Both the position numbers and the translations under genes were made by a program. This document shows, one piece after another, positions 1 to 64,000 of a stretch of 64,000 nucleotides of DNA; the first letter of the stretch is position 1, and each line of letters starts with the position of its first letter. The DNA comes from Methanorbis rubei. GTDB lineage: Archaea; Halobacteriota; Methanomicrobia; Methanomicrobiales; Methanocorpusculaceae. Where the stretch lies: contig NZ_JAWDKB010000003.1 of assembly GCF_032714495.1 (NCBI RefSeq), positions 62,001 through 126,000 of the forward strand, written 5' to 3'. Below the pieces are notes generated by a model. It ran no database searches, was not told the origin of the DNA, and saw only the letters and a list, made by a program, of their open reading frames with translations.

Positions 1-1
1 T

Positions 2-301
2 TCAGGAGATGGGATAATACCCGCCGTTTTTTGGCGCACCGCGAAACTCAATCACTCTTTCATATTTCAGTTTTCGTATATGGCGTTCGGTAGTGGAAAG
101 ACTTTTGCCGGTTTTTGCTGCAAGAGTGCGGGCGTTGAGGCCGGGTTCTGTTCGGATGAGATCAAGGAGAGTATTTACCCCTTCATTTACCCCTTCATCT
201 TCGGCAATTACACCTTCATCGATAAAAAAATCTTTTTGTGCTTCAATAGAGTGATACTGTAAAAAAATTGTCGATTTTTTAGAATTAGGAAATGAATGAT
301 T
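2..301 (-). pseudogene. Remnant of a winged-helix (RecG-like/AlbA-type regulator) C-terminus
   Basis: The minus-strand reading frame ends with TGA at 4-2 and encodes an acidic stretch, then a winged-helix-like segment (TLLDLIRTEPGLNART, then GKSLSTTERHIRKLK) and the ending GAPKNGGYYPIS. This ending is typical of the C-terminal HTH of ATP-binding or AlbA-type transcriptional regulators. Between the trmJ stop at 326-328, which is in the same frame, and this segment there is no ATG, GTG or TTG, so it cannot be started normally. A 12-bp direct duplication (GAAGGGGTAAAT) lies in the acidic linker. I read it as a 5'-truncated remnant. The alternative is the 3' end of a gene whose start was lost by frameshift. 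Confidence 0.5.
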
Positions 302-325
302 TGTCGATACACAATTTGGAAAAAA

Positions 326-1069
326 TTACTCTTCCTCATCCCAGTGTTCGCGGGTCTTCTCCTCGTACGCCATACCAGGATGTTTCAGGTGCCACTCGGT
401 TCTCCGAAGAACACCGTGAATTGTACTTGCCTCGCGGACCGTCAGATTCGTTCTGCCGAGCACACGCTTTGCAAGCAGAAGGGTCGTCTCCCGCTTCTCG
501 ATCGGATGACTGATGCCTTCAAGAAATCTTGCAAAGTGTGCATACAGAGCGTCCATCTCCACTTTGTTTGCAAGCAGATACTCGCCCCGCGGCAGATGGG
601 CAAGCTCATAGCAGATGACACCAATCGCATGAGAGATATTCATAACCGGATACTCTGCGGATGTTGGAATCGTAGCGACGATATCGCAGCGGGCGATCTC
701 CTCATTGTTCAGACCCCAGTTCTCCCTACCAAACAGAATTGATATTCTGCCGTCCACATTTTTGATCATTTCCCGGAGTTCAGACGGAGAGTAGTACGGC
801 ATCCGCATCGGGTGCGACACCGACTTTGCCAGACCGCCGGTTGTGGCAACCGCGAGATCGCTGCGGTGAAACACCTCTTCAAGCGTTAAAACCTCGGCCG
901 ACTCAAGCACATCCTTTGCATGCGACGCTCTGGCAGTTGCCTCCATCGTCATCTTCGGCGGGTTCACTAAAACCATGTTGTGAAACCCGAAGTTTTTCAT
1001 GACACGGGCGGCAAACCCGATGTTTCCTTCGTAGAGCGGCTCTACGAGAACGATATCAACCTGCGGCAT
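326..1069 (-). CDS. trmJ: TrmJ-type tRNA 2'-O-methyltransferase (SPOUT/TrmH family)
   Basis: This 247-residue protein is predicted to use SAM to methylate a ribose in the anticodon loop of tRNA (nucleotide 32 in characterised TrmJ enzymes). The SPOUT signature is complete: N-terminal EPLYEGNIGFAARVMKNFG (10-28) with the conserved N and R, then ILFGRENWGLNNEE (111-124), and the knot motif YPVMNISHAIGV (140-151). The length fits the family. It is the last gene of the gatC-gatA-gatB-topA-GGGPS-trmJ operon and starts 4 bp after the preceding stop. The exact target nucleotide is inference. Confidence 0.88.
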   Translation of the reverse strand: MPQVDIVLVEPLYEGNIGFAARVMKNFGFHNMVLVNPPKMTMEATARASHAKDVLESAEVLTLEEVFHRSDLAVATTGGLAKSVSHPMRMPYYSPSELREMIKNVDGRISILFGRENWGLNNEEIARCDIVATIPTSAEYPVMNISHAIGVICYELAHLPRGEYLLANKVEMDALYAHFARFLEGISHPIEKRETTLLLAKRVLGRTNLTVREASTIHGVLRRTEWHLKHPGMAYEEKTREHWDEEE

Positions 1070-1073
1070 CGGG

Positions 1074-1754
1074 TTACCGGACCGCCCTGACCGTATCCTT
1101 CAAAACGGCGGGTCCCGCATCGTAGACCGCATTGCCCACCACAATCGCGTCAGCATACTGTCCCATCTCCGCAGCCTTCTCACCAGAGTTGATGCCGCCG
1201 CCGTAGAACACCACAATATCCTCGGCAACCTCAGAGACCGCTTTCGTCACAGCCGGATTGCCGTAGGTTCCGCTGTACTCAATGTAGAACACCGGCATGC
1301 GGTAGTACTTTTCCGCGACGACCGCGTAGGCCGCGACCTCTTCGGGAGCCAGATCGCACTTTGCATGTGTCAGTTTGCCGACAGATGACGCAGGGTTCAG
1401 CACCACATATGCCTCGCCGACAACTTTGTTCCAGTCGATTGGGAAGTGCTGCACCCACTCCTTGTGCAAACCGCAGACAAACATCGGATGCGCCGCGTTG
1501 AACACGGTCGGCACGAACACGAGATCCATTCCGTCAAATCTTGCACCAGTCGGGTCGGCAGGCTCCACCACAACAGGAAGCCCTGAGTCGCGGACCTGAT
1601 CATACAGGTCAGCAAGTTTTTCCGGCGTAACATCCAGCGTCCCTGACAGCATCAGAACATCAGTTCCGCTTGCCGCAATCTCTGCAATCGCACCATCGCC
1701 CAGAATCTTATCGGGATCAAGTTTGGTAATATGTCTCCACTCTTTCCAGTTCAT
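1074..1754 (-). CDS. Geranylgeranylglyceryl phosphate synthase (PcrB family)
   Basis: This enzyme forms the first ether bond of archaeal membrane lipids by joining sn-glycerol 1-phosphate to geranylgeranyl diphosphate. The 226-residue TIM-barrel protein shows KLDPDK (11-16), [10 protein letters not shown] (157-165, with EYSGT the phosphate or substrate signature), FYGGGI (183-188) and VVGNA (205-209). I chose the ATG at 1754-1752, not the in-frame codon 12 bp upstream, because it shares one base with the topA stop (TAATG), a usual sign of translational coupling. It lies between topA and trmJ in the same operon. Confidence 0.92.
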
Positions 1755-4564
1755 TATTTTCCACACACCATTTTTGCTTTTGATTTTAAGTCCGACAGAA
1801 TTTCCTTATCAATACCGGTCTGTCGGGCAAGTTTTTCGATGTTCGCCTTCTTCAGAAGATCGCAACTGTAGACTCCTGCAAAGCCGAGAGACGCAAGCAT
1901 CTCAGGCTCAATTCCAAGAGGAGTGAGGGTTGCAACCCCTTCGTCAAACGAAGCTTTGCTGACTGCTTCCGCGGGAGTAACGCCGATTTTTTCTGCAACA
2001 ATTTTCTGATGCTTGCAGATTGTTGTGACCGACGCTCCTGTTGCAAGAGCAAGACCGGCAGGATTTGCTGCGACAAAAACTGCCGGGTCCTCGCAACCTG
2101 CGGCAACATATTTTTTCAGGGTAACGGTTGGAACACCGTACTCTTTCATTTTCGCAATGTTCACCACTTTCCGTGCTTCGGAAAGCAGGGTCTCTGCTTC
2201 CGCTTCAGAAAGACCCGACGAGGTCATGTCACTCATCTTTGCTTTTGAGAGACCCGCAACATCAACGATTCCTTTGGAGAAGAATGCATTGCTGACCTTC
2301 GAGTGGCCGCGTCCGCGTCGTGGGGCAACGTGAGCTGAGATGAACTTCTTCAGCTCAGTGCGTTTCCGGAGAAGCGCAAGAACATTTTCCGCATCAGCAA
2401 TCATCTGCTCAGCCTCAGGCCGGGCGATTGAGAGACGTCTCATCAGTTCATCAGACGACATTCCCGCAAGCTCGGAAATTGCATAAATGTGAACTTTGTT
2501 CAGCTTCTCAATTCCTGCGTCCGTCATGCCGGGCAGCATGCGGAACGCCTCGGCATTGGTCTGGATGTGGGAGCAGAGCGGGCAACCAATCTTCCACGCA
2601 GGAGCGCCTTTGCGGAGAAGCTGCACATGGTTCAGCTGGTGAATCGGACAGACCTCATCCATCCGCACCGCATTGCCCCAGGTTGCCGGCGGCAGGCTCG
2701 TGTTGAAGGTGCAGTCAGGATATCCTGAACAGCCGATAAACTGTGAGCTGCCGGCACGGCGGATACGCAGGGGTTTGCCGCAAACAGGGCACGGACCGAC
2801 CGTCTGTCCTTCGATCGTGCGGTCCATCAGATCCTGACCGATCGCTTCCTTGTTCGCCTCAAGATCATCGAAGATGGAAGAGAGCATGGTCTTGGACTCG
2901 GTCAGAACCGCGTTCATGGTTTTGGTTCCCGCCGCAATCTCTTCCATATGCTCTTCGAGGGTATTGGTCATGGTCGGGGCAGTGATGGTTCCGGCAAACT
3001 GTTCCAGCGACTCGGTAACCGCTCTGCCAACGATTGTCGGCTTCATCGGGTTGCCTTCGATGTACTTTCTGCCGATCAGTTTGCTGATAACTTCGTGACG
3101 CGTACTTTTCGTGCCAAGTCCGAGCTCTTCCATTCTCTGGATGAGTCTGCTCTGCGAGTAACGTGCCGGAGGCTGCGTCTCCTTCTCCTCGCAGAGTTTG
3201 TCAGCAAGCGTCAGCTTCTCGCCGACCGTAAACTCAGGAAGAACCGTCTCTTCTGCTTTGCTGTACGGATAGACCGCACGCCAGCCGGGAACCGTGAGCC
3301 GTCCGCCCGTGATAGTGTACGGCTCGGCTGCCGCGGTCATATTGACCTTCAGCGTCTTCCACTCAGCATCAGGCGAGAGCGTTGCAAAAAATCTACGGAC
3401 AATGAACTCATACAACTTCCATGTCGCATCGTCTCCGATCTCCTGCCTCGTACCTTTCGAGGTCGGGTAAACCGGCGGGTGGTCGGTGGTCTCTTTCTTG
3501 CCGCGAGTGGGCGAGCCCCTCATGTTCGCAAGGACCATGTTTGCATCGCGCTCGAACTCGCCGCCGGCAAACATCTTCAGATGCTGGCGGAGGTTGAGAC
3601 TTTTTGGATACACCGTGTTGTCGGTACGCGGATACGAAATAAATCCACGCATGTAGAGATCCTCAGCCCGGTTCATCGCCGATGCCGCAGACAGACCAAG
3701 CCTTCCTGCGCCGACAATCAGCGCAGTGGTGTCAAGCGGCGTTGGCGCCTTGTCAGTCTTTTTGCCGGTGATGACTTCGGTCACCGTGAGAGGATCTTTC
3801 GTTCCGGCAAATGCTGCATCCGCCTCGCTCTTGATCGTGAACCGACCGTGGGCATGACGGAACGAGAGTTCCTCCTTCCCTTTCTTTGCAGCAAGTGAGA
3901 GCATCCAGTACTTTTCCGGAACAAATGCCTCGATCTCTTTCTCGCGGTCAACGATCATCGCAAGAGTCGGGCTCTGCACACGACCAACAGAAAGAATGCT
4001 GTCGGAACCGCGGTGGGCGGCAATCGAGAGGAAACGTGTTAAGGACGCTCCCCATACAAGGTCGATGACCTGTCTCGTCTCGCCGGCTTTTGCGAGGTTG
4101 AAGTCGATCGACTGTGCTTCATCGATTGCTTTGGTGATCTCATCCTTCGTGATTGCAGAAAATCTCGCACGATCCACACTGACATTTTTGTTCACCGCAC
4201 GAACCAGCTCAAAGGCTTCCATGCCGATGAGCTCTCCTTCGGTATCAAAGTCCGTTGCGATTGTGACGCGGTCTGCCTTTCTTGCATGTTTCTGCATCAA
4301 AGCAACGATCTTTTTCTCGGTCGGATGCTTTTCGATATCTGCATGAATGAGAGAACGCGGCGGATGCTCTTCGCTGCGCCAGTTGCTGTAACCTTTGGTG
4401 AAGTCCAGCTCCACCACGTGGCCGCGAAGTCCCATAACAATCGTGTCGCCAAAGGTGTACTCGGTTGCTACGCCGTCGCGTTTGGTTTGGACTTTCTGTT
4501 TTCCTGCCAGAAAGGCTGCGATGCGTTCTGCGACAATGTTCTTTTCAGCGATGATCAGATGCAT
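1754..4564 (-). CDS. topA: DNA topoisomerase I, type IA
   Basis: This 936-residue type IA topoisomerase relaxes negatively supercoiled DNA through a transient 5'-phosphotyrosine link. The Toprim domain is at the N-terminus (LIIAEKN at 3-9; acidic [11 protein letters not shown] at 104-114). SVGRVQSPT lies at 192-200, and the catalytic tyrosine is Y311 in [10 protein letters not shown] zinc finger uses C591, C594, C611 and C617, with a second Cys/His cluster at about 638-663. The last 270 residues look like repeated helix-hairpin-helix modules, as in other archaeal enzymes. It starts 3 bp after the gatB stop and is coupled to the GGGP synthase gene. Confidence 0.95.
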
Positions 4565-4567
4565 GGG

Positions 4568-6001
4568 TTATTCTCCTACAATCTCGGCAATCATTGCGTG
4601 AATCTCACGCGGGTCGGATTTTCCTTTGGTTTCTTTCATGACCTGACCGACGATGAAGTTGAGAGCTCCTTTCTTTCCGGCTTTGTGATCAGCAACAGCC
4701 TGCGGGTTGGCGGCAAGGATCTGTTCGACGATTGTGCGGAAAGACTCTCCCTCTTCGCGGGTAAGTCCGAGACGGTCAACGATCTCAGCAGGGGTCTCGC
4801 TCTTCGCTCCAGTCTGAAGGTTGTCAAGCCAGACACGGAGGACCTCAACACCTGCAATATCCGTGATCTTTTTGTCGCGAACAAGAATAATGATCTCCTT
4901 GAATGCAGGCGTGCTTGCAGTGACAACACCAAGCGCCATGTCGCGGTAGTTGAGTTCACCGATTAAGATGTCGGCAATCCATGATGCGGCAATTGCAGCG
5001 CCAACGTCAGCGACCGTTTCATAAAACTCGGCAAGCCGGAGATCGCCGGTAAGAGTTCTGGCATGGTTTACGGCGATGCCGTACTGCTGCATGAACCGGT
5101 CGCGGCGTGCGTCCGGGAGCTCGGGAAGGACGATGTCCTTTACCCAGTCAGAAACTCGGATGACTGGCAGGTCAGGTTCCGGGAAGTAGCGGTAGTCGTT
5201 TGCGGTTTCCTTGGACCGTGCGCTCGTGGTGGTGCCTTTTCCTTCCTGGAAGTGGCGGGTCTCGCGGGCGATGGTTCCACCCCTGCGGATGAGATTTTTC
5301 TGACGGGTGATCTCAAAGGTCAGTGCTTTCTCGACACCTTTGTACGAGGAGATGTTTTTGATCTCAACGCGTTCATGGCCTTTGATGGAGATGTTCGCAT
5401 CAACTCTGATGGATCCCTCTTTCTCGGGGTCGAAGACGTCGAGGTACTCAAGGGTCGCTCTCAGTTTGTTTAAGAGGCGGCGGGCTTCCTTCGGCGAAGA
5501 AAGTTCCGGCTCGGTGACCATCTCGATTAAGGGAACGCCGGATCTGTTGTAGTCTACAAGCGTGTAGTGTCCGCGTTCCTTGTTGCCCATGTGCACGAGT
5601 CTGCCAGGATCCTCCTCGACATGAATTCTCGTCATGTTGACGGACTTCGGGTTGCCGGCATCGTCCTCGATCTCAATGTAGCCGCCAATCGCAAGCGGGT
5701 CGTCGCCCATCGTTATCTGGTAGGCTTTGACGAGGTCAGGATAGAAGTAGTTCTTTCTGCAGAACTCTCCCTCTTCAGGGATGGTGCAGTTGAGAGCCTT
5801 CGCAACCTTGAGCGCGTACTCAATTGCTTTCTTGTTCAGGACCGGCAGTGCGCCCGGCAGTCCGAGGCAGACCGGACAGACATGCGTGTTCGGTGCGTCC
5901 GCACGAAAATCTGCTGAACAGCCGCAGAAGAGCTTCGAAATCGTGTCAAGCTGACAGTGGACTTCAAGTCCGATGATGACTTTCATCTCTTCATCAGCCA
6001 T
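4568..6001 (-). CDS. gatB: Aspartyl/glutamyl-tRNA amidotransferase subunit B
   Basis: GatB is the tRNA-binding, kinase-like subunit of GatCAB. It converts Glu-tRNA(Gln) and/or Asp-tRNA(Asn) to the amide form using ammonia from GatA. The 477-residue protein begins MADEEMKVIIGLEVHCQL. The family hallmarks GLEVHCQL, CPVCLGLPG, the YFPEPDLP motif and the C-terminal YqeY-like domain (NFIVGQVMKETKGK) are present. The ATG at 6001-5999 lies 1 bp after the gatA stop (TAACATG); the longer reading frame upstream would overlap gatA and has no family support. Confidence 0.95.
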   Translation of the reverse strand: MADEEMKVIIGLEVHCQLDTISKLFCGCSADFRADAPNTHVCPVCLGLPGALPVLNKKAIEYALKVAKALNCTIPEEGEFCRKNYFYPDLVKAYQITMGDDPLAIGGYIEIEDDAGNPKSVNMTRIHVEEDPGRLVHMGNKERGHYTLVDYNRSGVPLIEMVTEPELSSPKEARRLLNKLRATLEYLDVFDPEKEGSIRVDANISIKGHERVEIKNISSYKGVEKALTFEITRQKNLIRRGGTIARETRHFQEGKGTTTSARSKETANDYRYFPEPDLPVIRVSDWVKDIVLPELPDARRDRFMQQYGIAVNHARTLTGDLRLAEFYETVADVGAAIAASWIADILIGELNYRDMALGVVTASTPAFKEIIILVRDKKITDIAGVEVLRVWLDNLQTGAKSETPAEIVDRLGLTREEGESFRTIVEQILAANPQAVADHKAGKKGALNFIVGQVMKETKGKSDPREIHAMIAEIVGE

Positions 6002-6002
6002 G

Positions 6003-7280
6003 TTACGCCTCCTCCTCGAATGCAAGTGCAGCGTTGAGCAATGCCTCTTCGCCAAACATCCGTCCCATCAGCTGAAGGCCGACCGGCAAGCCGTGAGCGG
6101 TGCCGCAGGGAACTGAGATTGCCGGGATTCCTGCGATGTTGATTGGAACGGTGAGGATATCGGTCTGGTACATCTGCAGCGGGTTTGCCGTCATCTCACC
6201 AAGTTTTGGCGCGACATTTGGCATGGTGGGGCCGGCAAGCATGTCGCAGTCGGTCAGCACACGCAGGAAGTCGCGGCGGATCAACTGTTTTGCATGCTGG
6301 GCTTTGAGATAATATTTGCCGTAGTAGCCTGCGGTGAGGGCGAATGTCCCGAGAAAAATTCTTCTCCGCACTTCAGGACCAAATCCTGCTGCGCGGACTT
6401 TGGTGTATGCGTCATGCCAGGGGAGGTTCATCTCAGGCTCAGGTCCGTATCTGACACCATCGAACCGATCAAGGTTGGAACTTGCCTCGCAGGTGCAGGT
6501 GACATAGTAGGCTGCAAGGGCATACTGCATGGATGGCAGCGAGACCTCGCGGGTGACTGCGCCAAGTTCTTCGAGTTTTTGAATTGCTTTCTCAACTGAT
6601 GCTGCGACGTCTTTGTCGACGCCTTCGCCGAAGTACTCTTTTGGCACACCGATGACTTTTCCTTTGATCTCTGCGTGAAGTCCTGCGAAGTCGTAGGGTT
6701 TTGCAACAGACGTTGAGTCGCGGCGGTCGTGGCCTGCGATGATCGAAAAAAGTTTTGCGGTGTCGGTAACATTTGCTGCCATCGGGCCGATCTGTTCAAA
6801 GGAGTTGGCGTAAGCGATTAAGCCATAGCGGCTGACGCGGCCGTAGGATGGTTTGAGTCCGACGATGCCGCAGTAGGATGCCGGGCAGCGAATCGAGCCG
6901 CCGGTATCTGAGCCGAGCGCCATCGGGACAAGGCAGCCGGCAACTGCTGCTGCTGAGCCGCCGGACGAGCCGCCGGTGACGCGGGTGGTGTCGCGCGGGT
7001 TTAAGGCGGGACCGAACGCGCTGTTCTCGGTGGTTGTTCCCATGCCGAACTCATCCATATTGGTTTTGCCTGCGATGGTTGCGCCTGCTGCTTTGAGGAG
7101 TTCGACTGCGTGGGCGTCATAGGGGGGAATGTATCCGGTGAGGATTTTGGAGGCGCAGGTAGTTGGAATATCTTTGGTTGAGATGTTGTCTTTGACTGCG
7201 ATGCGGATGCCGGCAAGCAAACCTTTTGCCTCGGACGGTATCTCGATTGTGGAGAGGAAGGCGTTGTATGTGTCCTGCAT
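6003..7280 (-). CDS. gatA: Aspartyl/glutamyl-tRNA amidotransferase subunit A
   Basis: GatA is the glutaminase subunit of GatCAB and an amidase-signature enzyme. The 425-residue protein has the Lys of the Ser-cisSer-Lys triad at K30 (IAVKDN), the glycine/serine loop GGSSGGSAAAVA at 103-114 and the nucleophile Ser at about 129 in GSDTGGSIRCP. It is a little shorter than typical bacterial GatA (about 480), mostly at the N-terminus, but all catalytic positions are present. It starts 2 bp after gatC and ends 1 bp before gatB. Confidence 0.95.
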   Translation of the reverse strand: MQDTYNAFLSTIEIPSEAKGLLAGIRIAVKDNISTKDIPTTCASKILTGYIPPYDAHAVELLKAAGATIAGKTNMDEFGMGTTTENSAFGPALNPRDTTRVTGGSSGGSAAAVAGCLVPMALGSDTGGSIRCPASYCGIVGLKPSYGRVSRYGLIAYANSFEQIGPMAANVTDTAKLFSIIAGHDRRDSTSVAKPYDFAGLHAEIKGKVIGVPKEYFGEGVDKDVAASVEKAIQKLEELGAVTREVSLPSMQYALAAYYVTCTCEASSNLDRFDGVRYGPEPEMNLPWHDAYTKVRAAGFGPEVRRRIFLGTFALTAGYYGKYYLKAQHAKQLIRRDFLRVLTDCDMLAGPTMPNVAPKLGEMTANPLQMYQTDILTVPINIAGIPAISVPCGTAHGLPVGLQLMGRMFGEEALLNAALAFEEEA

Positions 7281-7282
7281 TG

Positions 7283-7552
7283 TTAGATCACCTTCGGTGC
7301 ACGGATGTAGCCGTCCTCAGGATTGTGAGAGTTTCTGAGGACCTCTTCCTGCGAAAGGGATGGCCTTGTCTCGTCTTCGCGGAAAACGTTGACGAGCGGG
7401 CGCTCAAGGGCATCGTTTGCCTCAAGAGTGTCAAGGATATCAAAGTACTCGAGAATTGCGTTGAATTGTTCGGTGAATTTGCCGAGTTCAGCTGTGGCGA
7501 TGCCGATATCAGCGAGTTCAGCTATATGGAGAACATCGTTTTCAGAGACCAT
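7283..7552 (-). CDS. gatC: Aspartyl/glutamyl-tRNA amidotransferase subunit C
   Basis: This 89-residue GatC stabilises the GatA-GatB pair. It begins MVSENDVLHIAELADIGIA and ends with the conserved LVNVFREDETRPSLSQEEVL and APKVI segments that wrap GatA. The open frame extends upstream to 7786, but that extension has unrelated composition, and the ATG at 7552 gives the family length. This is the promoter-proximal gene of the six-gene operon. The 140 bp upstream (7553-7694) hold no gene I can see. Confidence 0.92.
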   Translation of the reverse strand: MVSENDVLHIAELADIGIATAELGKFTEQFNAILEYFDILDTLEANDALERPLVNVFREDETRPSLSQEEVLRNSHNPEDGYIRAPKVI

Positions 7553-7694
7553 TTTTCTGCGACCTGTAAATAGTAGTTTAGTGGTGAGGTTGTTTTGGGT
7601 AAAAAGAGTTACTACTCTATCATGATGATTGAGGGATTTTTGTTCAGGAAAATATGCCTGACCCACATGATGCGCGAGGTCGGAGACCTGAGTA

Positions 7695-8120
7695 TTATAA
7701 TAGTGCGGTCTCGACGTCCTTCTTGCCAGAGGCCCCCGTCTCTTCAAGCCGGTACATGATTGCAAGCCAGTCGATGAGTTCAGCAAGCCGCTCGGTGCTG
7801 TTCACGAAAGTCCCTGACCGCGGAATTTTCAGAAGCCTCGCAAGCTCAAGCTGTGCCGCAGTTACGGTGCGGATATTTTTTGGATTGAGGATGGGATACT
7901 TTTGGAGAATCTGCATCGGGAGTGGAGGGATGTATGCACAGTGGCCGGATTCTCCAATACCGTCTGCTGCGATGTAGGGGCGTGAGGTTTTTGCAATAGG
8001 GTTTTGATGATAGCTGATGTACATGATGCGGCCGTCAGGAAGCCGGTAGGTTTTCTCGGGGGCGGTATAATATGACGTTCTGCGGCAGACAAAGCGCGGG
8101 GGAAGGTGGAGCGTTTTCAT
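7695..8120 (-). CDS. Uncharacterised protein
   Basis: A 141-residue protein that I do not recognise. It begins MKTLHLPPRFVCRRTSYY and contains a tyrosine-rich segment (YRLPDGRIMYISYHQ) and an apparent helical C-terminal half (AAQLELARLLKI, RLAELIDWLAIMYRLEE). There is no signal peptide or membrane segment. The ATG at 8120 is preferred over the upstream in-frame start at 8291 because the extra 57 residues have low-complexity non-coding character. It is a monocistronic minus-strand gene upstream of the gat operon. Conservation of codon structure is the only support. Confidence 0.6.
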   Translation of the reverse strand: MKTLHLPPRFVCRRTSYYTAPEKTYRLPDGRIMYISYHQNPIAKTSRPYIAADGIGESGHCAYIPPLPMQILQKYPILNPKNIRTVTAAQLELARLLKIPRSGTFVNSTERLAELIDWLAIMYRLEETGASGKKDVETALL

Positions 8121-8248
8121 GATTTTTTTGTCACCTCGGGTGTGTGATACCACTACTATGCCGAGCGGGGATATAAAGATCAGACCGCGTGGGGTGAAAG
8201 TGCGTTTGGGTTGACTTTGTTCGCAAAGTTCGGTTGATTTTATTTTTT

Positions 8249-8318
8249 GTCCTTGGCTTCGCTTGGAGTAACCACAGAAAATTCCAAACAATGTAACTCA
8301 TCATCACGTAAGTCTCAA
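8249..8318. repeat. Remnant of family A palindromic repeat
   Basis: The string GCTTGGAGTAACCACAGAA is followed by a decayed form of the family A outer end (AATGTAACTCATCATCACG). The internal palindrome is missing. It matches the outer arms of the full copies at 19107, 27159 and 53018, so it is probably a deletion derivative. Confidence 0.6.
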
Positions 8319-8371
8319 AAAAAAGAGTGCGGCAATGTCTGCGGCACAACACCGCAGCGTTTGTGCGGCGA

Positions 8372-8806
8372 TTAAATTGTGCGGAAGAAAACCGTCGTGT
8401 TCATTGCCTTTGCACCGAAGAATTTTCTGCAGAACTCTGCGGCAACGCTCGGCATGTATTCCTTGCAGCTGAAGACATCGATGTATGCTGCGTTCGTGTC
8501 GTTGGCAAAGTGTGCCGACAGGAGCGAGGTTTCGATAAGTTGGGTCATCGAGTATCCGGCAACGCGGTCGCAGGGACCGAAGTGGATAATCTGCGGTTCA
8601 CCGAAGCGTTTCATGTCGATCAGATCAGCGAGTTCGAGCACGAACTGGTGAATCTTATCTGCGTCACGAATCGTTGCAGGGTCACATTCCTTGAGATCAA
8701 TTGAGGTACAGAGTCCCCAGCAGTTCTCTTCTTTAAATTTTGCCATGACCTCCTGATCGGTCATACCATTTGCTACCATCTGTTTCATAGACTGGGATTT
8801 CTCCAT
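8372..8806 (-). CDS. SpeD-like pyruvoyl-dependent decarboxylase
   Basis: This 144-residue protein resembles S-adenosylmethionine decarboxylase. The N-terminal half has the family pattern (CTSIDLKECDPATIRDADKIH). Aligned by eye, Ser94, His99 and Cys114 fall where the pyruvoyl serine, proton-donor His and catalytic Cys lie in bacterial SpeD (Ser63, His68 and Cys83 in Thermotoga), with identical spacing of 5 and 15. The cleavage site differs: TSLLSAHF replaces ESHISIHT, so the Glu before and the His after the serine are lost. It could make decarboxylated SAM or act on another amino acid; relatives of SpeD have been reported to decarboxylate ornithine or arginine. The start is uncertain (GTG at 8830 is the alternative). 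Confidence 0.65.
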   Translation of the reverse strand: MEKSQSMKQMVANGMTDQEVMAKFKEENCWGLCTSIDLKECDPATIRDADKIHQFVLELADLIDMKRFGEPQIIHFGPCDRVAGYSMTQLIETSLLSAHFANDTNAAYIDVFSCKEYMPSVAAEFCRKFFGAKAMNTTVFFRTI

Positions 8807-8880
8807 ACTTTTCAAAGTCTGCGGCCACACTCAAAATATTATTACGCCGACAAACTTTGGATGATAATAGGTCAGTGTAT

Positions 8881-8894
8881 GCATATTTAAAATT
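8881..8894 (-). promoter_or_regulatory. TATA-like box upstream of the SpeD-like gene
   Basis: On the minus strand the sequence reads AATTTTAAATATGC, an archaeal TATA-type element about 50-85 bp upstream of the candidate starts at 8830 and 8806. The position fits a promoter with a short leader. Confidence 0.4.
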
Positions 8895-9074
8895 AACGTA
8901 AGAGGAAAACCGTGTAAAATTGAGAAAAACAGCTTTTGAAAGAGTTATTTGTCCAAATTGACAATTCAAAGAGTATATTCTGATAAAAACTGATTTCACA
9001 CGATTATACTCAATAAAATCAAAATTGGCACGATTTGACGCGAATAAAAAAATCAGGCATTCAGGGGCGGTGCG

Positions 9075-9140
9075 CTCAGTCAGATATATAAATGATTTTC
9101 TTCGCTTATTATGATAGTGGGAAGTGCGTTTCCCCACATT
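9075..9140. promoter_or_regulatory. TATA-like box and small hairpin with no gene
   Basis: A strong TATA-like string (GATATATAAATG) at 9078-9089 is followed about 30 bp later by a perfect small hairpin, GTGGGAA then TTTCCCCAC, at 9118-9137. No open frame follows. It may drive a small RNA or be a relic. The rest of 8895-9172 is A+T-rich with no visible gene. Confidence 0.25.
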
Positions 9141-9172
9141 TCGTGAAACTTTTTTCGCGCGATTTTTTCTTT

Positions 9173-9499
9173 AGTAGGAGTTACGCTGTGATGAGTTTCA
9201 TCGTTTGAAAATTTTCTGTCCCCTTGGCCTCACTTAGAGTAACCACGGAATGCACAGAGCATACAGAGCTTCACTGAATGCACGGAGAACGCCTGCGGCG
9301 CCGGAATGCACGGAATATATTTTTCATATTTTGAGAAAATAAAAGAGAATAAATTATCTCGGAAATTTTTCCGTGCATTCCGGCGCCGCAGGCGTTCTCC
9401 GTGCATTTCATTTTTTCCGTGAAGCTCCGTGAAATTTCCGTGCATTCCGTGGTTACCTCAAGTGAGACAAAGGGCAAAAAATCCCAACCAATGAACTCA
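9173..9499. repeat. Family A palindromic element, copy A1
   Basis: A large imperfect palindrome. The left end TAGGAGTTACGCTGTGATG is followed by GGCCTCACTTAGAGTAACCACGGAA, interrupted here as GGCCTCACTTAGAG then TAACCACGGAA. The inner arms carry GAGAACGCCTGCGGCGCC and its reverse complement around an A+T-rich core (ATATTTTTCATATTTTGAG). The right arm ends GGTTACCTCAAGTGAG and abuts the 3' end of the M1 peptidase gene. Apparent reading frames inside are by-products of the repeat. Confidence 0.85.
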
Positions 9500-12304
9500 T
9501 CACCGAGTACCCGCAGACGCTTCCTGAGCCTTCGGGCTTCCGGCGATAATGCGGCGGGCCGTGCGAATCACTGCCGGAGCCTCGGTCTCGGGAACCGCTG
9601 CCACAAGTTCAGTGAGAATGGCAAAGCATGCATCGCGGACTGGCTGATCATAACTGTCGAGATGGGAGAAGACCGAGAGGATGCCGGTTGAGATATACTC
9701 GTTTACGCGGGAAAGCGAGAGCAGCGAGTCACGCAGGAAGGCTCGACCCTCTTCTGTCTCCAGAGACAGTTTGCGGTTGTTTGCAAACCTGAGATACAGA
9801 GACCGGGTTTGTCCTGCCTGCTCCACATGGAAGTTTTCCGACTTCTCAATCAGCTTGAGATACGCAACCGTATCAGGAGACGAAGTACCGGCAACCGCGG
9901 CGAGGAAATTCTCCCAGGCGACAGGGTCAGCTTTGGACCGGTCAAGTTCAGCTTTCAAAATATCGAAGCGGTCGGGTGCGGTGCTTGAGAGATACAAAGA
10001 CAGAGCCGCAATCCTGCTGGTTGCATTCGAGGATTTCTCATAAGATTTTTTGATCAAATCCCAGACCTCCGGCGTGTCAAGCGTTGCGAGATGAGAGAGG
10101 ATCAGATTTTTGACAGCGCGTGCCTTGAATATTCTGGCAAGTTCGGCCGGAGCGGTTGTCGGCTTTTCTGCGGTATTGTATGCAGTGTAGAGAGCAAGCA
10201 GACGCTGCTCGGAAGCCGCTGCAACAGAACGCATGAACCGTTTTTTCGCAGAGTAGAGCGCAGCATAGCGATGCATGAACTCAGGATCATTCACTGACTC
10301 AAATATCGTGAGCGAGAGTGTGCCAGCACGCTGCATCGCCGTATTGTCTGAGAGAGTCGCCACATACCAGGCAACGAGCCGGGAATCAGGAACATAGTCA
10401 GGATCGCGGCAGAGTTTCGTCATCTCACGATCGACGAGGGTCTGATACGCAAGGAACCTGCTCACCACATCAGTATCATACCTGAGGAGGAGATAGAGCT
10501 CGCTGTCTGACGCTGCGTTTGCGATGCGAATGTATGCAGCATGGCCTGAGTTCCAGATGGCGGCGGCAAACGCTCCGACACAAGGGACCGTGAACTCATG
10601 ATGAGGACCGTCGATTTTTTCCACGAACTCTGACACAGTAACACCCTTGTCGGTGATGAGCGTTCCCATAAGCGGAAATATCCAAGGATTTTGATCGCCA
10701 AAACCGGTCTGGTCCACCACTATTTCTGCAACCTCGTCTTCTGCATTGTAGGCTGCCGAGACAGTCACGGTCGGGTACCCGGTCTGCTTGAGCCAGCGGC
10801 CTGCCATCGTGGAAAAGTCAATTTTGCTGACATTCTCCATCGCATCAAACCAGTCGCGGGGTGAAGCATTGCTGTCGGCAAACCGGCGGTGATAGAGATC
10901 CAGCGCCCACGTAAAGGCGCGTTTGCCGAGCATGACCTGAATCATGCGAACAAACTCGGGAGCCTTGACGTACGTAACCGAGGTGATGAGATCGTTTGGA
11001 TCGTTGAATCCTTCCGGTTCAATCGGCATCGCAGCAGCTCCCGTGTCAAGGGAAAACGTGCCGGTGCCGGGAGTGTAAATCTGCAGAATGTTCTGCAGCC
11101 GGATGTAGTCGCTGCCGAAGAGGAAGGAGAGGTAGTCATCCTCCATCATGACGGTGACCGCTTCGTTGAGCCAGATGGAGAACGGGGTATCTCCCGTCAC
11201 GCTTGAGCCGTTCAGATTGTGATAGAACTCATGCTGCTTGACCCCAATCATGTATTCGTAGGAAGCGTCGGTGATTTCCGGAGTTGGCATGATCCTGCTC
11301 TGAATGATGGTGGTGTTGCCGGTGTTTTCCATGCCGCCGAAGTCGCTGTTCTGCATGGATATCTCGCGGTAGACGTCATAGGGGTACTGGTAGCCAAAGA
11401 CGATATCTGATGCGAGGAGGGAGATCTGTCTGCGGATCGGGGCAAGAGCGGCTTTGGGGTTGCCGGGATTTTCCGCGATAATTTTATCACGGGTTTTGCA
11501 GAGCCGGTAGAGTTCGAGCCGGATGTCCGGGGATTCGTAGCGTTCGGGTCCGGTGAAGAGACAGGTCCAGAGGATGCTGTCAGCGAGGATGTCAAGCGCC
11601 GCACGTGCTCCGGCAGGGTCAGCTCCCTGCTCTGCAAGAAGTTCGAGTCTGATTTTTTTGCCGTCAGGGTACTCGAGGCTGCGGGTGAAGGTGTCCCAGG
11701 TGCCGACGCCGAGGAAGAAGAGGTACGGTGGCATGGGGTAGTTGTTCTGGTAGGTGATGATGTCGCGGGTTGCGTCATGGGATGTTCGCGGGCTTTTGAT
11801 GTCGCCGTTGCTGATGAGGTTGGTGTATCTGCTGTCGGCGATGATGGTGGTGGTCCAGGTGCTTTTTGCCCGCATGTCGTCGATGATTGGAGCAATCCGC
11901 TGAAATCCCCACTGCTGGCACTGGGTTATCTGGGTTTTGGGGAGGCCGGCAGGACTTGCGTCATAGTAGAGGCCTTCAAGGATGTTGGAAGTTGGACGAC
12001 AGATGGTTTCGGTCCAGAGGGTGAGGTGTGCTCCGCGGTGGGAGGGGTGCGAGAGCTGAATTTTGAGGAGGTCGTCTTCGTAGAGGTAGCGGGCGTTTTT
12101 GCCGTTGATGCGGACTTTGAGTACTTCGAGATTTTTTGCGTTGAGGGTGAGGACGTCGAGTATTTCTGTGAGAACGGTGAAGGTGGTTTCTGCGATGACA
12201 CGGGTCTGTGTTTCGGTGATGTCAAAGGTGAGGTTGATGTGGCGGACGGCTACAGGCGGGGCGGGAAACTCTGAGGGACGGTAGCGATATTCTGCGGCAG
12301 TCAT
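9500..12304 (-). CDS. M1-family zinc aminopeptidase
   Basis: This 934-residue metallopeptidase is related to aminopeptidase N. It has the exopeptidase motif GGMEN at 323-327, the zinc motif HEFYH at 358-362 and the third ligand Glu381 in IWLNEAVTV. The N-terminal beta domain (1-190) and a long alpha-helical C-terminal domain (from about 560) match PepN architecture. There is no signal peptide, so it is likely cytosolic and trims peptides from proteasome products. It is monocistronic, with its 3' end against repeat A1. Confidence 0.9.
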   Translation of the reverse strand: MTAAEYRYRPSEFPAPPVAVRHINLTFDITETQTRVIAETTFTVLTEILDVLTLNAKNLEVLKVRINGKNARYLYEDDLLKIQLSHPSHRGAHLTLWTETICRPTSNILEGLYYDASPAGLPKTQITQCQQWGFQRIAPIIDDMRAKSTWTTTIIADSRYTNLISNGDIKSPRTSHDATRDIITYQNNYPMPPYLFFLGVGTWDTFTRSLEYPDGKKIRLELLAEQGADPAGARAALDILADSILWTCLFTGPERYESPDIRLELYRLCKTRDKIIAENPGNPKAALAPIRRQISLLASDIVFGYQYPYDVYREISMQNSDFGGMENTGNTTIIQSRIMPTPEITDASYEYMIGVKQHEFYHNLNGSSVTGDTPFSIWLNEAVTVMMEDDYLSFLFGSDYIRLQNILQIYTPGTGTFSLDTGAAAMPIEPEGFNDPNDLITSVTYVKAPEFVRMIQVMLGKRAFTWALDLYHRRFADSNASPRDWFDAMENVSKIDFSTMAGRWLKQTGYPTVTVSAAYNAEDEVAEIVVDQTGFGDQNPWIFPLMGTLITDKGVTVSEFVEKIDGPHHEFTVPCVGAFAAAIWNSGHAAYIRIANAASDSELYLLLRYDTDVVSRFLAYQTLVDREMTKLCRDPDYVPDSRLVAWYVATLSDNTAMQRAGTLSLTIFESVNDPEFMHRYAALYSAKKRFMRSVAAASEQRLLALYTAYNTAEKPTTAPAELARIFKARAVKNLILSHLATLDTPEVWDLIKKSYEKSSNATSRIAALSLYLSSTAPDRFDILKAELDRSKADPVAWENFLAAVAGTSSPDTVAYLKLIEKSENFHVEQAGQTRSLYLRFANNRKLSLETEEGRAFLRDSLLSLSRVNEYISTGILSVFSHLDSYDQPVRDACFAILTELVAAVPETEAPAVIRTARRIIAGSPKAQEASAGTR

Positions 12305-12398
12305 TTGATTTCTGTCTGTTAATTATGTTGTTTAGATAATATGAGGGTGTGGGTAGAGCGAAAATCCGGATGAGTTTTAGGGTGTCGGATGAGCGGGT

Positions 12399-12650
12399 GA
12401 TGATCATCAGTCATCAGTTGTTGATCGTACCTCGAATACTGTTTTGATGAGAGTGGGATTTTTCTTTTTTTCTTTTTTTTCTTTTTCAATCAGGAAATTA
12501 TGTAGGTTTATTATGAATTAGAGAGAGGTATAAACAACAAGACAACGGGAGAGTGTCACTTCTGAGTCAAAGAGGGGACACGGGAATGTTGGTCTGATTT
12601 TTTTTCAGGAGGAGATGATCAACTGATGATTGATGATCAGTGATTGGGAG
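12399..12650. repeat. Inverted pair of TGATCATCA-rich segments
   Basis: The segment at 12399-12432 (GATCATCAGTCATCAGTTG) recurs inverted at 12613-12648 (CAACTGATGATTGATGATC), bracketing about 180 bp of A+T-rich DNA. Together they could fold into a long hairpin. This is the only content I see in the 12305-12655 gap, between the M1 peptidase start and the ATPase 3' end. Confidence 0.45.
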
Positions 12651-12659
12651 GGTGATATT

Positions 12660-12712
12660 GATCTAAAAAAATCGCCATTGGCGATTTTTTATTCGCGTTT
12701 CAAAAAAAAATT
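12660..12712. repeat. Family B palindrome, copy B1
   Basis: The core AAAATCGCCATTGGCGATTTT, written as AAAATCGCCA then TTGGCGATTTT, is a near-perfect palindrome followed by ATTCGCGTTTCAAAA. The same core recurs at 21040-21345, 30196-30243 and 43610-43828. It sits at the 3' end of the P-type ATPase and could act as its terminator. Confidence 0.7.
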
Positions 12713-14588
12713 ATTTCTCCGAGAACCGCAGCGTCCGCATAGCATTCAGTATCGCAATCACCGCAACACCCACATCCGCAAACACCGCCTCCCACATCGT
12801 CGCAAACCCTGCCGCAGCAAAGGCGAGCACGAAAAATTTCACGCCCAGAGCAAAGACGATGTTCTCCCGGACAATCCAGAACGTCTTCTTCGAAATCCTC
12901 ACCGCGGTTGCAACCTTTGCCGGATCATCATCCATCAGAACAACATCCGCCGCCTCAATCGCAGCGTCCGAGCCGAGCGACCCCATCGCAATGCCGACGT
13001 CTGCACGTGAAAGTACCGGAGCATCATTAATCCCGTCACCCACGTACGCAGTGCTGCTGCCACCAAACGTTGCCATGATGTCCTCAAGGCCCGACACCTT
13101 CTCCTGCGGCAGAAGTCCTGCACGATACGAGTCGATGCCGAGCTCCTCAGCCGTCAGCTTCGCTGCCGCCTCCGCATCGCCCGTGAGCATTGCGGTATGC
13201 TTTATGCCGAGCTTTTTTAGATCACTTACCGCTTTTTTTGCATTCGGCTTTGCGGTGTCCGCGAATCGCAAGTACCCTGCATATGATCCATCAACCGTCA
13301 CATGAATCGCCGTTCCCGCCGGAACTCCGGCGGGAACAGCGACTCCCTCACCCGCAAGCAGCTTTGCATTTCCCGCAAGAACAACTCTGCCGGAAACTTC
13401 TGCCGAGACTCCTCTTCCCGCAGTTTCCGTCACGTTCGCAACAACGTTTCGGTCAATTTCTTTTCCGTACGCCGCACGAATGGAAGCTGCGAGCGGATGC
13501 GTACTCGAACTTTCCGCGAGTGCTGCATACCTAAGCAGCTGCTCTTCGGTCATCTCTCCCGCAGGCTTTATCTCGGTAACACGGAAGCTGCCGCTTGTCA
13601 GCGTTCCGGTCTTGTCAAACACAACCGTCTGTGTCTTTGCGAGAGTCTCCAGATAATTTCCGCCTTTGATCAAAATTCCGTTCCGTGACGCCCCGCCGAT
13701 TCCTCCGTAGAAGCTCAGGGGAATCGATATCACGAGGGCACAGGGGCAGGATACCACCAAGAAGATCAGTGCCCGTCCGACCCAGTCGGCAAACGGTTCT
13801 CCGAGGAGGACCGGCGGCAGCACCGCAAGAGCCGCCGCAACTCCGACAACCGCAGGCGTATAGTACCGGGAAAATATCGTGATGAAGTTTTCGGTTCTCG
13901 CCTTTTTTGCTGCGGCATTTTCCACCATGTCAAGAATTCTGGCAACGGTTGATTCGCCGTAGGGTTTCTGAACTCTCACGCGAAGGAGTCCTGACATATT
14001 TACGCATCCGCTGATGACTTCGTCTCCGGCATCAACCGACCGCGGCAGTGACTCGCCGGTCAGAGACATCGTGTTCAGATCTGAGGAGCCTGAGATGACA
14101 ACACCGTCGACAGGCACGCGTTCGCCCGGTTTGATGATGATTATGTCTCCGGTTTTCAGCTCGCCTGGGTCCACTTCGATGAGTCGCCCCTCGGATTCGA
14201 TGTTCGCATGATCCGGCCTGATGTCCATCAGTGTGGCAATGGATTTTCGTGATTTGCTTACCGCATAGCTCTGGAACAGTTCGCCGACCTGATAGAACAG
14301 CATCACGGCGACGGCTTCAGGATACTCGCCGAGAGCAAACGCTCCGATTGTTGCAATTGTCATCAGAAAATTTTCATCGAAAATTTTTCCGTGAAAAATA
14401 TTTTTTCCTGCCCGAATCAGTACATCATAGCCGATAACTGCGTACGGAACAAGATACAGCACGAGAAGAATTGCTGTTTCGCTGACGATGTTCGTCTGCT
14501 GGAGAAAAATCACGCAGACAAAGATGGCAAATGCTGCGATGATTCTGATCAGTGTCTTTTGTTGTTTTGGTGAGAGTTTCGTTGTCAT
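12711..14588 (-). CDS. Heavy-metal P1B-type ATPase (Zn/Cd/Pb class likely)
   Basis: This 625-residue metal-exporting ATPase has all core motifs: phosphatase TGES (177-180), CPC in the sixth membrane helix (281-283), phosphorylated Asp325 in DKTGT, the STHPLA histidine-proline motif and GDGIND in the hinge. Six or more membrane helices are visible plus a C-terminal pair. The usual N-terminal HMA metal-binding domain is absent. It is encoded by the small gene directly upstream (14596-14811). The CPC motif followed by ALVISIPLSF suggests divalent cations such as Zn, Cd or Pb rather than copper, but this is inference. Confidence 0.9.
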   Translation of the reverse strand: MTTKLSPKQQKTLIRIIAAFAIFVCVIFLQQTNIVSETAILLVLYLVPYAVIGYDVLIRAGKNIFHGKIFDENFLMTIATIGAFALGEYPEAVAVMLFYQVGELFQSYAVSKSRKSIATLMDIRPDHANIESEGRLIEVDPGELKTGDIIIIKPGERVPVDGVVISGSSDLNTMSLTGESLPRSVDAGDEVISGCVNMSGLLRVRVQKPYGESTVARILDMVENAAAKKARTENFITIFSRYYTPAVVGVAAALAVLPPVLLGEPFADWVGRALIFLVVSCPCALVISIPLSFYGGIGGASRNGILIKGGNYLETLAKTQTVVFDKTGTLTSGSFRVTEIKPAGEMTEEQLLRYAALAESSSTHPLAASIRAAYGKEIDRNVVANVTETAGRGVSAEVSGRVVLAGNAKLLAGEGVAVPAGVPAGTAIHVTVDGSYAGYLRFADTAKPNAKKAVSDLKKLGIKHTAMLTGDAEAAAKLTAEELGIDSYRAGLLPQEKVSGLEDIMATFGGSSTAYVGDGINDAPVLSRADVGIAMGSLGSDAAIEAADVVLMDDDPAKVATAVRISKKTFWIVRENIVFALGVKFFVLAFAAAGFATMWEAVFADVGVAVIAILNAMRTLRFSEK

Positions 14589-14595
14589 TGCTTCC

Positions 14596-14811
14596 TTAAT
14601 TGATCAGACAGTCAGGTTCAATTTTTTTGCAGACATTTCTGACTTCGGTCATGATTGTGTCAAATCTGGTTTCTTCGGCATCGATGATGAGCTTCTGGGT
14701 CATGAAGCTGATTGAGGCTTCGCTGACGCCGTCGATTTTTCTGATGCCGGTTTCCATGAGTGCTGCACAGTGGGCGCATTCAAGGTTTTCCATTCTGAAT
14801 GTTTTTTTCAT
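14596..14811 (-). CDS. Stand-alone HMA metal-binding protein
   Basis: A 71-residue ferredoxin-like HMA domain starting MKKTFRMENLECAHCAALME, with metal ligands C12 and C15 in CAHC. Two further cysteines, C61 and C68, lie at the C-terminus and may add ligands. The gene ends 7 bp before the P-type ATPase start, so the two probably form one transcript, and this domain likely delivers metal to or regulates the pump. The ATG at 14811 is chosen because the longer frame runs into repeat sequence. Confidence 0.85.
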   Translation of the reverse strand: MKKTFRMENLECAHCAALMETGIRKIDGVSEASISFMTQKLIIDAEETRFDTIMTEVRNVCKKIEPDCLIN

Positions 14812-14910
14812 GATGCTCTGCAGTGATATTGGCGTTCGAGTGTTATAATGCAAAAAGTGACTCTGAGGAGAGGTAGTTTCTTTTTGGATACCGCTTTTGT
14901 CTGTTGGGTT

Positions 14911-15120
14911 TTGCCGCCCACGGAAAAACGGAAAACACGGAGTTTCACAGAAAAACATCACGGAGCAGACGTGAACATCACGGAAATGAATTGTTTTCGG
15001 ATTCTGTGGTGTTCACGCCTCTCAGTGATGTTTTTATTTCTGTGTGTTCCATTTTTCCGTGGGCGGAGCGACAAACAATACCGAACAGCGTTTACCTATA
15101 AACGAATTTACGGGCAAACC
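14911..15120. repeat. Family A-prime palindromic element, copy 1, with conserved tail
   Basis: The left end GCCGCCCACGGAAAAACGG pairs with the right end TTTTTCCGTGGGCGGAGC around inner arms CACGGAGCAGACGTGAAC and GTTCACGCCTCTCAGTG. Immediately right (15070-15117) is about 50 bp (CAAACAATACCGAACAGCG, later ATAAACGAATTTACGGG) that recurs beside the copy at 43116. This is the content of the 14812-15159 gap. Confidence 0.8.
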
Positions 15121-15159
15121 CAGAGATGCCGGTGAATGGCTGCTCTGAAAATAGCGAAG

Positions 15160-16038
15160 TCAGGTTGAGTGTTCTTCAGAAGTTTGTGTAAATATTTCTG
15201 CAAGTTTCTGATATTCCATCACAATTTCAGGGGTGAGACTGTACCGAAGTTTTCTCTCCTGCTTTTTTGCGGTGAGCAGATGAGACCGTTCCAGTCTGTG
15301 AATATACCAGACAGCAGTGGTTGTGGAGATGCCAAGTTGTGCGGCGATCTCTTTTCTGGTAAGGGATGGTTGATCTATTAATGTCTGAAATATCAGATGA
15401 TCTTTTTCCTTGGAGAGGATGGAAAGAAGAATTTTCTGATTTTCTGTGAGACCGGTATTAGCCGGGAGAAAACGCTGTTGTCCGTCGTATGTGAACGGTA
15501 GAATGTCCAGTGTTTTCTGCAGCCGGTTCAGATGATAATTGAGAGAACTGCGGGGTAGAGATAGGGCATCAGCGATCTGCTGCGTATTTCTTCCGGGATG
15601 TTCACTGATGTATCTGCGAATTTGTTCTCTGCGGGAGTTTGGATCCGGATCTTTCCGGCTGATTTTTCTCCGGTAGAGAATGATGAAGGCGAGACCGGAT
15701 GCGAGGTAGAGAGCAGATAGTATTTTTCCCGTTGAGAGAGGAATGTATGCCATTGGGTAGGTAATGACCATCAACAGCATCTCACGTGGTGATAACTGCC
15801 AGAGCGAAAGGGGAATTATCTCAGTGTCATCATAGATAGGTTGTATTTTTCCGGATGCCGGAGTGAAATTGAGGCCGTCAATGTTTTGTCCAAGAAGATT
15901 TGGACGGGTGGCAGGATCATCATTGATGCCTCGTATCTGTCCACCGTCAATAAAAAAAAGACAAACTGAGGGAATAAAGATTATCAATGCTATGATAATA
16001 ATCACAACAAGATCCCAAAGTCTCTCTTTCTGAAACAT
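15160..16038 (-). CDS. Membrane-anchored double winged-helix regulator
   Basis: A 292-residue protein. It has a membrane helix near residues 9-29 (VVIIIIALIIFIPSVCLFF), a short extracytoplasmic segment and a second helix near 85-110 (GKILSALYLASGLAFIILY). Two winged-helix domains follow, at about 128-190 (TQQIADALSLPRSSLNYHLN) and 200-275 (TRKEIAAQLGISTTTAVWYI). Such one-component membrane regulators are common in methanogens. It starts 5 bp after the secreted protein gene 16044-16496, so the two share a transcript, and it faces the divergent metzincin gene. It may sense an extracellular signal and control this surface module; that is inference. Confidence 0.75.
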   Translation of the reverse strand: MFQKERLWDLVVIIIIALIIFIPSVCLFFIDGGQIRGINDDPATRPNLLGQNIDGLNFTPASGKIQPIYDDTEIIPLSLWQLSPREMLLMVITYPMAYIPLSTGKILSALYLASGLAFIILYRRKISRKDPDPNSRREQIRRYISEHPGRNTQQIADALSLPRSSLNYHLNRLQKTLDILPFTYDGQQRFLPANTGLTENQKILLSILSKEKDHLIFQTLIDQPSLTRKEIAAQLGISTTTAVWYIHRLERSHLLTAKKQERKLRYSLTPEIVMEYQKLAEIFTQTSEEHST

Positions 16039-16043
16039 TCGTA

Positions 16044-16496
16044 TTAGTAACTATTTATCACGAGGGTATAACTTTGTGTTCCCGAAACTCTTGCACCGGT
16101 GACAACAAAATTCCAGTGCTTCCCAGTCATCTGGGATGGCAAGGGAGTGTTCAATGATATTTCACCATTTGTCTGTCCATCGCTCGCATCATTCCAGGCT
16201 AATGGGTTTCCATTGGGCGGATACATGGTAAGGGAGAGATCATTGTTTGTTGTATGATCCCACTGAAGTGAGACTTCAAGAGTACTGTGTCCGGAGGGTA
16301 CATAATACTGATGTGGATCAACTTCCCCCTGCCTTACTTCTCCATAAATCGGTGGTGCTTTTGTTACGGATATCACATCCTGCTCAACTGTTTTCACGTC
16401 AATTGTTGTTGCAGAACAGGAGTCTGCTGCTACAGGCATTATACATAAGGCCACTAATACTACCATACTTACCAGAACTGAGAAGAAAAATCTCAT
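16044..16496 (-). CDS. Secreted beta-sandwich protein, PPC-like
   Basis: A 150-residue protein with a Sec signal peptide (SVLVSMVVLVALCIMPVAA, cleavage after VAA near 24). The mature part has DHTTNNDLSLTMYPPNGNP and WNFVVTGARVSGTQSYTLVI, resembling pre-peptidase C-terminal (PPC) domains that attach to secreted peptidases. It is co-transcribed with the membrane regulator and divergent from the secreted metzincin, suggesting a shared surface role. Function unknown; the domain assignment is by eye. Confidence 0.65.
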   Translation of the reverse strand: MRFFFSVLVSMVVLVALCIMPVAADSCSATTIDVKTVEQDVISVTKAPPIYGEVRQGEVDPHQYYVPSGHSTLEVSLQWDHTTNNDLSLTMYPPNGNPLAWNDASDGQTNGEISLNTPLPSQMTGKHWNFVVTGARVSGTQSYTLVINSY

Positions 16497-16724
16497 GAAC
16501 TATCTTTTTCCCGTAAAATGATATGAATACATTGGTCAAAGTATAGTTTTTTCAGAAAAACCTATTCGCCGGAGTACATCAGTTTGAGACGTATTTTTCA
16601 AAAAACTATGTTTTGTCCAATCTTTTCATATAGGGTTATCGAAGATATGCTCGCTTGTAAATCCGACGTACTCCTGAGCAAACAGGTATGTGGTATGAAG
16701 GGTTTGCAGGAAACGTGAACGAAA
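16497..16724. promoter_or_regulatory. Divergent promoter region between secreted protein and metzincin
   Basis: This 228-bp gap separates divergent genes. A plus-strand TATA-like string (TTTTCATATAGGG) lies at about 16622-16634, about 90-100 bp before the metzincin start. The region is A+T-rich and would be the natural binding site for the co-located double-HTH regulator. No operator can be defined by eye. Confidence 0.35.
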
Positions 16725-17969
16725 ATGAAATGGAAAAAGATCTTTTCAACGAAATTGGCACTGCTCGTACTGCTGCTCGCAGCGTTAGTGATGACTGTGC
16801 CTGTAAGTGCAGTCGACAGTCCGTTATTTAGTATCTCTGGAAAGACCACAATGGTTGATTCAAACGATGATATTAGTATATACAATAATAATGAGGCGAC
16901 TCATTTGTCAGACTATCAACTTGTAACCTTTGCCAATGTTATTCCGATTAGTTCTGATGAAATTTCTCTCCCAATTACACTAAATGGTAAAGAGTATGTT
17001 GTTCCATTAACTCACAACACGTTTGAGTCTCTCGATGATGGTATCGATTCTTATTATGGAGCAATTCCGGGGATTACCAATTCAATGATGCTCATAACTG
17101 TGAGCGGAGGCAATACCATTTATGGCTCGATACATTTGGATGACGAGACGATTATTATTTCTCCAGTACAAAATCAGAGATCTGCTATTACAAAAAGTCC
17201 ATTACATAGTGTGTATTCCAGTACTTCATTAACAGATTCTGGGTATGGTCTTTCATTTTGCCTTACAGATGATGACACGGTTGTAACTGATCAGATGTCC
17301 TCCTCTCTTGTATCTTCAGAATCTCGTGCATATGCCTATCCACGTATTCTTATTGTTACCGACAGTTATTTTGTCTCAAGTGAGAGTAATTGGCAAAATG
17401 CCGCCCAGCAATATATTCAGGAGACAAATTATCAACTGAACCGTAATGATATCCAAGCTTACATGTATATCGCTGGATATGATTCATCCAAGAGTTCTTC
17501 GCTACTGAGTTACCCACTCAATGGAAATTCTCCTCGCGAAGCTTTCAAAAGTGTATATTCTATAGCTGATTTGAACAGTTATCAGGCAGATATCGGTGTG
17601 TATTTCAGCGGATATGATCTTCCGGGATCTACTGCACTTGGGCAGGCTGAGTCTCCCACATCCTCTGCAAAAAGGTACGCTTGGGTACAAATGGCTGCCG
17701 ATCAAGATAATACATCCGTTGTCACTGGTAATTATCAAGCACGTGTTTCTGTAACAATTCATGAAATTGGACATCTTTATGGAGCATCACACGGCCAAGC
17801 TTTTGAATATACTAGTACCTCCGGTAGCCGTATTTGGACTGTAATGAAAGATGAGTATCGCCCCTCACATAGCTGGGACTACTCATCTCCTTCATACCAT
17901 GGGGATGCTAATCATAACAATGCAGGCCTGATTGCTTCAAATAAATTCACAGTCGCAGGTTATATCTAA
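16725..17969 (+). CDS. Secreted metzincin-type zinc metallopeptidase
   Basis: This 414-residue exported peptidase has a strong signal peptide (LALLVLLLAALVMTVPVSA, cleavage near 29). The catalytic motif is HEIGHLYGASH at 346-356, that is HEXXHXXGXXH with three His ligands, followed by a Met-turn candidate (WTVMKDEY, Met374). Residues 30-200 are a pro- or adhesion-like domain without known motifs. Codons are A+T-richer than the surrounding housekeeping genes, suggesting a different history. It is followed 20 bp later by a membrane-anchored surface protein. It may degrade external protein or process the cell surface. Confidence 0.85.
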   Translation: MKWKKIFSTKLALLVLLLAALVMTVPVSAVDSPLFSISGKTTMVDSNDDISIYNNNEATHLSDYQLVTFANVIPISSDEISLPITLNGKEYVVPLTHNTFESLDDGIDSYYGAIPGITNSMMLITVSGGNTIYGSIHLDDETIIISPVQNQRSAITKSPLHSVYSSTSLTDSGYGLSFCLTDDDTVVTDQMSSSLVSSESRAYAYPRILIVTDSYFVSSESNWQNAAQQYIQETNYQLNRNDIQAYMYIAGYDSSKSSSLLSYPLNGNSPREAFKSVYSIADLNSYQADIGVYFSGYDLPGSTALGQAESPTSSAKRYAWVQMAADQDNTSVVTGNYQARVSVTIHEIGHLYGASHGQAFEYTSTSGSRIWTVMKDEYRPSHSWDYSSPSYHGDANHNNAGLIASNKFTVAGYI

Positions 17970-17989
17970 CATCAGGAGAATTATGTAAC

Positions 17990-18493
17990 ATGTTCGCGAG
18001 AATTGTACTTACAATCCTCCTCCTCTCCATTTTTTTCTGTGGAGTGACTGTAGCTGATGAACTGATTCACATTGATGATGTTGGTCCTCAGACAATTGGA
18101 GAATCCTTCACTCTTACTGGCAGTGCGGAGTTTCCCGCAGGTACTGTTCTGCATATTCGTATAGTGCCTGTAGATGATGTAGATATTTCTATCTCAGCTG
18201 GGCCCTCAAAGAATATGGTGTGGGGGGATACAGTAATAGAAAAGGGACCTGGAGGAACTAATGGTGCATGGAACTATACGGTGAATACTAGCAATCTTCT
18301 TCCGACTGCATATTTTGTTCGCGTGTACTCCGATGATGTGAAGTACCCGTACTCCGAACGGGCAACCGCATTTACTGCACGTTTGCCTACTCAAATAAGA
18401 CCAGAACCCACTGCCTCTTCTCTACCTCTCGTCGGAATTCTTGGGGGTCTTGGCTGTGCCGCAGCTCTGGCCCATAGAATCAGAAAAATCTAA
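17990..18493 (+). CDS. Surface protein with C-terminal membrane anchor
   Basis: A 167-residue protein with a signal peptide (VLTILLLSIFFCGVTVADE), an extracytoplasmic beta-rich domain (IGESFTLTGSAEFPAGTVLHIRI, given here as IGESFTLTGS then FPAGTVLHIRI), a Pro/Thr linker and a C-terminal helix SLPLVGILGGLGCAAALAHR followed by basic residues. This layout is typical of S-layer-associated proteins of Methanomicrobiales, and the domain resembles the DUF3821-like surface domain. It lies 20 bp after the metzincin, so it is probably co-transcribed and may anchor or partner it. Confidence 0.65.
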   Translation: MFARIVLTILLLSIFFCGVTVADELIHIDDVGPQTIGESFTLTGSAEFPAGTVLHIRIVPVDDVDISISAGPSKNMVWGDTVIEKGPGGTNGAWNYTVNTSNLLPTAYFVRVYSDDVKYPYSERATAFTARLPTQIRPEPTASSLPLVGILGGLGCAAALAHRIRKI

Positions 18494-18548
18494 GCACTCA
18501 ATTTTTTCGGCAACTCATCTGAGAATCATCGAATATTTTACCACATTC

Positions 18549-18560
18549 ATTATATATTCC
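18549..18560 (+). promoter_or_regulatory. TATA box of the frameshifted lipoprotein gene
   Basis: ATTATATATTCC lies about 40-50 bp upstream of the ATG at 18598. An intact promoter in front of a frameshifted gene suggests the lesion is recent, programmed or a sequencing error. Confidence 0.45.
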
Positions 18561-18597
18561 CTGTGACAAATTCTCAACCATCTCAGGACGTACACAA

Positions 18598-19046
18598 ATG
18601 AAATTTCTGTTCCCCTTCTCCTCATCCTCGCTGTCTTCGTCGCGTTTACCGCAGGCTGTATTCAGCCGCAGATACCAGAACCACTTCCCACTCCCATCCC
18701 CACTGCTCCACCACCGTCAGGGGAACCTACCTTCTGGATCAGTGATACACCCAGATACCTCTCCTACTGGAACGAAAAAATGGGCTGGAATCTTACAGAC
18801 CAGACGCTTGATGAATACGCAGAAGAGCTGAACAGTCATCTTGACGCCACGTGGGAAAAAGGAGCGATGGGCTATCATATCACCAACATCAGCCACCATC
18901 TCCATGCCGTGAAAAACATCCTCGGTCTCACCGAAGAACAGTTCGATGCATTCGTTACTGCAGATACCGAACAAAAGAAAATCGATCGGGTGAATCATCA
19001 CAGTCCCAGCTCCAGTCTCTACGAAACTTCCGCAGACCAGAATTGA
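18598..19046 (+). pseudogene. Small lipoprotein with a one-base frameshift in its signal peptide
   Basis: The ATG at 18598 reads MKFLFPFSS and then leaves frame. The next frame over reads LLLILAVFVAFTAGCIQPQ, a textbook lipoprotein signal with lipobox FTAGC, then a proline-rich spacer and a 100-residue helical domain (EYAEELNSHLDATWEKG) ending at 19046. That second frame has no start codon of its own after its upstream stop. One extra C in the CCCC run at 18612-18615 would join the two into MKFLFP-LLLILAV. This is therefore a frameshifted gene, a possible phase-variable tract or a sequence error. Confidence 0.7.
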
Positions 19047-19106
19047 AACCGCATCGCAGATCAGGACTGGCTGAACAAATAAAAAAAATGTAAAATCTTT
19101 TTTTGA

Positions 19107-19393
19107 TAAGAGTTACGCGGTGTGAAATAGTACAAGGAAAAGGGATTTTCCATCCCTTGGCCTCACTCTGAGTAACCACGGAATGCACTGAAGAACAAAG
19201 AAGATGGGCGACCTCCTTATGTTTTCCGTGCATTCCGGCGCCGCAGGCGTTCTCCGTGCATTTCTGCGAAGCAGTGAGCAGGCCGAAGGCATGCGATTTT
19301 GATATTTTCCGTGAAGCTCTGTGTACTCTGTGCATTCCGTGGTTACTCGAAGTAAAACCACATGTCGGAAAATCACACCGCATAACTCCTATT
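19107..19393. repeat. Family A palindromic element, copy A2
   Basis: The left end AAGAGTTACGCGGTGTGA mirrors the right end TCACACCGCATAACTCCT. The next layer, GGCCTCACTCTGAGTAACC, mirrors GGTTACTCGAAGTAAAACC. The usual left inner arm is replaced by unrelated DNA (GAAGAACAAAGAAGATGGG), and the right arm carries the 31-bp module GCGAAGCAGTGAGCAGG at 19266-19297. The element fills the gap before catalase. Confidence 0.85.
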
Positions 19394-19424
19394 CGAAAAC
19401 AAATACAACATCGCTGAACACACC

Positions 19425-19440
19425 AAAAAATATCCTATAT
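19425..19440 (+). promoter_or_regulatory. TATA-like box of catalase gene
   Basis: AAAAAATATCCTATAT lies 16-31 bp upstream of the first ATG (19456) and 40-55 bp upstream of a second in-frame ATG at 19480. The close spacing to 19456 hints at a leaderless transcript or use of the second ATG. Confidence 0.35.
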
Positions 19441-19455
19441 CCCAATCTTTAACCA

Positions 19456-20997
19456 ATGAGCCGTCAATCATCTTACATTATGAAACCGTCAGAACACGGC
19501 AAACTTACCAACGAAGTCGGTGCTCCCGTTGGCCAGAACGATCACGCCGTTACCGCAGGACCACGGGGGCCGGTCATGCTGCAGGATGTCTGGCTGCTTG
19601 AAAAAATCGCCCACTTCAACCGTGAGGTCATCCCGGAACGAAGAATGCATGCAAAAGGATCCGGAGCCTACGGAACACTCACGGTAACCCATGACATCTC
19701 TCGTTACACCAGAGCAAAAGTTCTCCAGCCCGGCACAAAGACCGACCTGTTTGTCAGGTTCTCCACCGTTGCCGGAGAACGGGGAGCTGCTGATGCCGAA
19801 CGCGACATTCGTGGATTTGCCTGCAAGTTTTACACTGAAGAGGGCAACTGGGATCTCGTCGGCAACAACACGCCCACCTTCTTCATCCGCGACGTTCATC
19901 ACTTCCCTGATCTCAACCGTGCGGTAAAACGCGACCCGAAGACCAACATGCGTTCAGCCCAGAACAACTGGGACTTCTGGACCATGTTGCCTGAGTGTTT
20001 CCATCAGGTCACCATCGTCATGTCGGACCGCGGCATTCCTGCCAGCTACCGCCACATGCATACATTCGGCGAACACACATTCAGTCTCTACGATAAAAAT
20101 AACAAACGTGTCTGGTGCAAGTTCCATTTCAAAACCCAGCAGGGAATCAAAAACCTCACTGATGCAGAAGCCGCGGCAATCATTGCAAACGATCGTGAGA
20201 GTCATGGCCGCGATCTTTTTGAGGCGATCGAACGCGGCGAGTTCCCTCGCTGGACGATGTATGTACAGATCATGACCGAAGAGCAGGCGAAAAACCATTA
20301 CGAGAATCCGTTCGACATCACGAAGATCTGGCGACATGCCGAGTATCCTTTAATTGAGGTCGGCGTTCTTGAGCTGAACCGCAACCCTGAGAACTACTTT
20401 GCCGAAGTCGAACAGTCTGCATTCACGCCGGCCCATGTTGTTCCGGGAATTGGTTTCAGTCCCGACAAATTCCTTCAGGGCCGTCTGTTTGCGTACGGCG
20501 ACGCTCAGAGATACCGTCTCGGGGTAAACTACAATCAGATTCCGGTCAATCGTGCGAAGTGCGAGGTTCATGATTATCACCGCGACGGTCACATGCGGAC
20601 CGACGGAAATTATGGGGGAACTCCTGCCTACACACCGAACAGTTATGGCGTGTGGACTGCGCAGCCGGATGTTCTTGAGTCGCCGCTGGATCTTTCGGGC
20701 GCAATGTATGCGTATGACCCGACCGATGATCCAACCGATGACTGTTTCCGTGCCGGAGGAGATCTCTGGAGAGTTCTCGAAGAGGACAAAAAAGTTCTCC
20801 TGATCGAAAACACTGCGAGAAATATTGAGGCATGTACTGAGAACATTAAGTACCGCCACGCAGTTCACTGCGTGTGGGCTGATCCTGAGTACGGCGAGAA
20901 AATGACTGCGGCCTTGGGACTTGATCAGATGCGGGTTGCAGAGCTTGCGAAGGGCGATCATCTATCGCTAATTGCGGCGACTCTGCCGAGTATGTGA
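19456..20997 (+). CDS. katA: Monofunctional haem catalase
   Basis: This 513-residue catalase breaks down hydrogen peroxide. Distal His65 is in [12 protein letters not shown], the distal Asn is in VGNNTPTFF (about 138), and the proximal haem ligand is Tyr347 in [14 protein letters not shown]. The length is that of small-subunit clade 3 catalases, cytosolic and without a signal peptide. In a strict anaerobe it protects against oxygen exposure; catalases in methanogens are usually thought to come from bacteria. It stands alone, flanked by an A repeat and a B repeat. Confidence 0.95.
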
Positions 20998-21039
20998 GAG
21001 CCTCCGGCTGATTGAAAATTATTTTTTTGAAAAATGAAA

Positions 21040-21345
21040 CGCGAATCGCATGCCTGCGGCCTGCTCACCGCTTCGCGGAATAACGCGAATAGCGCGAATA
21101 AAAAATCGCCAATGGCGGTTTTTCAAAAAAAATTCTTTTTACATTTTGAAACAAAGAAATCTGTCTGAAATATTTTTTAGTAGATTTTCAAAAATCGCCA
21201 ATGACGATTTTTCAAAAAAAAATTTCTACATTTTGAAACAAAGAAATCTGTCTGAAATATTTTTTAGTAAATTTTGAAAATCGCCATTGGCGATTTTTTT
21301 ATTCGTGCTATTCCGCGAAGCGGTGAGCAGGCCGTAGGCATGCGA
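21040..21345. repeat. Family B repeat cluster, copy B2, with internal tandem duplication
   Basis: Three palindromic cores of the AAAATCGCCA / TTGGCGATTTT type lie at about 21105, 21190 and 21278. Between them is a tandem duplication of about 85 bp (CATTTTGAAACAAAGAAATC at 21142 and 21228). Both outer ends carry the 31-bp module in opposite orientation: GCATGCCTGCGGCCTGCTC at 21048 and GAAGCGGTGAGCAGGCC at 21317. This makes a roughly 300-bp palindrome closing the catalase gene. Confidence 0.8.
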
Positions 21346-21371
21346 TTCGCGTTCCTCGCGCTATCCGTGTT

Positions 21372-22301
21372 TCAGGTTCTCAGACATTCACCACTCGGAT
21401 ACTCAGGAAACTCATCAATGATCCGGTACACCTCACGTCCCATCTGCTTGTTGATGGTCATTGCCACATTGATTGCAGAAAGTTCCGCAACAAAAGCCCC
21501 GTCCTCTGCTGTGCAGTGGAGGAACTCCTTCATGGGTTCGGAGACATGAGAGTACCAGCTTCTCATCATATCCTGAAACGCTGTAAGAATAGATCCGCCA
21601 AGATCAGAACTCTCGCAGATCTCTGTGGGGCAAAGCGGGTTGCCGGTCGCCTCGTAGCGGTAGACCGCTTTGCCTGACGCTGCATCGACAATCTCAAGAA
21701 ACAGCCGCCGTTCTTTTGGGATAAACCTGATGTCAGCTCCGCAGGGCACTTTCGGATCAGCTTCCGCATTCCATATCTCATCAGGAATGTGTTCCAAAAA
21801 CGCCGGGCACGTTCGCCAGCCGCATCGTCCGTTATGATGAATGCAGATACCACAAACTCTGCTCAGATGAATTTTTTCCACCGTCTTTGGCGAGGGGTCG
21901 CATCTCTCGGCTTCTGCTTCGATGTACGAAAATCCTGAGAGATCAAACACGTCGCTGCGAAGCGGTATGCAGTCTCTCTCCGCAAGTTCACAGCCGTCAA
22001 GAGTAATCAGAGAATCTTCAGGCGTGTTTGAGAGAAAGGTTAGATTTCCGTCTGCGAAGATGGTGGTCCCGAGAACAAAACAGCTCAGCCCTTTCGCACT
22101 ATCATAGAAACAGTAGGCAAGAAAACTATTTCCTTCTTTTGGATACTCATGCCCGCAGGTATTTGGAACACTGCCCATAACGATCAGATATTTTTTATGA
22201 ACCGAAGCAAAACGGAACTGTGAAAACTGCATCTCAGAATAATTTTGCACCCAGAATACGATAAAGGAAACGACATCTTTTACAGAATTTATTTTATCCA
22301 A
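21372..22301 (-). CDS. Uncharacterised cysteine-rich protein
   Basis: A 309-residue protein that I do not recognise. Residues 135-185 have a cysteine cluster (RVCGICIHHNGRCGWRTCPAF), suggesting a metal or Fe-S site. The N-terminal half looks like alternating beta strands and the C-terminal 50 residues are helical. There is no signal peptide. It is monocistronic between catalase and the divergent pdxST operon. The full-length, repeat-free frame and normal codon use support it as a real gene. Confidence 0.65.
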   Translation of the reverse strand: MDKINSVKDVVSFIVFWVQNYSEMQFSQFRFASVHKKYLIVMGSVPNTCGHEYPKEGNSFLAYCFYDSAKGLSCFVLGTTIFADGNLTFLSNTPEDSLITLDGCELAERDCIPLRSDVFDLSGFSYIEAEAERCDPSPKTVEKIHLSRVCGICIHHNGRCGWRTCPAFLEHIPDEIWNAEADPKVPCGADIRFIPKERRLFLEIVDAASGKAVYRYEATGNPLCPTEICESSDLGGSILTAFQDMMRSWYSHVSEPMKEFLHCTAEDGAFVAELSAINVAMTINKQMGREVYRIIDEFPEYPSGECLRT

Positions 22302-22407
22302 AAGTGGGCACTTTCGGAAGTCTCATATCATGTCAGCAAAATAAATGTAAACAGTTCTGCGGCGGAGTCTCCTCCCTCGTTCGAATACTAATACTGATGT
22401 GAAAATC

Positions 22408-23283
22408 ATGACTGAAAATCGTCCGAAACTGAACAAAGAGCTCGCACAAATGCTCAAAGGCGGAGTCATTATGGATGTGACGACTCCCGAACAGGCAAAA
22501 ATAGCAGAAGCTGCAGGCGCATGTGCAGTTATGGCACTGGAACGCATTCCGGCTGACATTCGTGCAGCAGGAGGTGTATCCCGGATGAGCGACCCGAAGA
22601 TGATCAAAGGCATTCAGGCTGCGGTCTCTATTCCGGTCATGGCAAAAGTCCGCATCGGTCACTTTGTGGAAGCCCAGATTCTTGAGGCAATCGAGATCGA
22701 TTACATCGATGAGAGCGAGGTACTTTCTCCGGCCGATGATGTCTACCACATCGACAAAAACCAGTTCAAAGTGCCGTTCGTCTGCGGTGCAAGAAATCTC
22801 GGCGAAGCCCTTCGCCGCATCGTCGAAGGTGCGACGATGATTCGCACGAAAGGCGAGGCAGGTACCGGAGATGTTGTACAGGCAGTCCGCCATATGCGTG
22901 ATCTGAACAGCGATATCCGCCGTGTTGTCGGCATGCGTGGCGACGAGTTGTATGAAGCTGCCAAGCAGATGCAGGTCCCCTACGATCTCATCCGTTTCGT
23001 TCACGAGAATGGCAAACTTCCGGTGGTAAACTTTGCCGCCGGCGGCGTTGCAACTCCTGCTGATGCTGCTCTTATGATGCAGCTTGGAGCAGAAGGTGTG
23101 TTTGTCGGCTCCGGCATCTTCAAGTCCGGCAATCCGGCAAAACGTGCGGCAGCTGTGGTGAAGGCTGTCACCAACTTCAATGATGCAAACGTTCTTGCCG
23201 AACTTTCCGAGGATCTTGGTCCTGCGATGGTTGGCATCAATGCTGAAGAGATCTCGATTCTGATGGCAGAACGGGGCAAATAA
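22408..23283 (+). CDS. pdxS: Pyridoxal 5'-phosphate synthase subunit PdxS
   Basis: PdxS builds PLP from ribose 5-phosphate, glyceraldehyde 3-phosphate and ammonia as a dodecameric (beta/alpha)8 barrel. This 291-residue protein has [15 protein letters not shown] near the N-terminus (Asp23), the Schiff-base Lys80 in VMAKVRIGH and the phosphate loop [14 protein letters not shown]. The ATG at 22408 is preferred over a GTG at 22399 because it matches family starts ([13 protein letters not shown]). pdxT follows 4 bp downstream. Confidence 0.96.
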
Positions 23284-23287
23284 TTTC

Positions 23288-23854
23288 ATGCGAGTCGGTG
23301 TTCTTGCACTGCAGGGAGCGTTTACCGAGCATATTTGTATGCTTGGCTCGCTTGGTGTTGAGGCTGTTGAGATTCGGAAGAGATCTGATCTCAGCCAGCA
23401 ATTGGACGGCCTCATCATCCCGGGAGGCGAGAGCACTACTATTACGAAACTTCTGCATGACCTGGGGATTTTCTCTGATCTCCGGGAAAAAATTTCTGCT
23501 GGCCTGCCGGTTATGGGTACCTGTGCCGGGTTGATCGTTCTTGCAAAACGCGTTGAGGGAGGAGTTCCCTGTCTTGCAACGATGGATATCACTGCGGTTC
23601 GGAATGCCTACGGCAGACAGCTTGGAAGTTTTGAGACGGTCTCACGGTTCGCGGATGTGGGGGATGTTCCGATGACGTTTATTCGTGCGCCTTGCGTCGA
23701 AAATCCGGGAGCTGATGTTGAGATTTTGTCAGTCGTTGACGGACGAATCGTTGCGGTCCGCGAGAAAAATCAACTGGCTCTGGCGTTTCATCCTGAGCTT
23801 GATTGCGATACGCGAGTTCATGCCTACTTCCTGGATATGATTGATGGGAAGTAA
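23288..23854 (+). CDS. pdxT: Pyridoxal 5'-phosphate synthase glutaminase subunit PdxT
   Basis: This class I glutaminase of 188 residues supplies ammonia to PdxS. The triad is Cys79 in GTCAGLIV, His168 and Glu170 in AFHPEL. The oxyanion loop IIPGGEST (43-50) is intact. It starts 4 bp after pdxS and is translationally close-coupled. Confidence 0.96.
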   Translation: MRVGVLALQGAFTEHICMLGSLGVEAVEIRKRSDLSQQLDGLIIPGGESTTITKLLHDLGIFSDLREKISAGLPVMGTCAGLIVLAKRVEGGVPCLATMDITAVRNAYGRQLGSFETVSRFADVGDVPMTFIRAPCVENPGADVEILSVVDGRIVAVREKNQLALAFHPELDCDTRVHAYFLDMIDGK

Positions 23855-23885
23855 TTCGATTTTTTTTATTTTCGGAATTTTTTTT

Positions 23886-24138
23886 ATATGTGGCCTCGCT
23901 TGAAATAACCACGGAATGCACAGAGTACACGGAGCTTCACAGAAAAAATGCACGGAGAACGCCTGCGGCGCCGGAATGCACGGAAAGATTTCCGAAATAA
24001 TTTATTTTATTCTCTCAAAATATGAAAAATATATTCCGTGCATTCCGGCGCCGCAGGCGTTCTCCGTGCATTTTTTATTTTTTCCGTGAAGCTCTGTGTG
24101 CTCTGTGCATTCTGTGGTTACTCCAAACAAAACCATCT
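23886..24138. repeat. Family A palindromic element, copy A3
   Basis: TGTGGCCTCGCTTGAAATAACC at the left, read as TGTGGCCTCGCTTG then AAATAACC, mirrors GGTTACTCCAAACAAAACCA at the right. The inner arms GAGAACGCCTGCGGCGCC and its inverse flank the A+T-rich core with AAAATATGAAAAATATATTC. The outermost GGAGTTACGC ends are missing here. Confidence 0.85.
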
Positions 24139-24178
24139 ATAAATAATTTCCATTAACGGAAATTATTTTTTTTACCAC

Positions 24179-24385
24179 TCACGTCATTTTCCCCAGATAA
24201 TATCGAAGAATCCACAGCGGCGGAATCGAAAGCAGAACCGCCATAATAATTACGAAAACATCCAGCGGCCGCGTATCTTCCATGCCTGCAACCTGTCCGC
24301 TGATCAGATAATACCCGAGAATCGTCATCATCAGCAGAAATCCCTCCGTAACAACTGCGGTCTCCACACTTTGAAAAAGCTGCAT
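24179..24385 (-). CDS. Small two-helix membrane protein
   Basis: A 68-residue protein starting MQLFQSVETAVVTEG. Two hydrophobic helices are visible: about 15-32 (FLLMMTILGYYLISG) and 42-62 (LDVFVIIMAVLLSIPPLWIL). It is divergent from the large pentapeptide gene, with 88 bp between starts, so the two may share regulation. No function can be assigned. Hydrophobic periodicity and a clean start support it. Confidence 0.55.
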   Translation of the reverse strand: MQLFQSVETAVVTEGFLLMMTILGYYLISGQVAGMEDTRPLDVFVIIMAVLLSIPPLWILRYYLGKMT

Positions 24386-24473
24386 TCGTATGTATTTTGT
24401 TCGCAGGGACGCTTAAGTGTTCGCTGCAACACGTTACCCTTATGATATTTGCCGTCAGATTAAACGGATATCT

Positions 24474-26819
24474 ATGGGAGAGGGAGAAGGATGTCCGGAG
24501 AATCCCGGACCGGGATTCGATCAAAACCAGTACAATCGTCTGATTCACTGCGCAAAGACCGGCGACCTCAGCGAATGGAACAAACCATATCTCGCCGTCG
24601 TCGAAGAGCTCAAATCCATTTCCGGCTCTGACATCTGGATGGATCGTGCAGGACTTCATGACACCGTATATGACAGTGCCGAAGATCACGGCGTCCGCCT
24701 TGAAGGCGCGGGCCTTGCAGAACTCAACCTCAAAGGTATCGAACTGCGGGACGCATGGCTGGAACGTGCCAACTTCTACAAAACCAATCTGGAAAAAGCC
24801 TCACTCGCCCGTGCGCATCTCGCCAAATCCTCACTCTTTCGTGCGAACCTTACCGGTGCCGACCTCCATGAAGCTGACCTCTCCGGTGCTGACATGCGGG
24901 AAGCAAACCTCGAAGGAGCTGATCTCAAAGCCGCGAATGTTTCAGACGCCGACCTCAGGGAAGCAAACCTTGAAGGAGCCGACCTGTTCCAGGCAAACCT
25001 CTCCGGCGCAAAACTCAGCATCGCAGTTCTTGAAGGAGCCGACCTCAGAGAGGCGAACCTCTCGGGCGCTGACCTTCGTGAGACAAACCTTTCGGGCGCT
25101 GACCTCAGGGAGGCAAACCTTTCGGGCGCTGACCTTCGTGAAGCAAACCTCGAAGGAGCCGACCTGTTCAAGGCTGACCTCTCCGGCGCAAAACTCAGCA
25201 GCGCCAGAATGCGTGGAGCAAAACTCGGCCTCGCCGTCCTCAGGGACGCAGACCTCTCCTACTCTGTCCTTCTCAGAGCAAATCTTTACGAAGCAGACCT
25301 CTCGGGCGCAGTACTCACCGAAGCAGAGATCAGCGAAGCTGACCTTCGCGAGGCGAATCTCTCTGACGCAGATCTCACCGAAGCAAAACTTGACGGCGCA
25401 AAACTCTCCCGTGCCAACCTCACCGACGCCAAACTTATCGGTGCAAACCTTCTCCGTGCAGACCTCCATGATGCTGAACTTGACCGTGCCGACCTGAAAA
25501 AAGCCATCCTCACCGACGCAGATTTAGTTGGTGCCCATCTGCGGGAAACAACGCTCCGTGAAACCGAACTTGTCAGAACCAACCTCTCGGGTGCCGCCCT
25601 CGGCGAAGCCGACCTTACTCAGGCGAACATGGAAGCATGCAGACTGGAGAATGCAAACTTCGAAGCAGCACTTCTCTCAGGAGCTGTCCTTCGCGGCGTC
25701 TCTGCCAAACATACCGACTTCCGTCGTGCGGTGATGGATGGCGCTGACATGACCGCAGCTGACCTACGGTATGCGACCTTCATGCGTACTGAAATGCGTG
25801 GAGCAAAAATGTCGAGATGCGATCTCAGAAACGCGATGATCGAAGAGGCCAGACTTGAAGGAGCCGACCTTACCAAAGCTGATCTCAGGCAGGCAGACAT
25901 GCAGGATGCAATCCTCTGGCGGGCGAAACTTGTCGAGGCAAACCTTCGCGAGGCTGATGTCAAGGAGGCTGACCTCTCCGGCGCTGACCTTACCGGTGCT
26001 GATCTCTCGGAGGCGTACCTCGAAGGCGTAAAATTCCGCAACTCAACGCTGTTCGGTACGACCTGTTACCTTGCCAGTGTTGACGGCAGGACCGTCATTG
26101 CGAAGTGTGCGATTGACGGCAACACCGACTTTACCGGTGTCGGCATATCAGCCGCGAGAGTCGATCCGAAACTTCAGTCAAGACTTCTTCGCAATATTCG
26201 CAAGATCTGGTGGGGCGAGTGGTATGCCGAGAAGAAAATTCTCCACTGGCTTGAACGGCAGGCAGGCATTCCCGAAGAACCCGAACTTCCGAAGATCAAA
26301 CAGCCGTATGTTCCCGAGAACTCATCTGTCGCTGCAAAAATGCGGGGCTTTGCTTCCTCATCTTCGTCAGGAGCTGATCAGTGGAAGAAACGGTTTTCCG
26401 CAAAACCTGTCCGGACATTCTTCGAAGGCATCCTTCAGGTTTTTGAGTCGATATTTGTGAATCTGCCAATCAAACTCTTCTGGAAAATCTCAGACTACGG
26501 CAGCAAAACCTGGCCGATTGTCGGAGCGTTCATCCTGCTGAATCTGGTGTTTACCTTCCTGTATCTGTATGTCGTGCCTCTTCTGCCGGTGATGACTCCA
26601 ACAGGCATTGAGTCTGTGGCGCTTCTTGACAATACGGCAGGCCCGCTGATGGGATTCATGCAGACCACGATGATTCTCTTCAGCATCACCGACATTGCAA
26701 CCAAAAATCTCGGATACATTCCGATGTTTTTCTCTCTGGTGCATGTGCTGCTCGGATACTTCATCCTCGCGGCTCTTGTCACGCGGTTTGCGGTGATGTT
26801 TCAGGGCCAGAGTCCCTGA
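24474..26819 (+). CDS. Pentapeptide-repeat protein with C-terminal channel-like membrane domain
   Basis: A protein of about 781 residues. The N-terminal helical module includes CAKTGDLSEWNKPYL (26-40). From about 73 to 545 are nearly 90 A(D/N)LxxA pentapeptides that form a right-handed quadrilateral beta-helix. The sequence DFTGVGISAARVDPKL then links to a C-terminal region with a helix at about 680-702, a re-entrant-like segment FSITDIATKNLGYIP and a helix at 751-775. That last part resembles two-helix ion channel domains but without a recognisable potassium filter. The ATG at 24474 is chosen over GTG 24417. Paralogues lie at 42575 and 63148. Confidence 0.8.
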   Translation: MGEGEGCPENPGPGFDQNQYNRLIHCAKTGDLSEWNKPYLAVVEELKSISGSDIWMDRAGLHDTVYDSAEDHGVRLEGAGLAELNLKGIELRDAWLERANFYKTNLEKASLARAHLAKSSLFRANLTGADLHEADLSGADMREANLEGADLKAANVSDADLREANLEGADLFQANLSGAKLSIAVLEGADLREANLSGADLRETNLSGADLREANLSGADLREANLEGADLFKADLSGAKLSSARMRGAKLGLAVLRDADLSYSVLLRANLYEADLSGAVLTEAEISEADLREANLSDADLTEAKLDGAKLSRANLTDAKLIGANLLRADLHDAELDRADLKKAILTDADLVGAHLRETTLRETELVRTNLSGAALGEADLTQANMEACRLENANFEAALLSGAVLRGVSAKHTDFRRAVMDGADMTAADLRYATFMRTEMRGAKMSRCDLRNAMIEEARLEGADLTKADLRQADMQDAILWRAKLVEANLREADVKEADLSGADLTGADLSEAYLEGVKFRNSTLFGTTCYLASVDGRTVIAKCAIDGNTDFTGVGISAARVDPKLQSRLLRNIRKIWWGEWYAEKKILHWLERQAGIPEEPELPKIKQPYVPENSSVAAKMRGFASSSSSGADQWKKRFSAKPVRTFFEGILQVFESIFVNLPIKLFWKISDYGSKTWPIVGAFILLNLVFTFLYLYVVPLLPVMTPTGIESVALLDNTAGPLMGFMQTTMILFSITDIATKNLGYIPMFFSLVHVLLGYFILAALVTRFAVMFQGQSP

Positions 26820-26843
26820 ACTTTTTTTTACGATTTTTTTCGC

Positions 26844-27159
26844 AGCTCCGCCCACGGAAAATCAGAACACACGGAGTTTCACGGAAAAATGAAATTTCAT
26901 CGCAAAAAATGCACGGAGAACGCCTGCGGCGCTGAAATGCACGGAATATATTTTTTCATATTTTGAGAGAATTAAAAAAATTATCTCGGAAATCTTTCCG
27001 TGCATTTCAGCGCCGCAGGCGTTCTCCGTGCATTTTTTGCGAAGCGGTGAGCAGACCAAAGGTATGTGATTTTCAGTGAAGATCCGTGTACTCTGTGCAT
27101 TCCGTGGTTACTCCAAGCGAGACCACATGTCGCAGAATCATCCCGCGTAACTCCTATAC
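26844..27159. repeat. Chimeric A-prime/A palindromic element, copy A4
   Basis: The left end GCTCCGCCCACGGAAAATC belongs to family A-prime, but the right end GGTTACTCCAAGCGAGACC followed by TCATCCCGCGTAACTCCTA belongs to family A. The inner arms GAGAACGCCTGCGGCGC and inverse are shared. The right arm also holds a diverged 31-bp module (GCGAAGCGGTGAGCAGACC at 27038). It separates two convergent genes. Confidence 0.85.
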
Positions 27160-27189
27160 AAAAATAATTCACGTAAAAAAAATAATTTT

Positions 27190-27879
27190 TTAGTTGCGTC
27201 TCAGAACCGCGGCAACTGCGACGAGGCCGAGAAGTCCGAAGAGTGCAAAGCCCATTGGCGACTGAGTCGGAATGGGGCCTGGAAGCATACTCAGCGTGAT
27301 GGACACGTAGCTTGTCTGTCCAGCTCCCGGCATCGTGACCGGAGAGGTCTGTTCATAGAATCCCGGAGAGCTTGCACGGACATCGGTTACCGGCGTTCCG
27401 GTTGTGTAGACGGTAAATGTTGTCGGACCATAACAGTAGCCGCTGTCGAGAACTGAACCTGATGCACTCAGGAGTTCGACGAATGCGCCGTCAACATTAC
27501 AGGACACCTGAATGTATCCGACATCACCGCCGACCGATGTCGGAGGAATCGATACCAGAGTAAGAGATGCCGAGACATACTCTCCGGCTGCGGGCATGGA
27601 GACTGAAGAACTGTCACCATAGTAGCCGCTCTTGCTTGCCCTGACCTGAGTGATCGGTGTTCCGGTAACAGGAACGTCAAACGTCAGTCTTCCGTAGCAG
27701 TATGCGCTGTCTGCGACATTGCCGTTTACATCAATTAACTCAATTAAGGCTCCGTCAACATTACAGGAGACCTCAATATAACCGCTGTTCTCACCAGCTG
27801 CTGCAACAGGAGATACTGCGGCAAGCAGCAGCACGGCGAACACCATCAGAATCATGTAGAGAATTTTTTTCAAAAACAT
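27190..27879 (-). CDS. Surface protein with two PEGA-like repeats and C-terminal anchor
   Basis: A 229-residue protein. The signal peptide is MFLKKILYMILMVFAVLLLA and beyond, cleaved near AAA. Two tandem repeats of about 85 residues follow, each with YI-V-SCNVDGA, then DS-YCYG and a TPV/IT-VRAS motif, resembling PEGA carbohydrate- or surface-associated domains. The C-terminal FALFGLLGLVAVAAVLRRN is a membrane anchor with basic end, as in archaeal surface proteins subject to sorting. The paired cysteines in each repeat may form a disulphide. Start ATG at 27879, preceded by GTGGAAGTG. Confidence 0.75.
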   Translation of the reverse strand: MFLKKILYMILMVFAVLLLAAVSPVAAAGENSGYIEVSCNVDGALIELIDVNGNVADSAYCYGRLTFDVPVTGTPITQVRASKSGYYGDSSSVSMPAAGEYVSASLTLVSIPPTSVGGDVGYIQVSCNVDGAFVELLSASGSVLDSGYCYGPTTFTVYTTGTPVTDVRASSPGFYEQTSPVTMPGAGQTSYVSITLSMLPGPIPTQSPMGFALFGLLGLVAVAAVLRRN

Positions 27880-28020
27880 CACTTCCACTTCTACTAACAC
27901 CACGGAAATTCAAATTCCCGTGAATATGTAAGTATCAGTGCGTTTCTCTTTTGAATATTGTGATTATGATTTTCCTTCCTCCCGAAAAATTATCAGTTCT
28001 GGCGTCATAGGAGATAACAT

Positions 28021-29082
28021 ATGAAAAAATATCTGCTGATCCTTGCCGTCCTGCTGCTTGTTGCCGCCGCAGTATTTGGTGCAGGATGCATTCAGTATAT
28101 CCCGGGTCAGCCTACAACGCCGACCCCGACTCCGTCAGAGACGATGACGGAGATTCCAACAACCGCTCCAACCCAAGTAACAGCTGTTCAGACTCAGACA
28201 CCAAAACCCCAGAGAACCCAGATGCCCATGCATCAGATTGACGGATCCGGAACCATGCAGACCTGGCAGATATGGCTGGACCCCGGAGTCTCGATCATCA
28301 CCGGCAAAAATTACGGCACCGGAAACTTTGTGGTCTGGCTTTGTGAGAACGGTCAGCATGTGGACATGCTGTTCAATGAACTCAACTCTTACGAAGGAAA
28401 GACCGCGTTTGAGATTGATGATGCCGGGTACTACACGTTTGATGTGATCGCTTCGGGCACCTGGCAGCTGTTGGTGGACGGTCCGTACGATGCGAGCCTT
28501 GCGTCTTTCAATACCTACCGCCCAAACGGTATTATGTTCATTACCGGATCAAACACCATGACCTCTGCCCCGTTCACTCTGGAGAAAGGCGTCGCTGTGT
28601 TTAACGGCTACTATCAGGGATCAGATTCGATCTCGGCAACCCTGTATGCGAACGGCGTGTCGGCAGGAATGCTTGACTCGGATGCCCGAGGTCCGGCAAA
28701 GACGCAAGTTGTGTATCCGGTACAGATTGCAGGATCCTACACGCTGAATGTGAACACGGTAGGAAACTGGGGCTTTGAGATAACCCAGCCGCTTCCGGTG
28801 AATCCGATTCCGTTCTCCTCTATCTCCGGCAATGGCGATGAGGTGACGCAGTACTATGCCATCACCGGTGATCAGATGCTGACCATGTCAAACTCAGGCA
28901 CTGTTCCTGCCGAGCTGATATTTTATCAGGCTGACGGAACGGTTGTCGGCGATGTGGTGATTCCTGCGGGCGCTACAGATTCCAAATATCTGCTGAAAAA
29001 TCCGAAGGCCGGCGGAACGGTTGTGTGTCTGGTATCGGTCAGTGCGAATGGTGCCTGGTCGGTTTCCGGAACACATTCGTAA
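28021..29082 (+). CDS. Predicted lipoprotein, beta-rich
   Basis: A 353-residue lipoprotein with signal LILAVLLLVAAAVFGAGC and lipobox FGAGC (Cys23). A Thr/Pro linker follows (GQPTTPTPTPSETMTE). The mature part has three similar segments built around VSIITGKNYGTGNFVVWLCEN, here split as VSIITGKNYG and TGNFVVWLCEN, and TFDVIASGTWQLLV, suggesting a tandem beta-sandwich. It would be anchored on the outer face of the membrane. Function unknown. Confidence 0.7.
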   Translation: MKKYLLILAVLLLVAAAVFGAGCIQYIPGQPTTPTPTPSETMTEIPTTAPTQVTAVQTQTPKPQRTQMPMHQIDGSGTMQTWQIWLDPGVSIITGKNYGTGNFVVWLCENGQHVDMLFNELNSYEGKTAFEIDDAGYYTFDVIASGTWQLLVDGPYDASLASFNTYRPNGIMFITGSNTMTSAPFTLEKGVAVFNGYYQGSDSISATLYANGVSAGMLDSDARGPAKTQVVYPVQIAGSYTLNVNTVGNWGFEITQPLPVNPIPFSSISGNGDEVTQYYAITGDQMLTMSNSGTVPAELIFYQADGTVVGDVVIPAGATDSKYLLKNPKAGGTVVCLVSVSANGAWSVSGTHS

Positions 29083-29108
29083 AAATAAAAAAAAATATTT
29101 TTTTGTAA

Positions 29109-30008
29109 TTATTTGAGCATCGCAACTGCGTCAGCGACGGTTTTGTTTTCAACCGTGATTGCATAGATTGCGTTGCAGAACTTTACTGCTTCATCCAGTG
29201 TCTTCTGGTGGATGTTTCTTCCGGTTGCGTTGCCTGCTGCCCCACCGACGTGAATCTGTTCATAGAGTTCTTTGAGGAACTTTTCTTCCGTGGTTGCCGA
29301 GCCGCCGGCACAGACGAGCTTTGTTCTGCCTGCTGCTTTGACTGCTTCGCGGAGAAGTTCTGCAGAGTTTACTCCTTCTTTTTTCGGTGCATTGACCTTG
29401 ACAAAGTCGCTGCCAAGGCATGCGGCTACACCTGCGGCTCCTGCGATTAAGTGTGCGTCTTTTTCGTCTTTGACTGCTTTGCCGCGTGGGTAAATCCAGA
29501 GGACGGTGACCATGCCGTACTGGTGGGCTGCGTTGATCAGCTGGGCTGCTTCTGCAAGCATGTCTGCTTCTTCTTCGCTGCCGAGGTAGATGGTGTAGCC
29601 GATTCCTGCGATCTTGACACCGCGGTCTGCGATGTCTGCGATCTGATCAACAGTCCAGAGCTGCGGGCTGACCGGATCTTTCTGGGAGACGCCGACGAGG
29701 TGGGTCTTTGAGTTCATCTTCACCAGATACGGGACATCAGGATAGTCCATTGCGTAGCGGCTGATGAGTCCAAGCTGTGCGGCAAGCACGCCGATATTTG
29801 CTTTTGCTGCGATGCGGAAGAGGTGTTCCGGATCTGCGTCATCAGCAGGGATTCCTTCGCCGCAGAAGTCATCGTTTAAGTGTTCGATCTTTTGATCGCC
29901 GGCAAACAGCATGAGCCGGCCGGAACCTGCGGTGATCATATTGTAGTTTGCAATATACTGGTCCCGCATACATTCGGGGACGTCCAGAGGAACCTTCACA
30001 TCAGTCAT
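29109..30008 (-). CDS. DhnA-type class I aldolase (fructose-bisphosphate aldolase class likely)
   Basis: A 299-residue (beta/alpha)8 protein of the archaeal class I (DhnA) aldolase family. Visible motifs are GDQKIEHLNDD (about 37-47), LVKMNSKTHLVG and the Schiff-base region SDFVKVNAPKKEG (about 200-212), followed by LVCAGGSAT and the C-terminal phosphate segment GAAGNATGRNIHQK. It probably interconverts fructose 1,6-bisphosphate and triose phosphates in gluconeogenesis. The related aldolase for aromatic biosynthesis (ADH synthase) is possible but is usually shorter. Confidence 0.75.
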   Translation of the reverse strand: MTDVKVPLDVPECMRDQYIANYNMITAGSGRLMLFAGDQKIEHLNDDFCGEGIPADDADPEHLFRIAAKANIGVLAAQLGLISRYAMDYPDVPYLVKMNSKTHLVGVSQKDPVSPQLWTVDQIADIADRGVKIAGIGYTIYLGSEEEADMLAEAAQLINAAHQYGMVTVLWIYPRGKAVKDEKDAHLIAGAAGVAACLGSDFVKVNAPKKEGVNSAELLREAVKAAGRTKLVCAGGSATTEEKFLKELYEQIHVGGAAGNATGRNIHQKTLDEAVKFCNAIYAITVENKTVADAVAMLK

Positions 30009-30044
30009 TATCGTATATGTTGCCTTCTGAGATTGTTAAGGTTA

Positions 30045-30141
30045 CGAGTCGGAATTTCCGATTTCTAATGTGGGGCTTTCCCTGCCGCGAACGCGGCACG
30101 GGAAAGCCCCACAGAAATCAATAATTCCGACGCACTCGACG
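30045..30141. repeat. Long hairpin between thiD and the aldolase gene
   Basis: The inner stem TGTGGGGCTTTCCC-TGCCGCG (30069-30089) pairs with CGCGGCAC-GGGAAAGCCCCACA (30092-30113) with a 2-nt loop and one bulged base. Outer arms GATTTC/GAAATC and TCGGAATT/AATTCCGA extend it to about 97 bp. It could terminate thiD transcripts or be a single copy of another palindromic repeat type. Confidence 0.65.
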
Positions 30142-30195
30142 CTTCGCGCCTCGGAGAGCTTGTTGATGAAATGGTGAAAAATGTAATTTTATTTA

Positions 30196-30243
30196 TTAAA
30201 AAAATCGCCATTGGCGATTTTTCATTCGCGTCATTCGCGTTTG
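30196..30243. repeat. Family B palindrome, copy B3
   Basis: AAAAATCGCCATTGGCGA then TTTTTCATTCGCG matches the core of the other B copies. It sits at the 3' end of thiD, as B1 sits at the 3' end of the P-type ATPase. Confidence 0.7.
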
Positions 30244-30246
30244 AAA

Positions 30247-31140
30247 TCAGAATTTCTTGCCGTAGCTGGTATGCTGCTGCCATCCGGGATTCATCGTAAA
30301 TCTTCCCGGAGCATACTCAACAGCGTAGCGGATTGCACTGTCCACAAAGGACTTCGCCTCTGAACATGCATCTCTGACCGGATAGCCGAGGGCAATGTGG
30401 GATGCAATGGCTGATGCAAAACAGCAGCCCGAACCGTGAACATCCTCAAGCGGATACACATTGCCGTGCAGAAGCACTGTTCCGTTTTTATCAGCAAACA
30501 CATCCGTTGCCTTGCGGAAATCTGCATGTCCTCCCTTGATGACAACAGACTTTGCCCCGAGATCCAGGAACCAGTGAGCTGCTTCCTCCATCGATGCGGC
30601 ATCGACGATGTCGATGCCTGAGAGAACCTTTGCCTCCGGTAAATTTGGCGTGACCACACTCGCACGGGGAATCAGCGACTCGACAAGTTCACGTTCTCCT
30701 CCCTCATCCAGCAGCCGATACTCGCGGGTTGCAAGAAGAACCGGATCAATAACAAGCCCCCGATCCTCAGGCAGGGATTTTGCAACAGCCCGAACCGTCT
30801 CCGCATTCTTCAGCATCCCTGTCTTGTAGCACCCGATTGGAAAATCCTCCTCAAGAGCTGCAATCTGCTGGCCGATAAACTCCGGCTCAACAGACGCAGT
30901 GCTTGTCACATGGTTTGCATTCTGCGCGGTAAGAGCAGCAACGACTGTCATTCCCCAAACACCACATGCCGTCATCGTCTTCAGATCAACCTGCAGTCCA
31001 GCACCGGCTGACGGGTCAGAACCGGCAACGGATACGGCAAACGCCATTCCCTTGAGCAGATTCCCGGCAGACTTTTGCGAATATTTTTCCGATGTATCCG
31101 GCGTATTTCTCATACTGATATCCTTTGCATGCTGAACCAT
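30247..31140 (-). CDS. thiD: Hydroxymethylpyrimidine/phosphomethylpyrimidine kinase
   Basis: This 297-residue ribokinase-family enzyme phosphorylates HMP and HMP-P in thiamine synthesis. Motifs: AVSVAGSDPSAGAGLQ (35-50), VIDPVLLAT, VVIKGGH and the anion-hole/catalytic segment DVHGSGCCFASAIA. It lacks the C-terminal ThiN domain seen in many archaeal ThiD proteins. It shares a 60-bp divergent promoter region with the AIR-synthase-like gene at 31201. Confidence 0.93.
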   Translation of the reverse strand: MVQHAKDISMRNTPDTSEKYSQKSAGNLLKGMAFAVSVAGSDPSAGAGLQVDLKTMTACGVWGMTVVAALTAQNANHVTSTASVEPEFIGQQIAALEEDFPIGCYKTGMLKNAETVRAVAKSLPEDRGLVIDPVLLATREYRLLDEGGERELVESLIPRASVVTPNLPEAKVLSGIDIVDAASMEEAAHWFLDLGAKSVVIKGGHADFRKATDVFADKNGTVLLHGNVYPLEDVHGSGCCFASAIASHIALGYPVRDACSEAKSFVDSAIRYAVEYAPGRFTMNPGWQQHTSYGKKF

Positions 31141-31200
31141 AAGAGTTCTCGTATCCTGCCCTTTGGCTAACTTTATAGGCTGCTATCTCGCAAGTATTGT

Positions 31201-32517
31201 ATGGATGTTGAAGGATATGTCCGCCGCAGTCTGCATAAAGGAATCTCTGAGGAAGAGGTTCTGAAACTGCTGCAGGAACGCATTCTTGAAATAAAAAATA
31301 TCGATGCCGGTTACGCCTCTGAAGTTGCCCGTGCGGTCATCGACGAAGTGAAGATAACCGAAGGGCTGACCGGCGATCTGTTTTCCTATGAACACGCTGG
31401 CGTGACCATGGGAGAGTTCGGTGTCGGTTCAAGGGGCTCCGGAGATTTTTACGCACATCGAAAAATTGCCGAGGTGATCGGCAAGACTTCTGCTGATGTG
31501 GGCGTGGATCAGATGGATGACGGCGGAGTTGTCCGGGCGAACGGGACGTATGTTATCACAACGGTTGACGGCATGCACTCGCGTCTGTCTGACTTTCCGT
31601 TCCTTGCCGGATTTCATGCAACCCGTGCGACGCTTCGCGATGTGTATGTGATGGGAGCAAAACCGGTCGGTCTCATCTCCGACGTCCACATCGCTGATGA
31701 CGGTGATGTGGCGAAGCTGTTTGACTACACGGCAGGAATCACTACGGTGGCAGGAGCCCTGAACGTTCCCCTGATTGCAGGGTCCACACTCCGCATTGGC
31801 GGAGATATGGTGATTGGCGATCGGATGACCGGCTGCGTGGGTGTGGTTGGGGTAGCTGATCATGTGACTGCAAGAAAGTCGACAACCCCTGGCGATGTGC
31901 TGCTGATGACGACCGGCTCGGGCGGCGGGACGATTGCGACCGCAGCGATTTACTCAGGCAATGCTGAGGTTGTGGAGGAGACGATCAATCTGCACTTCCT
32001 GAAAGCATGCGATGCTTTGATCAGATCGCAGGTTTTCCCCCGCATTCATGCGATGACCGATGTGACCAACGGCGGTCTTCGCGGCGATGTGTTTGAGATG
32101 GCGGAAACCGCGAGCTGTACGGTTGTTGTGGATGATGCTCCGCTTCGCGGTCTTGTCGCACCCAAGGTTCTGGCTCTTCTTGACAAACTCGGCATCGATT
32201 ATCTTGGCGTGAGTCTGGACGCTCTTCTTGTTGTGGCACCGCCAGAGTATGCGGATGAGATCATTGCGACTGTTGCGAAGGCAGGGGTTCGGATGGAGAG
32301 AATAGGATTTGTCCGCGAAGGTCCGGGCGTTTCTCGCCTCATCAGGAATGGTGTTGAGGGAGAGTTTCTGCCAAAGTTCCGCGAGGCTCCCTATACTCCT
32401 CTGAAGAAAGTTGTCGACCGGCCGGGCCGCGACTTTGAGGAGATGAAGAGAGGAATTGATCGGGCGGCGGCTGCGGCACGGGAAAAGAAGGACCGCGTCC
32501 TTGCCAAACTTCAGTAA
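31201..32517 (+). CDS. AIR synthase (PurM/HypE/SelD-like) related protein
   Basis: A 438-residue member of the PurM superfamily, whose members use ATP to activate an amide, thioamide or selenide. The N-terminal 50 residues are helical. The AIRS_N-like part has DQMDDGGVV and TTVDGMHSRLSDFPFLAG, then DVYVMGAKPVGLISDV. The AIRS_C-like part has DVLLMTTGSGGG and MTDVTNGGLRGDVFEMAE. This archaeal subgroup is annotated only as AIR-synthase related or HypE-like, and its substrate is unknown. It is divergent from thiD but not a clear thiamine gene. Confidence 0.75.
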   Translation: MDVEGYVRRSLHKGISEEEVLKLLQERILEIKNIDAGYASEVARAVIDEVKITEGLTGDLFSYEHAGVTMGEFGVGSRGSGDFYAHRKIAEVIGKTSADVGVDQMDDGGVVRANGTYVITTVDGMHSRLSDFPFLAGFHATRATLRDVYVMGAKPVGLISDVHIADDGDVAKLFDYTAGITTVAGALNVPLIAGSTLRIGGDMVIGDRMTGCVGVVGVADHVTARKSTTPGDVLLMTTGSGGGTIATAAIYSGNAEVVEETINLHFLKACDALIRSQVFPRIHAMTDVTNGGLRGDVFEMAETASCTVVVDDAPLRGLVAPKVLALLDKLGIDYLGVSLDALLVVAPPEYADEIIATVAKAGVRMERIGFVREGPGVSRLIRNGVEGEFLPKFREAPYTPLKKVVDRPGRDFEEMKRGIDRAAAAAREKKDRVLAKLQ

Positions 32518-32526
32518 TTTTTTTTT

Positions 32527-32880
32527 GAATAGGACTCACGCAGTGTGATTTTTCGCCATATGGTTTTACTTGGAATAACCACGGATCACACAGAAATTTT
32601 CGGAGCTTCACGGAAAAAATGCACGGAGAACGCCTGCGGCGCCGGAATGCACGGAATATATTATTCATATTTTGAGAGAGTAATAGAGGATAAATTGTCT
32701 TGGAGATCTTTCCGTGCATTCTCGCGAAGCGGTGAGCAGGCCGAAGGCATGCGAATCCGGCGCCGCAGGCGTTCTCCGTGCATTTTTTCCGTGAAGCTCT
32801 GTGTGTTTTGTGCATTCTGTGGTTATTTCGAGTGAGGCTAAAGACAGATAAATCACAAACAATGAGACTCACCCCACGTG
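32527..32880. repeat. Family A palindromic element, copy A5
   Basis: The left end AATAGGACTCACGCAGTGTG mirrors CACCCCACGTGATT at the right. Layers GGTTTTACTTGGAATAACC and GGTTATTTCGAGTGAGGC follow, with inner arms GAGAACGCCTGCGGCGCC. In the right arm the 31-bp module (GCGAAGCGGTGAGCAGGCC at 32724) is inserted between the core and the GGCGCCGCAGG arm. It fills the gap between two convergent genes. Confidence 0.85.
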
Positions 32881-32907
32881 ATTGAAAAAAGTAATATGAA
32901 AAAAACT

Positions 32908-33384
32908 CTACAGTTTTTTCACCGGAATCTGAACTTCGGTCTCCCACTCATCAGGGTTTTCTCTGTCCCAGACACCGTGAATGTACTGTTCCCTCGGTGG
33001 CGCCGCAAGTTCATAACCATGTTCCTCAACCCAGGCAAACGCAAACGCATATGCATCGCCGAGCTTTGCGTAATCTCCCTTATGCAGAACACAAACAGCA
33101 GGAACCGCCTCCAGCTCTCTGAACCGGATGGTTTCGGTCTCTTTTCCTGCCGCCTCCACCACCTGACCATACTCGATCATGATCTCCTTCTCCGGCAGCA
33201 CATCGCAGGGTTCCAGATAAGCGGTATAACAGTACTCATTACAGCGAAGATCGGGATTTTTCTCCCTGCACTCCTCTGCCGACCTGAGAATAAAATCAGG
33301 AATCTCCTCAAAGGATCTGATCTTCCCTTGTTTGTAATAAACAGTACAATTGGGGAGATCCTTTACTTCTGCAGCATAATTCAT
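32908..33384 (-). CDS. GyrI-like small-molecule-binding protein
   Basis: A 158-residue stand-alone AraC effector-binding/GyrI-like domain. The C-terminal ending NPDEWETEVQIPVKK is diagnostic, as is the LHKGDYAKLGDAYAFAFAWV helix. These domains bind hydrophobic or drug-like ligands and usually sit next to a DNA-binding domain, which is absent here. It starts 21 bp after the radical SAM gene stop, so the two may be co-transcribed. Confidence 0.75.
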   Translation of the reverse strand: MNYAAEVKDLPNCTVYYKQGKIRSFEEIPDFILRSAEECREKNPDLRCNEYCYTAYLEPCDVLPEKEIMIEYGQVVEAAGKETETIRFRELEAVPAVCVLHKGDYAKLGDAYAFAFAWVEEHGYELAAPPREQYIHGVWDRENPDEWETEVQIPVKKL

Positions 33385-33405
33385 GTAAATACCTCAGCAT
33401 ATTTT

Positions 33406-34446
33406 TCAGCACCATGACGAAAAAGTCGTCTGGCGTGTTGTTCCAAGCGACAGATACGGCAGTGCCCGTTTCATCACCACGCCGCAGCCGCGAAGGGCAG
33501 CCGTATTTCTGACACTCTGCACTTTTCTTGTCTGTACAATCGCCTCAGCACTAACCGCACCGATACCGGGCACCCGAAGCAGCTCGGACTTCTCTGCCGT
33601 GTCCGGATTCAGGAGGGACAAATTCTGCGCAAGAAGGATTTTTGGATCCGTATTCAGCAGCATTCCCTCCTCATCAAATGCGGGAGTCAGCTCCCCGCGA
33701 CTGTAGCCGTACAGCCGGAGAAGAGCATCCATCTGATACCAGCGGTTTGCCCGCCACACCGGCGTATTCTCATGCTTTTCCAGGGGTGTATCGGAAATCG
33801 CATAAAATGCCGAGTAGTAAACCCTTGCAGGATGATACTTTTCATAGGACGTCGCAACAGTGTCGAAGATATCCTTGTCACTCTCGCCAGCAGCTCCCAC
33901 CACAAACTGGGTTGAGTGGCGGTCCGGCATAATCTCCGCAAGCCACTGATGGCGGGTAAGGAGATCGGACCGGTAATTCTTCACCGTTGCAATCTCTGCG
34001 AGATAGGAGGAGTTCGGCGCTTCCAGATTGATGCTTAAGCGGGTTGCATACTTTGCAAGTTCGGCAATGTCGGTGCGGGAAGCTCCCGGAAGAACCTTCA
34101 GATGCAGATACCCACGATACCCGGCGGAACGAATCAGGCGTGCAGTCTCGGTCAGTTTTTCCATACCAAGATCCACATCACCTCGGGGAATTCCGGTGCT
34201 GAGCAAAAGACCGCCGACGCGTCCTTGTCGATGCAGAGTAAGGTATCCATGGGCAAGTTCTTTTGGAGTAAAGCTGACGCCGGTTTTTTTACCGCAGACG
34301 CCGCAGTAGGCACAGTCAAACGAACAGGTTCCTTCAAGCAGAATGCGCATAACATTGCAGCATTTGCCGGACCCCTCATTACGACCGGTCTGGTCGAAGA
34401 AGGTTGAACTTGTCGCCCGTTCGATTTTCTGCATCAGCTCCGACAT
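33406..34446 (-). CDS. Radical SAM protein with C-terminal helix-hairpin-helix
   Basis: A 346-residue radical SAM enzyme. The Fe-S motif is CSFDCAYC (about 37-44, CX3CX2C). The barrel contains LLLSTGIPRGD and LHLKVLPGASRTDIAELAKYA, cut here as LHLKVLPGAS and TDIAELAKYA. The C-terminal 60 residues have helix-hairpin-helix ELLRVPGIGAVSAEAIVQ, suggesting DNA binding. This architecture matches the group annotated as putative DNA modification/repair radical SAM proteins (COG4277), whose reaction is not known. Another cysteine pair, GKCCNV, lies just upstream. Confidence 0.8.
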   Translation of the reverse strand: MSELMQKIERATSSTFFDQTGRNEGSGKCCNVMRILLEGTCSFDCAYCGVCGKKTGVSFTPKELAHGYLTLHRQGRVGGLLLSTGIPRGDVDLGMEKLTETARLIRSAGYRGYLHLKVLPGASRTDIAELAKYATRLSINLEAPNSSYLAEIATVKNYRSDLLTRHQWLAEIMPDRHSTQFVVGAAGESDKDIFDTVATSYEKYHPARVYYSAFYAISDTPLEKHENTPVWRANRWYQMDALLRLYGYSRGELTPAFDEEGMLLNTDPKILLAQNLSLLNPDTAEKSELLRVPGIGAVSAEAIVQTRKVQSVRNTAALRGCGVVMKRALPYLSLGTTRQTTFSSWC

Positions 34447-34589
34447 TACACATTATGATTGGCATGAGGGGATTTAAACCCAGGACCGCGCGTACTGAAA
34501 GTGCTCTTTTGGAAGTGATAAGCAGCACTTTTGGAATCATCTTTGAAAAAAATCGAACAGACCAAAATGATATCGAAATGAATCATTAT

Positions 34590-34940
34590 AGATAGGGCTT
34601 ACACGATCGCGAAAATTTTCAAACACGAACCACACGAAAAATCACGAAATATTTCGAAAAACACGAAATAGGGACATTGATGCAAACTGTGATCCCGAGT
34701 GATTTCGTACTGTAACGCGTTCTCTTTTCTTCTCGTCTTTCTCGAGATATACGGTGGTTCAATTTGAATCCAAGAGCAAATTTCGTGTTTTTGGAAATAT
34801 TTCGTGAGTTAATTATTTCGTGATTTTTCGTGTGGTTCGTGTTTCAAAAAACCTCAAAACGACATCACATTGAAAAATAATTCTTCTGATATCGTGCGTC
34901 ACCTCACAAAATCACTCCGTGTAACTCCTATTCTAAAACA
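34590..34940. repeat. Family D palindromic element
   Basis: The outer ends GATAGGGCTTACACGATCG and ACTCCGTGTAACTCCTATTC resemble family A ends. The inner arms are different: AACACGAACCACACGAAAAA, TCACGAAATATTTCG and their inverses (CGAAATATTTCGTG, TTCGTGTGGTTCGTGTT). The central 130 bp are unique. The 34447-34589 stretch before it has no gene but contains a tRNA 3'-end-like string near 34458-34490. Confidence 0.7.
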
Positions 34941-34989
34941 ATAGCACACCACCCGAATGTTTATCCATTCCCACGCTGATAACTCAACT

Positions 34990-35586
34990 ATGCCCAGCAA
35001 AGCCGAGATACGGGAACACCTCAGATCCGTTCGCGATGCTTTGACGCTTGAAGAACGCCGCGAGAAAAGCTACTACATCACCGAGCATCTCATCAGATTC
35101 CTCAAGCCCTATACAACAGTTTTCGCCTACGTCTCCAAAGAACCTGAGGTCGAATCGCTTGTCATCATCAACAGTCTACTTGGTGCGGGAAAGACCGTAA
35201 TTGTTCCAATCATTGACACAAAAACAAAAACACTCCGCCTCTCCTACCTCACCTCAGTCGCAGACCTCGAACCGGGAACCTTTCAGGTACCCGAACCCCT
35301 CTCTGCAGAAATTCCGGCAGACATCGACAAAATCGAGATAGCCCTCCTGCCTCTGATCGGATTTGACCGCTCCGGCAACCGCATCGGATACGGCGCAGGA
35401 TACTATGACAGATTCTTCGACGTCTACCCTGACATCCCCCGCATCGGCCTCGCCTATGCCTGTCAGGAAGTTGACCGGATTCCTGCCGAGTCCTACGACC
35501 GGAAAATGGACTGGATTGTGACCGAAAACGGAATTACCATCTGTAATCCTGCGCGTCCTAAAGTTCCGCGTAATGTGGTTCTATAA
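34990..35586 (+). CDS. 5-formyltetrahydrofolate cyclo-ligase family protein
   Basis: A 198-residue protein (from the ATG at 34990, MPSKAEIREHLRSVRDAL) of the MTHFS family, which uses ATP to cyclise 5-formyl-folate to the methenyl form. Motifs: LIGFDRSGNRIGYGAGYYDRF, written as LIGFDRSGNR then IGYGAGYYDRF, is the family nucleotide/folate signature. In methanogens the pterin is methanopterin, so the real substrate may differ. The upstream in-frame ATG at 34957 adds 11 residues without family support. Confidence 0.85.
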   Translation: MPSKAEIREHLRSVRDALTLEERREKSYYITEHLIRFLKPYTTVFAYVSKEPEVESLVIINSLLGAGKTVIVPIIDTKTKTLRLSYLTSVADLEPGTFQVPEPLSAEIPADIDKIEIALLPLIGFDRSGNRIGYGAGYYDRFFDVYPDIPRIGLAYACQEVDRIPAESYDRKMDWIVTENGITICNPARPKVPRNVVL

Positions 35587-35626
35587 ATCTCTTTTTACCG
35601 CCCGCGGGTATTTGCCCACACATATA

Positions 35627-35639
35627 GTTTAAATATAAC
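35627..35639 (+). promoter_or_regulatory. TATA box of cdc48
   Basis: GTTTAAATATAAC lies about 46-58 bp upstream of the cdc48 ATG, followed by the ribosome-binding sequence AGGTGATA at about 35671. It is a clear archaeal promoter with a short leader. Confidence 0.5.
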
Positions 35640-35684
35640 ATAACGCTTACGCATAGTAAACAATACCTTACAGGTGATACTTTC

Positions 35685-38132
35685 ATGACTGACAAAATTA
35701 CTCTACCATTTATTGTACAGGAGGCAGACAGCAGCGACGTTGGACGCGGATACGCGAGAATCAACAACGACGTCATGACAAAACTCGGCGTAAACTCCGG
35801 AGACTTTGTAAAAATCACCGGCAAAAGAACCGGCGTCGCCAAAGTCATGCGTTCTTCGGTGAGCGGATCGGGCACGATTGCCATTGACGGTGACACCCGT
35901 CGTGCGGCAGGAGCAGGTATCGGCGACACCGTCATGGTGGAAAAGACCACACCGCAGACCGCCGCCAAAATTACCATCCAGCCCGCAGCCCAGAGCATCA
36001 AACTTGACAGCCGCCAGCTGGAACAGTTCATTCAGGGACAGTACGCCGGAAAACCGATCGCCAAAGGTCAGATAATTGCAATCCCGCTTGCAACCCAGCA
36101 GACGAGAGAAGACCCGTTCCTCTCAGGATGGGGAGGATTCTCCAGCTACAGCACCGAATACTACGCATTCGTCATCTCTGACGTCTCTCCGGGCGACATC
36201 GCCATCATCGGATCCGAAACCGCAGTCCATTACAAAGACTCGGTCTACAAAGGAGACGACGCCCCGAAAGGAAAATCCGCAGGCAACATCCATTACGAAG
36301 ACATCGGCGGACTTGGCCGCGAACTCTCCCAGGTTCGCGAGATGATCGAGTATCCGCTCAGACACCCCGAAGTCTTTGAAAAGCTCGGCATCGAACCGCC
36401 AAAAGGCGTCCTCCTCTACGGTCCACCCGGAACCGGCAAGACGCTTATCGCCCGGGCAGTCGCCAACGAAGCAGGTGCCTACTTTGACACGATTTCAGGT
36501 CCTGAAATCGTGTCAAAATATTACGGAGACTCCGAAGAAAAACTCAGAGACATCTTCCAGAAAGCAGAAGAAAACTCTCCGGCAATCATCTTCATCGACG
36601 AAATCGACTCCATCGCACCCAAACGTGAGGAGTCCAAAGGCGAGATGGAACGGCGTGTCGTAGCCCAGCTCCTGTCTTTGATGGACGGCTTAAAGAGCCG
36701 CGGCAAAGTCATCGTCATTGCTGCAACCAACCTTCCCGACTCAATCGATCCGGCTCTCCGCCGCGGCGGACGCTTCGACCGCGAGATTGAAATCGGCGTG
36801 CCTGACAAAGAAGGAAGAAAAGAAATTCTTCAGATCCATTCAAGAAACGTTCCGCTTTCCGAGAACGTTGACCTGATCAAGTACGCGAACACCACCCACG
36901 GATTTGTGGGAGCGGATCTCGCCCTCGTCGTCAAAGAGGCCGCAATGCATGCATTACGCCGCGAGTTCCCTGGCATGAATCCTGACGAGACCATCTCCAA
37001 GGAGAAGCTCGAAGGTCTGAAGGTCACCGCCGAAGACTTTGAGTCCGCGTTGAAAATGGTCCAGCCTTCCGCAATGCGTGAGGTTCTCGTTGAAGTGCCG
37101 GACATTCACTGGTCTGACGTTGGCGGGCTTGACGGTGTCAAGGAAGAGCTTCAGCAGGCAGTTGAGTGGCCGCTGAAGTATGCGGACGTCTACAAACAGT
37201 TTGCCACAAAATCCCCGAAGGGATTCCTGATGTTCGGGCCTCCCGGTACCGGCAAGACCCTGCTGGCAAAGGCTGTCGCGAACGAGTCCGAGTGCAACTT
37301 CATCGCGGTAAAAGGTCCTGAGCTGATGTCGAAATGGGTCGGCGAGTCCGAGAAGGGCGTGCGGGAAATTTTCCGCAAAGCACGGCTTGCGTCTCCGTCG
37401 ATCATCTTCTTTGACGAGATTGACTCGATCGTTCCCCGCAGAGGAAGCTACGAGGGCTCGTCCCATGTAACCGAAAGTGTAGTCAGCCAGTTCCTGACCG
37501 AGCTCGACGGGCTTGAGGAGCTGAAAAACGTGGTGGTGATTGGTGCGACCAACCGTCCGGATATGATCGATCCGGCGCTGCTTCGTCCCGGAAGGCTTGA
37601 GCAGCACATCTTTGTGCCGCCGCCGGATGAGGAAGGGAGAAAACAGATTCTTGAGGTCTACCTCAAGGGTGTGAAGGAGATGCTTGCCGAGGATCTGAAT
37701 GTGGACGATCTGGTTGCCGCAACGGACGGGTTTGTCGGAGCAGACATTGAGGCTCTGGTTCGCGAGGCGAAGATGGTTGCCATCCGCGAGTTCGTGAAGG
37801 CGATGGCAGGCAGAGAGGCGCAGGAGATCTCACTTGCGATTGGCAGCGTGAGGATCTACAAACGCCACTTCGATGAGGCGCTGAAGCGTGTGCGTCCGTC
37901 GATGGATAAGGAAGGACGCAGGAATGCGGAACGTGACTCCTGGCCGTACCGGTTCAATGAGGAGGAACGTGCAACGCTTGATAAGGCGTTAACGGCGCTG
38001 AAGATGGCTGAGTATAAGGCTGATGAGGATGCGGCTGCAAAGGATCAGACTGCAAAGCTGGACAGGCTGCTGATGAGTCATCAGAAAGACTTTAGCGCAA
38101 TCAGAGAGATAACTAAGAAGATGGAAAACTGA
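35685..38132 (+). CDS. CDC48/VCP-type AAA+ ATPase
   Basis: An 815-residue archaeal CDC48 unfoldase with N-domain (1-190, double-psi barrel plus four-stranded barrel) and two AAA modules. D1 Walker A is GPPGTGKT at 246-253 with Walker [12 protein letters not shown]2 Walker A is GPPGTGKT near 515 with Walker [11 protein letters not shown]. Arginine fingers and second regions of homology ([31 protein letters not shown]) are intact. It unfolds substrates for the proteasome. The C-terminal tail after residue 750 is lysine- and aspartate-rich. An Hsp20-like gene follows 48 bp downstream. Confidence 0.95.
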
Positions 38133-38180
38133 GGTTAGTGGGGGTCACCCCCCAGCCCCGGTTTTCGGATGTGAACGAGA

Positions 38181-38603
38181 ATGCCAGAGTCACCGGATGA
38201 TGCCTACAAAGATCTGATGGATATTATTCATCAGATTATTACTGCTCATGTTTCGGGCGACGGCGAGGAGAAGCTCCCGCCCGTCATGGGAGTGAAGTTT
38301 GTGTTAAACGGGGGCACGATTCATCTTGCCCCGATTAATCCTCAGCCAAAGACGATTCCAATCGAGGTGTTTGAGGATGAGGGGACAGTTATTATTCAGA
38401 CGGAACTGCCCTATAACTGTCAGGATGATTTTTTCATCGCGTATCAGGATGGAAAACTGCAGCTGAATGCAGGCGAGCGGCGGGAGTATACGGCGGTGAT
38501 TCCGGTGCCGCCAATCGATCCGGCGCTGACCGAGACGCATCTGCATAACGGTGTGCTTGAGATTGTGTGTTTCAAGAAAATTCTTCCGAAGATGGAAGAG
38601 TAA
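38181..38603 (+). CDS. Hsp20/alpha-crystallin-like small protein
   Basis: A 140-residue protein. The C-terminal half is an alpha-crystallin-like beta-sandwich: TIPIEVFEDEGTVIIQTELP, then FFIAYQDGKLQLNAG and TETHLHNGVLEIVCFKK, matching the end of Hsp20 domains (LxNGVLxIxxPK). The N-terminal 40 residues are helical. Placed after cdc48, it may hold or deliver unfolded clients. It resembles the diverged Hsp20-like proteins of archaea rather than the canonical heat-shock type. Confidence 0.75.
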   Translation: MPESPDDAYKDLMDIIHQIITAHVSGDGEEKLPPVMGVKFVLNGGTIHLAPINPQPKTIPIEVFEDEGTVIIQTELPYNCQDDFFIAYQDGKLQLNAGERREYTAVIPVPPIDPALTETHLHNGVLEIVCFKKILPKMEE

Positions 38604-38769
38604 TCATTCCACTTTTTTTCAAAAATGATTATTGAAATAATCATTATTTGGATTATATATTGATAAGAGATGGGAGGTTACTCTTCTTTTGGCAGCATCT
38701 GCAGAAGAGTAGTGAATGGTTTTCTGGAGTTCTGAGATTATTTCCCGCTTTGCCATTCTCCTCCTCTCA

Positions 38770-39029
38770 CTGACGTCAGACGTCAGACGTCAGATGTCAG
38801 ATGTCACCTATGTTTTTGAAAAAAAGATCATCCCCGAAAAAATTCCCTTACCAAAAATTGAGACAAAGTGATTGTATTTATATACTCAATGTCATAACTA
38901 TACCACAAGAGGAAATATTCTCTCTCACTCATCTTCGATGAAGAGAGGAGAAGCAAAAATTTTCCAGCTATATCTTTTCTTACAACCTATGTGACATCTG
39001 AAGTCTGACATCTGACATCTGACGTCAGC
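38770..39029. repeat. Two inverted arrays of a 7-bp unit
   Basis: At 38771-38807 the unit CGTCAGA is repeated about five times with TGTCAGA variants. At 38991-39028 the inverse unit TCTGACA/TCTGACG is repeated five times. Both are bounded on the inner side by CACCTATG or CCTATGTG. The arrays could pair into a long hairpin around a 180-bp A+T-rich loop that has no reading frame. Confidence 0.7.
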
Positions 39030-39072
39030 AAGAATTCAGTTGACGACATATCCATCACTGAAATCAAAAAAC

Positions 39073-39700
39073 CCTTCATTTCCGTGATGTTCACGTCTGC
39101 TCCGTGATGTTTTCTCCGTGTGATACCACGAAAAGATTTAGTCTATTTTTTCTGGAAAAAATAAGCGGGTCAGTGGCGAATGGGCATGATGAGAAAAGAA
39201 AACCGCAAATCCACGCAAATCTCGCCCTTCGGGCTCCACAAATCGCATTTGCGAACCGTCGCTCTCATCCCGCCGGATTCCGGCGGGCTCGTTGCTATCG
39301 CAACCGCGACTGCAAATGCTGGGCGGCGCCAGTCGGGCGCCGCATGTTGTTTATCGGATAATATTCATGGTGTGTCATTGTGTCTGAAACTTTCAAATTG
39401 TCCTCACTTCGGATGCGATCCATTCAACCTATGGCGGCGCCCGACTGGCGCCGTCCAGCGTTTGCCGTCGCGGTTGCGATAGCAACGAGCCCGCCGGAAT
39501 CCGGCGGGATGAGAGCGACGAAATAGCAAACGCGATTTGCGGAGCGAGCATCAGCGAGCGAGATTTGCGTGGATTTGCGGTTCCTTTTTCAAGCGAAACC
39601 ACGCTCACCACTTACCCGATTACTTTTTTCCAGAAAAAATCGACTAAATCTTTTTGTGAGATTACATTTCCGTTCGTTTTCCGTGGGCGGAGCTACGACA
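39073..39700. repeat. Family A-prime half-element interrupted by element C1
   Basis: 39073-39125 (CCGTGATGTTCACGTCTGC, then TCCGTGATGTTTTC) and 39661-39700 (TTCCGTTCGTTTTCCGTGGG then CGGAGCTACGAC) together match the right arm of the complete A-prime copy at 43205-43285. The left arm of A-prime is missing. C1 occupies the space between the two pieces. Confidence 0.55.
39126..39660. mobile_element. Family C palindromic element with terminal inverted repeats, copy C1
   Basis: The termini CCACGAAAAGATTTAGTC (39126-39143) and GACTAAATCTTTTTGTG (39642-39658) are inverted repeats. Internal arms of about 220 bp are also inverted: CGCAAATCCACGCAAATCTC, then CCCGCCGGATTCCGGCGGG and GGCGGCGCCAGTCGGGCGCC against their complements. 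The roughly 80-bp loop is unique (TCGGATAATATTCATGGTG). No transposase is present. It looks like a MITE-type or hairpin element. Copy C2 is at 46928. Confidence 0.75.
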
Positions 39701-39725
39701 AAAGCCACCGCCAAAAAAAAAATTA

Positions 39726-41081
39726 TCAGAACTGCGGAACTTTCCGCAGCATCTTATCAATCGCACGGGCCGCATCCTTTGCCGTCCCCATCGCAAGAAT
39801 CACCGTTGCTGCCCCTGTTGCAACATCCCCTCCGGCGTAGACCGTTGGAATCGAAGTCTGGCCAAGACAGTTCACCGCAACACTTCCATTCTGGTTACGT
39901 GCAAGATCCGGCAGCATCCGCAGCAGCAGCGGATTTGGTCCCTGACCAATAGCCTCGATGACCACATCCGCCTCCACCACAAAGTTGCTTCCCTCAATCG
40001 GCTCAAACGAACTGCGGCCATCATCTCCCGGACTGCCGAGTTCCATTCTGATCGCCTCAACACCTTTGACCGACCGGTTCTCGCCTTCCACAAACCTAAC
40101 AGGATTCGTACAGCAGGAAAACTCCACGCCCTCCTCCTTCGCATGACGGACCTCATCCAGCCTCGCCGGCATATCAGCCTCTCCGCGGCGGTACATCAGC
40201 GTCACTGCCGCCCCCATCCTTCGGGCAACACGGGCTGCGTCCATAGCAACATTTCCGCCGCCAATCACCACAACCCGCTTTCCAAACTTCACCGGCGTAT
40301 CATTTGCCGGGAAACTTGCAGCACCCATCAGATTCACCCGTGTCAGAAACTCATTTGCCGAGTAAACGCCGCAGAGATTTTCTCCCGGAAGATTCATGAA
40401 GTACGGCAGCCCGGCTCCCGTTCCAAGGAAAACCGCATCGTAGCCGAGCAGCTCCTCAACAGGCACACTCCGGCCTACCACATGATTCGTCTTTACCTCT
40501 GCACCAAGTTTTTTCACCTGATCAATCTCGGTCTGCACGATATCCTTTGGCAGACGAAACGCTGGAATACCATACATCAAAACTCCGCCCGCCTCGTGCA
40601 GCGCCTCAAACAAAGTCACCGAGTGACCGAACCGTGCAAGCTCCGCGGCTGCCGAAAGACCGGCCGGTCCTGAACCCACAACCGCAACACGCTTACCGGT
40701 CGGCGGGAGCCGGACAGGCGTCTCAATACCATTCTCCCGCTCCCAGTCAGCGACGAAACGCTCGAGGTGACCGATCGAAATCGGCGTATCCTTATTGCCG
40801 AGCACGCACTCGCCCTGGCACTGGGTCTCCTGCGGACAGACGCGGCCGCAGATGGCAGGCAGCATGTTGTCCTTCTTAATGATCCGTGAAGCCTCGCGGA
40901 ACTCACCCATCTCGCATGCATGAATAAACGCTGGAATATCAATTCCTACCGGACATCCGTTCACACACTTCGGCTTCTTACACTGAATACACCGGGCGGC
41001 CTCAGCTATAACCTCGGCCTCGGTGAATCCGAGATCCACCTCGGCGAAGTCTGTTACGCGAAGCTCTGCATCTCGATCCAT
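39726..41081 (-). CDS. NfnB/SudA-type flavin oxidoreductase (GltD-like)
   Basis: This 451-residue protein has two N-terminal 4Fe-4S sites (C31, C34, C39, C43 in CIQCKKPKCVNGC; C78, C82, C88, C92). Two dinucleotide-binding folds follow: FAD motif VAVVGSGPAGLSAAAELARF (given to 20 residues) near 130, and VVVIGGGNVAMDAARVARR. It resembles glutamate synthase small subunit, but the partner gene directly downstream is the NfnA/SudB-type subunit. It is therefore best read as part of an electron-bifurcating ferredoxin:NADP reductase or sulfide dehydrogenase. Its start abuts the partner's stop. Confidence 0.88.
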   Translation of the reverse strand: MDRDAELRVTDFAEVDLGFTEAEVIAEAARCIQCKKPKCVNGCPVGIDIPAFIHACEMGEFREASRIIKKDNMLPAICGRVCPQETQCQGECVLGNKDTPISIGHLERFVADWERENGIETPVRLPPTGKRVAVVGSGPAGLSAAAELARFGHSVTLFEALHEAGGVLMYGIPAFRLPKDIVQTEIDQVKKLGAEVKTNHVVGRSVPVEELLGYDAVFLGTGAGLPYFMNLPGENLCGVYSANEFLTRVNLMGAASFPANDTPVKFGKRVVVIGGGNVAMDAARVARRMGAAVTLMYRRGEADMPARLDEVRHAKEEGVEFSCCTNPVRFVEGENRSVKGVEAIRMELGSPGDDGRSSFEPIEGSNFVVEADVVIEAIGQGPNPLLLRMLPDLARNQNGSVAVNCLGQTSIPTVYAGGDVATGAATVILAMGTAKDAARAIDKMLRKVPQF

Positions 41082-41930
41082 TTACGCCACCTTCCTGCAT
41101 CTGCACTCGTGATGAGCGTCGTGATACTCGACCGACTGCTTCTCTTCAGGCACATACATCCGCTGGCGTGCCAGAAGATCGTCCCAGTCGACCTGATGAG
41201 CGTCAAACTCAGGGCCGTCAACACAGGCAAACTTCATTTTGCCGCCAACGGTAACCCGGCAGGATCCGCACATTCCTGTGCCGTCCACCATTACCGGATT
41301 CAGCGAAACATAGGTCTTGATGCCGAACGGTTTGGTAACGCCGCTTGTTACCTTCATCATCATGCCTGGGCCGATAATCCAGACCTTGTCGATCTTTCTT
41401 CCGCTTTCGCACAGCGTCTGAAGAGGTCCGCTTGCAAATCCTTTGATGCCGTAGGATCCGTCATCGGTTGTGACGAACAGTTCATCGCAGATTGCCCGCA
41501 TCTCGTCCTCAAGAATTAACAGACTCTTGTTTCTCGCACCGATAATGCCGATAACATGGTTGCCGGCATCTTTTGCTGCCTGGGCAATGATCGGTGTACA
41601 GGCAACGCCAACGCCGCCGCCGACGACAACTACGGTCTCTGGGCCCTTTGCAATGTCGCTTGGCATGCCAAGGGGACCTACCACGTCACGCAGGCAGTCG
41701 CCCGCTGAAAGGGATGCAAGCAGTTTCGTTGTTGTGCCAACTGCCATGAAGGAAAGACGGATTAAGTCACCGTCGGTCCCAGAGATGGTCAGGGGTACGC
41801 GTTCGCCTGCTTTGTCGGGGTGAATGATACAAAACTGTCCTGCTTGTGCATTTCGTGCAACCTGCGGAGCACGAATCCACATTTCAAAAACCGCCTCGGA
41901 CAAGGGGTGTGCTTTCACTATCTCGTACAA
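41082..41930 (-). CDS. NfnA/SudB-type ferredoxin-NADP oxidoreductase subunit
   Basis: A 282-residue ferredoxin reductase-fold protein. FAD-binding RVPLTISGTDGD lies near 45, NAD(P)-binding TVVVVGGGVGVACTP at 99-112, and a 2Fe-2S site is suggested by C221, C224 and C236 (MCGSCRVTVGG, FACVDGP). It is translated immediately before the NfnB-type gene, with no gap. In methanogens the pair probably exchanges electrons among ferredoxin, NADH and NADPH; direction and donor are not decided by sequence. Confidence 0.88.
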   Translation of the reverse strand: MYEIVKAHPLSEAVFEMWIRAPQVARNAQAGQFCIIHPDKAGERVPLTISGTDGDLIRLSFMAVGTTTKLLASLSAGDCLRDVVGPLGMPSDIAKGPETVVVVGGGVGVACTPIIAQAAKDAGNHVIGIIGARNKSLLILEDEMRAICDELFVTTDDGSYGIKGFASGPLQTLCESGRKIDKVWIIGPGMMMKVTSGVTKPFGIKTYVSLNPVMVDGTGMCGSCRVTVGGKMKFACVDGPEFDAHQVDWDDLLARQRMYVPEEKQSVEYHDAHHECRCRKVA

Positions 41931-42326
41931 ATTTGTTCACTCCGCTACTGGCTTGAGAATATACGGGTACTTATTGGTTCTTGGACGACTTTAATTCTGT
42001 GACATAGAAAAGAGAGTAGCTCTCAGCCTTCACCGAGATGATATTGTATGGGAATGGACGTTAGTAGTAACCTGCGAGTGCAGGATGAGGTTATATCCGA
42101 ATAGTGGCTGGTTTATCAACAGTTAGCGAATCCAGGTCATAATATCCTCCTCGAGAGGGAATTTGTTCATTTATCATACATGGCATGGAGTGTAAAACTC
42201 CATACTATACTTGATGCTTAGGTCGCGAAATACCTCTCCCGAAACTGTTTCGGAAGTTTCGGTCGTCCCGAAATTTTTTCTTCTGCCAAATCTTTTAGAC
42301 CTGCGGGCTCGTACATAATCAGTACT
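41931..42326. other. Gene-free 400-bp region with short palindromes
   Basis: No credible reading frame is present. Small self-complementary strings are seen (AGAGAGTAGCTCTC at 42011-42024; GGAGTGTAAAACTCC; CCGAAACTGTTTCGG). GAGATGATATTG could be mistaken for a box C but lacks a matching D box. A TATA-like string (AAATCTTTTAGA) near 42288 may serve the next gene. Confidence 0.35.
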
Positions 42327-42578
42327 TTGAAGCATCCTCATCCTGATACTCCCGTTGATCTTGAACTTGATTCTGACTTCACGCAAGAGGAACATGCGGA
42401 GTTTGAACAGCTTGAACAGGAGAACCCTTACGTTGAGCAGCATGAGGAAAAAGTTCGGACGCCTCCTCTCCCGGAAGATGCCCGCGACGGAAAGCATGAC
42501 ATTCTCTTCCTTCTCATCTTCATCATCCTTGCTGCTGTGTTTCTTTGCGCAGTTATTTTCGGCGGAGGTCTTCTTTGA
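42327..42578 (+). CDS. Small acidic single-pass membrane protein
   Basis: An 83-residue protein read from TTG. The first 54 residues are very acidic (DFTQEEHAEFEQLEQENPY) and presumably cytosolic. A single helix ILFLLIFIILAAVFLCAVIF ends the protein. Its stop overlaps the start of the pentapeptide gene (TTGA), so the two are translationally coupled, which suggests a membrane partner for that protein. The TTG start is the only one upstream of the coding-like region, but is not certain. Confidence 0.55.
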   Translation: MKHPHPDTPVDLELDSDFTQEEHAEFEQLEQENPYVEQHEEKVRTPPLPEDARDGKHDILFLLIFIILAAVFLCAVIFGGGLL

Positions 42579-43096
42579 ACGCCCACCGGCTTTTCTTTCA
42601 GGCAGTCGAAAGTAGTGACTACACTGAGTGGAATCGCTGGTACACCAAATATCTTCGCGAGTCTGATGAGGGGATCATGATCCTGCTTGGTCAGGACTTT
42701 ACCGGCATGGATCTTTCCGGTGCATGCCTCAGGAACTTTGATCTGACCGCAGCGGTTTTTGCGGGGGCTTCTCTTGCGGGAGCTGATCTCTGCGGTGCTG
42801 TGATTGATGAAGCGAACTTTTCCGGCGCAGTTCTCACTTCTGCAAACCTGTCAGGAGTTTTTGCAGCGTTTGCGGTTTTTCATGAAGCAGATATTTCTCT
42901 GGCAAATCTTTCAGGCGGCGACTTTACCGGAGCCGACTTTACCTCTGCAAATCTTCGCCGCTGTTATGCCCAGCGTGCGGTTTTTACAAATGCGGATTTT
43001 CGTAATGCTGATCTCTGCGGTGTCTACGCACGGCTTGCGGATTGCGAGGGGGCGGACTTTTCGGGTGCTGATCGGTTCGGTGCCGTCTTTTCTTGA
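42575..43096 (+). CDS. Small pentapeptide-repeat protein
   Basis: A 173-residue protein. The N-terminal module FFQAVESSDYTEWNRWYTKY parallels the N-termini of the proteins at 24474 and 63148. From about residue 45 it is pentapeptide repeats (FTGMDLSGACLRNFDLTAA and onward) to the end, with no membrane part. The start is TTG at 42575, overlapping the preceding stop as TTGA with GGAGGT six bases upstream. It may work with the acidic membrane protein it is coupled to. Pentapeptide proteins often bind DNA gyrase or act as scaffolds, but no target can be named. Confidence 0.75.
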   Translation: MNAHRLFFQAVESSDYTEWNRWYTKYLRESDEGIMILLGQDFTGMDLSGACLRNFDLTAAVFAGASLAGADLCGAVIDEANFSGAVLTSANLSGVFAAFAVFHEADISLANLSGGDFTGADFTSANLRRCYAQRAVFTNADFRNADLCGVYARLADCEGADFSGADRFGAVFS

Positions 43097-43115
43097 GATA
43101 ATGTGATTTGTCATA

Positions 43116-43340
43116 GTTCCGCCCACGGAAAAACTGAAAACACGGAGCTTCACGGAAAAAAACGTCACGGAGTAGATGTGAACAACACGGAACACGAAAA
43201 CAATTCATTTTCGTGATGTTCACGTCTGCTCCGTGATGTTTTTCTGTGATATTTCCGTGTGTTCCGTTTTTCCGTGGGCGGAGCAACAAACAATATCGGA
43301 CAGTGTTTGCCAATAAACGAATTTATGGGGAAAGTCGAAA
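43116..43340. repeat. Family A-prime palindromic element, copy 2, with conserved tail
   Basis: The left end GTTCCGCCCACGGAAAAAC mirrors TTTTTCCGTGGGCGGAGC. Inner arms CACGGAGTAGATGTGAAC and GTTCACGTCTGCTCCGTG flank a short core. The roughly 50 bp to the right (CAAACAATATCGGACAGTG, later ATAAACGAATTTATGGGG) matches the tail of copy 1 at 15070 and runs into the tRNA-Trp promoter region. Confidence 0.8.
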
Positions 43341-43350
43341 TAATCGCAAT

Positions 43351-43360
43351 CCTTAAATGA
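43351..43360 (+). promoter_or_regulatory. TATA-like box of tRNA-Trp
   Basis: CCTTAAATGA lies about 32-41 bp upstream of the tRNA-Trp 5' end, an acceptable archaeal TATA position. Confidence 0.4.
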
Positions 43361-43391
43361 GTAGACATAGACATTAATTACGCAAACGATG

Positions 43392-43569
43392 GGGGTCGTG
43401 GCCTAGTCCGGAATGGCGATGGGCTCCAGCGGTCTTAGCGTATGATGAACTATCGGGTCTACTGATTGATAGATGATGACCCGTTGGAGCACTGATGCAA
43501 AATCTGTTCTCCTCATGTTCGCTTGTCGGAGAGACCCGTCGATCGTGAGTTCAAATCTCACCGACCCCA
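43392..43569 (+). tRNA. tRNA-Trp (CCA anticodon) with 104-nt intron
   Basis: Acceptor GGGGTCG (43392-43398) pairs with CGACCCC (43562-43568), and A43569 is the discriminator. T-arm GTGAG-TTCAAAT-CTCAC is standard. Anticodon stem ATGGG/CCCGT and loop CTCCAGA give anticodon CCA at 43426-43428. The intron runs 43430-43533, between positions 37 and 38. The bulge-helix-bulge is CTCC paired with GGAG, with 3-nt bulges AGC and AGA, cut after AG. The mature tRNA is 74 nt and the CCA tail is not encoded. Confidence 0.95.
43430..43533 (+). ncRNA. Box C/D methylation guide within the tRNA-Trp intron
   Basis: Box C ATGATGA (43442-43448), D' CTGA (43462-43465), C' ATGATGA (43473-43479) and D CTGA (43492-43495) are all present in order. 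The guide before D (TTGGAGC) pairs with GCTCCAG of the anticodon loop and places C34 at the fifth base. The guide before D' (CGGGTCT) pairs with AGACCCG and places C39. This matches the known Haloferax pre-tRNA-Trp intron, which guides methylation at 34 and 39. Confidence 0.9.
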
Positions 43570-43609
43570 CGTTTTGAAAAAGCTCTTTTGAAAAATGTTT
43601 TCGATTCAG

Positions 43610-43828
43610 AATAAAATCTTTCGAAACGCGAATAGCGCGAATAAAAAAATCGCCAATGGCGATTTTTACAGATTAATTAAAATTATTTATTTTGGACCCA
43701 TCCATTCAAAAAAACACAAATTATTTTTTTTGAAAAATCGCCATTGGCGATTTTTTTATTCGCGCTATTCGCGTTATTCCGCGAAGCGGTGAGCAGGCCG
43801 CAGGCATGCGATTCGCGTTTCAAAAAAA
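43610..43828. repeat. Family B palindromic element, copy B4
   Basis: Two cores (AAAATCGCCAATGGCGAT at 43648 and AAAATCGCCATTGGCGAT at 43734) are flanked by inverted outer arms: CGAAACGCGAATAGCGCGAA left, TTCGCGCTATTCGCG and ATTCGCGTTTC right. The right arm includes the 31-bp module (GCGAAGCGGTGAGCAGGCC at 43780). Confidence 0.8.
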
Positions 43829-43831
43829 ATA

Positions 43832-44632
43832 TTATGGCTTCTGGAACGCCATCACCGTGTAACCGGTTGTCTCATCATAAATTCTGCTCTTCTCCGCAAA
43901 GCCGAGATACTTTATCCGCTCGGCAAAAGTATCAGGAGTATTTTTCCCTGTCGTGTAGACCGCAGAAATTATTGTTGAAACATTATTCTTCAGGAAATCC
44001 GGCTCTCTTTGGGCAACATCATGTTCGTATCCGGCAATATTCATGACCAAAGTAATGTTACTCGAAAACTTTGCATCCGATGCAAGCTGCTGCACGGTCG
44101 TTGTCGGAACCGTCACCGTCTCCACAAAGACCGAGTTGTCGGTGATTCTGTTCCTCACAATATTCGAACCTACCGAAAACGTAACGTTTGGCGAGCCGTA
44201 CGCGATCGCCTTTGGCACAATCGTAAACCCTGCCGTGTTGACCGCCTTCGTCTCGTTTAAGGATGACTGCAGATACGGATTTGGCTCGACCGAGACCTGA
44301 TGTATCGGCAGTATCAGACGATCATTCATGTACGTAGACAGAACCCCGACTCCTGCGCCTAACTCAATCACCGGATTTTCGGCAGGCATATACTTGTCAA
44401 CAGCCGCAATCAGCTCAGCATCATATGCATTCGGGTTTAAGAGGAGATTCCAGACAAACTCGGCGTCCACATAGTCAGGATCCATAAAAATGAGATTTTC
44501 CCGGACCATAGCCTGATTCGGCGTCGGGTTTGCCACGCCAACGCATCCTGCACAAACACAGAACGCGACGCAGAGGAGAGCAAGTACTGCGGTGAGTCTG
44601 ACTGTTCTGCCAGAACATCCCATAATCTTCAT
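43832..44632 (-). CDS. Lipoprotein with FkbM-like methyltransferase domain
   Basis: This 266-residue protein has a lipoprotein signal (VLALLCVAFCVCAGC, lipobox VCAGC, Cys30), yet the mature part looks like a Rossmann methyltransferase. It has PVIELGAGVGVLSTYMND (87-104, motif I), VSVEPNPYLQ (motif II acidic), and the FkbM-like ending TTVQQLAS then ITLVMNIAGYEHDV. No membrane helix follows. If exported it would have no access to cytosolic SAM, so it may be catalytically repurposed or misassigned. It is read towards repeat B4. Confidence 0.65.
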   Translation of the reverse strand: MKIMGCSGRTVRLTAVLALLCVAFCVCAGCVGVANPTPNQAMVRENLIFMDPDYVDAEFVWNLLLNPNAYDAELIAAVDKYMPAENPVIELGAGVGVLSTYMNDRLILPIHQVSVEPNPYLQSSLNETKAVNTAGFTIVPKAIAYGSPNVTFSVGSNIVRNRITDNSVFVETVTVPTTTVQQLASDAKFSSNITLVMNIAGYEHDVAQREPDFLKNNVSTIISAVYTTGKNTPDTFAERIKYLGFAEKSRIYDETTGYTVMAFQKP

Positions 44633-44685
44633 AGCTATCTCTTTTGCGTTTTTTCGTATTAGTAGTATTGTTGTTGAAAAAAAAG

Positions 44686-46062
44686 TTATTCGAGATAACC
44701 GGAGATCTCTCCGAGTATTTCGTCCATGAGCTGCTTTGCTTCTGACGGGTCTTTGGATTCGGTGTAGACGCGAACGAGCGGCTCAGTTCCTGACGGCCTA
44801 ATCAATGCCCATGCACCTCCACGATTGATGCGGATGCCGTCGCGGGCATCGATCGGGCAGTTTGCAAAGTATTTTTTCATGTGTTCGGTTATTTCCGCGG
44901 CACGTTTGGTCTTTCTCTTCTCCTGATACATGGTAAAGACCGGCAGCTCTGCGATGAGTGATGAGAGCGGTTGTTTTCGTTCGGCAACAAGGTCGAGCAT
45001 GGTTGCCGCAGTCATTGCGCCGTCACGACAGAACTGATGGTTCGGGTAGATGATCCCGCCGTTTCCTTCGCCGCCAATGATGACCGGCTTTCCTTCTTCG
45101 ATGAGCGCACGCATGGTTCGGGCTGCGTAAATGCTGCCGACAACCGTGTAACTCGTGCTGCATCCGCAGGTTTCTGCGACCGCTTCAACGACGCCTGAGG
45201 TGCTGACCGGAGTGACGACAACACCTCCTGGATTTTTGCGGCAAAAGTAGGAGGCGACGAGTCCGAAGGTGATGTTGCCGTCCATGAAGACGCCGTGTTC
45301 ATCAACGAATATGGCGCGATCCGCGTCTCCGTCATGGGAGACGCCAAACGCAGCTCCAGTTTTGACCACAAGTTCCGAGAGTTCTTTGAGTCCTTCGGCG
45401 GTTGGTTCGGGCAGTCGTCCCGGGAAGTTTCCGTCGAAGGGTTCGTTGATGACGTGAACTGTGCAGCCGAGTCTTCGGAGAATTTCCGGAGTTGTTGCGC
45501 CCGCCGGTCCGTTTCCGGGATCGACTGCGATGGTGATGCCGCGTCCGCAGTCTTTTGGGAACTGGGCAACGATTGCACTGATATAGAGTTCACGCGCGTC
45601 AGGTTCAGCCGAGAGTGAGCCGAGTTTGTTCCAGGGTGCGGCAACAAACTGTTTGTGAATCATGGTCTGTTCGAGTTGGATGGTTCGTTCGTCGCCCATC
45701 TCGGTGCCGTCAGCTTCGACGATTTTGATGCCGTTGTACTCTGGCGGGTTGTGGGATGCTGTTATCATGACGCCGCCATCGAGGTGGTGGTCAAGGACGA
45801 GGTACTGGAGGCAAGGCGTTGGGACGATGTCAAAGTCGATGACATTGCAGCCGCAGGTAAGAAGGCCTGCCCGAACTGCTGCGGCGAGTGCTGGTCCTGA
45901 TGTGCGGGTGTCGCGGCCAAGACCGACGGTTTTTCCTGGGCCAAGCATGGTGCCAAATGCTTCTGCAATTTCGAGTGCGAGTGTTGGCGTCATGTCGATG
46001 CCGGTTACGCCGCGGACGCCGTTGGTGCCGAAGTACTGTTTTTCGAGTTTTGCAAGTGCCAT
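44686..46062 (-). CDS. Phosphoglucosamine/phosphomannomutase
   Basis: This 458-residue alpha-D-phosphohexomutase moves phosphate between C6 and C1 of a sugar. N-terminal FGTNGVRG (11-18), phosphoserine Ser103 in TASHNPPEYNG, metal site DGDADR, sugar loop GGEGNGG and phosphate loop RPSGTEPLVRVY are present. The exact sugar (glucosamine, glucose or mannose) cannot be fixed by sequence; GlmM-type is likely in archaea. It is monocistronic. Confidence 0.93.
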   Translation of the reverse strand: MALAKLEKQYFGTNGVRGVTGIDMTPTLALEIAEAFGTMLGPGKTVGLGRDTRTSGPALAAAVRAGLLTCGCNVIDFDIVPTPCLQYLVLDHHLDGGVMITASHNPPEYNGIKIVEADGTEMGDERTIQLEQTMIHKQFVAAPWNKLGSLSAEPDARELYISAIVAQFPKDCGRGITIAVDPGNGPAGATTPEILRRLGCTVHVINEPFDGNFPGRLPEPTAEGLKELSELVVKTGAAFGVSHDGDADRAIFVDEHGVFMDGNITFGLVASYFCRKNPGGVVVTPVSTSGVVEAVAETCGCSTSYTVVGSIYAARTMRALIEEGKPVIIGGEGNGGIIYPNHQFCRDGAMTAATMLDLVAERKQPLSSLIAELPVFTMYQEKRKTKRAAEITEHMKKYFANCPIDARDGIRINRGGAWALIRPSGTEPLVRVYTESKDPSEAKQLMDEILGEISGYLE

Positions 46063-46124
46063 ACCAATTTCCTTGGATTAGTATTGGCGGGTGTGTAGAT
46101 TATACGTGTCGAAAAGAGAGTGGG

Positions 46125-46700
46125 TTATTCTTCATCGTCGTCGTCATCATCGTCTTCGTCGACAGTTGTTCCTTTGCGGCTGTTGAGGAGGACGTTTGCA
46201 GACTCGCCGAGTTTTCGCATGATCTCGGTGATTTTGTCTTCGATGTCGAGTTCGTCGTCGATGGAGAGTGAGGTTCCTTCGATCTCAAGCAGGAATCTGG
46301 CGATCTCGCTGGACTCAAACAGGATGTCGTCAAGTTCGTCGAGGGTGAAAAATCCGCACATGGCTCCATAGAAGAAGGTTGCTCCGGATTTTCGTACCTT
46401 TCGTTTGAATGCGTTTCTTGCCTGGTTGACTGCCTGCGGGCTGTAGGTTTCTTCCATGAAGGGTACGAGTTCGGGGAGGTGCTGGCCGATGAAGGTCATT
46501 TCTGCGCCGTAGGGTGTTTTGAAGTCAGAGCAGAGTCTAGCGATTGCCCATTCGCGTGCGGTGATGTAGGTGCGTTTGCGGAGGAAGACGTTGACTTTGC
46601 GATAGGTTGCTCCGTCAACTTTTTTGAATTTCTGATATTTGTTGATCTCTTCTGTCCGGTCGTCTTCGCCTGGGATGGTCGGGTACTGGTCAGAGTCCAT
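46125..46700 (-). CDS. Conserved archaeal protein of unknown function (DUF5806-like)
   Basis: A 191-residue protein starting MDSDQYPTIPG. The core KYQKFKKVDGATYRKVN, then REWAIARLCSDF and FMEETYSPQAVNQAR, is to my knowledge strongly conserved across methanogens and haloarchaea. The protein is mostly helical and ends with a run of aspartates and glutamates (TVDEDDDDDDDEE). Basic in the middle (AFKRKVRKSG) and acidic at the end, it may bind nucleic acid. The role is unknown. Start at 46700 because upstream residues are low-complexity. Confidence 0.75.
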   Translation of the reverse strand: MDSDQYPTIPGEDDRTEEINKYQKFKKVDGATYRKVNVFLRKRTYITAREWAIARLCSDFKTPYGAEMTFIGQHLPELVPFMEETYSPQAVNQARNAFKRKVRKSGATFFYGAMCGFFTLDELDDILFESSEIARFLLEIEGTSLSIDDELDIEDKITEIMRKLGESANVLLNSRKGTTVDEDDDDDDDEE

Positions 46701-46927
46701 TGTGAGTGTATTGGGAGTTGATTGGTATTGAGGGTTTGGGAGTTGTTTTTGTGAGAAAATGTTGTATAGCATCATATGGTTTATTTCATGTGCGGGTGAG
46801 GTTAGTCTGGTGGATGATGTTTTTTTGTTGGGGTTTTTTTGGGATTTTTTTTGAGACGCGATATTGCAGATAAAATACAGAGAGACACTCTCACGAACGA
46901 ATGCTGGGATGTTTCATCATGGTGATT

Positions 46928-47470
46928 CCACAAAAAAGATTTAGTCGATTTTTTTTCTTGAGAAAAAGTAAGTGGGTAGGTGGCGAGTGGGCATGATGAT
47001 GAAAGAAAACCGCAAATCCACGCAAATCTCGCTCGCTGATGCTCGCTCCACAAATCGCATTTGCATTTCGTCGCTCTCATCCCGCCGGATTCCGGCGGGC
47101 TCGTTGCTATCGCAAACGCGACGGCAAATGCTGTACGGCGCCTGTCGGGCGCCGCCTATCGTTTATCGGTAATATTCATGGTGTGTCACTGTGTCGAAAA
47201 CTTTCAGATTGTTCTACGCTTCGGATGCAATCCATTCAACCCATGGCGGCGCCTGTCGGGCGCCGCCCAGCATTTGCCGTCGTGTTTGCGATAGCAACGA
47301 GCCCGCCGGAATCCGACGGGATGAGAGCGACGAAATGCAAATGCGATTTGTGGAGCGAGCATCAGCGAGCGAGATTTGCGTGGATTTGCGGTTTTCTTTC
47401 CTCATCATGCCCACTCGCCACCTACTCACTTACTTTTTTTCCGAAAAAAACGGACTAAATCTTTTCGTGG
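46928..47470. mobile_element. Family C palindromic element, copy C2
   Basis: The terminal inverted repeats are CCACAAAAAAGATTTAGTC (46928-46946) and GACTAAATCTTTTCGTGG (47453-47470). Internal arms match C1: CGCAAATCCACGCAAATCTC, CCCGCCGGATTCCGGCGGG, and GGCGCCTGTCGGGCGCC in both arms. The adjacent outer flanks are themselves imperfectly inverted (GTTTCATCATGGTGATT against GATCGTCAGGATGAAAT). About 543 bp with no credible gene. Confidence 0.8.
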
Positions 47471-47478
47471 GATCGTCA

Positions 47479-48048
47479 GGATGAAATATTCCCATTTTCG
47501 ATTTTTTTTATTCACACTGTCACTGTTTCAGATTTTCACTCTGCTAACAGATGTTTCAACCACTTGCATCCTTGGGGTTGAGTCCTCGCTTGCGAAATTC
47601 GCAATGCAACATGCCTGAAAATTTTTTTACTGAATACCTCATTTCATTACCACCGCACTCCTCTCCCATCCTCCAATCAACACAACCTAACGATCCTCGC
47701 CACGCCCAATATCACAACAGAAATTTTCTCCCTCAGGATTTTTTTTTCATCAGCATCACAACATCCATCATCGAAGAAACCTGTACGAATTTTTACCCGA
47801 TGCCGGAAAAATCCGACCTTCACAGACGCTATTCAAGCCGGTTTTGATCCCACGCCAAGGTGATTCATCATATCTGATCACCTCGGCCTCAAAACCCCCA
47901 TTTTTCATCTCAACCAAATCTCATCAGAATATTTTCCGAACATCGAAATCCTCTCGGAAACAAAAACCACAAAACCCAATAAAAACGATCTATTTCTTAT
48001 TTAAAGCTCTATTTGCCGTAATTTCAAACCTCAAAAAACCCTCAAAAT
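47479..48048. other. Gene-free, pyrimidine-rich stretch before dif/xerA
   Basis: No convincing gene. The plus strand is strikingly poor in G and rich in C and T/A (for example CCACCGCACTCCTCTCCCAT). A small palindrome, AAGGTGATTCATCATATC then GATCACCT, lies at about 47857-47886. A TATA-like box for xerA (CTTATTTAAAGCTC) is at 47996-48009. Confidence 0.4.
47996..48009 (+). promoter_or_regulatory. TATA-like box of xerA
   Basis: CTTATTTAAAGCTC lies about 110 bp before the xerA ATG. The candidate dif site sits between this box and the gene, so recombinase bound at dif could also repress or sense its own gene. Confidence 0.4.
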
Positions 48049-48076
48049 ATTGCGCATAATAGACATTATGCGCAAA
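48049..48076. other. dif: Candidate dif (Xer recombination) site
   Basis: A 28-bp site: left arm ATTGCGCATAA, 6-bp spacer TAGACA, right arm TTATGCGCAAA. The arms are 9-bp perfect inverted repeats at the inner side. The 11-6-11 layout and the GCGCATAA / TTATG half-sites match known dif sites (compare the E. coli half-site GGTGCGCATAA). It lies 40 bp before the xerA gene. The function is inferred from layout and position. Confidence 0.75.
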
Positions 48077-48116
48077 CATTATCTGCATACAGCTCCAATA
48101 TCTGAACGAGTGCACC

Positions 48117-49034
48117 ATGGCCCCGCCCAAACGAACCTTCAGCATCTGGATACCTCGCTACCTCAGCAGCATCGAAACCAAAAACTACTCTGAGAATACT
48201 ATAGAAGCCTACGGCCGCGTCCTCAAACTCTTCGCACGCTACAAAACCTACCTCCTTGAACATGACGGAGCAATTCCTGAAAACGGTGCAGCACTCGCCG
48301 ACTACGGCATGGGCGCTGATGTTGACGCTGACGCCTACGAAATCAGCGACTTCTTCACCATCATCCGCAACGAACGCCACTTAAGCCCCGCAAGCCTGCA
48401 CCAGTACGACTCGGCCATCAGCTCCTTCTACCGACACTTAATCGCCCAGAACATCGTCGACGCAAACCCCATGGACCGTGTCGAACGGCCGAAAATCAAA
48501 GATCGCGAACTCAAATATCTCAGACACAAAGAGGTCATGAACTTCATCGCCTCCCTTGAAAATCCCCGCGACGCACTCTTAATCAGAACCATCTACGCAA
48601 CCGGCATGCGTGTCTCCGAACTTTGCGGCCTCCGAGCCGAACACATCAACTTCAATGAGCAAACCATTCGTGTCAGAGGTAAAGGCGGAAAGATCAGAAT
48701 CGTCTTCTGCGACCCTGACACCCTTGCAATGATCAGAGATCATCTGGACGAAAAAATCGAAGGCCCGATCTTTCTTGGCAACCGCGGGGCTGCAATCTCT
48801 CCCCGCACCGTTCAACACATCTTCAACCTCCACGCTCCCGCAGGCATAACGCCGCATAAAATCCGACATAGCTACGCCAGCGAACTCTACAAACGATCCC
48901 ACAATCTTCGTGTCGTCCAGGAAAATCTCGGTCACAACTCGATTCAGACCACTGAAATATACATCCACACCGACCTTGACGAACGCAGAAAAGCATACCA
49001 GAACTACTTCCCTCTCGCATCGGGTGGGGAGTAA
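48117..49034 (+). CDS. xerA: XerA tyrosine recombinase
   Basis: This 305-residue XerA-type recombinase resolves chromosome dimers at dif. The SAM-like N-terminal domain (NYSENTIEAYGRVLKLF) has an insert at about 50-75. The catalytic set is complete: Arg165 in ATGMRVSELCGLR, Lys in VRGKGGKIR (about 189-192), His247 and Arg250 in PHKIRHSYA, His273 in LGHNSIQTTE, and nucleophile Tyr282 in IYIH. It belongs to a plus-strand gene series that begins here. Confidence 0.93.
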   Translation: MAPPKRTFSIWIPRYLSSIETKNYSENTIEAYGRVLKLFARYKTYLLEHDGAIPENGAALADYGMGADVDADAYEISDFFTIIRNERHLSPASLHQYDSAISSFYRHLIAQNIVDANPMDRVERPKIKDRELKYLRHKEVMNFIASLENPRDALLIRTIYATGMRVSELCGLRAEHINFNEQTIRVRGKGGKIRIVFCDPDTLAMIRDHLDEKIEGPIFLGNRGAAISPRTVQHIFNLHAPAGITPHKIRHSYASELYKRSHNLRVVQENLGHNSIQTTEIYIHTDLDERRKAYQNYFPLASGGE

Positions 49035-49162
49035 TATTTCCACTTTCCTTCTCTTTTTCAATCGAAGTACTTCGCCAGCACCTGGAATAAACCAAATGAT
49101 GCTATATGGGTTTTTGAGCGACATCAGAACAAAGATAACCGGTTACCGCAATACACAGTATC

Positions 49163-49702
49163 ATGGAATTTTCTTCAGCACTCATGACCGCTGCAGAACT
49201 CATGGCAATATCTGCACGGACGGCACCCAAGGGGAAAGGCTCTGACGTCATCGAGATAAAAATTCTCCTGGGCGATCAGCTTGCAGCCCTTGCCATCGAA
49301 ATGGAAGCGATTGCAGAAACAACCGGCATGAAATTTTTCTTCCGCGACGCAGGAAACATCCGGAACAGCGAAGTCTGTCTCGTTATCGGTGCAGACGGAT
49401 TTTCCACACTTGGTCTCAACTGTGGAGCATGCGGTCATGCGACCTGTGCAGAAATGAAATCTGCCGTCAGCATCGCACCAACCGACACCCTCTTCAAAGG
49501 TCCGGTCTGTGCCATCAGATCTTCAGACCTCGGCATAGCAGTAGGCTCTGCGGTAAAAACCGCATCAATCCTCAACGTTGATAACCGCATCATGTTCTCT
49601 GCCGGCAGTGCGGCTCTTGTTCTCGGCCATCTTCCACACTCAACCATTGCCTACGGAATTCCGCTGTCGGTTACAGGGAAGAGTCCGTACTTCGACCGGT
49701 AG
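49163..49702 (+). CDS. DUF2148 ferredoxin-like protein
   Basis: A 179-residue protein with the family Fe-S type motif NCGACGHATCAEM (about 91-103) and further cysteines in GPVCAIRSSDLGIAVGSAV. The N-terminal AAELMAISARTAPKGKGSD is characteristic of DUF2148. Function unknown; probably binds an Fe-S cluster. It is found upstream of AMMECR1 here and is not tightly coupled to it. Confidence 0.8.
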   Translation: MEFSSALMTAAELMAISARTAPKGKGSDVIEIKILLGDQLAALAIEMEAIAETTGMKFFFRDAGNIRNSEVCLVIGADGFSTLGLNCGACGHATCAEMKSAVSIAPTDTLFKGPVCAIRSSDLGIAVGSAVKTASILNVDNRIMFSAGSAALVLGHLPHSTIAYGIPLSVTGKSPYFDR

Positions 49703-49790
49703 AAAGATTTGCTCATTCATCAGGTCCGTGGGGGATTCATGAATAAAGACACAATGCTGAGAACGCGAATTGATAACCCATCCAAACAAT

Positions 49791-50360
49791 ATGAGTATCA
49801 TGAACCTGCTAACTGACGAGGACGGAGAGTTCGCGCTTGCCCGGGCAAGAACACTTGTCGAGGCGGTCGTGAAACGAAAACCGGTGGAAGAGATAGAGTA
49901 CCGCCCGGCATTCTCGGCAAAACGCGGAGTGTTTGTAACGTTGAGTGAGTTTGGCGATCTCCGCGGATGCATTGGTATTCCCTATCCTGTGATGCCGCTC
50001 TCCGAAGCTCTGGAGGATGCGGCGGTTTCAGCAGCCGTCCGGGACCCAAGGTTCCGGCCGGTCTCGCCTTCGGAACTTGAGAATATCAGTATCGAGGTGA
50101 CAGTGTTGACGCCACCCGAAGCTTTGATCTGCAGTCCAACAGAGCGTCCTGAACATGTGGAGGTCGGACGTCACGGACTGATTGCAAAGGCAGGCAGCAG
50201 AAGCGGGCTTCTATTGCCGCAGGTTGCAACCGAGTACGGCTGGACACCGGCAGAGTTTCTCAGCCAGACCTGCATCAAGGCCGGCCTTCCTCAGTCAGCA
50301 TGGCGGGAGAGTTCCTGCAACATCTTCCTCTTCGAAGGGCAGATTTTTAGTGAAGAGTGA
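49791..50360 (+). CDS. AMMECR1-family protein
   Basis: A 189-residue AMMECR1 domain protein beginning MSIMNLLTDEDGEFALARAR. The signature LRGCIGIPYPVMPLSEAL is at about 55-72, with AAVRDPRFRPVSPSELE and GLLLPQVATEYGW following. The domain is conserved from archaea to humans, and its biochemical function is unresolved. The ATG at 49791 is preferred over a TTG 21 bp upstream. Confidence 0.88.
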   Translation: MSIMNLLTDEDGEFALARARTLVEAVVKRKPVEEIEYRPAFSAKRGVFVTLSEFGDLRGCIGIPYPVMPLSEALEDAAVSAAVRDPRFRPVSPSELENISIEVTVLTPPEALICSPTERPEHVEVGRHGLIAKAGSRSGLLLPQVATEYGWTPAEFLSQTCIKAGLPQSAWRESSCNIFLFEGQIFSEE

Positions 50361-50444
50361 CATCGCCAAAATTCGATGAAGAGAATAAAAATATTTTTTT
50401 TTCAATTTTTTTCAAAACGGTTTGGTTCCAAAGTCTGGGACTCT

Positions 50445-50516
50445 TCGAGATGGTGTCTCGCTTGGAATAACTACGAATTGCAGGTCGCAGACATGCGTTC
50501 CGTGGGCGGCCCAAAA
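50445..50516. repeat. Remnant of A/A-prime repeat
   Basis: GGTGTCTCGCTTGGAATAAC (A-type layer) is followed by TTCCGTGGGCGGCCC (A-prime end). The palindromic core is gone. It lies in the leader of the GHMP gene, where the reading frame upstream of the ATG at 50586 is repeat-derived. Confidence 0.5.
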
Positions 50517-50585
50517 ATAGTAATGCAAAACCCTAAAACCCAAATCATTATATTTTTTCAACCGCTACATAACATCCGGAAAACT

Positions 50586-51668
50586 ATGACCATCATGAAG
50601 ATTCGGGGTGGAGATCTCGATCTCGTTGAGTATGAGTTCAGTTCTTTTTATCCGGGCGAATGCCTGCATACCGGTAACGTAACCGTTGCAAAAGAACCAT
50701 ACCTGACAGGAGACACCATAATAGCCCGTGCCCCAGCACGCATCCACCTCTCCGTTCTTGACATGAACCGGTTCAGCCCCGGAACCCCCGGCGGCGGCGG
50801 ACTCGGATTTGCTCTCCAGATCTACTCGGAAGCAACCGTCTCCTGCACGGACCAAGATGTCATCATCGACTCGCCCCGCAGACTTCTCATCGAACACCTT
50901 GTCGCAGCATTCAAAGCAGTTACCGGTTACACCGGCGGCTTTGCAATCAAAACCACAGACCAGGGCCGCGAGCACGTAGGCCTCGGCTCGACCTGCACAA
51001 TCGCCACAGCCGTTGTCAGCGCCATGAACGAAGCGGTCGGCTGCCCCTTAAGCCTCGAGGATGTCCGGATGGTCATCGGCCACAACTATGTGGAAGAGAC
51101 CGAAGAAGAGGGCAAAGTCGCGTTCGGTTTTGAAACAGGCGTCGGCTCAGCCGCCAGCATCTTCGGCGGCATGACCTTCGTCGGCGACCGGTTGACCCGT
51201 GTCTACAATCACCCGTTTGCCGAAGACAAGAATGTCTTCGTCCTCATCCCAAGAATTCATGCAGAGGATGAGAACGCCGGCCATGAAGAGTTCACGCTTC
51301 TCATGAACCGTGCGAGAACCCTTGACTACCGCGACCGCGAACTCAAAGCCTACATGCTGATGATGGATATGATCCCTTCACTCGCACGCAGCAATCTGAA
51401 AAAGATGGGCGACATCATGTGGGAGATCGAATTCCGCGGTTCCAAACGTGCCGAAGTCCAGTACCACACCTTCGTTCTCTACAGCCACATGAATGCTCTG
51501 CGGAACGCAGGTCTCGAGTTCGTGGCAATGAGTTCGGTCGGTCCTTCGATCTGCGTGGTCACGGAAAAAACCGCAGCCGATATGCAGTCGATCGTATCCC
51601 AGCTCGGTCTTGAGATAGCGGTCGAGACAAAAGTTGACAACACCGGACTTGTTGTCACGAGAGTGTGA
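50586..51668 (+). CDS. GHMP-family enzyme related to beta-RFAP synthase
   Basis: A 360-residue GHMP-fold protein starting MTIMKIRGGDLDLVEYE. The N-terminal PARIHLSVLDMNRFSPGTPG and the glycine-rich HVGLGSTCTIATAVVSAMN parallel the beta-ribofuranosylaminobenzene 5'-phosphate synthase family of methanopterin synthesis, but the second gene at 61118 has the fuller match to that enzyme. This one is probably a diverged paralogue with a different substrate. It is followed 3 bp later by a membrane protein gene. Confidence 0.7.
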   Translation: MTIMKIRGGDLDLVEYEFSSFYPGECLHTGNVTVAKEPYLTGDTIIARAPARIHLSVLDMNRFSPGTPGGGGLGFALQIYSEATVSCTDQDVIIDSPRRLLIEHLVAAFKAVTGYTGGFAIKTTDQGREHVGLGSTCTIATAVVSAMNEAVGCPLSLEDVRMVIGHNYVEETEEEGKVAFGFETGVGSAASIFGGMTFVGDRLTRVYNHPFAEDKNVFVLIPRIHAEDENAGHEEFTLLMNRARTLDYRDRELKAYMLMMDMIPSLARSNLKKMGDIMWEIEFRGSKRAEVQYHTFVLYSHMNALRNAGLEFVAMSSVGPSICVVTEKTAADMQSIVSQLGLEIAVETKVDNTGLVVTRV

Positions 51669-51671
51669 ACA

Positions 51672-52001
51672 ATGGGAATTGTTTCCGCAGTCAGACAGAT
51701 GCTTCCGTATCTATTTGTCTGCGGGATTGCCTTTTACGGTCTTCCTCTTCTTGGGGAAGACACCGGCTACTTTATTGTGCTGCTGTTAATTTTACTGCCG
51801 TTGATCTGTTTTGTTTTGGGATTTCTCTACGGATTTTTCTCTGCGTTTCATCTGGTGTTCCCTCTTCTGGTGACCCTATTGTTTCTGCCGACGGTGTTTC
51901 TCTACTATAATGTCTCGGCTCTCGGGTATGCGCTGGCATTTTTGGTCATCACGTTTGTGGGCAACGGGGTCGGCTGGTTTGCGGGACAAGCGCGGAGTTA
52001 A
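51672..52001 (+). CDS. Small multi-pass membrane protein
   Basis: A 109-residue very hydrophobic protein with four likely helices (LPYLFVCGIAFYGLPLL, FIVLLLILLPLICFVLGFL, LVFPLLVTLLFLPTVFLYY, GYALAFLVITFVGNGVGWF). There is no recognised family. It starts 3 bp after the GHMP gene and precedes the epimerase by 26 bp, so the three are probably one operon. Confidence 0.65.
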   Translation: MGIVSAVRQMLPYLFVCGIAFYGLPLLGEDTGYFIVLLLILLPLICFVLGFLYGFFSAFHLVFPLLVTLLFLPTVFLYYNVSALGYALAFLVITFVGNGVGWFAGQARS

Positions 52002-52027
52002 TCTCTGCTGAGTGCTAATAGTTTTGT

Positions 52028-52957
52028 ATGCACTGTATTGTTACGGGTGGAGCGGGTTTTATCGGCTCGCATCTGGTGGATCTTCTTCTTTCTCGCGGGG
52101 ATACGGTTACGGTTATCGATTCGATGGTTGCCGGCCGGATGATGAATCTTGAAGAAAATATTGGCGCTCTTACGGAGTTCCGCCATGCTGATCTTTTGGA
52201 AGACGGTTGGCAGGATGCTCTTACGGGCGCTGACCGCGTGTATCATATTGCGGCTGACCCGGACGTGCGTGGCTCAGCAAGAAAGTCGTTTGAGGTGTAC
52301 AATAATAATGTGACCGCGACGGTTCGCGTGCTTGAGGCGATGAAGGAGTATGATGTGAAGGAGATTGTGTTCACGTCGACTTCGACGGTTTACGGCGAGG
52401 CGAATGTTATTCCGACGCCTGAGAATTATTCGCCCATGGTGCCGATTTCGGTCTATGGGGCAAGCAAGCTTGCGTGCGAGGCGATGATCTCTGCGTATGC
52501 GGCAACGTATGGGATGAAAGCGTGGGTTTACCGGTTTGCAAATATTATCGGTTCACGGAGTACGCACGGGGTGATTTATGATTTCGTGCAGAAGCTTCAG
52601 CAGAATCCCAAGGAGCTGGAGATTCTCGGTGACGGCAGACAGAGTAAGTCCTATCTTGCGGTAGAGAATTGTGTTTCGTCTATGGTGTATGCCCCGACGG
52701 TTTCCTCGGGAACTTTTAATGTGTTTAATATCGGGTCTGAGGACTGGGTGAGTGTGCGGCGGATTGCGGAGCTGATTGTTGAGGAGATGGGCCTCGCAAA
52801 TGTTTCGTTCAAGTTCACGGGCGGCGACCGCGGATGGGTCGGTGATGTTCCGATGATGCGGCTGTCTGTTGATCTGCTGAAGGCGACCGGATGGATGCCG
52901 GGGATTACTTCTGAAGAGAGTGTCCGCCGTGCGATTCGTGCGACGCTGGATGAATAA
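52028..52957 (+). CDS. NAD-dependent sugar epimerase/dehydratase (extended SDR)
   Basis: A 309-residue extended short-chain dehydrogenase of the GalE type. NAD motif TGGAGFIGSHLVD (6-18), catalytic Ser/Thr in TSTSTVYGE (SSS-like), YGASK (Tyr-X3-Lys) and downstream RFANIIGSRS. Likely acts on a nucleotide sugar, perhaps UDP-glucose or UDP-GlcNAc, for surface glycans. It ends a plus-strand operon before repeat A6. Confidence 0.88.
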   Translation: MHCIVTGGAGFIGSHLVDLLLSRGDTVTVIDSMVAGRMMNLEENIGALTEFRHADLLEDGWQDALTGADRVYHIAADPDVRGSARKSFEVYNNNVTATVRVLEAMKEYDVKEIVFTSTSTVYGEANVIPTPENYSPMVPISVYGASKLACEAMISAYAATYGMKAWVYRFANIIGSRSTHGVIYDFVQKLQQNPKELEILGDGRQSKSYLAVENCVSSMVYAPTVSSGTFNVFNIGSEDWVSVRRIAELIVEEMGLANVSFKFTGGDRGWVGDVPMMRLSVDLLKATGWMPGITSEESVRRAIRATLDE

Positions 52958-53017
52958 TTTTTTTTTGAGATCAGATTTGAAAAAAAATTATTTTTTTATT
53001 TTGTTTTGCGGAAATTT

Positions 53018-53382
53018 TTTCAATAGGAGTTACGCGGTGTGATTCTGTGGCATGTGGTTTTGTTTGGAGCAACCACGGAACACACTGAACACACGGAATT
53101 CCACAGAAAAAAAAACACGGAGAACGCCTGCGGCGCCGGAAAACACGGAACGCATGCCTTCGGCCTGCTTACCGCTTCGCGGGAAAGCCTAAGGAAGTTG
53201 GCATCTCAAAACAGTGACCTATACGCATACCCATACTATTAGATTTTCCGTGTTTTCCGTAAGCGAAGCGGTATTCTGTGTTTTTTTCCGTGTGTTCCGT
53301 GTGTTCCGTGGTTACCCCAAGCGAGACCACCTACAGAAAATCTCAAACGATGAAATTCATTGTCGCGTAGCTCCTCCTCCAA
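53018..53382. repeat. Family A palindromic element, copy A6
   Basis: The left end CAATAGGAGTTACGCGGTGT mirrors TGTCGCGTAGCTCCTCCT. Layers GGTTTTGTTTGGAGCAACC and GGTTACCCCAAGCGAGACC follow. In this copy ATGCAC is replaced by AAACAC or TGTTTTCC strings (GGAAAACACGG). The module GCATGCCTTCGGCCTGC is inserted in the left half at 53152, and its partner GTAAGCGAAGCGG in the right. Confidence 0.85.
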
Positions 53383-53415
53383 AAAATCTCTCGAAAAATT
53401 TTCAAAAAAAAATTA

Positions 53416-54321
53416 TTAAGTCTGTTCTGCTTTTTTCTCAGCACGCTTCTTCAGTATCTGAAGAGCCGCAAGAATTGCTGCGCCCAGAATACACAGGCCC
53501 ACATTGAACGTCTGCCAGCTCATCGCAGGCATCGGCTCAGAGAGCGTTGTTGCACCAAGAACAATCGCATATAAGGATCCGACCAGAAGGCCGAGACAGA
53601 GATAAATCGTCTGCGATCGGTAGCGGGCGAAACAGTACATAATCACCTTTGCGCTGATGGCAAGACCTGCGATCATGCCAAGACCGAACGCAATCAGCAT
53701 GGGAACGTAGGCAAAATTCAGATGCATCACCGCACTGACCGCTGAGATCAGCGGAATGTAGAGGCCCATGATAAGAAGAAGGGTCGAGCCTGAAATTCCC
53801 GGAAGCACAAGCGCAGACACCGCAATAATTGCCGCGATGAAAAGATACATTGCAAGACCAATGGACGCCTGCGTCAGATCAACCCCGCTCCCTCCGGTTG
53901 CAGGGTTCAGTATCATCAGAAGAGGCACAACCGCAATACCAATCGCCGTGTAAATCAGATTCAGATACTTGCCTTTCATGTACTTCTTCTCTTCCATGAT
54001 CACAATCGGCACAGCAATCAGCGTGAGACCGATAAACACCGAACTTATCTCATAGATATACGTGTGAAACAAAGTTGAGAGAATCAGAACACAGACCGAG
54101 AATCCTGCGACCCAGCCGACGCCGAGTTTGAAGAGGAAGGGAAACGCGGCTTTTCGTTGTTCGTTCGTTCCCAGAAGGAAGTCACTGGCCGAACCGATGA
54201 ATTTCTCATAAAAGCCGAGCAGGAACGCAATCGTTCCGCCGGAGACGCCTGGCACGCTGTCAGCAACTGCCATCGCAACCCCGCGGAGGAGATCGGTTAT
54301 GTGTCGTGTGATGGTATGCAT
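53416..54321 (-). CDS. DUF368 polyprenyl-phosphate transporter
   Basis: A 301-residue protein with about eight membrane helices. The DUF368 signatures DSVPGVSGGTIAFLLGFYEK (21-40) and LPGISGSTLLLIMGLY (about 173-188) are both present, forming the inverted repeat of the family. Members of this family (PopT) have been shown in bacteria to translocate undecaprenyl phosphate. The archaeal homologue may recycle dolichyl phosphate used for glycosylation, which is inference. Confidence 0.88.
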   Translation of the reverse strand: MHTITRHITDLLRGVAMAVADSVPGVSGGTIAFLLGFYEKFIGSASDFLLGTNEQRKAAFPFLFKLGVGWVAGFSVCVLILSTLFHTYIYEISSVFIGLTLIAVPIVIMEEKKYMKGKYLNLIYTAIGIAVVPLLMILNPATGGSGVDLTQASIGLAMYLFIAAIIAVSALVLPGISGSTLLLIMGLYIPLISAVSAVMHLNFAYVPMLIAFGLGMIAGLAISAKVIMYCFARYRSQTIYLCLGLLVGSLYAIVLGATTLSEPMPAMSWQTFNVGLCILGAAILAALQILKKRAEKKAEQT

Positions 54322-54397
54322 GGGAGTTCCAAATTGTTTGTGCTATTCATTGACCCGTTTCCCTAATTACATTTCCGCAGGAGAATTTTGTTGCGTG

Positions 54398-54662
54398 GAA
54401 GTCTTCGACACAGTTTTTCTTGGAATAACCACAGAATGCACGGAGGACGCCTGCGGCACCGGAATGCACGGAAAATCTAAGAATATATCATCTTTTCATT
54501 CAGAGGCTTGATACAAAGTCTCAATAATATTTCCGTGCATTCCGGCGCCGCAGGCGTTCTCCGTGCATTCAGTGGAGCTCCGTGATATTTCTGTGTGCTC
54601 CGTGGTTGCTCCAAGTAAAATTCAGGGCGTTTCAAACTTTCTGAACAAAGAAGTCTTCGACA
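54398..54662. mobile_element. Family A palindromic element, copy A7, flanked by 13-bp direct repeats
   Basis: The palindrome (54418-54620) has arms GGAATAACCACAGAATGCAC and GTGCTCCGTGGTTGCTCC with inner arms GACGCCTGCGGCACC and GGCGCCGCAGGCGTTC. Exact direct repeats GAAGTCTTCGACA lie at 54398-54410 and 54650-54662, outside the palindrome, and may be a target-site duplication. The GGAGTTACGC end is not recognisable here. Confidence 0.6.
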
Positions 54663-54707
54663 ACTCATTTTATCAGCGTGAGAGGTCCATACTATTCAGA
54701 CAAAAAT

Positions 54708-55880
54708 ATGAAATATCTTCTGATTCTTGGGGACGGTATGGCGGACGAACCGATTCCGGAGCTTGGAGGCAAGACTCCGCTTGAGGTCGCCCATAAACCG
54801 AACATGGACCGCATCGCAAGAGACGGGAAGTGCGGCATGATGAGTACGGTTCCTGACTCGCAGGAGCCAGGCTCTGACGTTGCCAACATGTCGATCCTTG
54901 GCTATGATCCGGCAAAATATTACACAAGCCGCGGCGCTCTTGAAGCAATAAGCATGGGCGTTCCATTCGGTCCGAACGATCTTGCCTACCGCTGCAACTT
55001 TGTCACAATCGAGAAGGGAAAGATGAAGGACTTCTCGGCAGGCCACATCAGCAGTACGGAAGGAAAGGAGCTGTTCGCATCGCTCTCCGAGCGGCTGAAG
55101 GATTTTGATGTGAAGTTGTATCCGGGAGTCTCCTACAGAAATGTTCTGATGCTGCCGAGCGGCAAAGGTTCTGTTACGAAAGCACCGCACGATATCGTTG
55201 CTGAGGTGATCGATCCTTATCTTCCGGTTGGTGAGGATGCGGACGTGTTGCACCGCTATATGGTGATTTCCTATGATGTGTTCGCGAACCATCCGATCAA
55301 CAAGGCACGCGTTGCCGCAGGAAAGAATCCGGCAAACATGATCTGGCCCTGGAGCGGAGGAGCAAAACCTGCGATGCCGGCATTCTCTGAGATGTTCGGT
55401 AAGAAAGGTGCGGTCATTTCCGCTGTTGATCTGCTGTTCGGTATTGCCCGCTGCGCAGGCATGGAGATTGTGAGAGTTCCTGGCGCAACAGGATATCTTG
55501 ATACGGATTACATGGGCAAGGCAAAGGCTGCGGTTGCAACGCTGAAGGGCGATGTAGACTTCGTCTACATGCACGTTGAGGCACCGGACGAGGCAGGGCA
55601 TCTTGGTTCTGTTGAGGAGAAGATCAAGGCAATCGAACGGCTGGATGAGGCGGTCGGTTACATTCTTGACAACTTCGACGGCTGTGTGATGCTGATGCCG
55701 GATCATCCGACGCCTATTGCGAAGAAGACGCATACGAGAGATGCGGTGCCGTTCGCGGTGCTTGGTCTTGGCGGGAAGGATTCCGTGTCGGTGTACACGG
55801 AGAAAGAGGTTGCTGCGAAGGGTGAGTACGGGTCGGTTCAATCGACCGATCTCCTCAAAATAATCTTCTCCCAAAAATAA
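54708..55880 (+). CDS. apgM: Cofactor-independent phosphoglycerate mutase, archaeal type
   Basis: A 390-residue alkaline-phosphatase superfamily enzyme interconverting 3- and 2-phosphoglycerate. MKYLLILGDGMADEP starts the metal site; nucleophile Ser lies in PGSDVANMSILGYDP; the second metal site includes YMHVEAPDEAGHLG and LMPDHPTP. The ATG at 54708 is chosen over an upstream start since it matches the family N-terminus. It is monocistronic. Confidence 0.92.
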   Translation: MKYLLILGDGMADEPIPELGGKTPLEVAHKPNMDRIARDGKCGMMSTVPDSQEPGSDVANMSILGYDPAKYYTSRGALEAISMGVPFGPNDLAYRCNFVTIEKGKMKDFSAGHISSTEGKELFASLSERLKDFDVKLYPGVSYRNVLMLPSGKGSVTKAPHDIVAEVIDPYLPVGEDADVLHRYMVISYDVFANHPINKARVAAGKNPANMIWPWSGGAKPAMPAFSEMFGKKGAVISAVDLLFGIARCAGMEIVRVPGATGYLDTDYMGKAKAAVATLKGDVDFVYMHVEAPDEAGHLGSVEEKIKAIERLDEAVGYILDNFDGCVMLMPDHPTPIAKKTHTRDAVPFAVLGLGGKDSVSVYTEKEVAAKGEYGSVQSTDLLKIIFSQK

Positions 55881-55886
55881 TTTTTT

Positions 55887-57074
55887 TTAATAACAGGGTT
55901 TGCCGGTCAGATACCGGTACAGTACCATATATTTTATCGCAGAACGCGGGTAGTCTGACTGCACCTCATAGTAGGTTCCATTTTTGCAGGAAAATAAGAT
56001 CTTCATCTGTAAGGAAAATGCAAAACCTGCGATGTCCTCAAACAAAAACACCCGTGCATCATCCCCTTCGCCGAACTCAAACCTGTCTGTAAACAGTGCA
56101 AACCGTCCGGTTGCAAGATGTTCAGCCTCGCCGTCCTTAATTTTATACAGCCTCTGGTCCGCATCTGAAACGATCGGTGTCGCTGGCGTTGTCTGCAAAA
56201 ATGTCGGAATCAACTCCTGTAAATATCCACGCTGCCACTTGTCCCAGTCGGCGATGTTGTCGAACGGCATAGCATACTCGGATGCGTTCTCAAACAAACC
56301 ATACTCATTGTACCGGACAGCAAACCCGCAGTCGCAGGAAAAAAGATCATCTTTACTCCGAAGCTTTGCAATCTCGCGGCAGTGTGGACAGACGTAAAGA
56401 ACCGTCTCAAGATCCTCAGCCAGCCGTTCGCCTCGGTAGACTCCGGGGCGGACCTTTTGATCATTGAACGCATTCACATACAGGTCGCGGCGAATCGCTG
56501 TGTTCAGATCGTCAACACTCATCTCAGCAATCTGTTCTTTGGTGTACTCGGCAACCATCTCGCCGTACATCGGGCCTTTGCGTTTCACCGCAGCCCATCT
56601 CGGACTGCGGAGATAACCGCCGTGAATCCGGTAGGTCACGAGCCCAGCCCCGCTCTCCTTTACCAGCTTCCCAGTTGCCGGCGAGATGAATGCAGTCTCG
56701 CCGTTGATCGATCTGACGCCTTCAGGCGACAGCCATACATTTGCTCCCTCGGCAAGCGTCGTCTTGATCGTTTCCACAACCTCGGTTGCCGGAACACCCT
56801 TCCTTCTGATGATCGGTTTCACCGTAGCATTTGCCAAAATCCTGAGCCAGCGTTTGCGAAACAGATGTTCTCCGGCAACAAAGTACATGTGTTTCGGACA
56901 TGCAGCGCCAATCAGCAGATGATCCCAGAGTGTAGTGTGATTGCAGAAAATCAGTGCAGTGCTGCTTTTTTGCACACACTTCTCGTATCGGTAGGAGAGA
57001 CCAAATCGGACGATCGGGATTACACAGAGTCTGGCTGTTTTATAGACGATGGTATGCCAGAGATGATATTTCAA
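55887..57074 (-). CDS. PlsC-type acyltransferase with zinc ribbon
   Basis: A 395-residue protein read from TTG at 57074, preceded by GGGGGC. The acyltransferase motifs are FCNHTTLWDHL (HX4D) and WLSPEGVRS (PEG). A putative zinc ribbon (VCPHC then FSCDCGF) lies about residues 220-245 and a beta-rich C-terminal domain follows. In bacteria PlsC acylates lysophosphatidic acid. Since archaeal lipids are ethers, the substrate here is unclear. An upstream in-frame start at 57230 would translate repeat A-prime 3, so it is rejected. Confidence 0.75.
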   Translation of the reverse strand: MKYHLWHTIVYKTARLCVIPIVRFGLSYRYEKCVQKSSTALIFCNHTTLWDHLLIGAACPKHMYFVAGEHLFRKRWLRILANATVKPIIRRKGVPATEVVETIKTTLAEGANVWLSPEGVRSINGETAFISPATGKLVKESGAGLVTYRIHGGYLRSPRWAAVKRKGPMYGEMVAEYTKEQIAEMSVDDLNTAIRRDLYVNAFNDQKVRPGVYRGERLAEDLETVLYVCPHCREIAKLRSKDDLFSCDCGFAVRYNEYGLFENASEYAMPFDNIADWDKWQRGYLQELIPTFLQTTPATPIVSDADQRLYKIKDGEAEHLATGRFALFTDRFEFGEGDDARVFLFEDIAGFAFSLQMKILFSCKNGTYYEVQSDYPRSAIKYMVLYRYLTGKPCY

Positions 57075-57170
57075 GACGTTGCCCCCAGAGATTTCGCAAA
57101 ATGGGAAATCTACAATCTGTTTGCCGTATTGGATAATTATATTACCGCTTCGGCAGGCTATTAATTTCTG

Positions 57171-57329
57171 CCTCCCACGGAAAAGCGGAACGCATTCCTT
57201 CGGCCTGCTTACTGCTTCGCCGGACCACACGGAAATTCCACTTTAAATGGAGTTCCGTGATGTTCACGTCTGCTCCGTGATGTTTTTCTGTGAAACTCAG
57301 TGTGTTCCGTTTTTCCGTGGGAGGCAGGA
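57171..57329. repeat. Family A-prime palindromic element, copy 3
   Basis: The left end CTGCCTCCCACGGAAAAGCGG mirrors TTTTTCCGTGGGAGGCAG (the left string is read as CTGCCTCCCACGG then AAAAGCGG). The module CATTCCTTCGGCCTGC is inserted at 57193 in the left arm. The right arm has GTTCACGTCTGCTCCGTG. It separates the divergent-to-tandem minus-strand genes PlsC-like and mtaD. Confidence 0.75.
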
Positions 57330-57364
57330 CGTAATGGGCAATAATAATATATCAAAAAAAAAGA

Positions 57365-58669
57365 TCAGGCGGTTGCCCGTCTGACCAGGTCGAAGGCAAC
57401 TTCCTCAGATCTTCTGAGAATCTCGTCAGCCTCCGGAATAACTCCTTCATGCATGAGGACAACTCCGTCGCAAATCGTTGTATCAACCGCAAGCCCGGAA
57501 GTTGCGTAGACCGCATTCGAAGAAGTGTTGAACGCAGGAGTTGTGGTGACCGTCTTTCCGACAAGGATGATGTCTGCGAGGAATCCTGGAGCAATCACTC
57601 CGGCATTTATGCCGAGGGCTTTTGCTCCGTTTCGGGACGCAATCGTGAGAGCTTCTCCTGCCGGCATGATGGTTGGGTCATTCCAGGAGAACTTCTGAAG
57701 AATTGCTGCGGTCTTCATCTCGCCGAACATGTCGAGATCATTGTTCGATGAGGCTCCGTCCGTTCCAAGAGCCACGTTGACGCCTGCGGCTTTCAGCTCC
57801 GGGTACGGCAGGGCACGACCGATCGAGAGTTTCATGTTGCTGACCGGATTGTGAACTACGGTGACTCCGCGGTCCGCGAAAAGGGCGATGTCATCCGCAT
57901 TAAGCCAGCAGCAGTGGGCGGCGATGCAGCGATTTGAAAGAACACCGCAGTGGTCAAGCCACTGGGCAACCCGCATGCCGTGAGCTTTGATACAGTCAGG
58001 ATTTTCATCGGTTTCGTCCACATGAATGTGGAGCGGGATGTTTTCCCGTTCTGAGAACTCAGCGCACCAGCGGAGTCCTTCTTCTGAAACGGTGTAGACT
58101 GCGTGCGGGGAGACGCCTGGGATGATGCGGGGGTTGGCCCGAGCCTTGAGGGTGGCGACGGTTTTTTCCATGACCGAGCACTCCTTCTCGAACTTTTCAT
58201 GATCTCCTCCGTCGATCATGCAGTAGGATAAGCATGCCCGAATGCCAGCTTCATCGACAGCGTCAGCGACATTGTTCATCATGAAGTACATGTCGTTGAA
58301 GGTGGTGGTGCCTGTTCGGATCATCTCAAGGCAGGCGAGTTTTGCTCCCCAGTAGACGTCTGATTCTGTTAAGTGGGCTTCGGTCGGCCAGATTTTGGTG
58401 GACAGCCACTCAAAGAGCGGCATGTCATCCGAGTAGCCGCGAAGGAGACTCATCGGGGAGTGGGCATGCATGTTGACCATGCCGGGAAGGGCGGTTGCGC
58501 CGTTTCCATCGATGATGAACTCTGCGTCATGATCTTTGATTTTTTCTCCGACGCTTGCGATGTTTCCGGTTCCGTCAAGATAGATCTCGGCCGGTTTGCC
58601 GTCAAGGCGGATGTTTCTGATGAGGATCTGGGTTTTGGTTCCAAAGATTTCGGTGTCTGTTTGTGTCAT
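57365..58669 (-). CDS. 5-methylthioadenosine/S-adenosylhomocysteine deaminase (MtaD/DadD)
   Basis: A 434-residue amidohydrolase that deaminates adenosine moieties of MTA, SAH or 5'-deoxyadenosine. Metal site NMHAHSP, catalytic HIHVDETDENP, HC/Cys segment AAHCCWL and GTDGASSNNDLD are all intact. It overlaps the phosphorylase gene by 4 bp (ATGA), so the pair is translationally coupled. Together they convert MTA to methylthioinosine and then release the base, recycling by-products of SAM use. Confidence 0.9.
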   Translation of the reverse strand: MTQTDTEIFGTKTQILIRNIRLDGKPAEIYLDGTGNIASVGEKIKDHDAEFIIDGNGATALPGMVNMHAHSPMSLLRGYSDDMPLFEWLSTKIWPTEAHLTESDVYWGAKLACLEMIRTGTTTFNDMYFMMNNVADAVDEAGIRACLSYCMIDGGDHEKFEKECSVMEKTVATLKARANPRIIPGVSPHAVYTVSEEGLRWCAEFSERENIPLHIHVDETDENPDCIKAHGMRVAQWLDHCGVLSNRCIAAHCCWLNADDIALFADRGVTVVHNPVSNMKLSIGRALPYPELKAAGVNVALGTDGASSNNDLDMFGEMKTAAILQKFSWNDPTIMPAGEALTIASRNGAKALGINAGVIAPGFLADIILVGKTVTTTPAFNTSSNAVYATSGLAVDTTICDGVVLMHEGVIPEADEILRRSEEVAFDLVRRATA

Positions 58670-59337
58670 GCGAGTTTCTCCACAATGTTGGTGATGATTT
58701 TGCTGATTCGGTCGCCGTTCTGTTTTGCGACGGCGACGATTTCGTCGTACTCGGGCGCGTCAGCGCCTCCAATGCCGTTTGCGTAGTTGTCAACTGTGCA
58801 GAGAGCGGCAACCGGAATGCCGAGTTCGTTTGCGAGGGTGAGTTCGCTGGCAATGGTCATGCCGACTATGTCGGTGTGCGAGGCATAGCAGGCAATTTCT
58901 GCACGGGTTTCAAATCTTGGGCCGTGCGCCTGGAAGTAGGTCCCAGAAACTGCATCGGGAACGATTTTGTCGAGTGCCTGCCGAAGGCATGCGTCCATGG
59001 ACGGGGGGACGTGATGGATGCTGTTGTTGTGCAGGGTTGGGATGTCCCAGGGGCAGAAGTAGTCGTCCGGGATGACGATCGAGCCCGGGCGAATGGTTTC
59101 TTTCATGCTGCCGGTAGAGCCGATCAGGATAAGCCGATCAACACCGAGTATTTTGCAGGCTGCAAGGTGCGCTTTGTGGTTGAGGTTGTGCGGCGGTGTG
59201 TTGTTCTGATGTCTTGGAACGAAGACGAAGGAGCCTGCGAGTACTTCGGTTTTTCCAAACGGTGTTGCGACCGTTTTCTTTTCCAGAGGCGGAAGTTTTG
59301 CTGCAAGGAGTGCGGTTCCTCCGATGATTCCTAACAT
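58666..59337 (-). CDS. S-methyl-5'-thioinosine/thioadenosine phosphorylase (PNP family)
   Basis: A 223-residue purine nucleoside phosphorylase family enzyme. GIIGGTALL at the N-terminus, phosphate site with RHQNN and GSTGSMKETIRPGS, then GTYFQAHGPRFETRAEI and MTIASELTLANELG. In this group, coupling to a DadD-type deaminase suggests methylthioinosine as substrate (MTIP). It precedes and overlaps the deaminase gene. The upstream gap holds tRNA-Ala on the other strand. Confidence 0.88.
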   Translation of the reverse strand: MLGIIGGTALLAAKLPPLEKKTVATPFGKTEVLAGSFVFVPRHQNNTPPHNLNHKAHLAACKILGVDRLILIGSTGSMKETIRPGSIVIPDDYFCPWDIPTLHNNSIHHVPPSMDACLRQALDKIVPDAVSGTYFQAHGPRFETRAEIACYASHTDIVGMTIASELTLANELGIPVAALCTVDNYANGIGGADAPEYDEIVAVAKQNGDRISKIITNIVEKLA

Positions 59338-59450
59338 TTCTCTGTAATCTTTTTTCGGCTGATACGATAAATTGATGGCTCTTGGTTTCGGGAAGAAAGC
59401 AATATCTATTTATTCGCGCTGGTCTAATTTATTAGAGCACAATTTAGGTT

Positions 59451-59522
59451 GGGCCGGTAGATCAGTGGTAGATCGCGTCATTGGCATTGACGAGGCCGCG
59501 GATTCAATTTCCGCCCGGTCCA
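59451..59522 (+). tRNA. tRNA-Ala (GGC anticodon)
   Basis: Acceptor GGGCCGG pairs with CCGGTCC with the hallmark G3-U70 identity pair, and the discriminator is A. Anticodon stem CGTCA/TGACG encloses loop TTGGCAT with anticodon GGC. T-arm GCGGA-TTCAATT-TCCGC is intact. No intron, CCA not encoded. TATA-like TCTAATTTATTAG lies upstream at about 59423-59435. Confidence 0.93.
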
Positions 59523-59524
59523 TT

Positions 59525-59542
59525 GTTTTTTTTTGTTTTTTT
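59525..59542 (+). terminator. Oligo-T terminator of tRNA-Ala
   Basis: TTTTTTTTTGTTTTTTTG begins three bases after the tRNA 3' end. Runs of T on the coding strand are the usual archaeal terminator. Confidence 0.6.
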
Positions 59543-59578
59543 GTCAGTCCAGATAAAATAAAAGGGATGTCTACTTAT

Positions 59579-60844
59579 TCAATCTTTCAGACATCCAATT
59601 GGAACTACATATACACCATCATCACGACGATAGGCGAACTCGCCATCTGTAAGTACAAGCAAAAATGATGGCTCATACATTTTCTCTGCATTGATTTTAC
59701 TTTGCAGCTTTTGGAGATTTTTTGCAGCTTCATCGATCGAACGTGATCCGAGTTTTACCTCAACCGCACCCCATCTGCCATCCCGCAGCTGGATGATGGC
59801 ATCCGCTTCCAGATCATTTCTGTCATGATAATGAAACACCTCTCCATCAATTGCTGATGCATAAATGCGGAGATCCCGTATGCACAATGATTCAAACAAA
59901 ATTCCAAAGGTATTGAAATCTTCCAGAAGTCGTTTTGGGGTTGCCCTTAGAACCGCTGCTGCAATGGAAGGATCCACAAAATGCCGTTTCGACGATGTAC
60001 GGATGGCTGTTTTCGATCGAAGTGCAGGACTCCACGCAGGTTGTTCTTCAATCACAAAAATACGTTTGAGAGCATTGATATATCCTGATATGGTTTTTTC
60101 GGAGATGCTTTCTTCATCTGTGGCCATATCACTTTTTATGGTTGTTATTGTCGCCATTGTTCCTGTATTTCGGGCGAGTGAACGCAGCAATGCCCGCACA
60201 CGCATCGGATTTTTTTCCACACCGTCAACATTTGAAATGTCATAGTTGATTACTGCTTCCGTGTAATCAACAGCTCGTTTCAATGCGGTTTTTTCCGAAC
60301 CTGTTACCGAGGCAGGCCAACCTCCGCGGGCAATGGTGAAGGCAAGCTGTCTGATATCAAGGGAGGATATGCCGGAAATGTTTGTATTTCCAGCAAAGAG
60401 GGAGGAGAGGGAGACAGATCCATCTGATTCCCCAGATTCAAACAGGCTCATCGGACGCATGAAGATCCGAGATATTCTGCCAGTTCCGGTGTGCTGAACC
60501 AGATTGTCCTGTGGGGATGCAGAACCGGTCAAAATAAACTGGCCGGTTTTTTGCCGTTGATCAACTGAAAAACGAACTGCATCCCAGAGAACTGGTGCCA
60601 TCTGCCATTCATCAATGAGACGCGGGGTTTCGCCCGCAAGAAGGAGTGATGGTTTGGTGTCAGCTATCTGAAGATATGAGGATGTTTTGTCAGGGTCCTG
60701 CAAGTAGAGTACACTTGCTGCTGCATGGTTTGCGGTCCATGTTTTTCCGCACCATTTTGGCCCTTCGATAAGCACTGCTCCGGAGGTGGATAGAGCCTCT
60801 TTAAGAGTGATATCAGTAATTCGAGGAATATATTTTGGCGTCAT
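59579..60844 (-). CDS. AAA_14/DUF4143 ATPase
   Basis: A 421-residue protein with N-terminal AAA_14 domain: Walker A GPKWCGKT (28-35), Walker B region RLIDEWQMAP, sensor ILTGSASPQDN. The C-terminal DUF4143 has the nuclease-like fold ending with DLEADAIIQLRDGRWGAVEV. The family is common in prokaryotes, its function is unknown, and it is often scattered as a mobile or accessory gene. Divergent from mptG. A tandem 23-bp repeat lies directly upstream of its start. Confidence 0.88.
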   Translation of the reverse strand: MTPKYIPRITDITLKEALSTSGAVLIEGPKWCGKTWTANHAAASVLYLQDPDKTSSYLQIADTKPSLLLAGETPRLIDEWQMAPVLWDAVRFSVDQRQKTGQFILTGSASPQDNLVQHTGTGRISRIFMRPMSLFESGESDGSVSLSSLFAGNTNISGISSLDIRQLAFTIARGGWPASVTGSEKTALKRAVDYTEAVINYDISNVDGVEKNPMRVRALLRSLARNTGTMATITTIKSDMATDEESISEKTISGYINALKRIFVIEEQPAWSPALRSKTAIRTSSKRHFVDPSIAAAVLRATPKRLLEDFNTFGILFESLCIRDLRIYASAIDGEVFHYHDRNDLEADAIIQLRDGRWGAVEVKLGSRSIDEAAKNLQKLQSKINAEKMYEPSFLLVLTDGEFAYRRDDGVYVVPIGCLKD

Positions 60845-60865
60845 AAGTTTTTTGGATAGTAATTA

Positions 60866-60925
60866 TTTCCGACTTTTGCAGCATTTCACTTCCGACTTTT
60901 GCAGCATTTCACTTCCGACTTTTGC
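60866..60925. repeat. 23-bp tandem repeats before the AAA_14 ATPase gene
   Basis: The unit TTCCGACTTTTGCAG then CATTTCAC (23 bp) occurs 2.6 times at 60866-60888, 60889-60911 and 60912-60925. It starts 22 bp upstream of the ATPase start codon and overlaps where its promoter should be, so it may be an operator. Confidence 0.7.
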
Positions 60926-61117
60926 AATTGTTATGTGGTGGTGGATATTATATATGGATTGTGCTGCGGGATGTTTATACCTAAAATCAGATTAATTTTG
61001 GCTCAGAACCTGCATTCAATAAAAAACGCATCTGTCACGAATCTCCATGCAGGAAACTTCCCGCAACCTTCATTACCTCTCCCCAACCACCAAACACAGA
61101 CAAAAGGCAGACAACTC

Positions 61118-62101
61118 ATGCTCATCAAAACCCCATCCAGACTGCACATCGCCTTAATCGATCTGAACGGCTCCTACGCACGAATCGACGGAGGAATCGG
61201 ACTCACTCTTGAAAGCCCGCAGTTCATCCTCGAAGCAGAACCATCTGACGCCACCACCATCGAGTTCGCCAAAAATATTCCCGAGTGTCTTGAGATGCCA
61301 GCCTGCATTGGAAAAGTCACCGCTGCCGCAGAAAAAATCATCTCCCACTTCTCGCTCGAAGAAGGCTATCACTTCACCGTTCATCAACTCTATCCTGCTC
61401 ACTCAGGCCTTGGCTCCGGCACCCAGATGTCCTTGGCCGCCGGAAAACTCATCACCGAACATATCGGACAAAACGTCTCCAGCGTAGAACTTGCAACTAT
61501 CATCGGACGCGGCGGAACCTCAGGCATTGGTGTTCATGCCTTCGACCACGGAGGATTCATCGCCGACGGGGGGCACAGCTGTAAAGAAAAGAAAACCTTC
61601 ATGCCCTCGTCCGCCTCTGACGCCAAACCCCCCATCCTTCTCGGCCGCTACGAATTTCCCGAAGACTGGGGCGTCCTCCTCGCAATACCAGGCAGCGGGG
61701 CATGCTTCAGCGGCAAAGAAGAGCTCGACATCTTCCAGACCCACTGCCCGCTCCCGAGGCACGATGTCGAACAGGTATCCCATCTCGTCTTCATGAACCT
61801 CATCCCCTTCCTGCTCGAAAAAGACATCGAGTCCTTCGGTTTTGTCCTTGATCAGATCCAGACAACCGGCTTCAACAAAGTCGAACTCACCCTTCAACCG
61901 CCGGAGATCACAGGCCTCATGAACGCCATGCGGGATGCCGGAGCCTATGGGGTCGGTCTCAGTTCCTTTGGACCAACCGTGTTCACTGTCTACGACCGGT
62001 CCAATCAGGATATCGTTACAGCAACTCAGGAGTATCTCGGCGATGACGGTATCGTCATCACCACTAAAGCCCAGAACCATGGGGCAGAAATTATTAGATA
62101 A
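61118..62101 (+). CDS. mptG: beta-ribofuranosylaminobenzene 5'-phosphate synthase (methanopterin biosynthesis)
   Basis: A 327-residue GHMP-fold enzyme that condenses p-aminobenzoate (or a derivative) with phosphoribosyl diphosphate to start methanopterin synthesis. The start MLIKTPSRLHIALIDLNGSY matches the family; the ATP/PRPP region is HSGLGSGTQMSLAAGKL, and the diagnostic GRGGTSGIGVHAFDHGGFI follows. ATG at 61118 is preferred over upstream in-frame starts in the repeat region. It is divergent from the AAA_14 ATPase. Confidence 0.9.
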   Translation: MLIKTPSRLHIALIDLNGSYARIDGGIGLTLESPQFILEAEPSDATTIEFAKNIPECLEMPACIGKVTAAAEKIISHFSLEEGYHFTVHQLYPAHSGLGSGTQMSLAAGKLITEHIGQNVSSVELATIIGRGGTSGIGVHAFDHGGFIADGGHSCKEKKTFMPSSASDAKPPILLGRYEFPEDWGVLLAIPGSGACFSGKEELDIFQTHCPLPRHDVEQVSHLVFMNLIPFLLEKDIESFGFVLDQIQTTGFNKVELTLQPPEITGLMNAMRDAGAYGVGLSSFGPTVFTVYDRSNQDIVTATQEYLGDDGIVITTKAQNHGAEIIR

Positions 62102-62263
62102 TATCAAATCCGATTTTATTCATTTCATGCATGGAATTTTTCTGTAGATGATTTTACTTTGAGTAGCCACGTGTCGAAGTTTCAAAAAAATCAATTCGAT
62201 ATTTTCTGGCAAAATATTATTCACGTTTCAAAAAATTTCGTCGCGTAATTTTCATTGAAAAAA

Positions 62264-62920
62264 TTATTCTGCATCCGGAATTTCCGGATGGTTGGCTGCA
62301 AGGATCATAAGAAAAACTCCGGCGACAGTACAAACAACTGCTCCAAGACACCGAAGCATAAACCCGACACCAGCTCCGGAATAGAAGTTCGCGAAACCCA
62401 AAAGACCACACATTAAAGCAGCAAGAAGGATGAGAGGAGAGATTACGCCAAAAAATCTGGGAAGCCTGGAGGATTTTGTGATAGGAATCGTGAACCAGAC
62501 AGGAATGAAGAGGAGGAGGACAAACGGAAGAAACGCGTAGACTATTGTTGATACGATGCCTGAGAGATTGGGAAGGATGAAACCGTAGCCTGCAATGCTC
62601 CCCAGTACGAAATAGATCGCGAGGGCGATTGAGGAGACTGCGGCAAGGATGTATTTTTTCGCAGGCTTTGCGGCACGGACATATCGGACTGCGCCGTCAG
62701 CAGGAAGAACGAGAAAGAGTGTTACTACAATGAAGGCAGGGACGCTGAAGAGCAGCGAGCCAAAGAGGACTGAGTACTCGAGAACAATACCCGGGATTTT
62801 AAAAAATGCCGTGGCGATGTAGTGAAGGACAAGTGCGAGAAGCGGGATGAAGTAGATGAGGGAGAGTTCCAGTACAGCGAGGCGGGCTGAATCGGTGCTG
62901 GTGCTTTTTTTGGTGTTCAT
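62264..62920 (-). CDS. Six-helix membrane protein of unknown function
   Basis: A 218-residue protein with about six hydrophobic helices (LSLIYFIPLLALVLHYIA; FSVPAFIVVTLFLVL; YILAAVSSIALAIYFVLG; SIVYAFLPFVLLLFIPVWF-like; LILLAALMCGLLGF; VCTVAGVFLMILA). The N-terminal 12 residues are polar (MNTKKSTSTDSA). There is no recognised domain. It is monocistronic and terminates against repeat-like DNA. Confidence 0.6.
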   Translation of the reverse strand: MNTKKSTSTDSARLAVLELSLIYFIPLLALVLHYIATAFFKIPGIVLEYSVLFGSLLFSVPAFIVVTLFLVLPADGAVRYVRAAKPAKKYILAAVSSIALAIYFVLGSIAGYGFILPNLSGIVSTIVYAFLPFVLLLFIPVWFTIPITKSSRLPRFFGVISPLILLAALMCGLLGFANFYSGAGVGFMLRCLGAVVCTVAGVFLMILAANHPEIPDAE

Positions 62921-63063
62921 GCAGTAGTCCTTTTGATGAAATGGGTTGGGTGATCAGAAATACTCTTCGATGTTTGGGTGGATGGTAATTATTGAATTAT
63001 TGTTCTGAGGAGTATATATGAAAGTTGGAAATTTTCTGATATGGCGAGAAATAATTCGGAGAA

Positions 63064-63087
63064 AGAGAGAGAGAGAGAGAGAGAGAA
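63064..63087. repeat. GA dinucleotide tract
   Basis: An uninterrupted run of about 12 GA units in the leader region of the third pentapeptide gene. Such a tract can vary in length and might affect expression. TATA-like TCAATATTTATTTATG lies at 63098-63113, between it and the gene. Confidence 0.7.
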
Positions 63088-63147
63088 ACCTAAAGTTTAT
63101 TCAATATTTATTTATGTCAGAGTATCGTTTTCTTTCAGATAGTACTT

Positions 63148-64000
63148 ATGAAGGACAAAGGGGAAGAGAGAAGAAAGCCTAATCAGGAACATTACGAGAA
63201 ACTGAAAGGGCACATTACTGGTGGAGATATTGAAGGGTGGAATGGTTGGTATCGTGAATATATGATAAATATGGGCTCCAAAAAACTGGATATAGGGGCA
63301 TATTTAGAAGAAGGGAACTTCGAAGAAGAAGATCTTCAAAAAGTACAGCTCCATTATGCTCATCTGGGAGGAGCAAAATTTGGAGAGGCAAATCTATGCA
63401 ATGCTGAGTTGGTGGGTGCCCATATGCAAAATTCAGATCTAGTGTGTGCGCAACTCCGCAAAACAGGACTTAATGAGGTGGATCTCACTGAAGCAAAAAT
63501 GTGGGATGCTGATCTAGAGGGAGCTTCCCTTGAAAGATCCATCTTAGATGATGCAAATTTAAATTGTGCAAATTTAAAAAATGCCAAATTACATAGTGCT
63601 TCTCTCAAGAAAACTAACTTGACATATGCAGAATTACAGAGTGTTGATCTTTCTAAGGCACACGCGGAGAGAGCAGATTTCTCATATGCACATCTCGAAG
63701 GGGCAGAATTGGTGGGTACATATTTACAAGGAGCTATATTCACCCATGCCTTTGTCGACAGTGAAACCTTGATCATCGGAGATCCGAATGAGATAGTTGA
63801 TGATGACACAGATTTTACTGGGGTTGGACTTTCAGTCGCTAGAATAGATCCCAAATTACGCACTCGTTTGGAGCGTAATATCAGAAAGAAACAGTGGGAG
63901 GAATGGTATGAATATCCACATATTTACTGGTTTCTAATCAAGATAATAATCTACATTGAATCTATCCATCTAAAAAAACTCCCTCAAGACATAAATACTG
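63148..64000 (+). CDS. Pentapeptide-repeat protein, truncated by the window end
   Basis: The frame is open from ATG 63148 to the window edge (284+ residues), so the C-terminus is not seen. The N-terminal module HITGGDIEGWNGWYREYM parallels the two other paralogues. Pentapeptides run from about residue 60 to 215. The linker DFTGVGLSVARIDPKL matches the 24474 protein (DFTGVGISAARVDPKL) and the following ERNIRKKQWEEWY continues that match, so a C-terminal membrane part is likely beyond the window. Codons are unusually A+T-rich (TTA, ATA, AAA), suggesting recent acquisition or relaxed selection. Confidence 0.75.
   Translation, partial: MKDKGEERRKPNQEHYEKLKGHITGGDIEGWNGWYREYMINMGSKKLDIGAYLEEGNFEEEDLQKVQLHYAHLGGAKFGEANLCNAELVGAHMQNSDLVCAQLRKTGLNEVDLTEAKMWDADLEGASLERSILDDANLNCANLKNAKLHSASLKKTNLTYAELQSVDLSKAHAERADFSYAHLEGAELVGTYLQGAIFTHAFVDSETLIIGDPNEIVDDDTDFTGVGLSVARIDPKLRTRLERNIRKKQWEEWYEYPHIYWFLIKIIIYIESIHLKKLPQDINT

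Follow-up and report, generated by a model that had tools for sequence, protein, structure and literature searches.

A candidate dif site in the promoter of the recombinase gene xerA in Methanocorpusculum and other Methanomicrobiales

The 28-bp element at positions 48049–48076 of the window, the 64-kb stretch of DNA analysed here, is with high confidence the chromosomal dif site of this Methanocorpusculum, as judged from its sequence and from its conservation in relatives. It lies just upstream of xerA, and its right arm adjoins a TATA-like element of the xerA promoter. In the wider reading that we propose, and to which we give an even chance, dif in the Methanomicrobiales would serve a double purpose, as recombination site and as XerA operator, so that how much recombinase is made would depend on how far its own target is occupied. 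Virus-like elements without an integrase would enter dif through the host XerA, and each entry would replace the operator's distal half but leave the promoter-side half-site in place. Such elements would be the first in archaea described as exploiting Xer. The features concerned are as follows.

48049–48076, plus strand: dif, the probable 28-bp XerA recombination site (11-6-11), assigned from its exact sequence, single copy and order-wide comparison
48049–48059, plus strand: left XerA arm, ATTGCGCATAA, which covaries with the right arm across the order
48060–48065, plus strand: core (spacer), TAGACA, with strand exchange expected at its borders
48066–48076, plus strand: right XerA arm, TTATGCGCAAA, which has the BRE position in the xerA promoter and is proposed as a XerA operator
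48077–48084, plus strand: TATA-like element, CATTATCT, assigned from its position
48117–49034, plus strand: xerA, archaeal XerA tyrosine recombinase of 305 aa, assigned from NF040815, PF00589 and the invariant catalytic columns

The site and its recombinase

On the plus strand the site reads ATTGCGCATAA-TAGACA-TTATGCGCAAA, with a gap of 40 bp to the xerA ATG at 48117; the initial annotation, which had placed an 11-6-11 site 40 bp before the recombinase gene, was exact in both coordinates and sequence. The layout is that of an archaeal dif, two 11-bp inverted arms flanking a 6-bp core (28 bp), and the core is the sole part that gives the site a direction. The dif-like half-sites noticed at the outset are borne out by the minus-strand reading, which is more dif-like than the orientation given then and matches E. 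coli dif at 22 of 28 positions. This is the top 28-mer of the window; the next unrelated one reaches 17/28, and the best in six shuffled windows 18–19. On these comparisons, the resemblance of the site to dif is not a matter of chance.

The inner portion of the site is a perfect 11-bp inverted repeat around a 4-nt centre (TTGCGCATAAT/ATTATGCGCAA). In 20 dinucleotide shuffles of the whole window, perfect repeats of at least 11 bp with 3–10 nt spacers occurred three times in total, with none or one per shuffle. The real window nevertheless has four further perfect 11-bp repeats that are independent of this one, some resembling terminators, and symmetry alone is therefore weak evidence for dif. 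The genome count gave a single copy: the exact site occurs once in the organism's own assembly, a 96% complete draft of 1.83 Mb in 15 contigs, in which no second copy was found at up to three mismatches and the reversed control gave no match. Most relatives have one copy, and two are present in the element carriers G085 and G125, described below.

The xerA product scores 244.3 bits against the XerA equivalog model NF040815 (curated cutoff 220), and contains the tyrosine recombinase domain PF00589; among solved structures it matches 4a8e and 5hxy, the XerA proteins of Pyrococcus abyssi and Thermoplasma acidophilum respectively. Its catalytic residues R165, K189, H247, R250, H273 and Y282 (R-K-HxxR-H-Y) are invariant across eight XerA proteins of the order. 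Comparison with named relatives assigns the window to Methanocorpusculum, and the closest named match is to M. petauri, with 90% protein identity. The same genome carries a second XerA-like recombinase gene (locus L003, 1200–1876, G000:C6) that stops soon after HMFRHI and is apparently truncated before the catalytic tyrosine.

We envisage that two XerA molecules would occupy the 11-bp arms, which are nearly identical, and would cleave where the arms meet the 6-bp core; strand exchange with another dif copy would then resolve chromosome dimers. We infer that dimer resolution is the function of the site in the cell.

Conservation, inversion and chromosomal position

The initial annotation had remarked that dif and xer are not necessarily adjacent in archaea, a remark to be qualified for the Methanomicrobiales, in which adjacency is the rule and not a peculiarity of this genome. 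A dif-like 28-mer precedes xerA in 112 of 124 loci from six families of the order; the 124 are those genomes of the order for which xerA and a stretch upstream of it were available, and a site was counted if it lay no more than 70 nt from the start of the xerA alignment. The site is intact at 73 of 80 named loci, a set that overlaps the first and is not independent of it. Within Methanocorpusculum it was found in 22 of 25 genomes, and in 12 of 12 near-complete ones, directly before xerA wherever both are on the same stretch. The arm pairs vary by family yet change together (TGCGCATAA/TTATGCGCA, TGCGCAGAA/TTCTGCGCA, GTCGCAGAA/TTCTGCGAC, GACTGAGAA/TTCTCAGT), as would be expected if one recombinase binds both members of a pair; in Methanoculleus the arms are less symmetric (GCGGGGAA/TTTACCGC). 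In the other five families, the distance from the end of the site to the downstream codon for a conserved Phe near the XerA N-terminus is about 50 nt in most genomes; Methanocorpusculum has a different spacing. The comparison across the order shows the arrangement to be old and kept under selection.

Two of four genomes from another family of the phylum also have dif-like sites shortly before an XerA-like gene (L100 and L101; GTGTCGATAAA-TAGTAA-TTTATCGACAT and ATGTCGCAAAA-TAGGTA-TTTTACGACAT), and for this reason the adjacency may be older than the order. Complete dif-like sites were seen off the xerA contig as well, at L093 784 (G143:C5) and L096 2949 (G103:C1). Because xerA of G143 additionally has a site of its own, the extra G143 site may belong to a plasmid or element.

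Well-supported sister pairs in the xerA tree of the genus have cores that are reverse complements of each other: this genome (G000, TAGACA) and its closest relative G070 (TGTCTA), G118 (TATGTA) and G134 (TACATA), and G138 (TATGTA) and G090 (TACATA). The same holds for the same-genus pairs G012/G036 (TAGCAA/TTGCTA) and G020/G061 (TGACCA/TGGTCA). To arise by substitution, the difference between G000 and G070 would take four changes within four bases, with both flanking arms unchanged; the other pairs are weaker singly, because two substitutions suffice for each. The 23 sites of the Methanoculleus type, whose arms are asymmetric, included none with an inverted core. Apparently the core has been inverted several times between sister species, and either hairpin-type inversion or misaligned XerA exchange might have been the route. 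This suggests that in symmetric sites, in which the core alone would give direction, direction is free to drift. The arms of loxP are symmetric too, and in Cre/loxP the spacer alone gives direction; the likeness is one of geometry only, the biological role being unrelated.

The clade to which this genome belongs has the gene order glmM–DUF5806 (minus), dif, xerA (plus), DUF2148, and most other named Methanocorpusculum loci have dif, xerA, DUF5806 and glmM, all plus; at those of the latter loci that were inspected, a GHMP-kinase-like gene lies upstream. Judging from these gene orders, the dif–xerA pair is inverted as a block between two clades of the genus, and the earlier suggestion that the block moves as a unit is upheld by this inversion in place. 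An inversion of the pair as a unit is also what might be seen if xerA had arrived on a mobile element and the site were that element's attachment site, with the recombinase as the element's integrase and the pair as a mobile cassette, and the recombinase does adjoin the site as in integrative elements. We consider this explanation very unlikely. The protein exceeds the XerA equivalog cutoff; XerA is near-universal in the order, with one per genome at the NF040815 threshold (105 of 108 good genomes); the glmM–DUF5806 neighbourhood is largely conserved; and no second att copy or element was found in this genome. A chromosomal dif remains our preferred reading.

The proposal that the site may mark the terminus region fared less well. 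It draws weak support from two closed congeners, G054 and G042, in which dif and the main orc1 lie 154 and 145 degrees apart respectively. The order as a whole does not support dif as a consistent terminus marker: over 25 closed genomes the angle to orc1 spans 43 to 170 degrees, with a median of 105. In G054, moreover, the AT and GC skew changes sign at about 0.87–0.95 Mb, near the antipode but some 100–170 kb beyond dif at 0.77 Mb; this skew is weak and comes from sampled 20-kb stretches that make up about 28% of that genome. The skew of G042 has no clear pattern. Because each genome has several Orc1 genes, the terminus is hard to predict. In many closed genomes of several families a second Orc1/Cdc6 gene is found 24–107 kb from dif/xerA, which may reflect either a shared neighbourhood or an origin near dif.

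A large palindromic repeat, with 206-nt arms that are 94% complementary, occupies 46934–47465 upstream of dif and is found again at about 39131–39658. We considered the inverted repeat at 46951–47450 as a dif accessory and rejected it; it belongs to a dispersed MITE-like family that has roughly a dozen further copies elsewhere in the genome and is not tied to dif.

The xerA promoter and elements inserted at dif

The TATA-like element is weak in this genome (CATTATCT) and clear in most relatives (TTTATAAA/TTTATTTA). Such a stretch lies about 2 nt 3' of the right arm in nearly all genera, as in TTCTGCGCAAA-cc-TTTATAAATT, and the likely xerA start codon follows it by some 20–25 nt. With so short a distance to the TATA-like stretch, the right arm would occupy the BRE region of the xerA promoter. 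This position is the basis on which we lean, with modest confidence, towards repression of xerA by XerA through the right arm. XerA bound there would shut out TBP/TFB and so limit its own synthesis, a competition suggested by the geometry, and one sequence would be both recombination site and operator.

Autoregulation had been proposed initially from adjacency, and comparison with relatives backs it, both in the placement of the arm beside the TATA box and in the retention of the half-site alone after dif has moved. The full dif is displaced from xerA by 0.6–1.3 kb in six Methanocalculus genomes, by 0.8 kb in G069, by 8.5 kb in G085 and by 8.7 kb in G125, and is on another contig in G103; in all of these cases the right half-site TTCTGCGCAAW still stands before xerA. 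The promoter 12-mer ATTCTGCGCAAT is invariant at 12 of 12 positions in seven Methanocalculus genomes, in which the 40 nt upstream of it average 3.6 of 7 (near random) and the 29 nt downstream 4.3 of 7. That the full dif and the promoter half-site are maintained separately argues for two functions.

The retained half-site could instead be kept for basal promoter function, simply as the BRE of the core promoter and free of XerA control; this would bear on the operator part of our reading and not on the identity of the site as dif. The half-site is indeed at the position expected of a BRE, beside a TATA-like box. Its sequence, however, is exactly that of a dif arm, the conserved block extends over 12 nt, and it tracks the changes of the dif arm between families (TTATGCGCAA, TTTACCGCAA, TTCTGCGACA, TTCTCAGTAA), as expected for a XerA site and not for a fixed BRE. 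We therefore consider a BRE without XerA control to be possible but rather unlikely, and prefer a XerA operator.

In G085, the site at the far end is ACTTCGCAGAA-TGTCTA-TTCTGCGCAAT, and that 8.5 kb closer to xerA is GTACCTCAGAA-TGTCTA-TTCTGCGCAAA. G140 has the corresponding empty site, an uninterrupted ACTTCGCAGAA-TGTCTA-TTCTGCGCAAA, and the two genomes agree on either side of it (far flank, 95.8% identity over 1,029 bp; near flank, 67/67). The halves are exchanged at the core, the far end combining the host left arm with the element right arm and the near end the element left arm with the host right arm. G125 has the same two-site pattern, with the core TAGGTA and an element of 8.7 kb. G011 has a third related element, placed between dif and the glmM/DUF5806 genes, whose end sites, 8.76 kb apart, share the core TGACTA; its far site is weak in the element-side arm, and the empty-site comparison covers G085 and G125.

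These elements (loci L091, L092 and L214 in G085, G125 and G011 respectively; 8.5–8.8 kb) encode a packaging-ATPase-like protein, which matches a PHROG terminase family (E 1e-10), together with a zinc-finger membrane protein, candidate capsid proteins and several small uncharacterised proteins. Searched against 150 genomes of the order, the packaging-ATPase-like protein matched three, G085, G125 and G011, and no relatives of it were found in viral contigs, phage records and genome contigs. A XerA profile run over all six frames found no tyrosine recombinase in the three elements, and the element proteins tested against Pfam matched no family above cutoff. On the Methanoregulaceae contig L296 a similar foreign left arm, TAACCTGAGAA, precedes xerA, and this may be a fourth case.

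The simplest reading would be that the elements were inserted by the host XerA acting at dif, in the manner of bacterial Xer-exploiting phages, since half-exchanged copies and an empty site in a relative are what host XerA cutting at dif would leave. From these sequence patterns we think it quite likely that the elements of G085, G125 and G011 are Xer-exploiting elements. The literature searched, mostly open-access papers, yielded no precedent for archaeal elements at dif; a Thaumarchaeota survey cites only the bacterial review.

The insertions also bear on whether the palindrome might be only an operator or promoter element of xerA, bound by XerA or by another regulator, and not a chromosomal recombination site. 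Across five families it keeps a constant distance to the TATA-like box and to the start codon, which would suit such a role, as would the half-site kept alone in the Methanocalculus promoter. Yet the core of the site is precisely where the elements are inserted, the complete 28-mer persists off the promoter in the displaced genomes (0.6–8.7 kb away or on another contig), and the site resembles bacterial dif at 22/28 positions. We consider an operator alone highly improbable, and retain a chromosomal dif whose right arm may double as operator.

Relation to known Xer systems

With these sites a whole order of methanogens gains a defined dif, which genetic work in these organisms can also use as a defined docking site, and archaeal Xer control without FtsK becomes a promoter experiment. 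The insertions are natural evidence of recombination at these sites, and suggest how viruses or plasmids of archaea that lack an integrase may integrate.

The Thermococcales system, as described by Cortez et al. (2010, PMC2958812), has a single XerA and a 28-bp 11-6-11 site in one copy per genome, and XerA recombines dif in vitro. Single recombinase, site layout and copy number are as found here; there, dif is not beside xerA, whereas here it lies in the xerA promoter. That study contrasts the Euryarchaeota, in which dif and xerA are not adjacent, with the Sulfolobales, in which they are close, and the Methanomicrobiales break this euryarchaeal rule. The xerA/dif modules of the Sulfolobales, a distant lineage, have dif close to xerA as here; in the passages that describe them (PMC2958812; PMC5357621), no promoter overlap, half-site retention or dif insertion is mentioned.

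XerS/difSL of streptococci and XerH/difH of epsilonproteobacteria also use one recombinase, although the recombinase families differ from that found here (PMC5357621). XerS is genetically linked to its site, the atypical 31-bp difSL, and the system is FtsK-dependent (PMC5357621). The linkage is as here, but the protein encoded by xerA, at 99 bits, is far below the XerS cutoff of 267.

As for elements, Bacteroidetes microvirus proviruses (PMC3091885) and the non-tailed vibriophage NO16 (PMC9966536) integrate at dif without a recombinase of their own. Like these two, and like CTXphi and GGI, the elements described here are recombinase-less, lie at dif and have one dif rebuilt at one end. The bacterial elements use XerC/XerD, whereas those found here are archaeal, lie beside xerA and replace half of the promoter-side dif.
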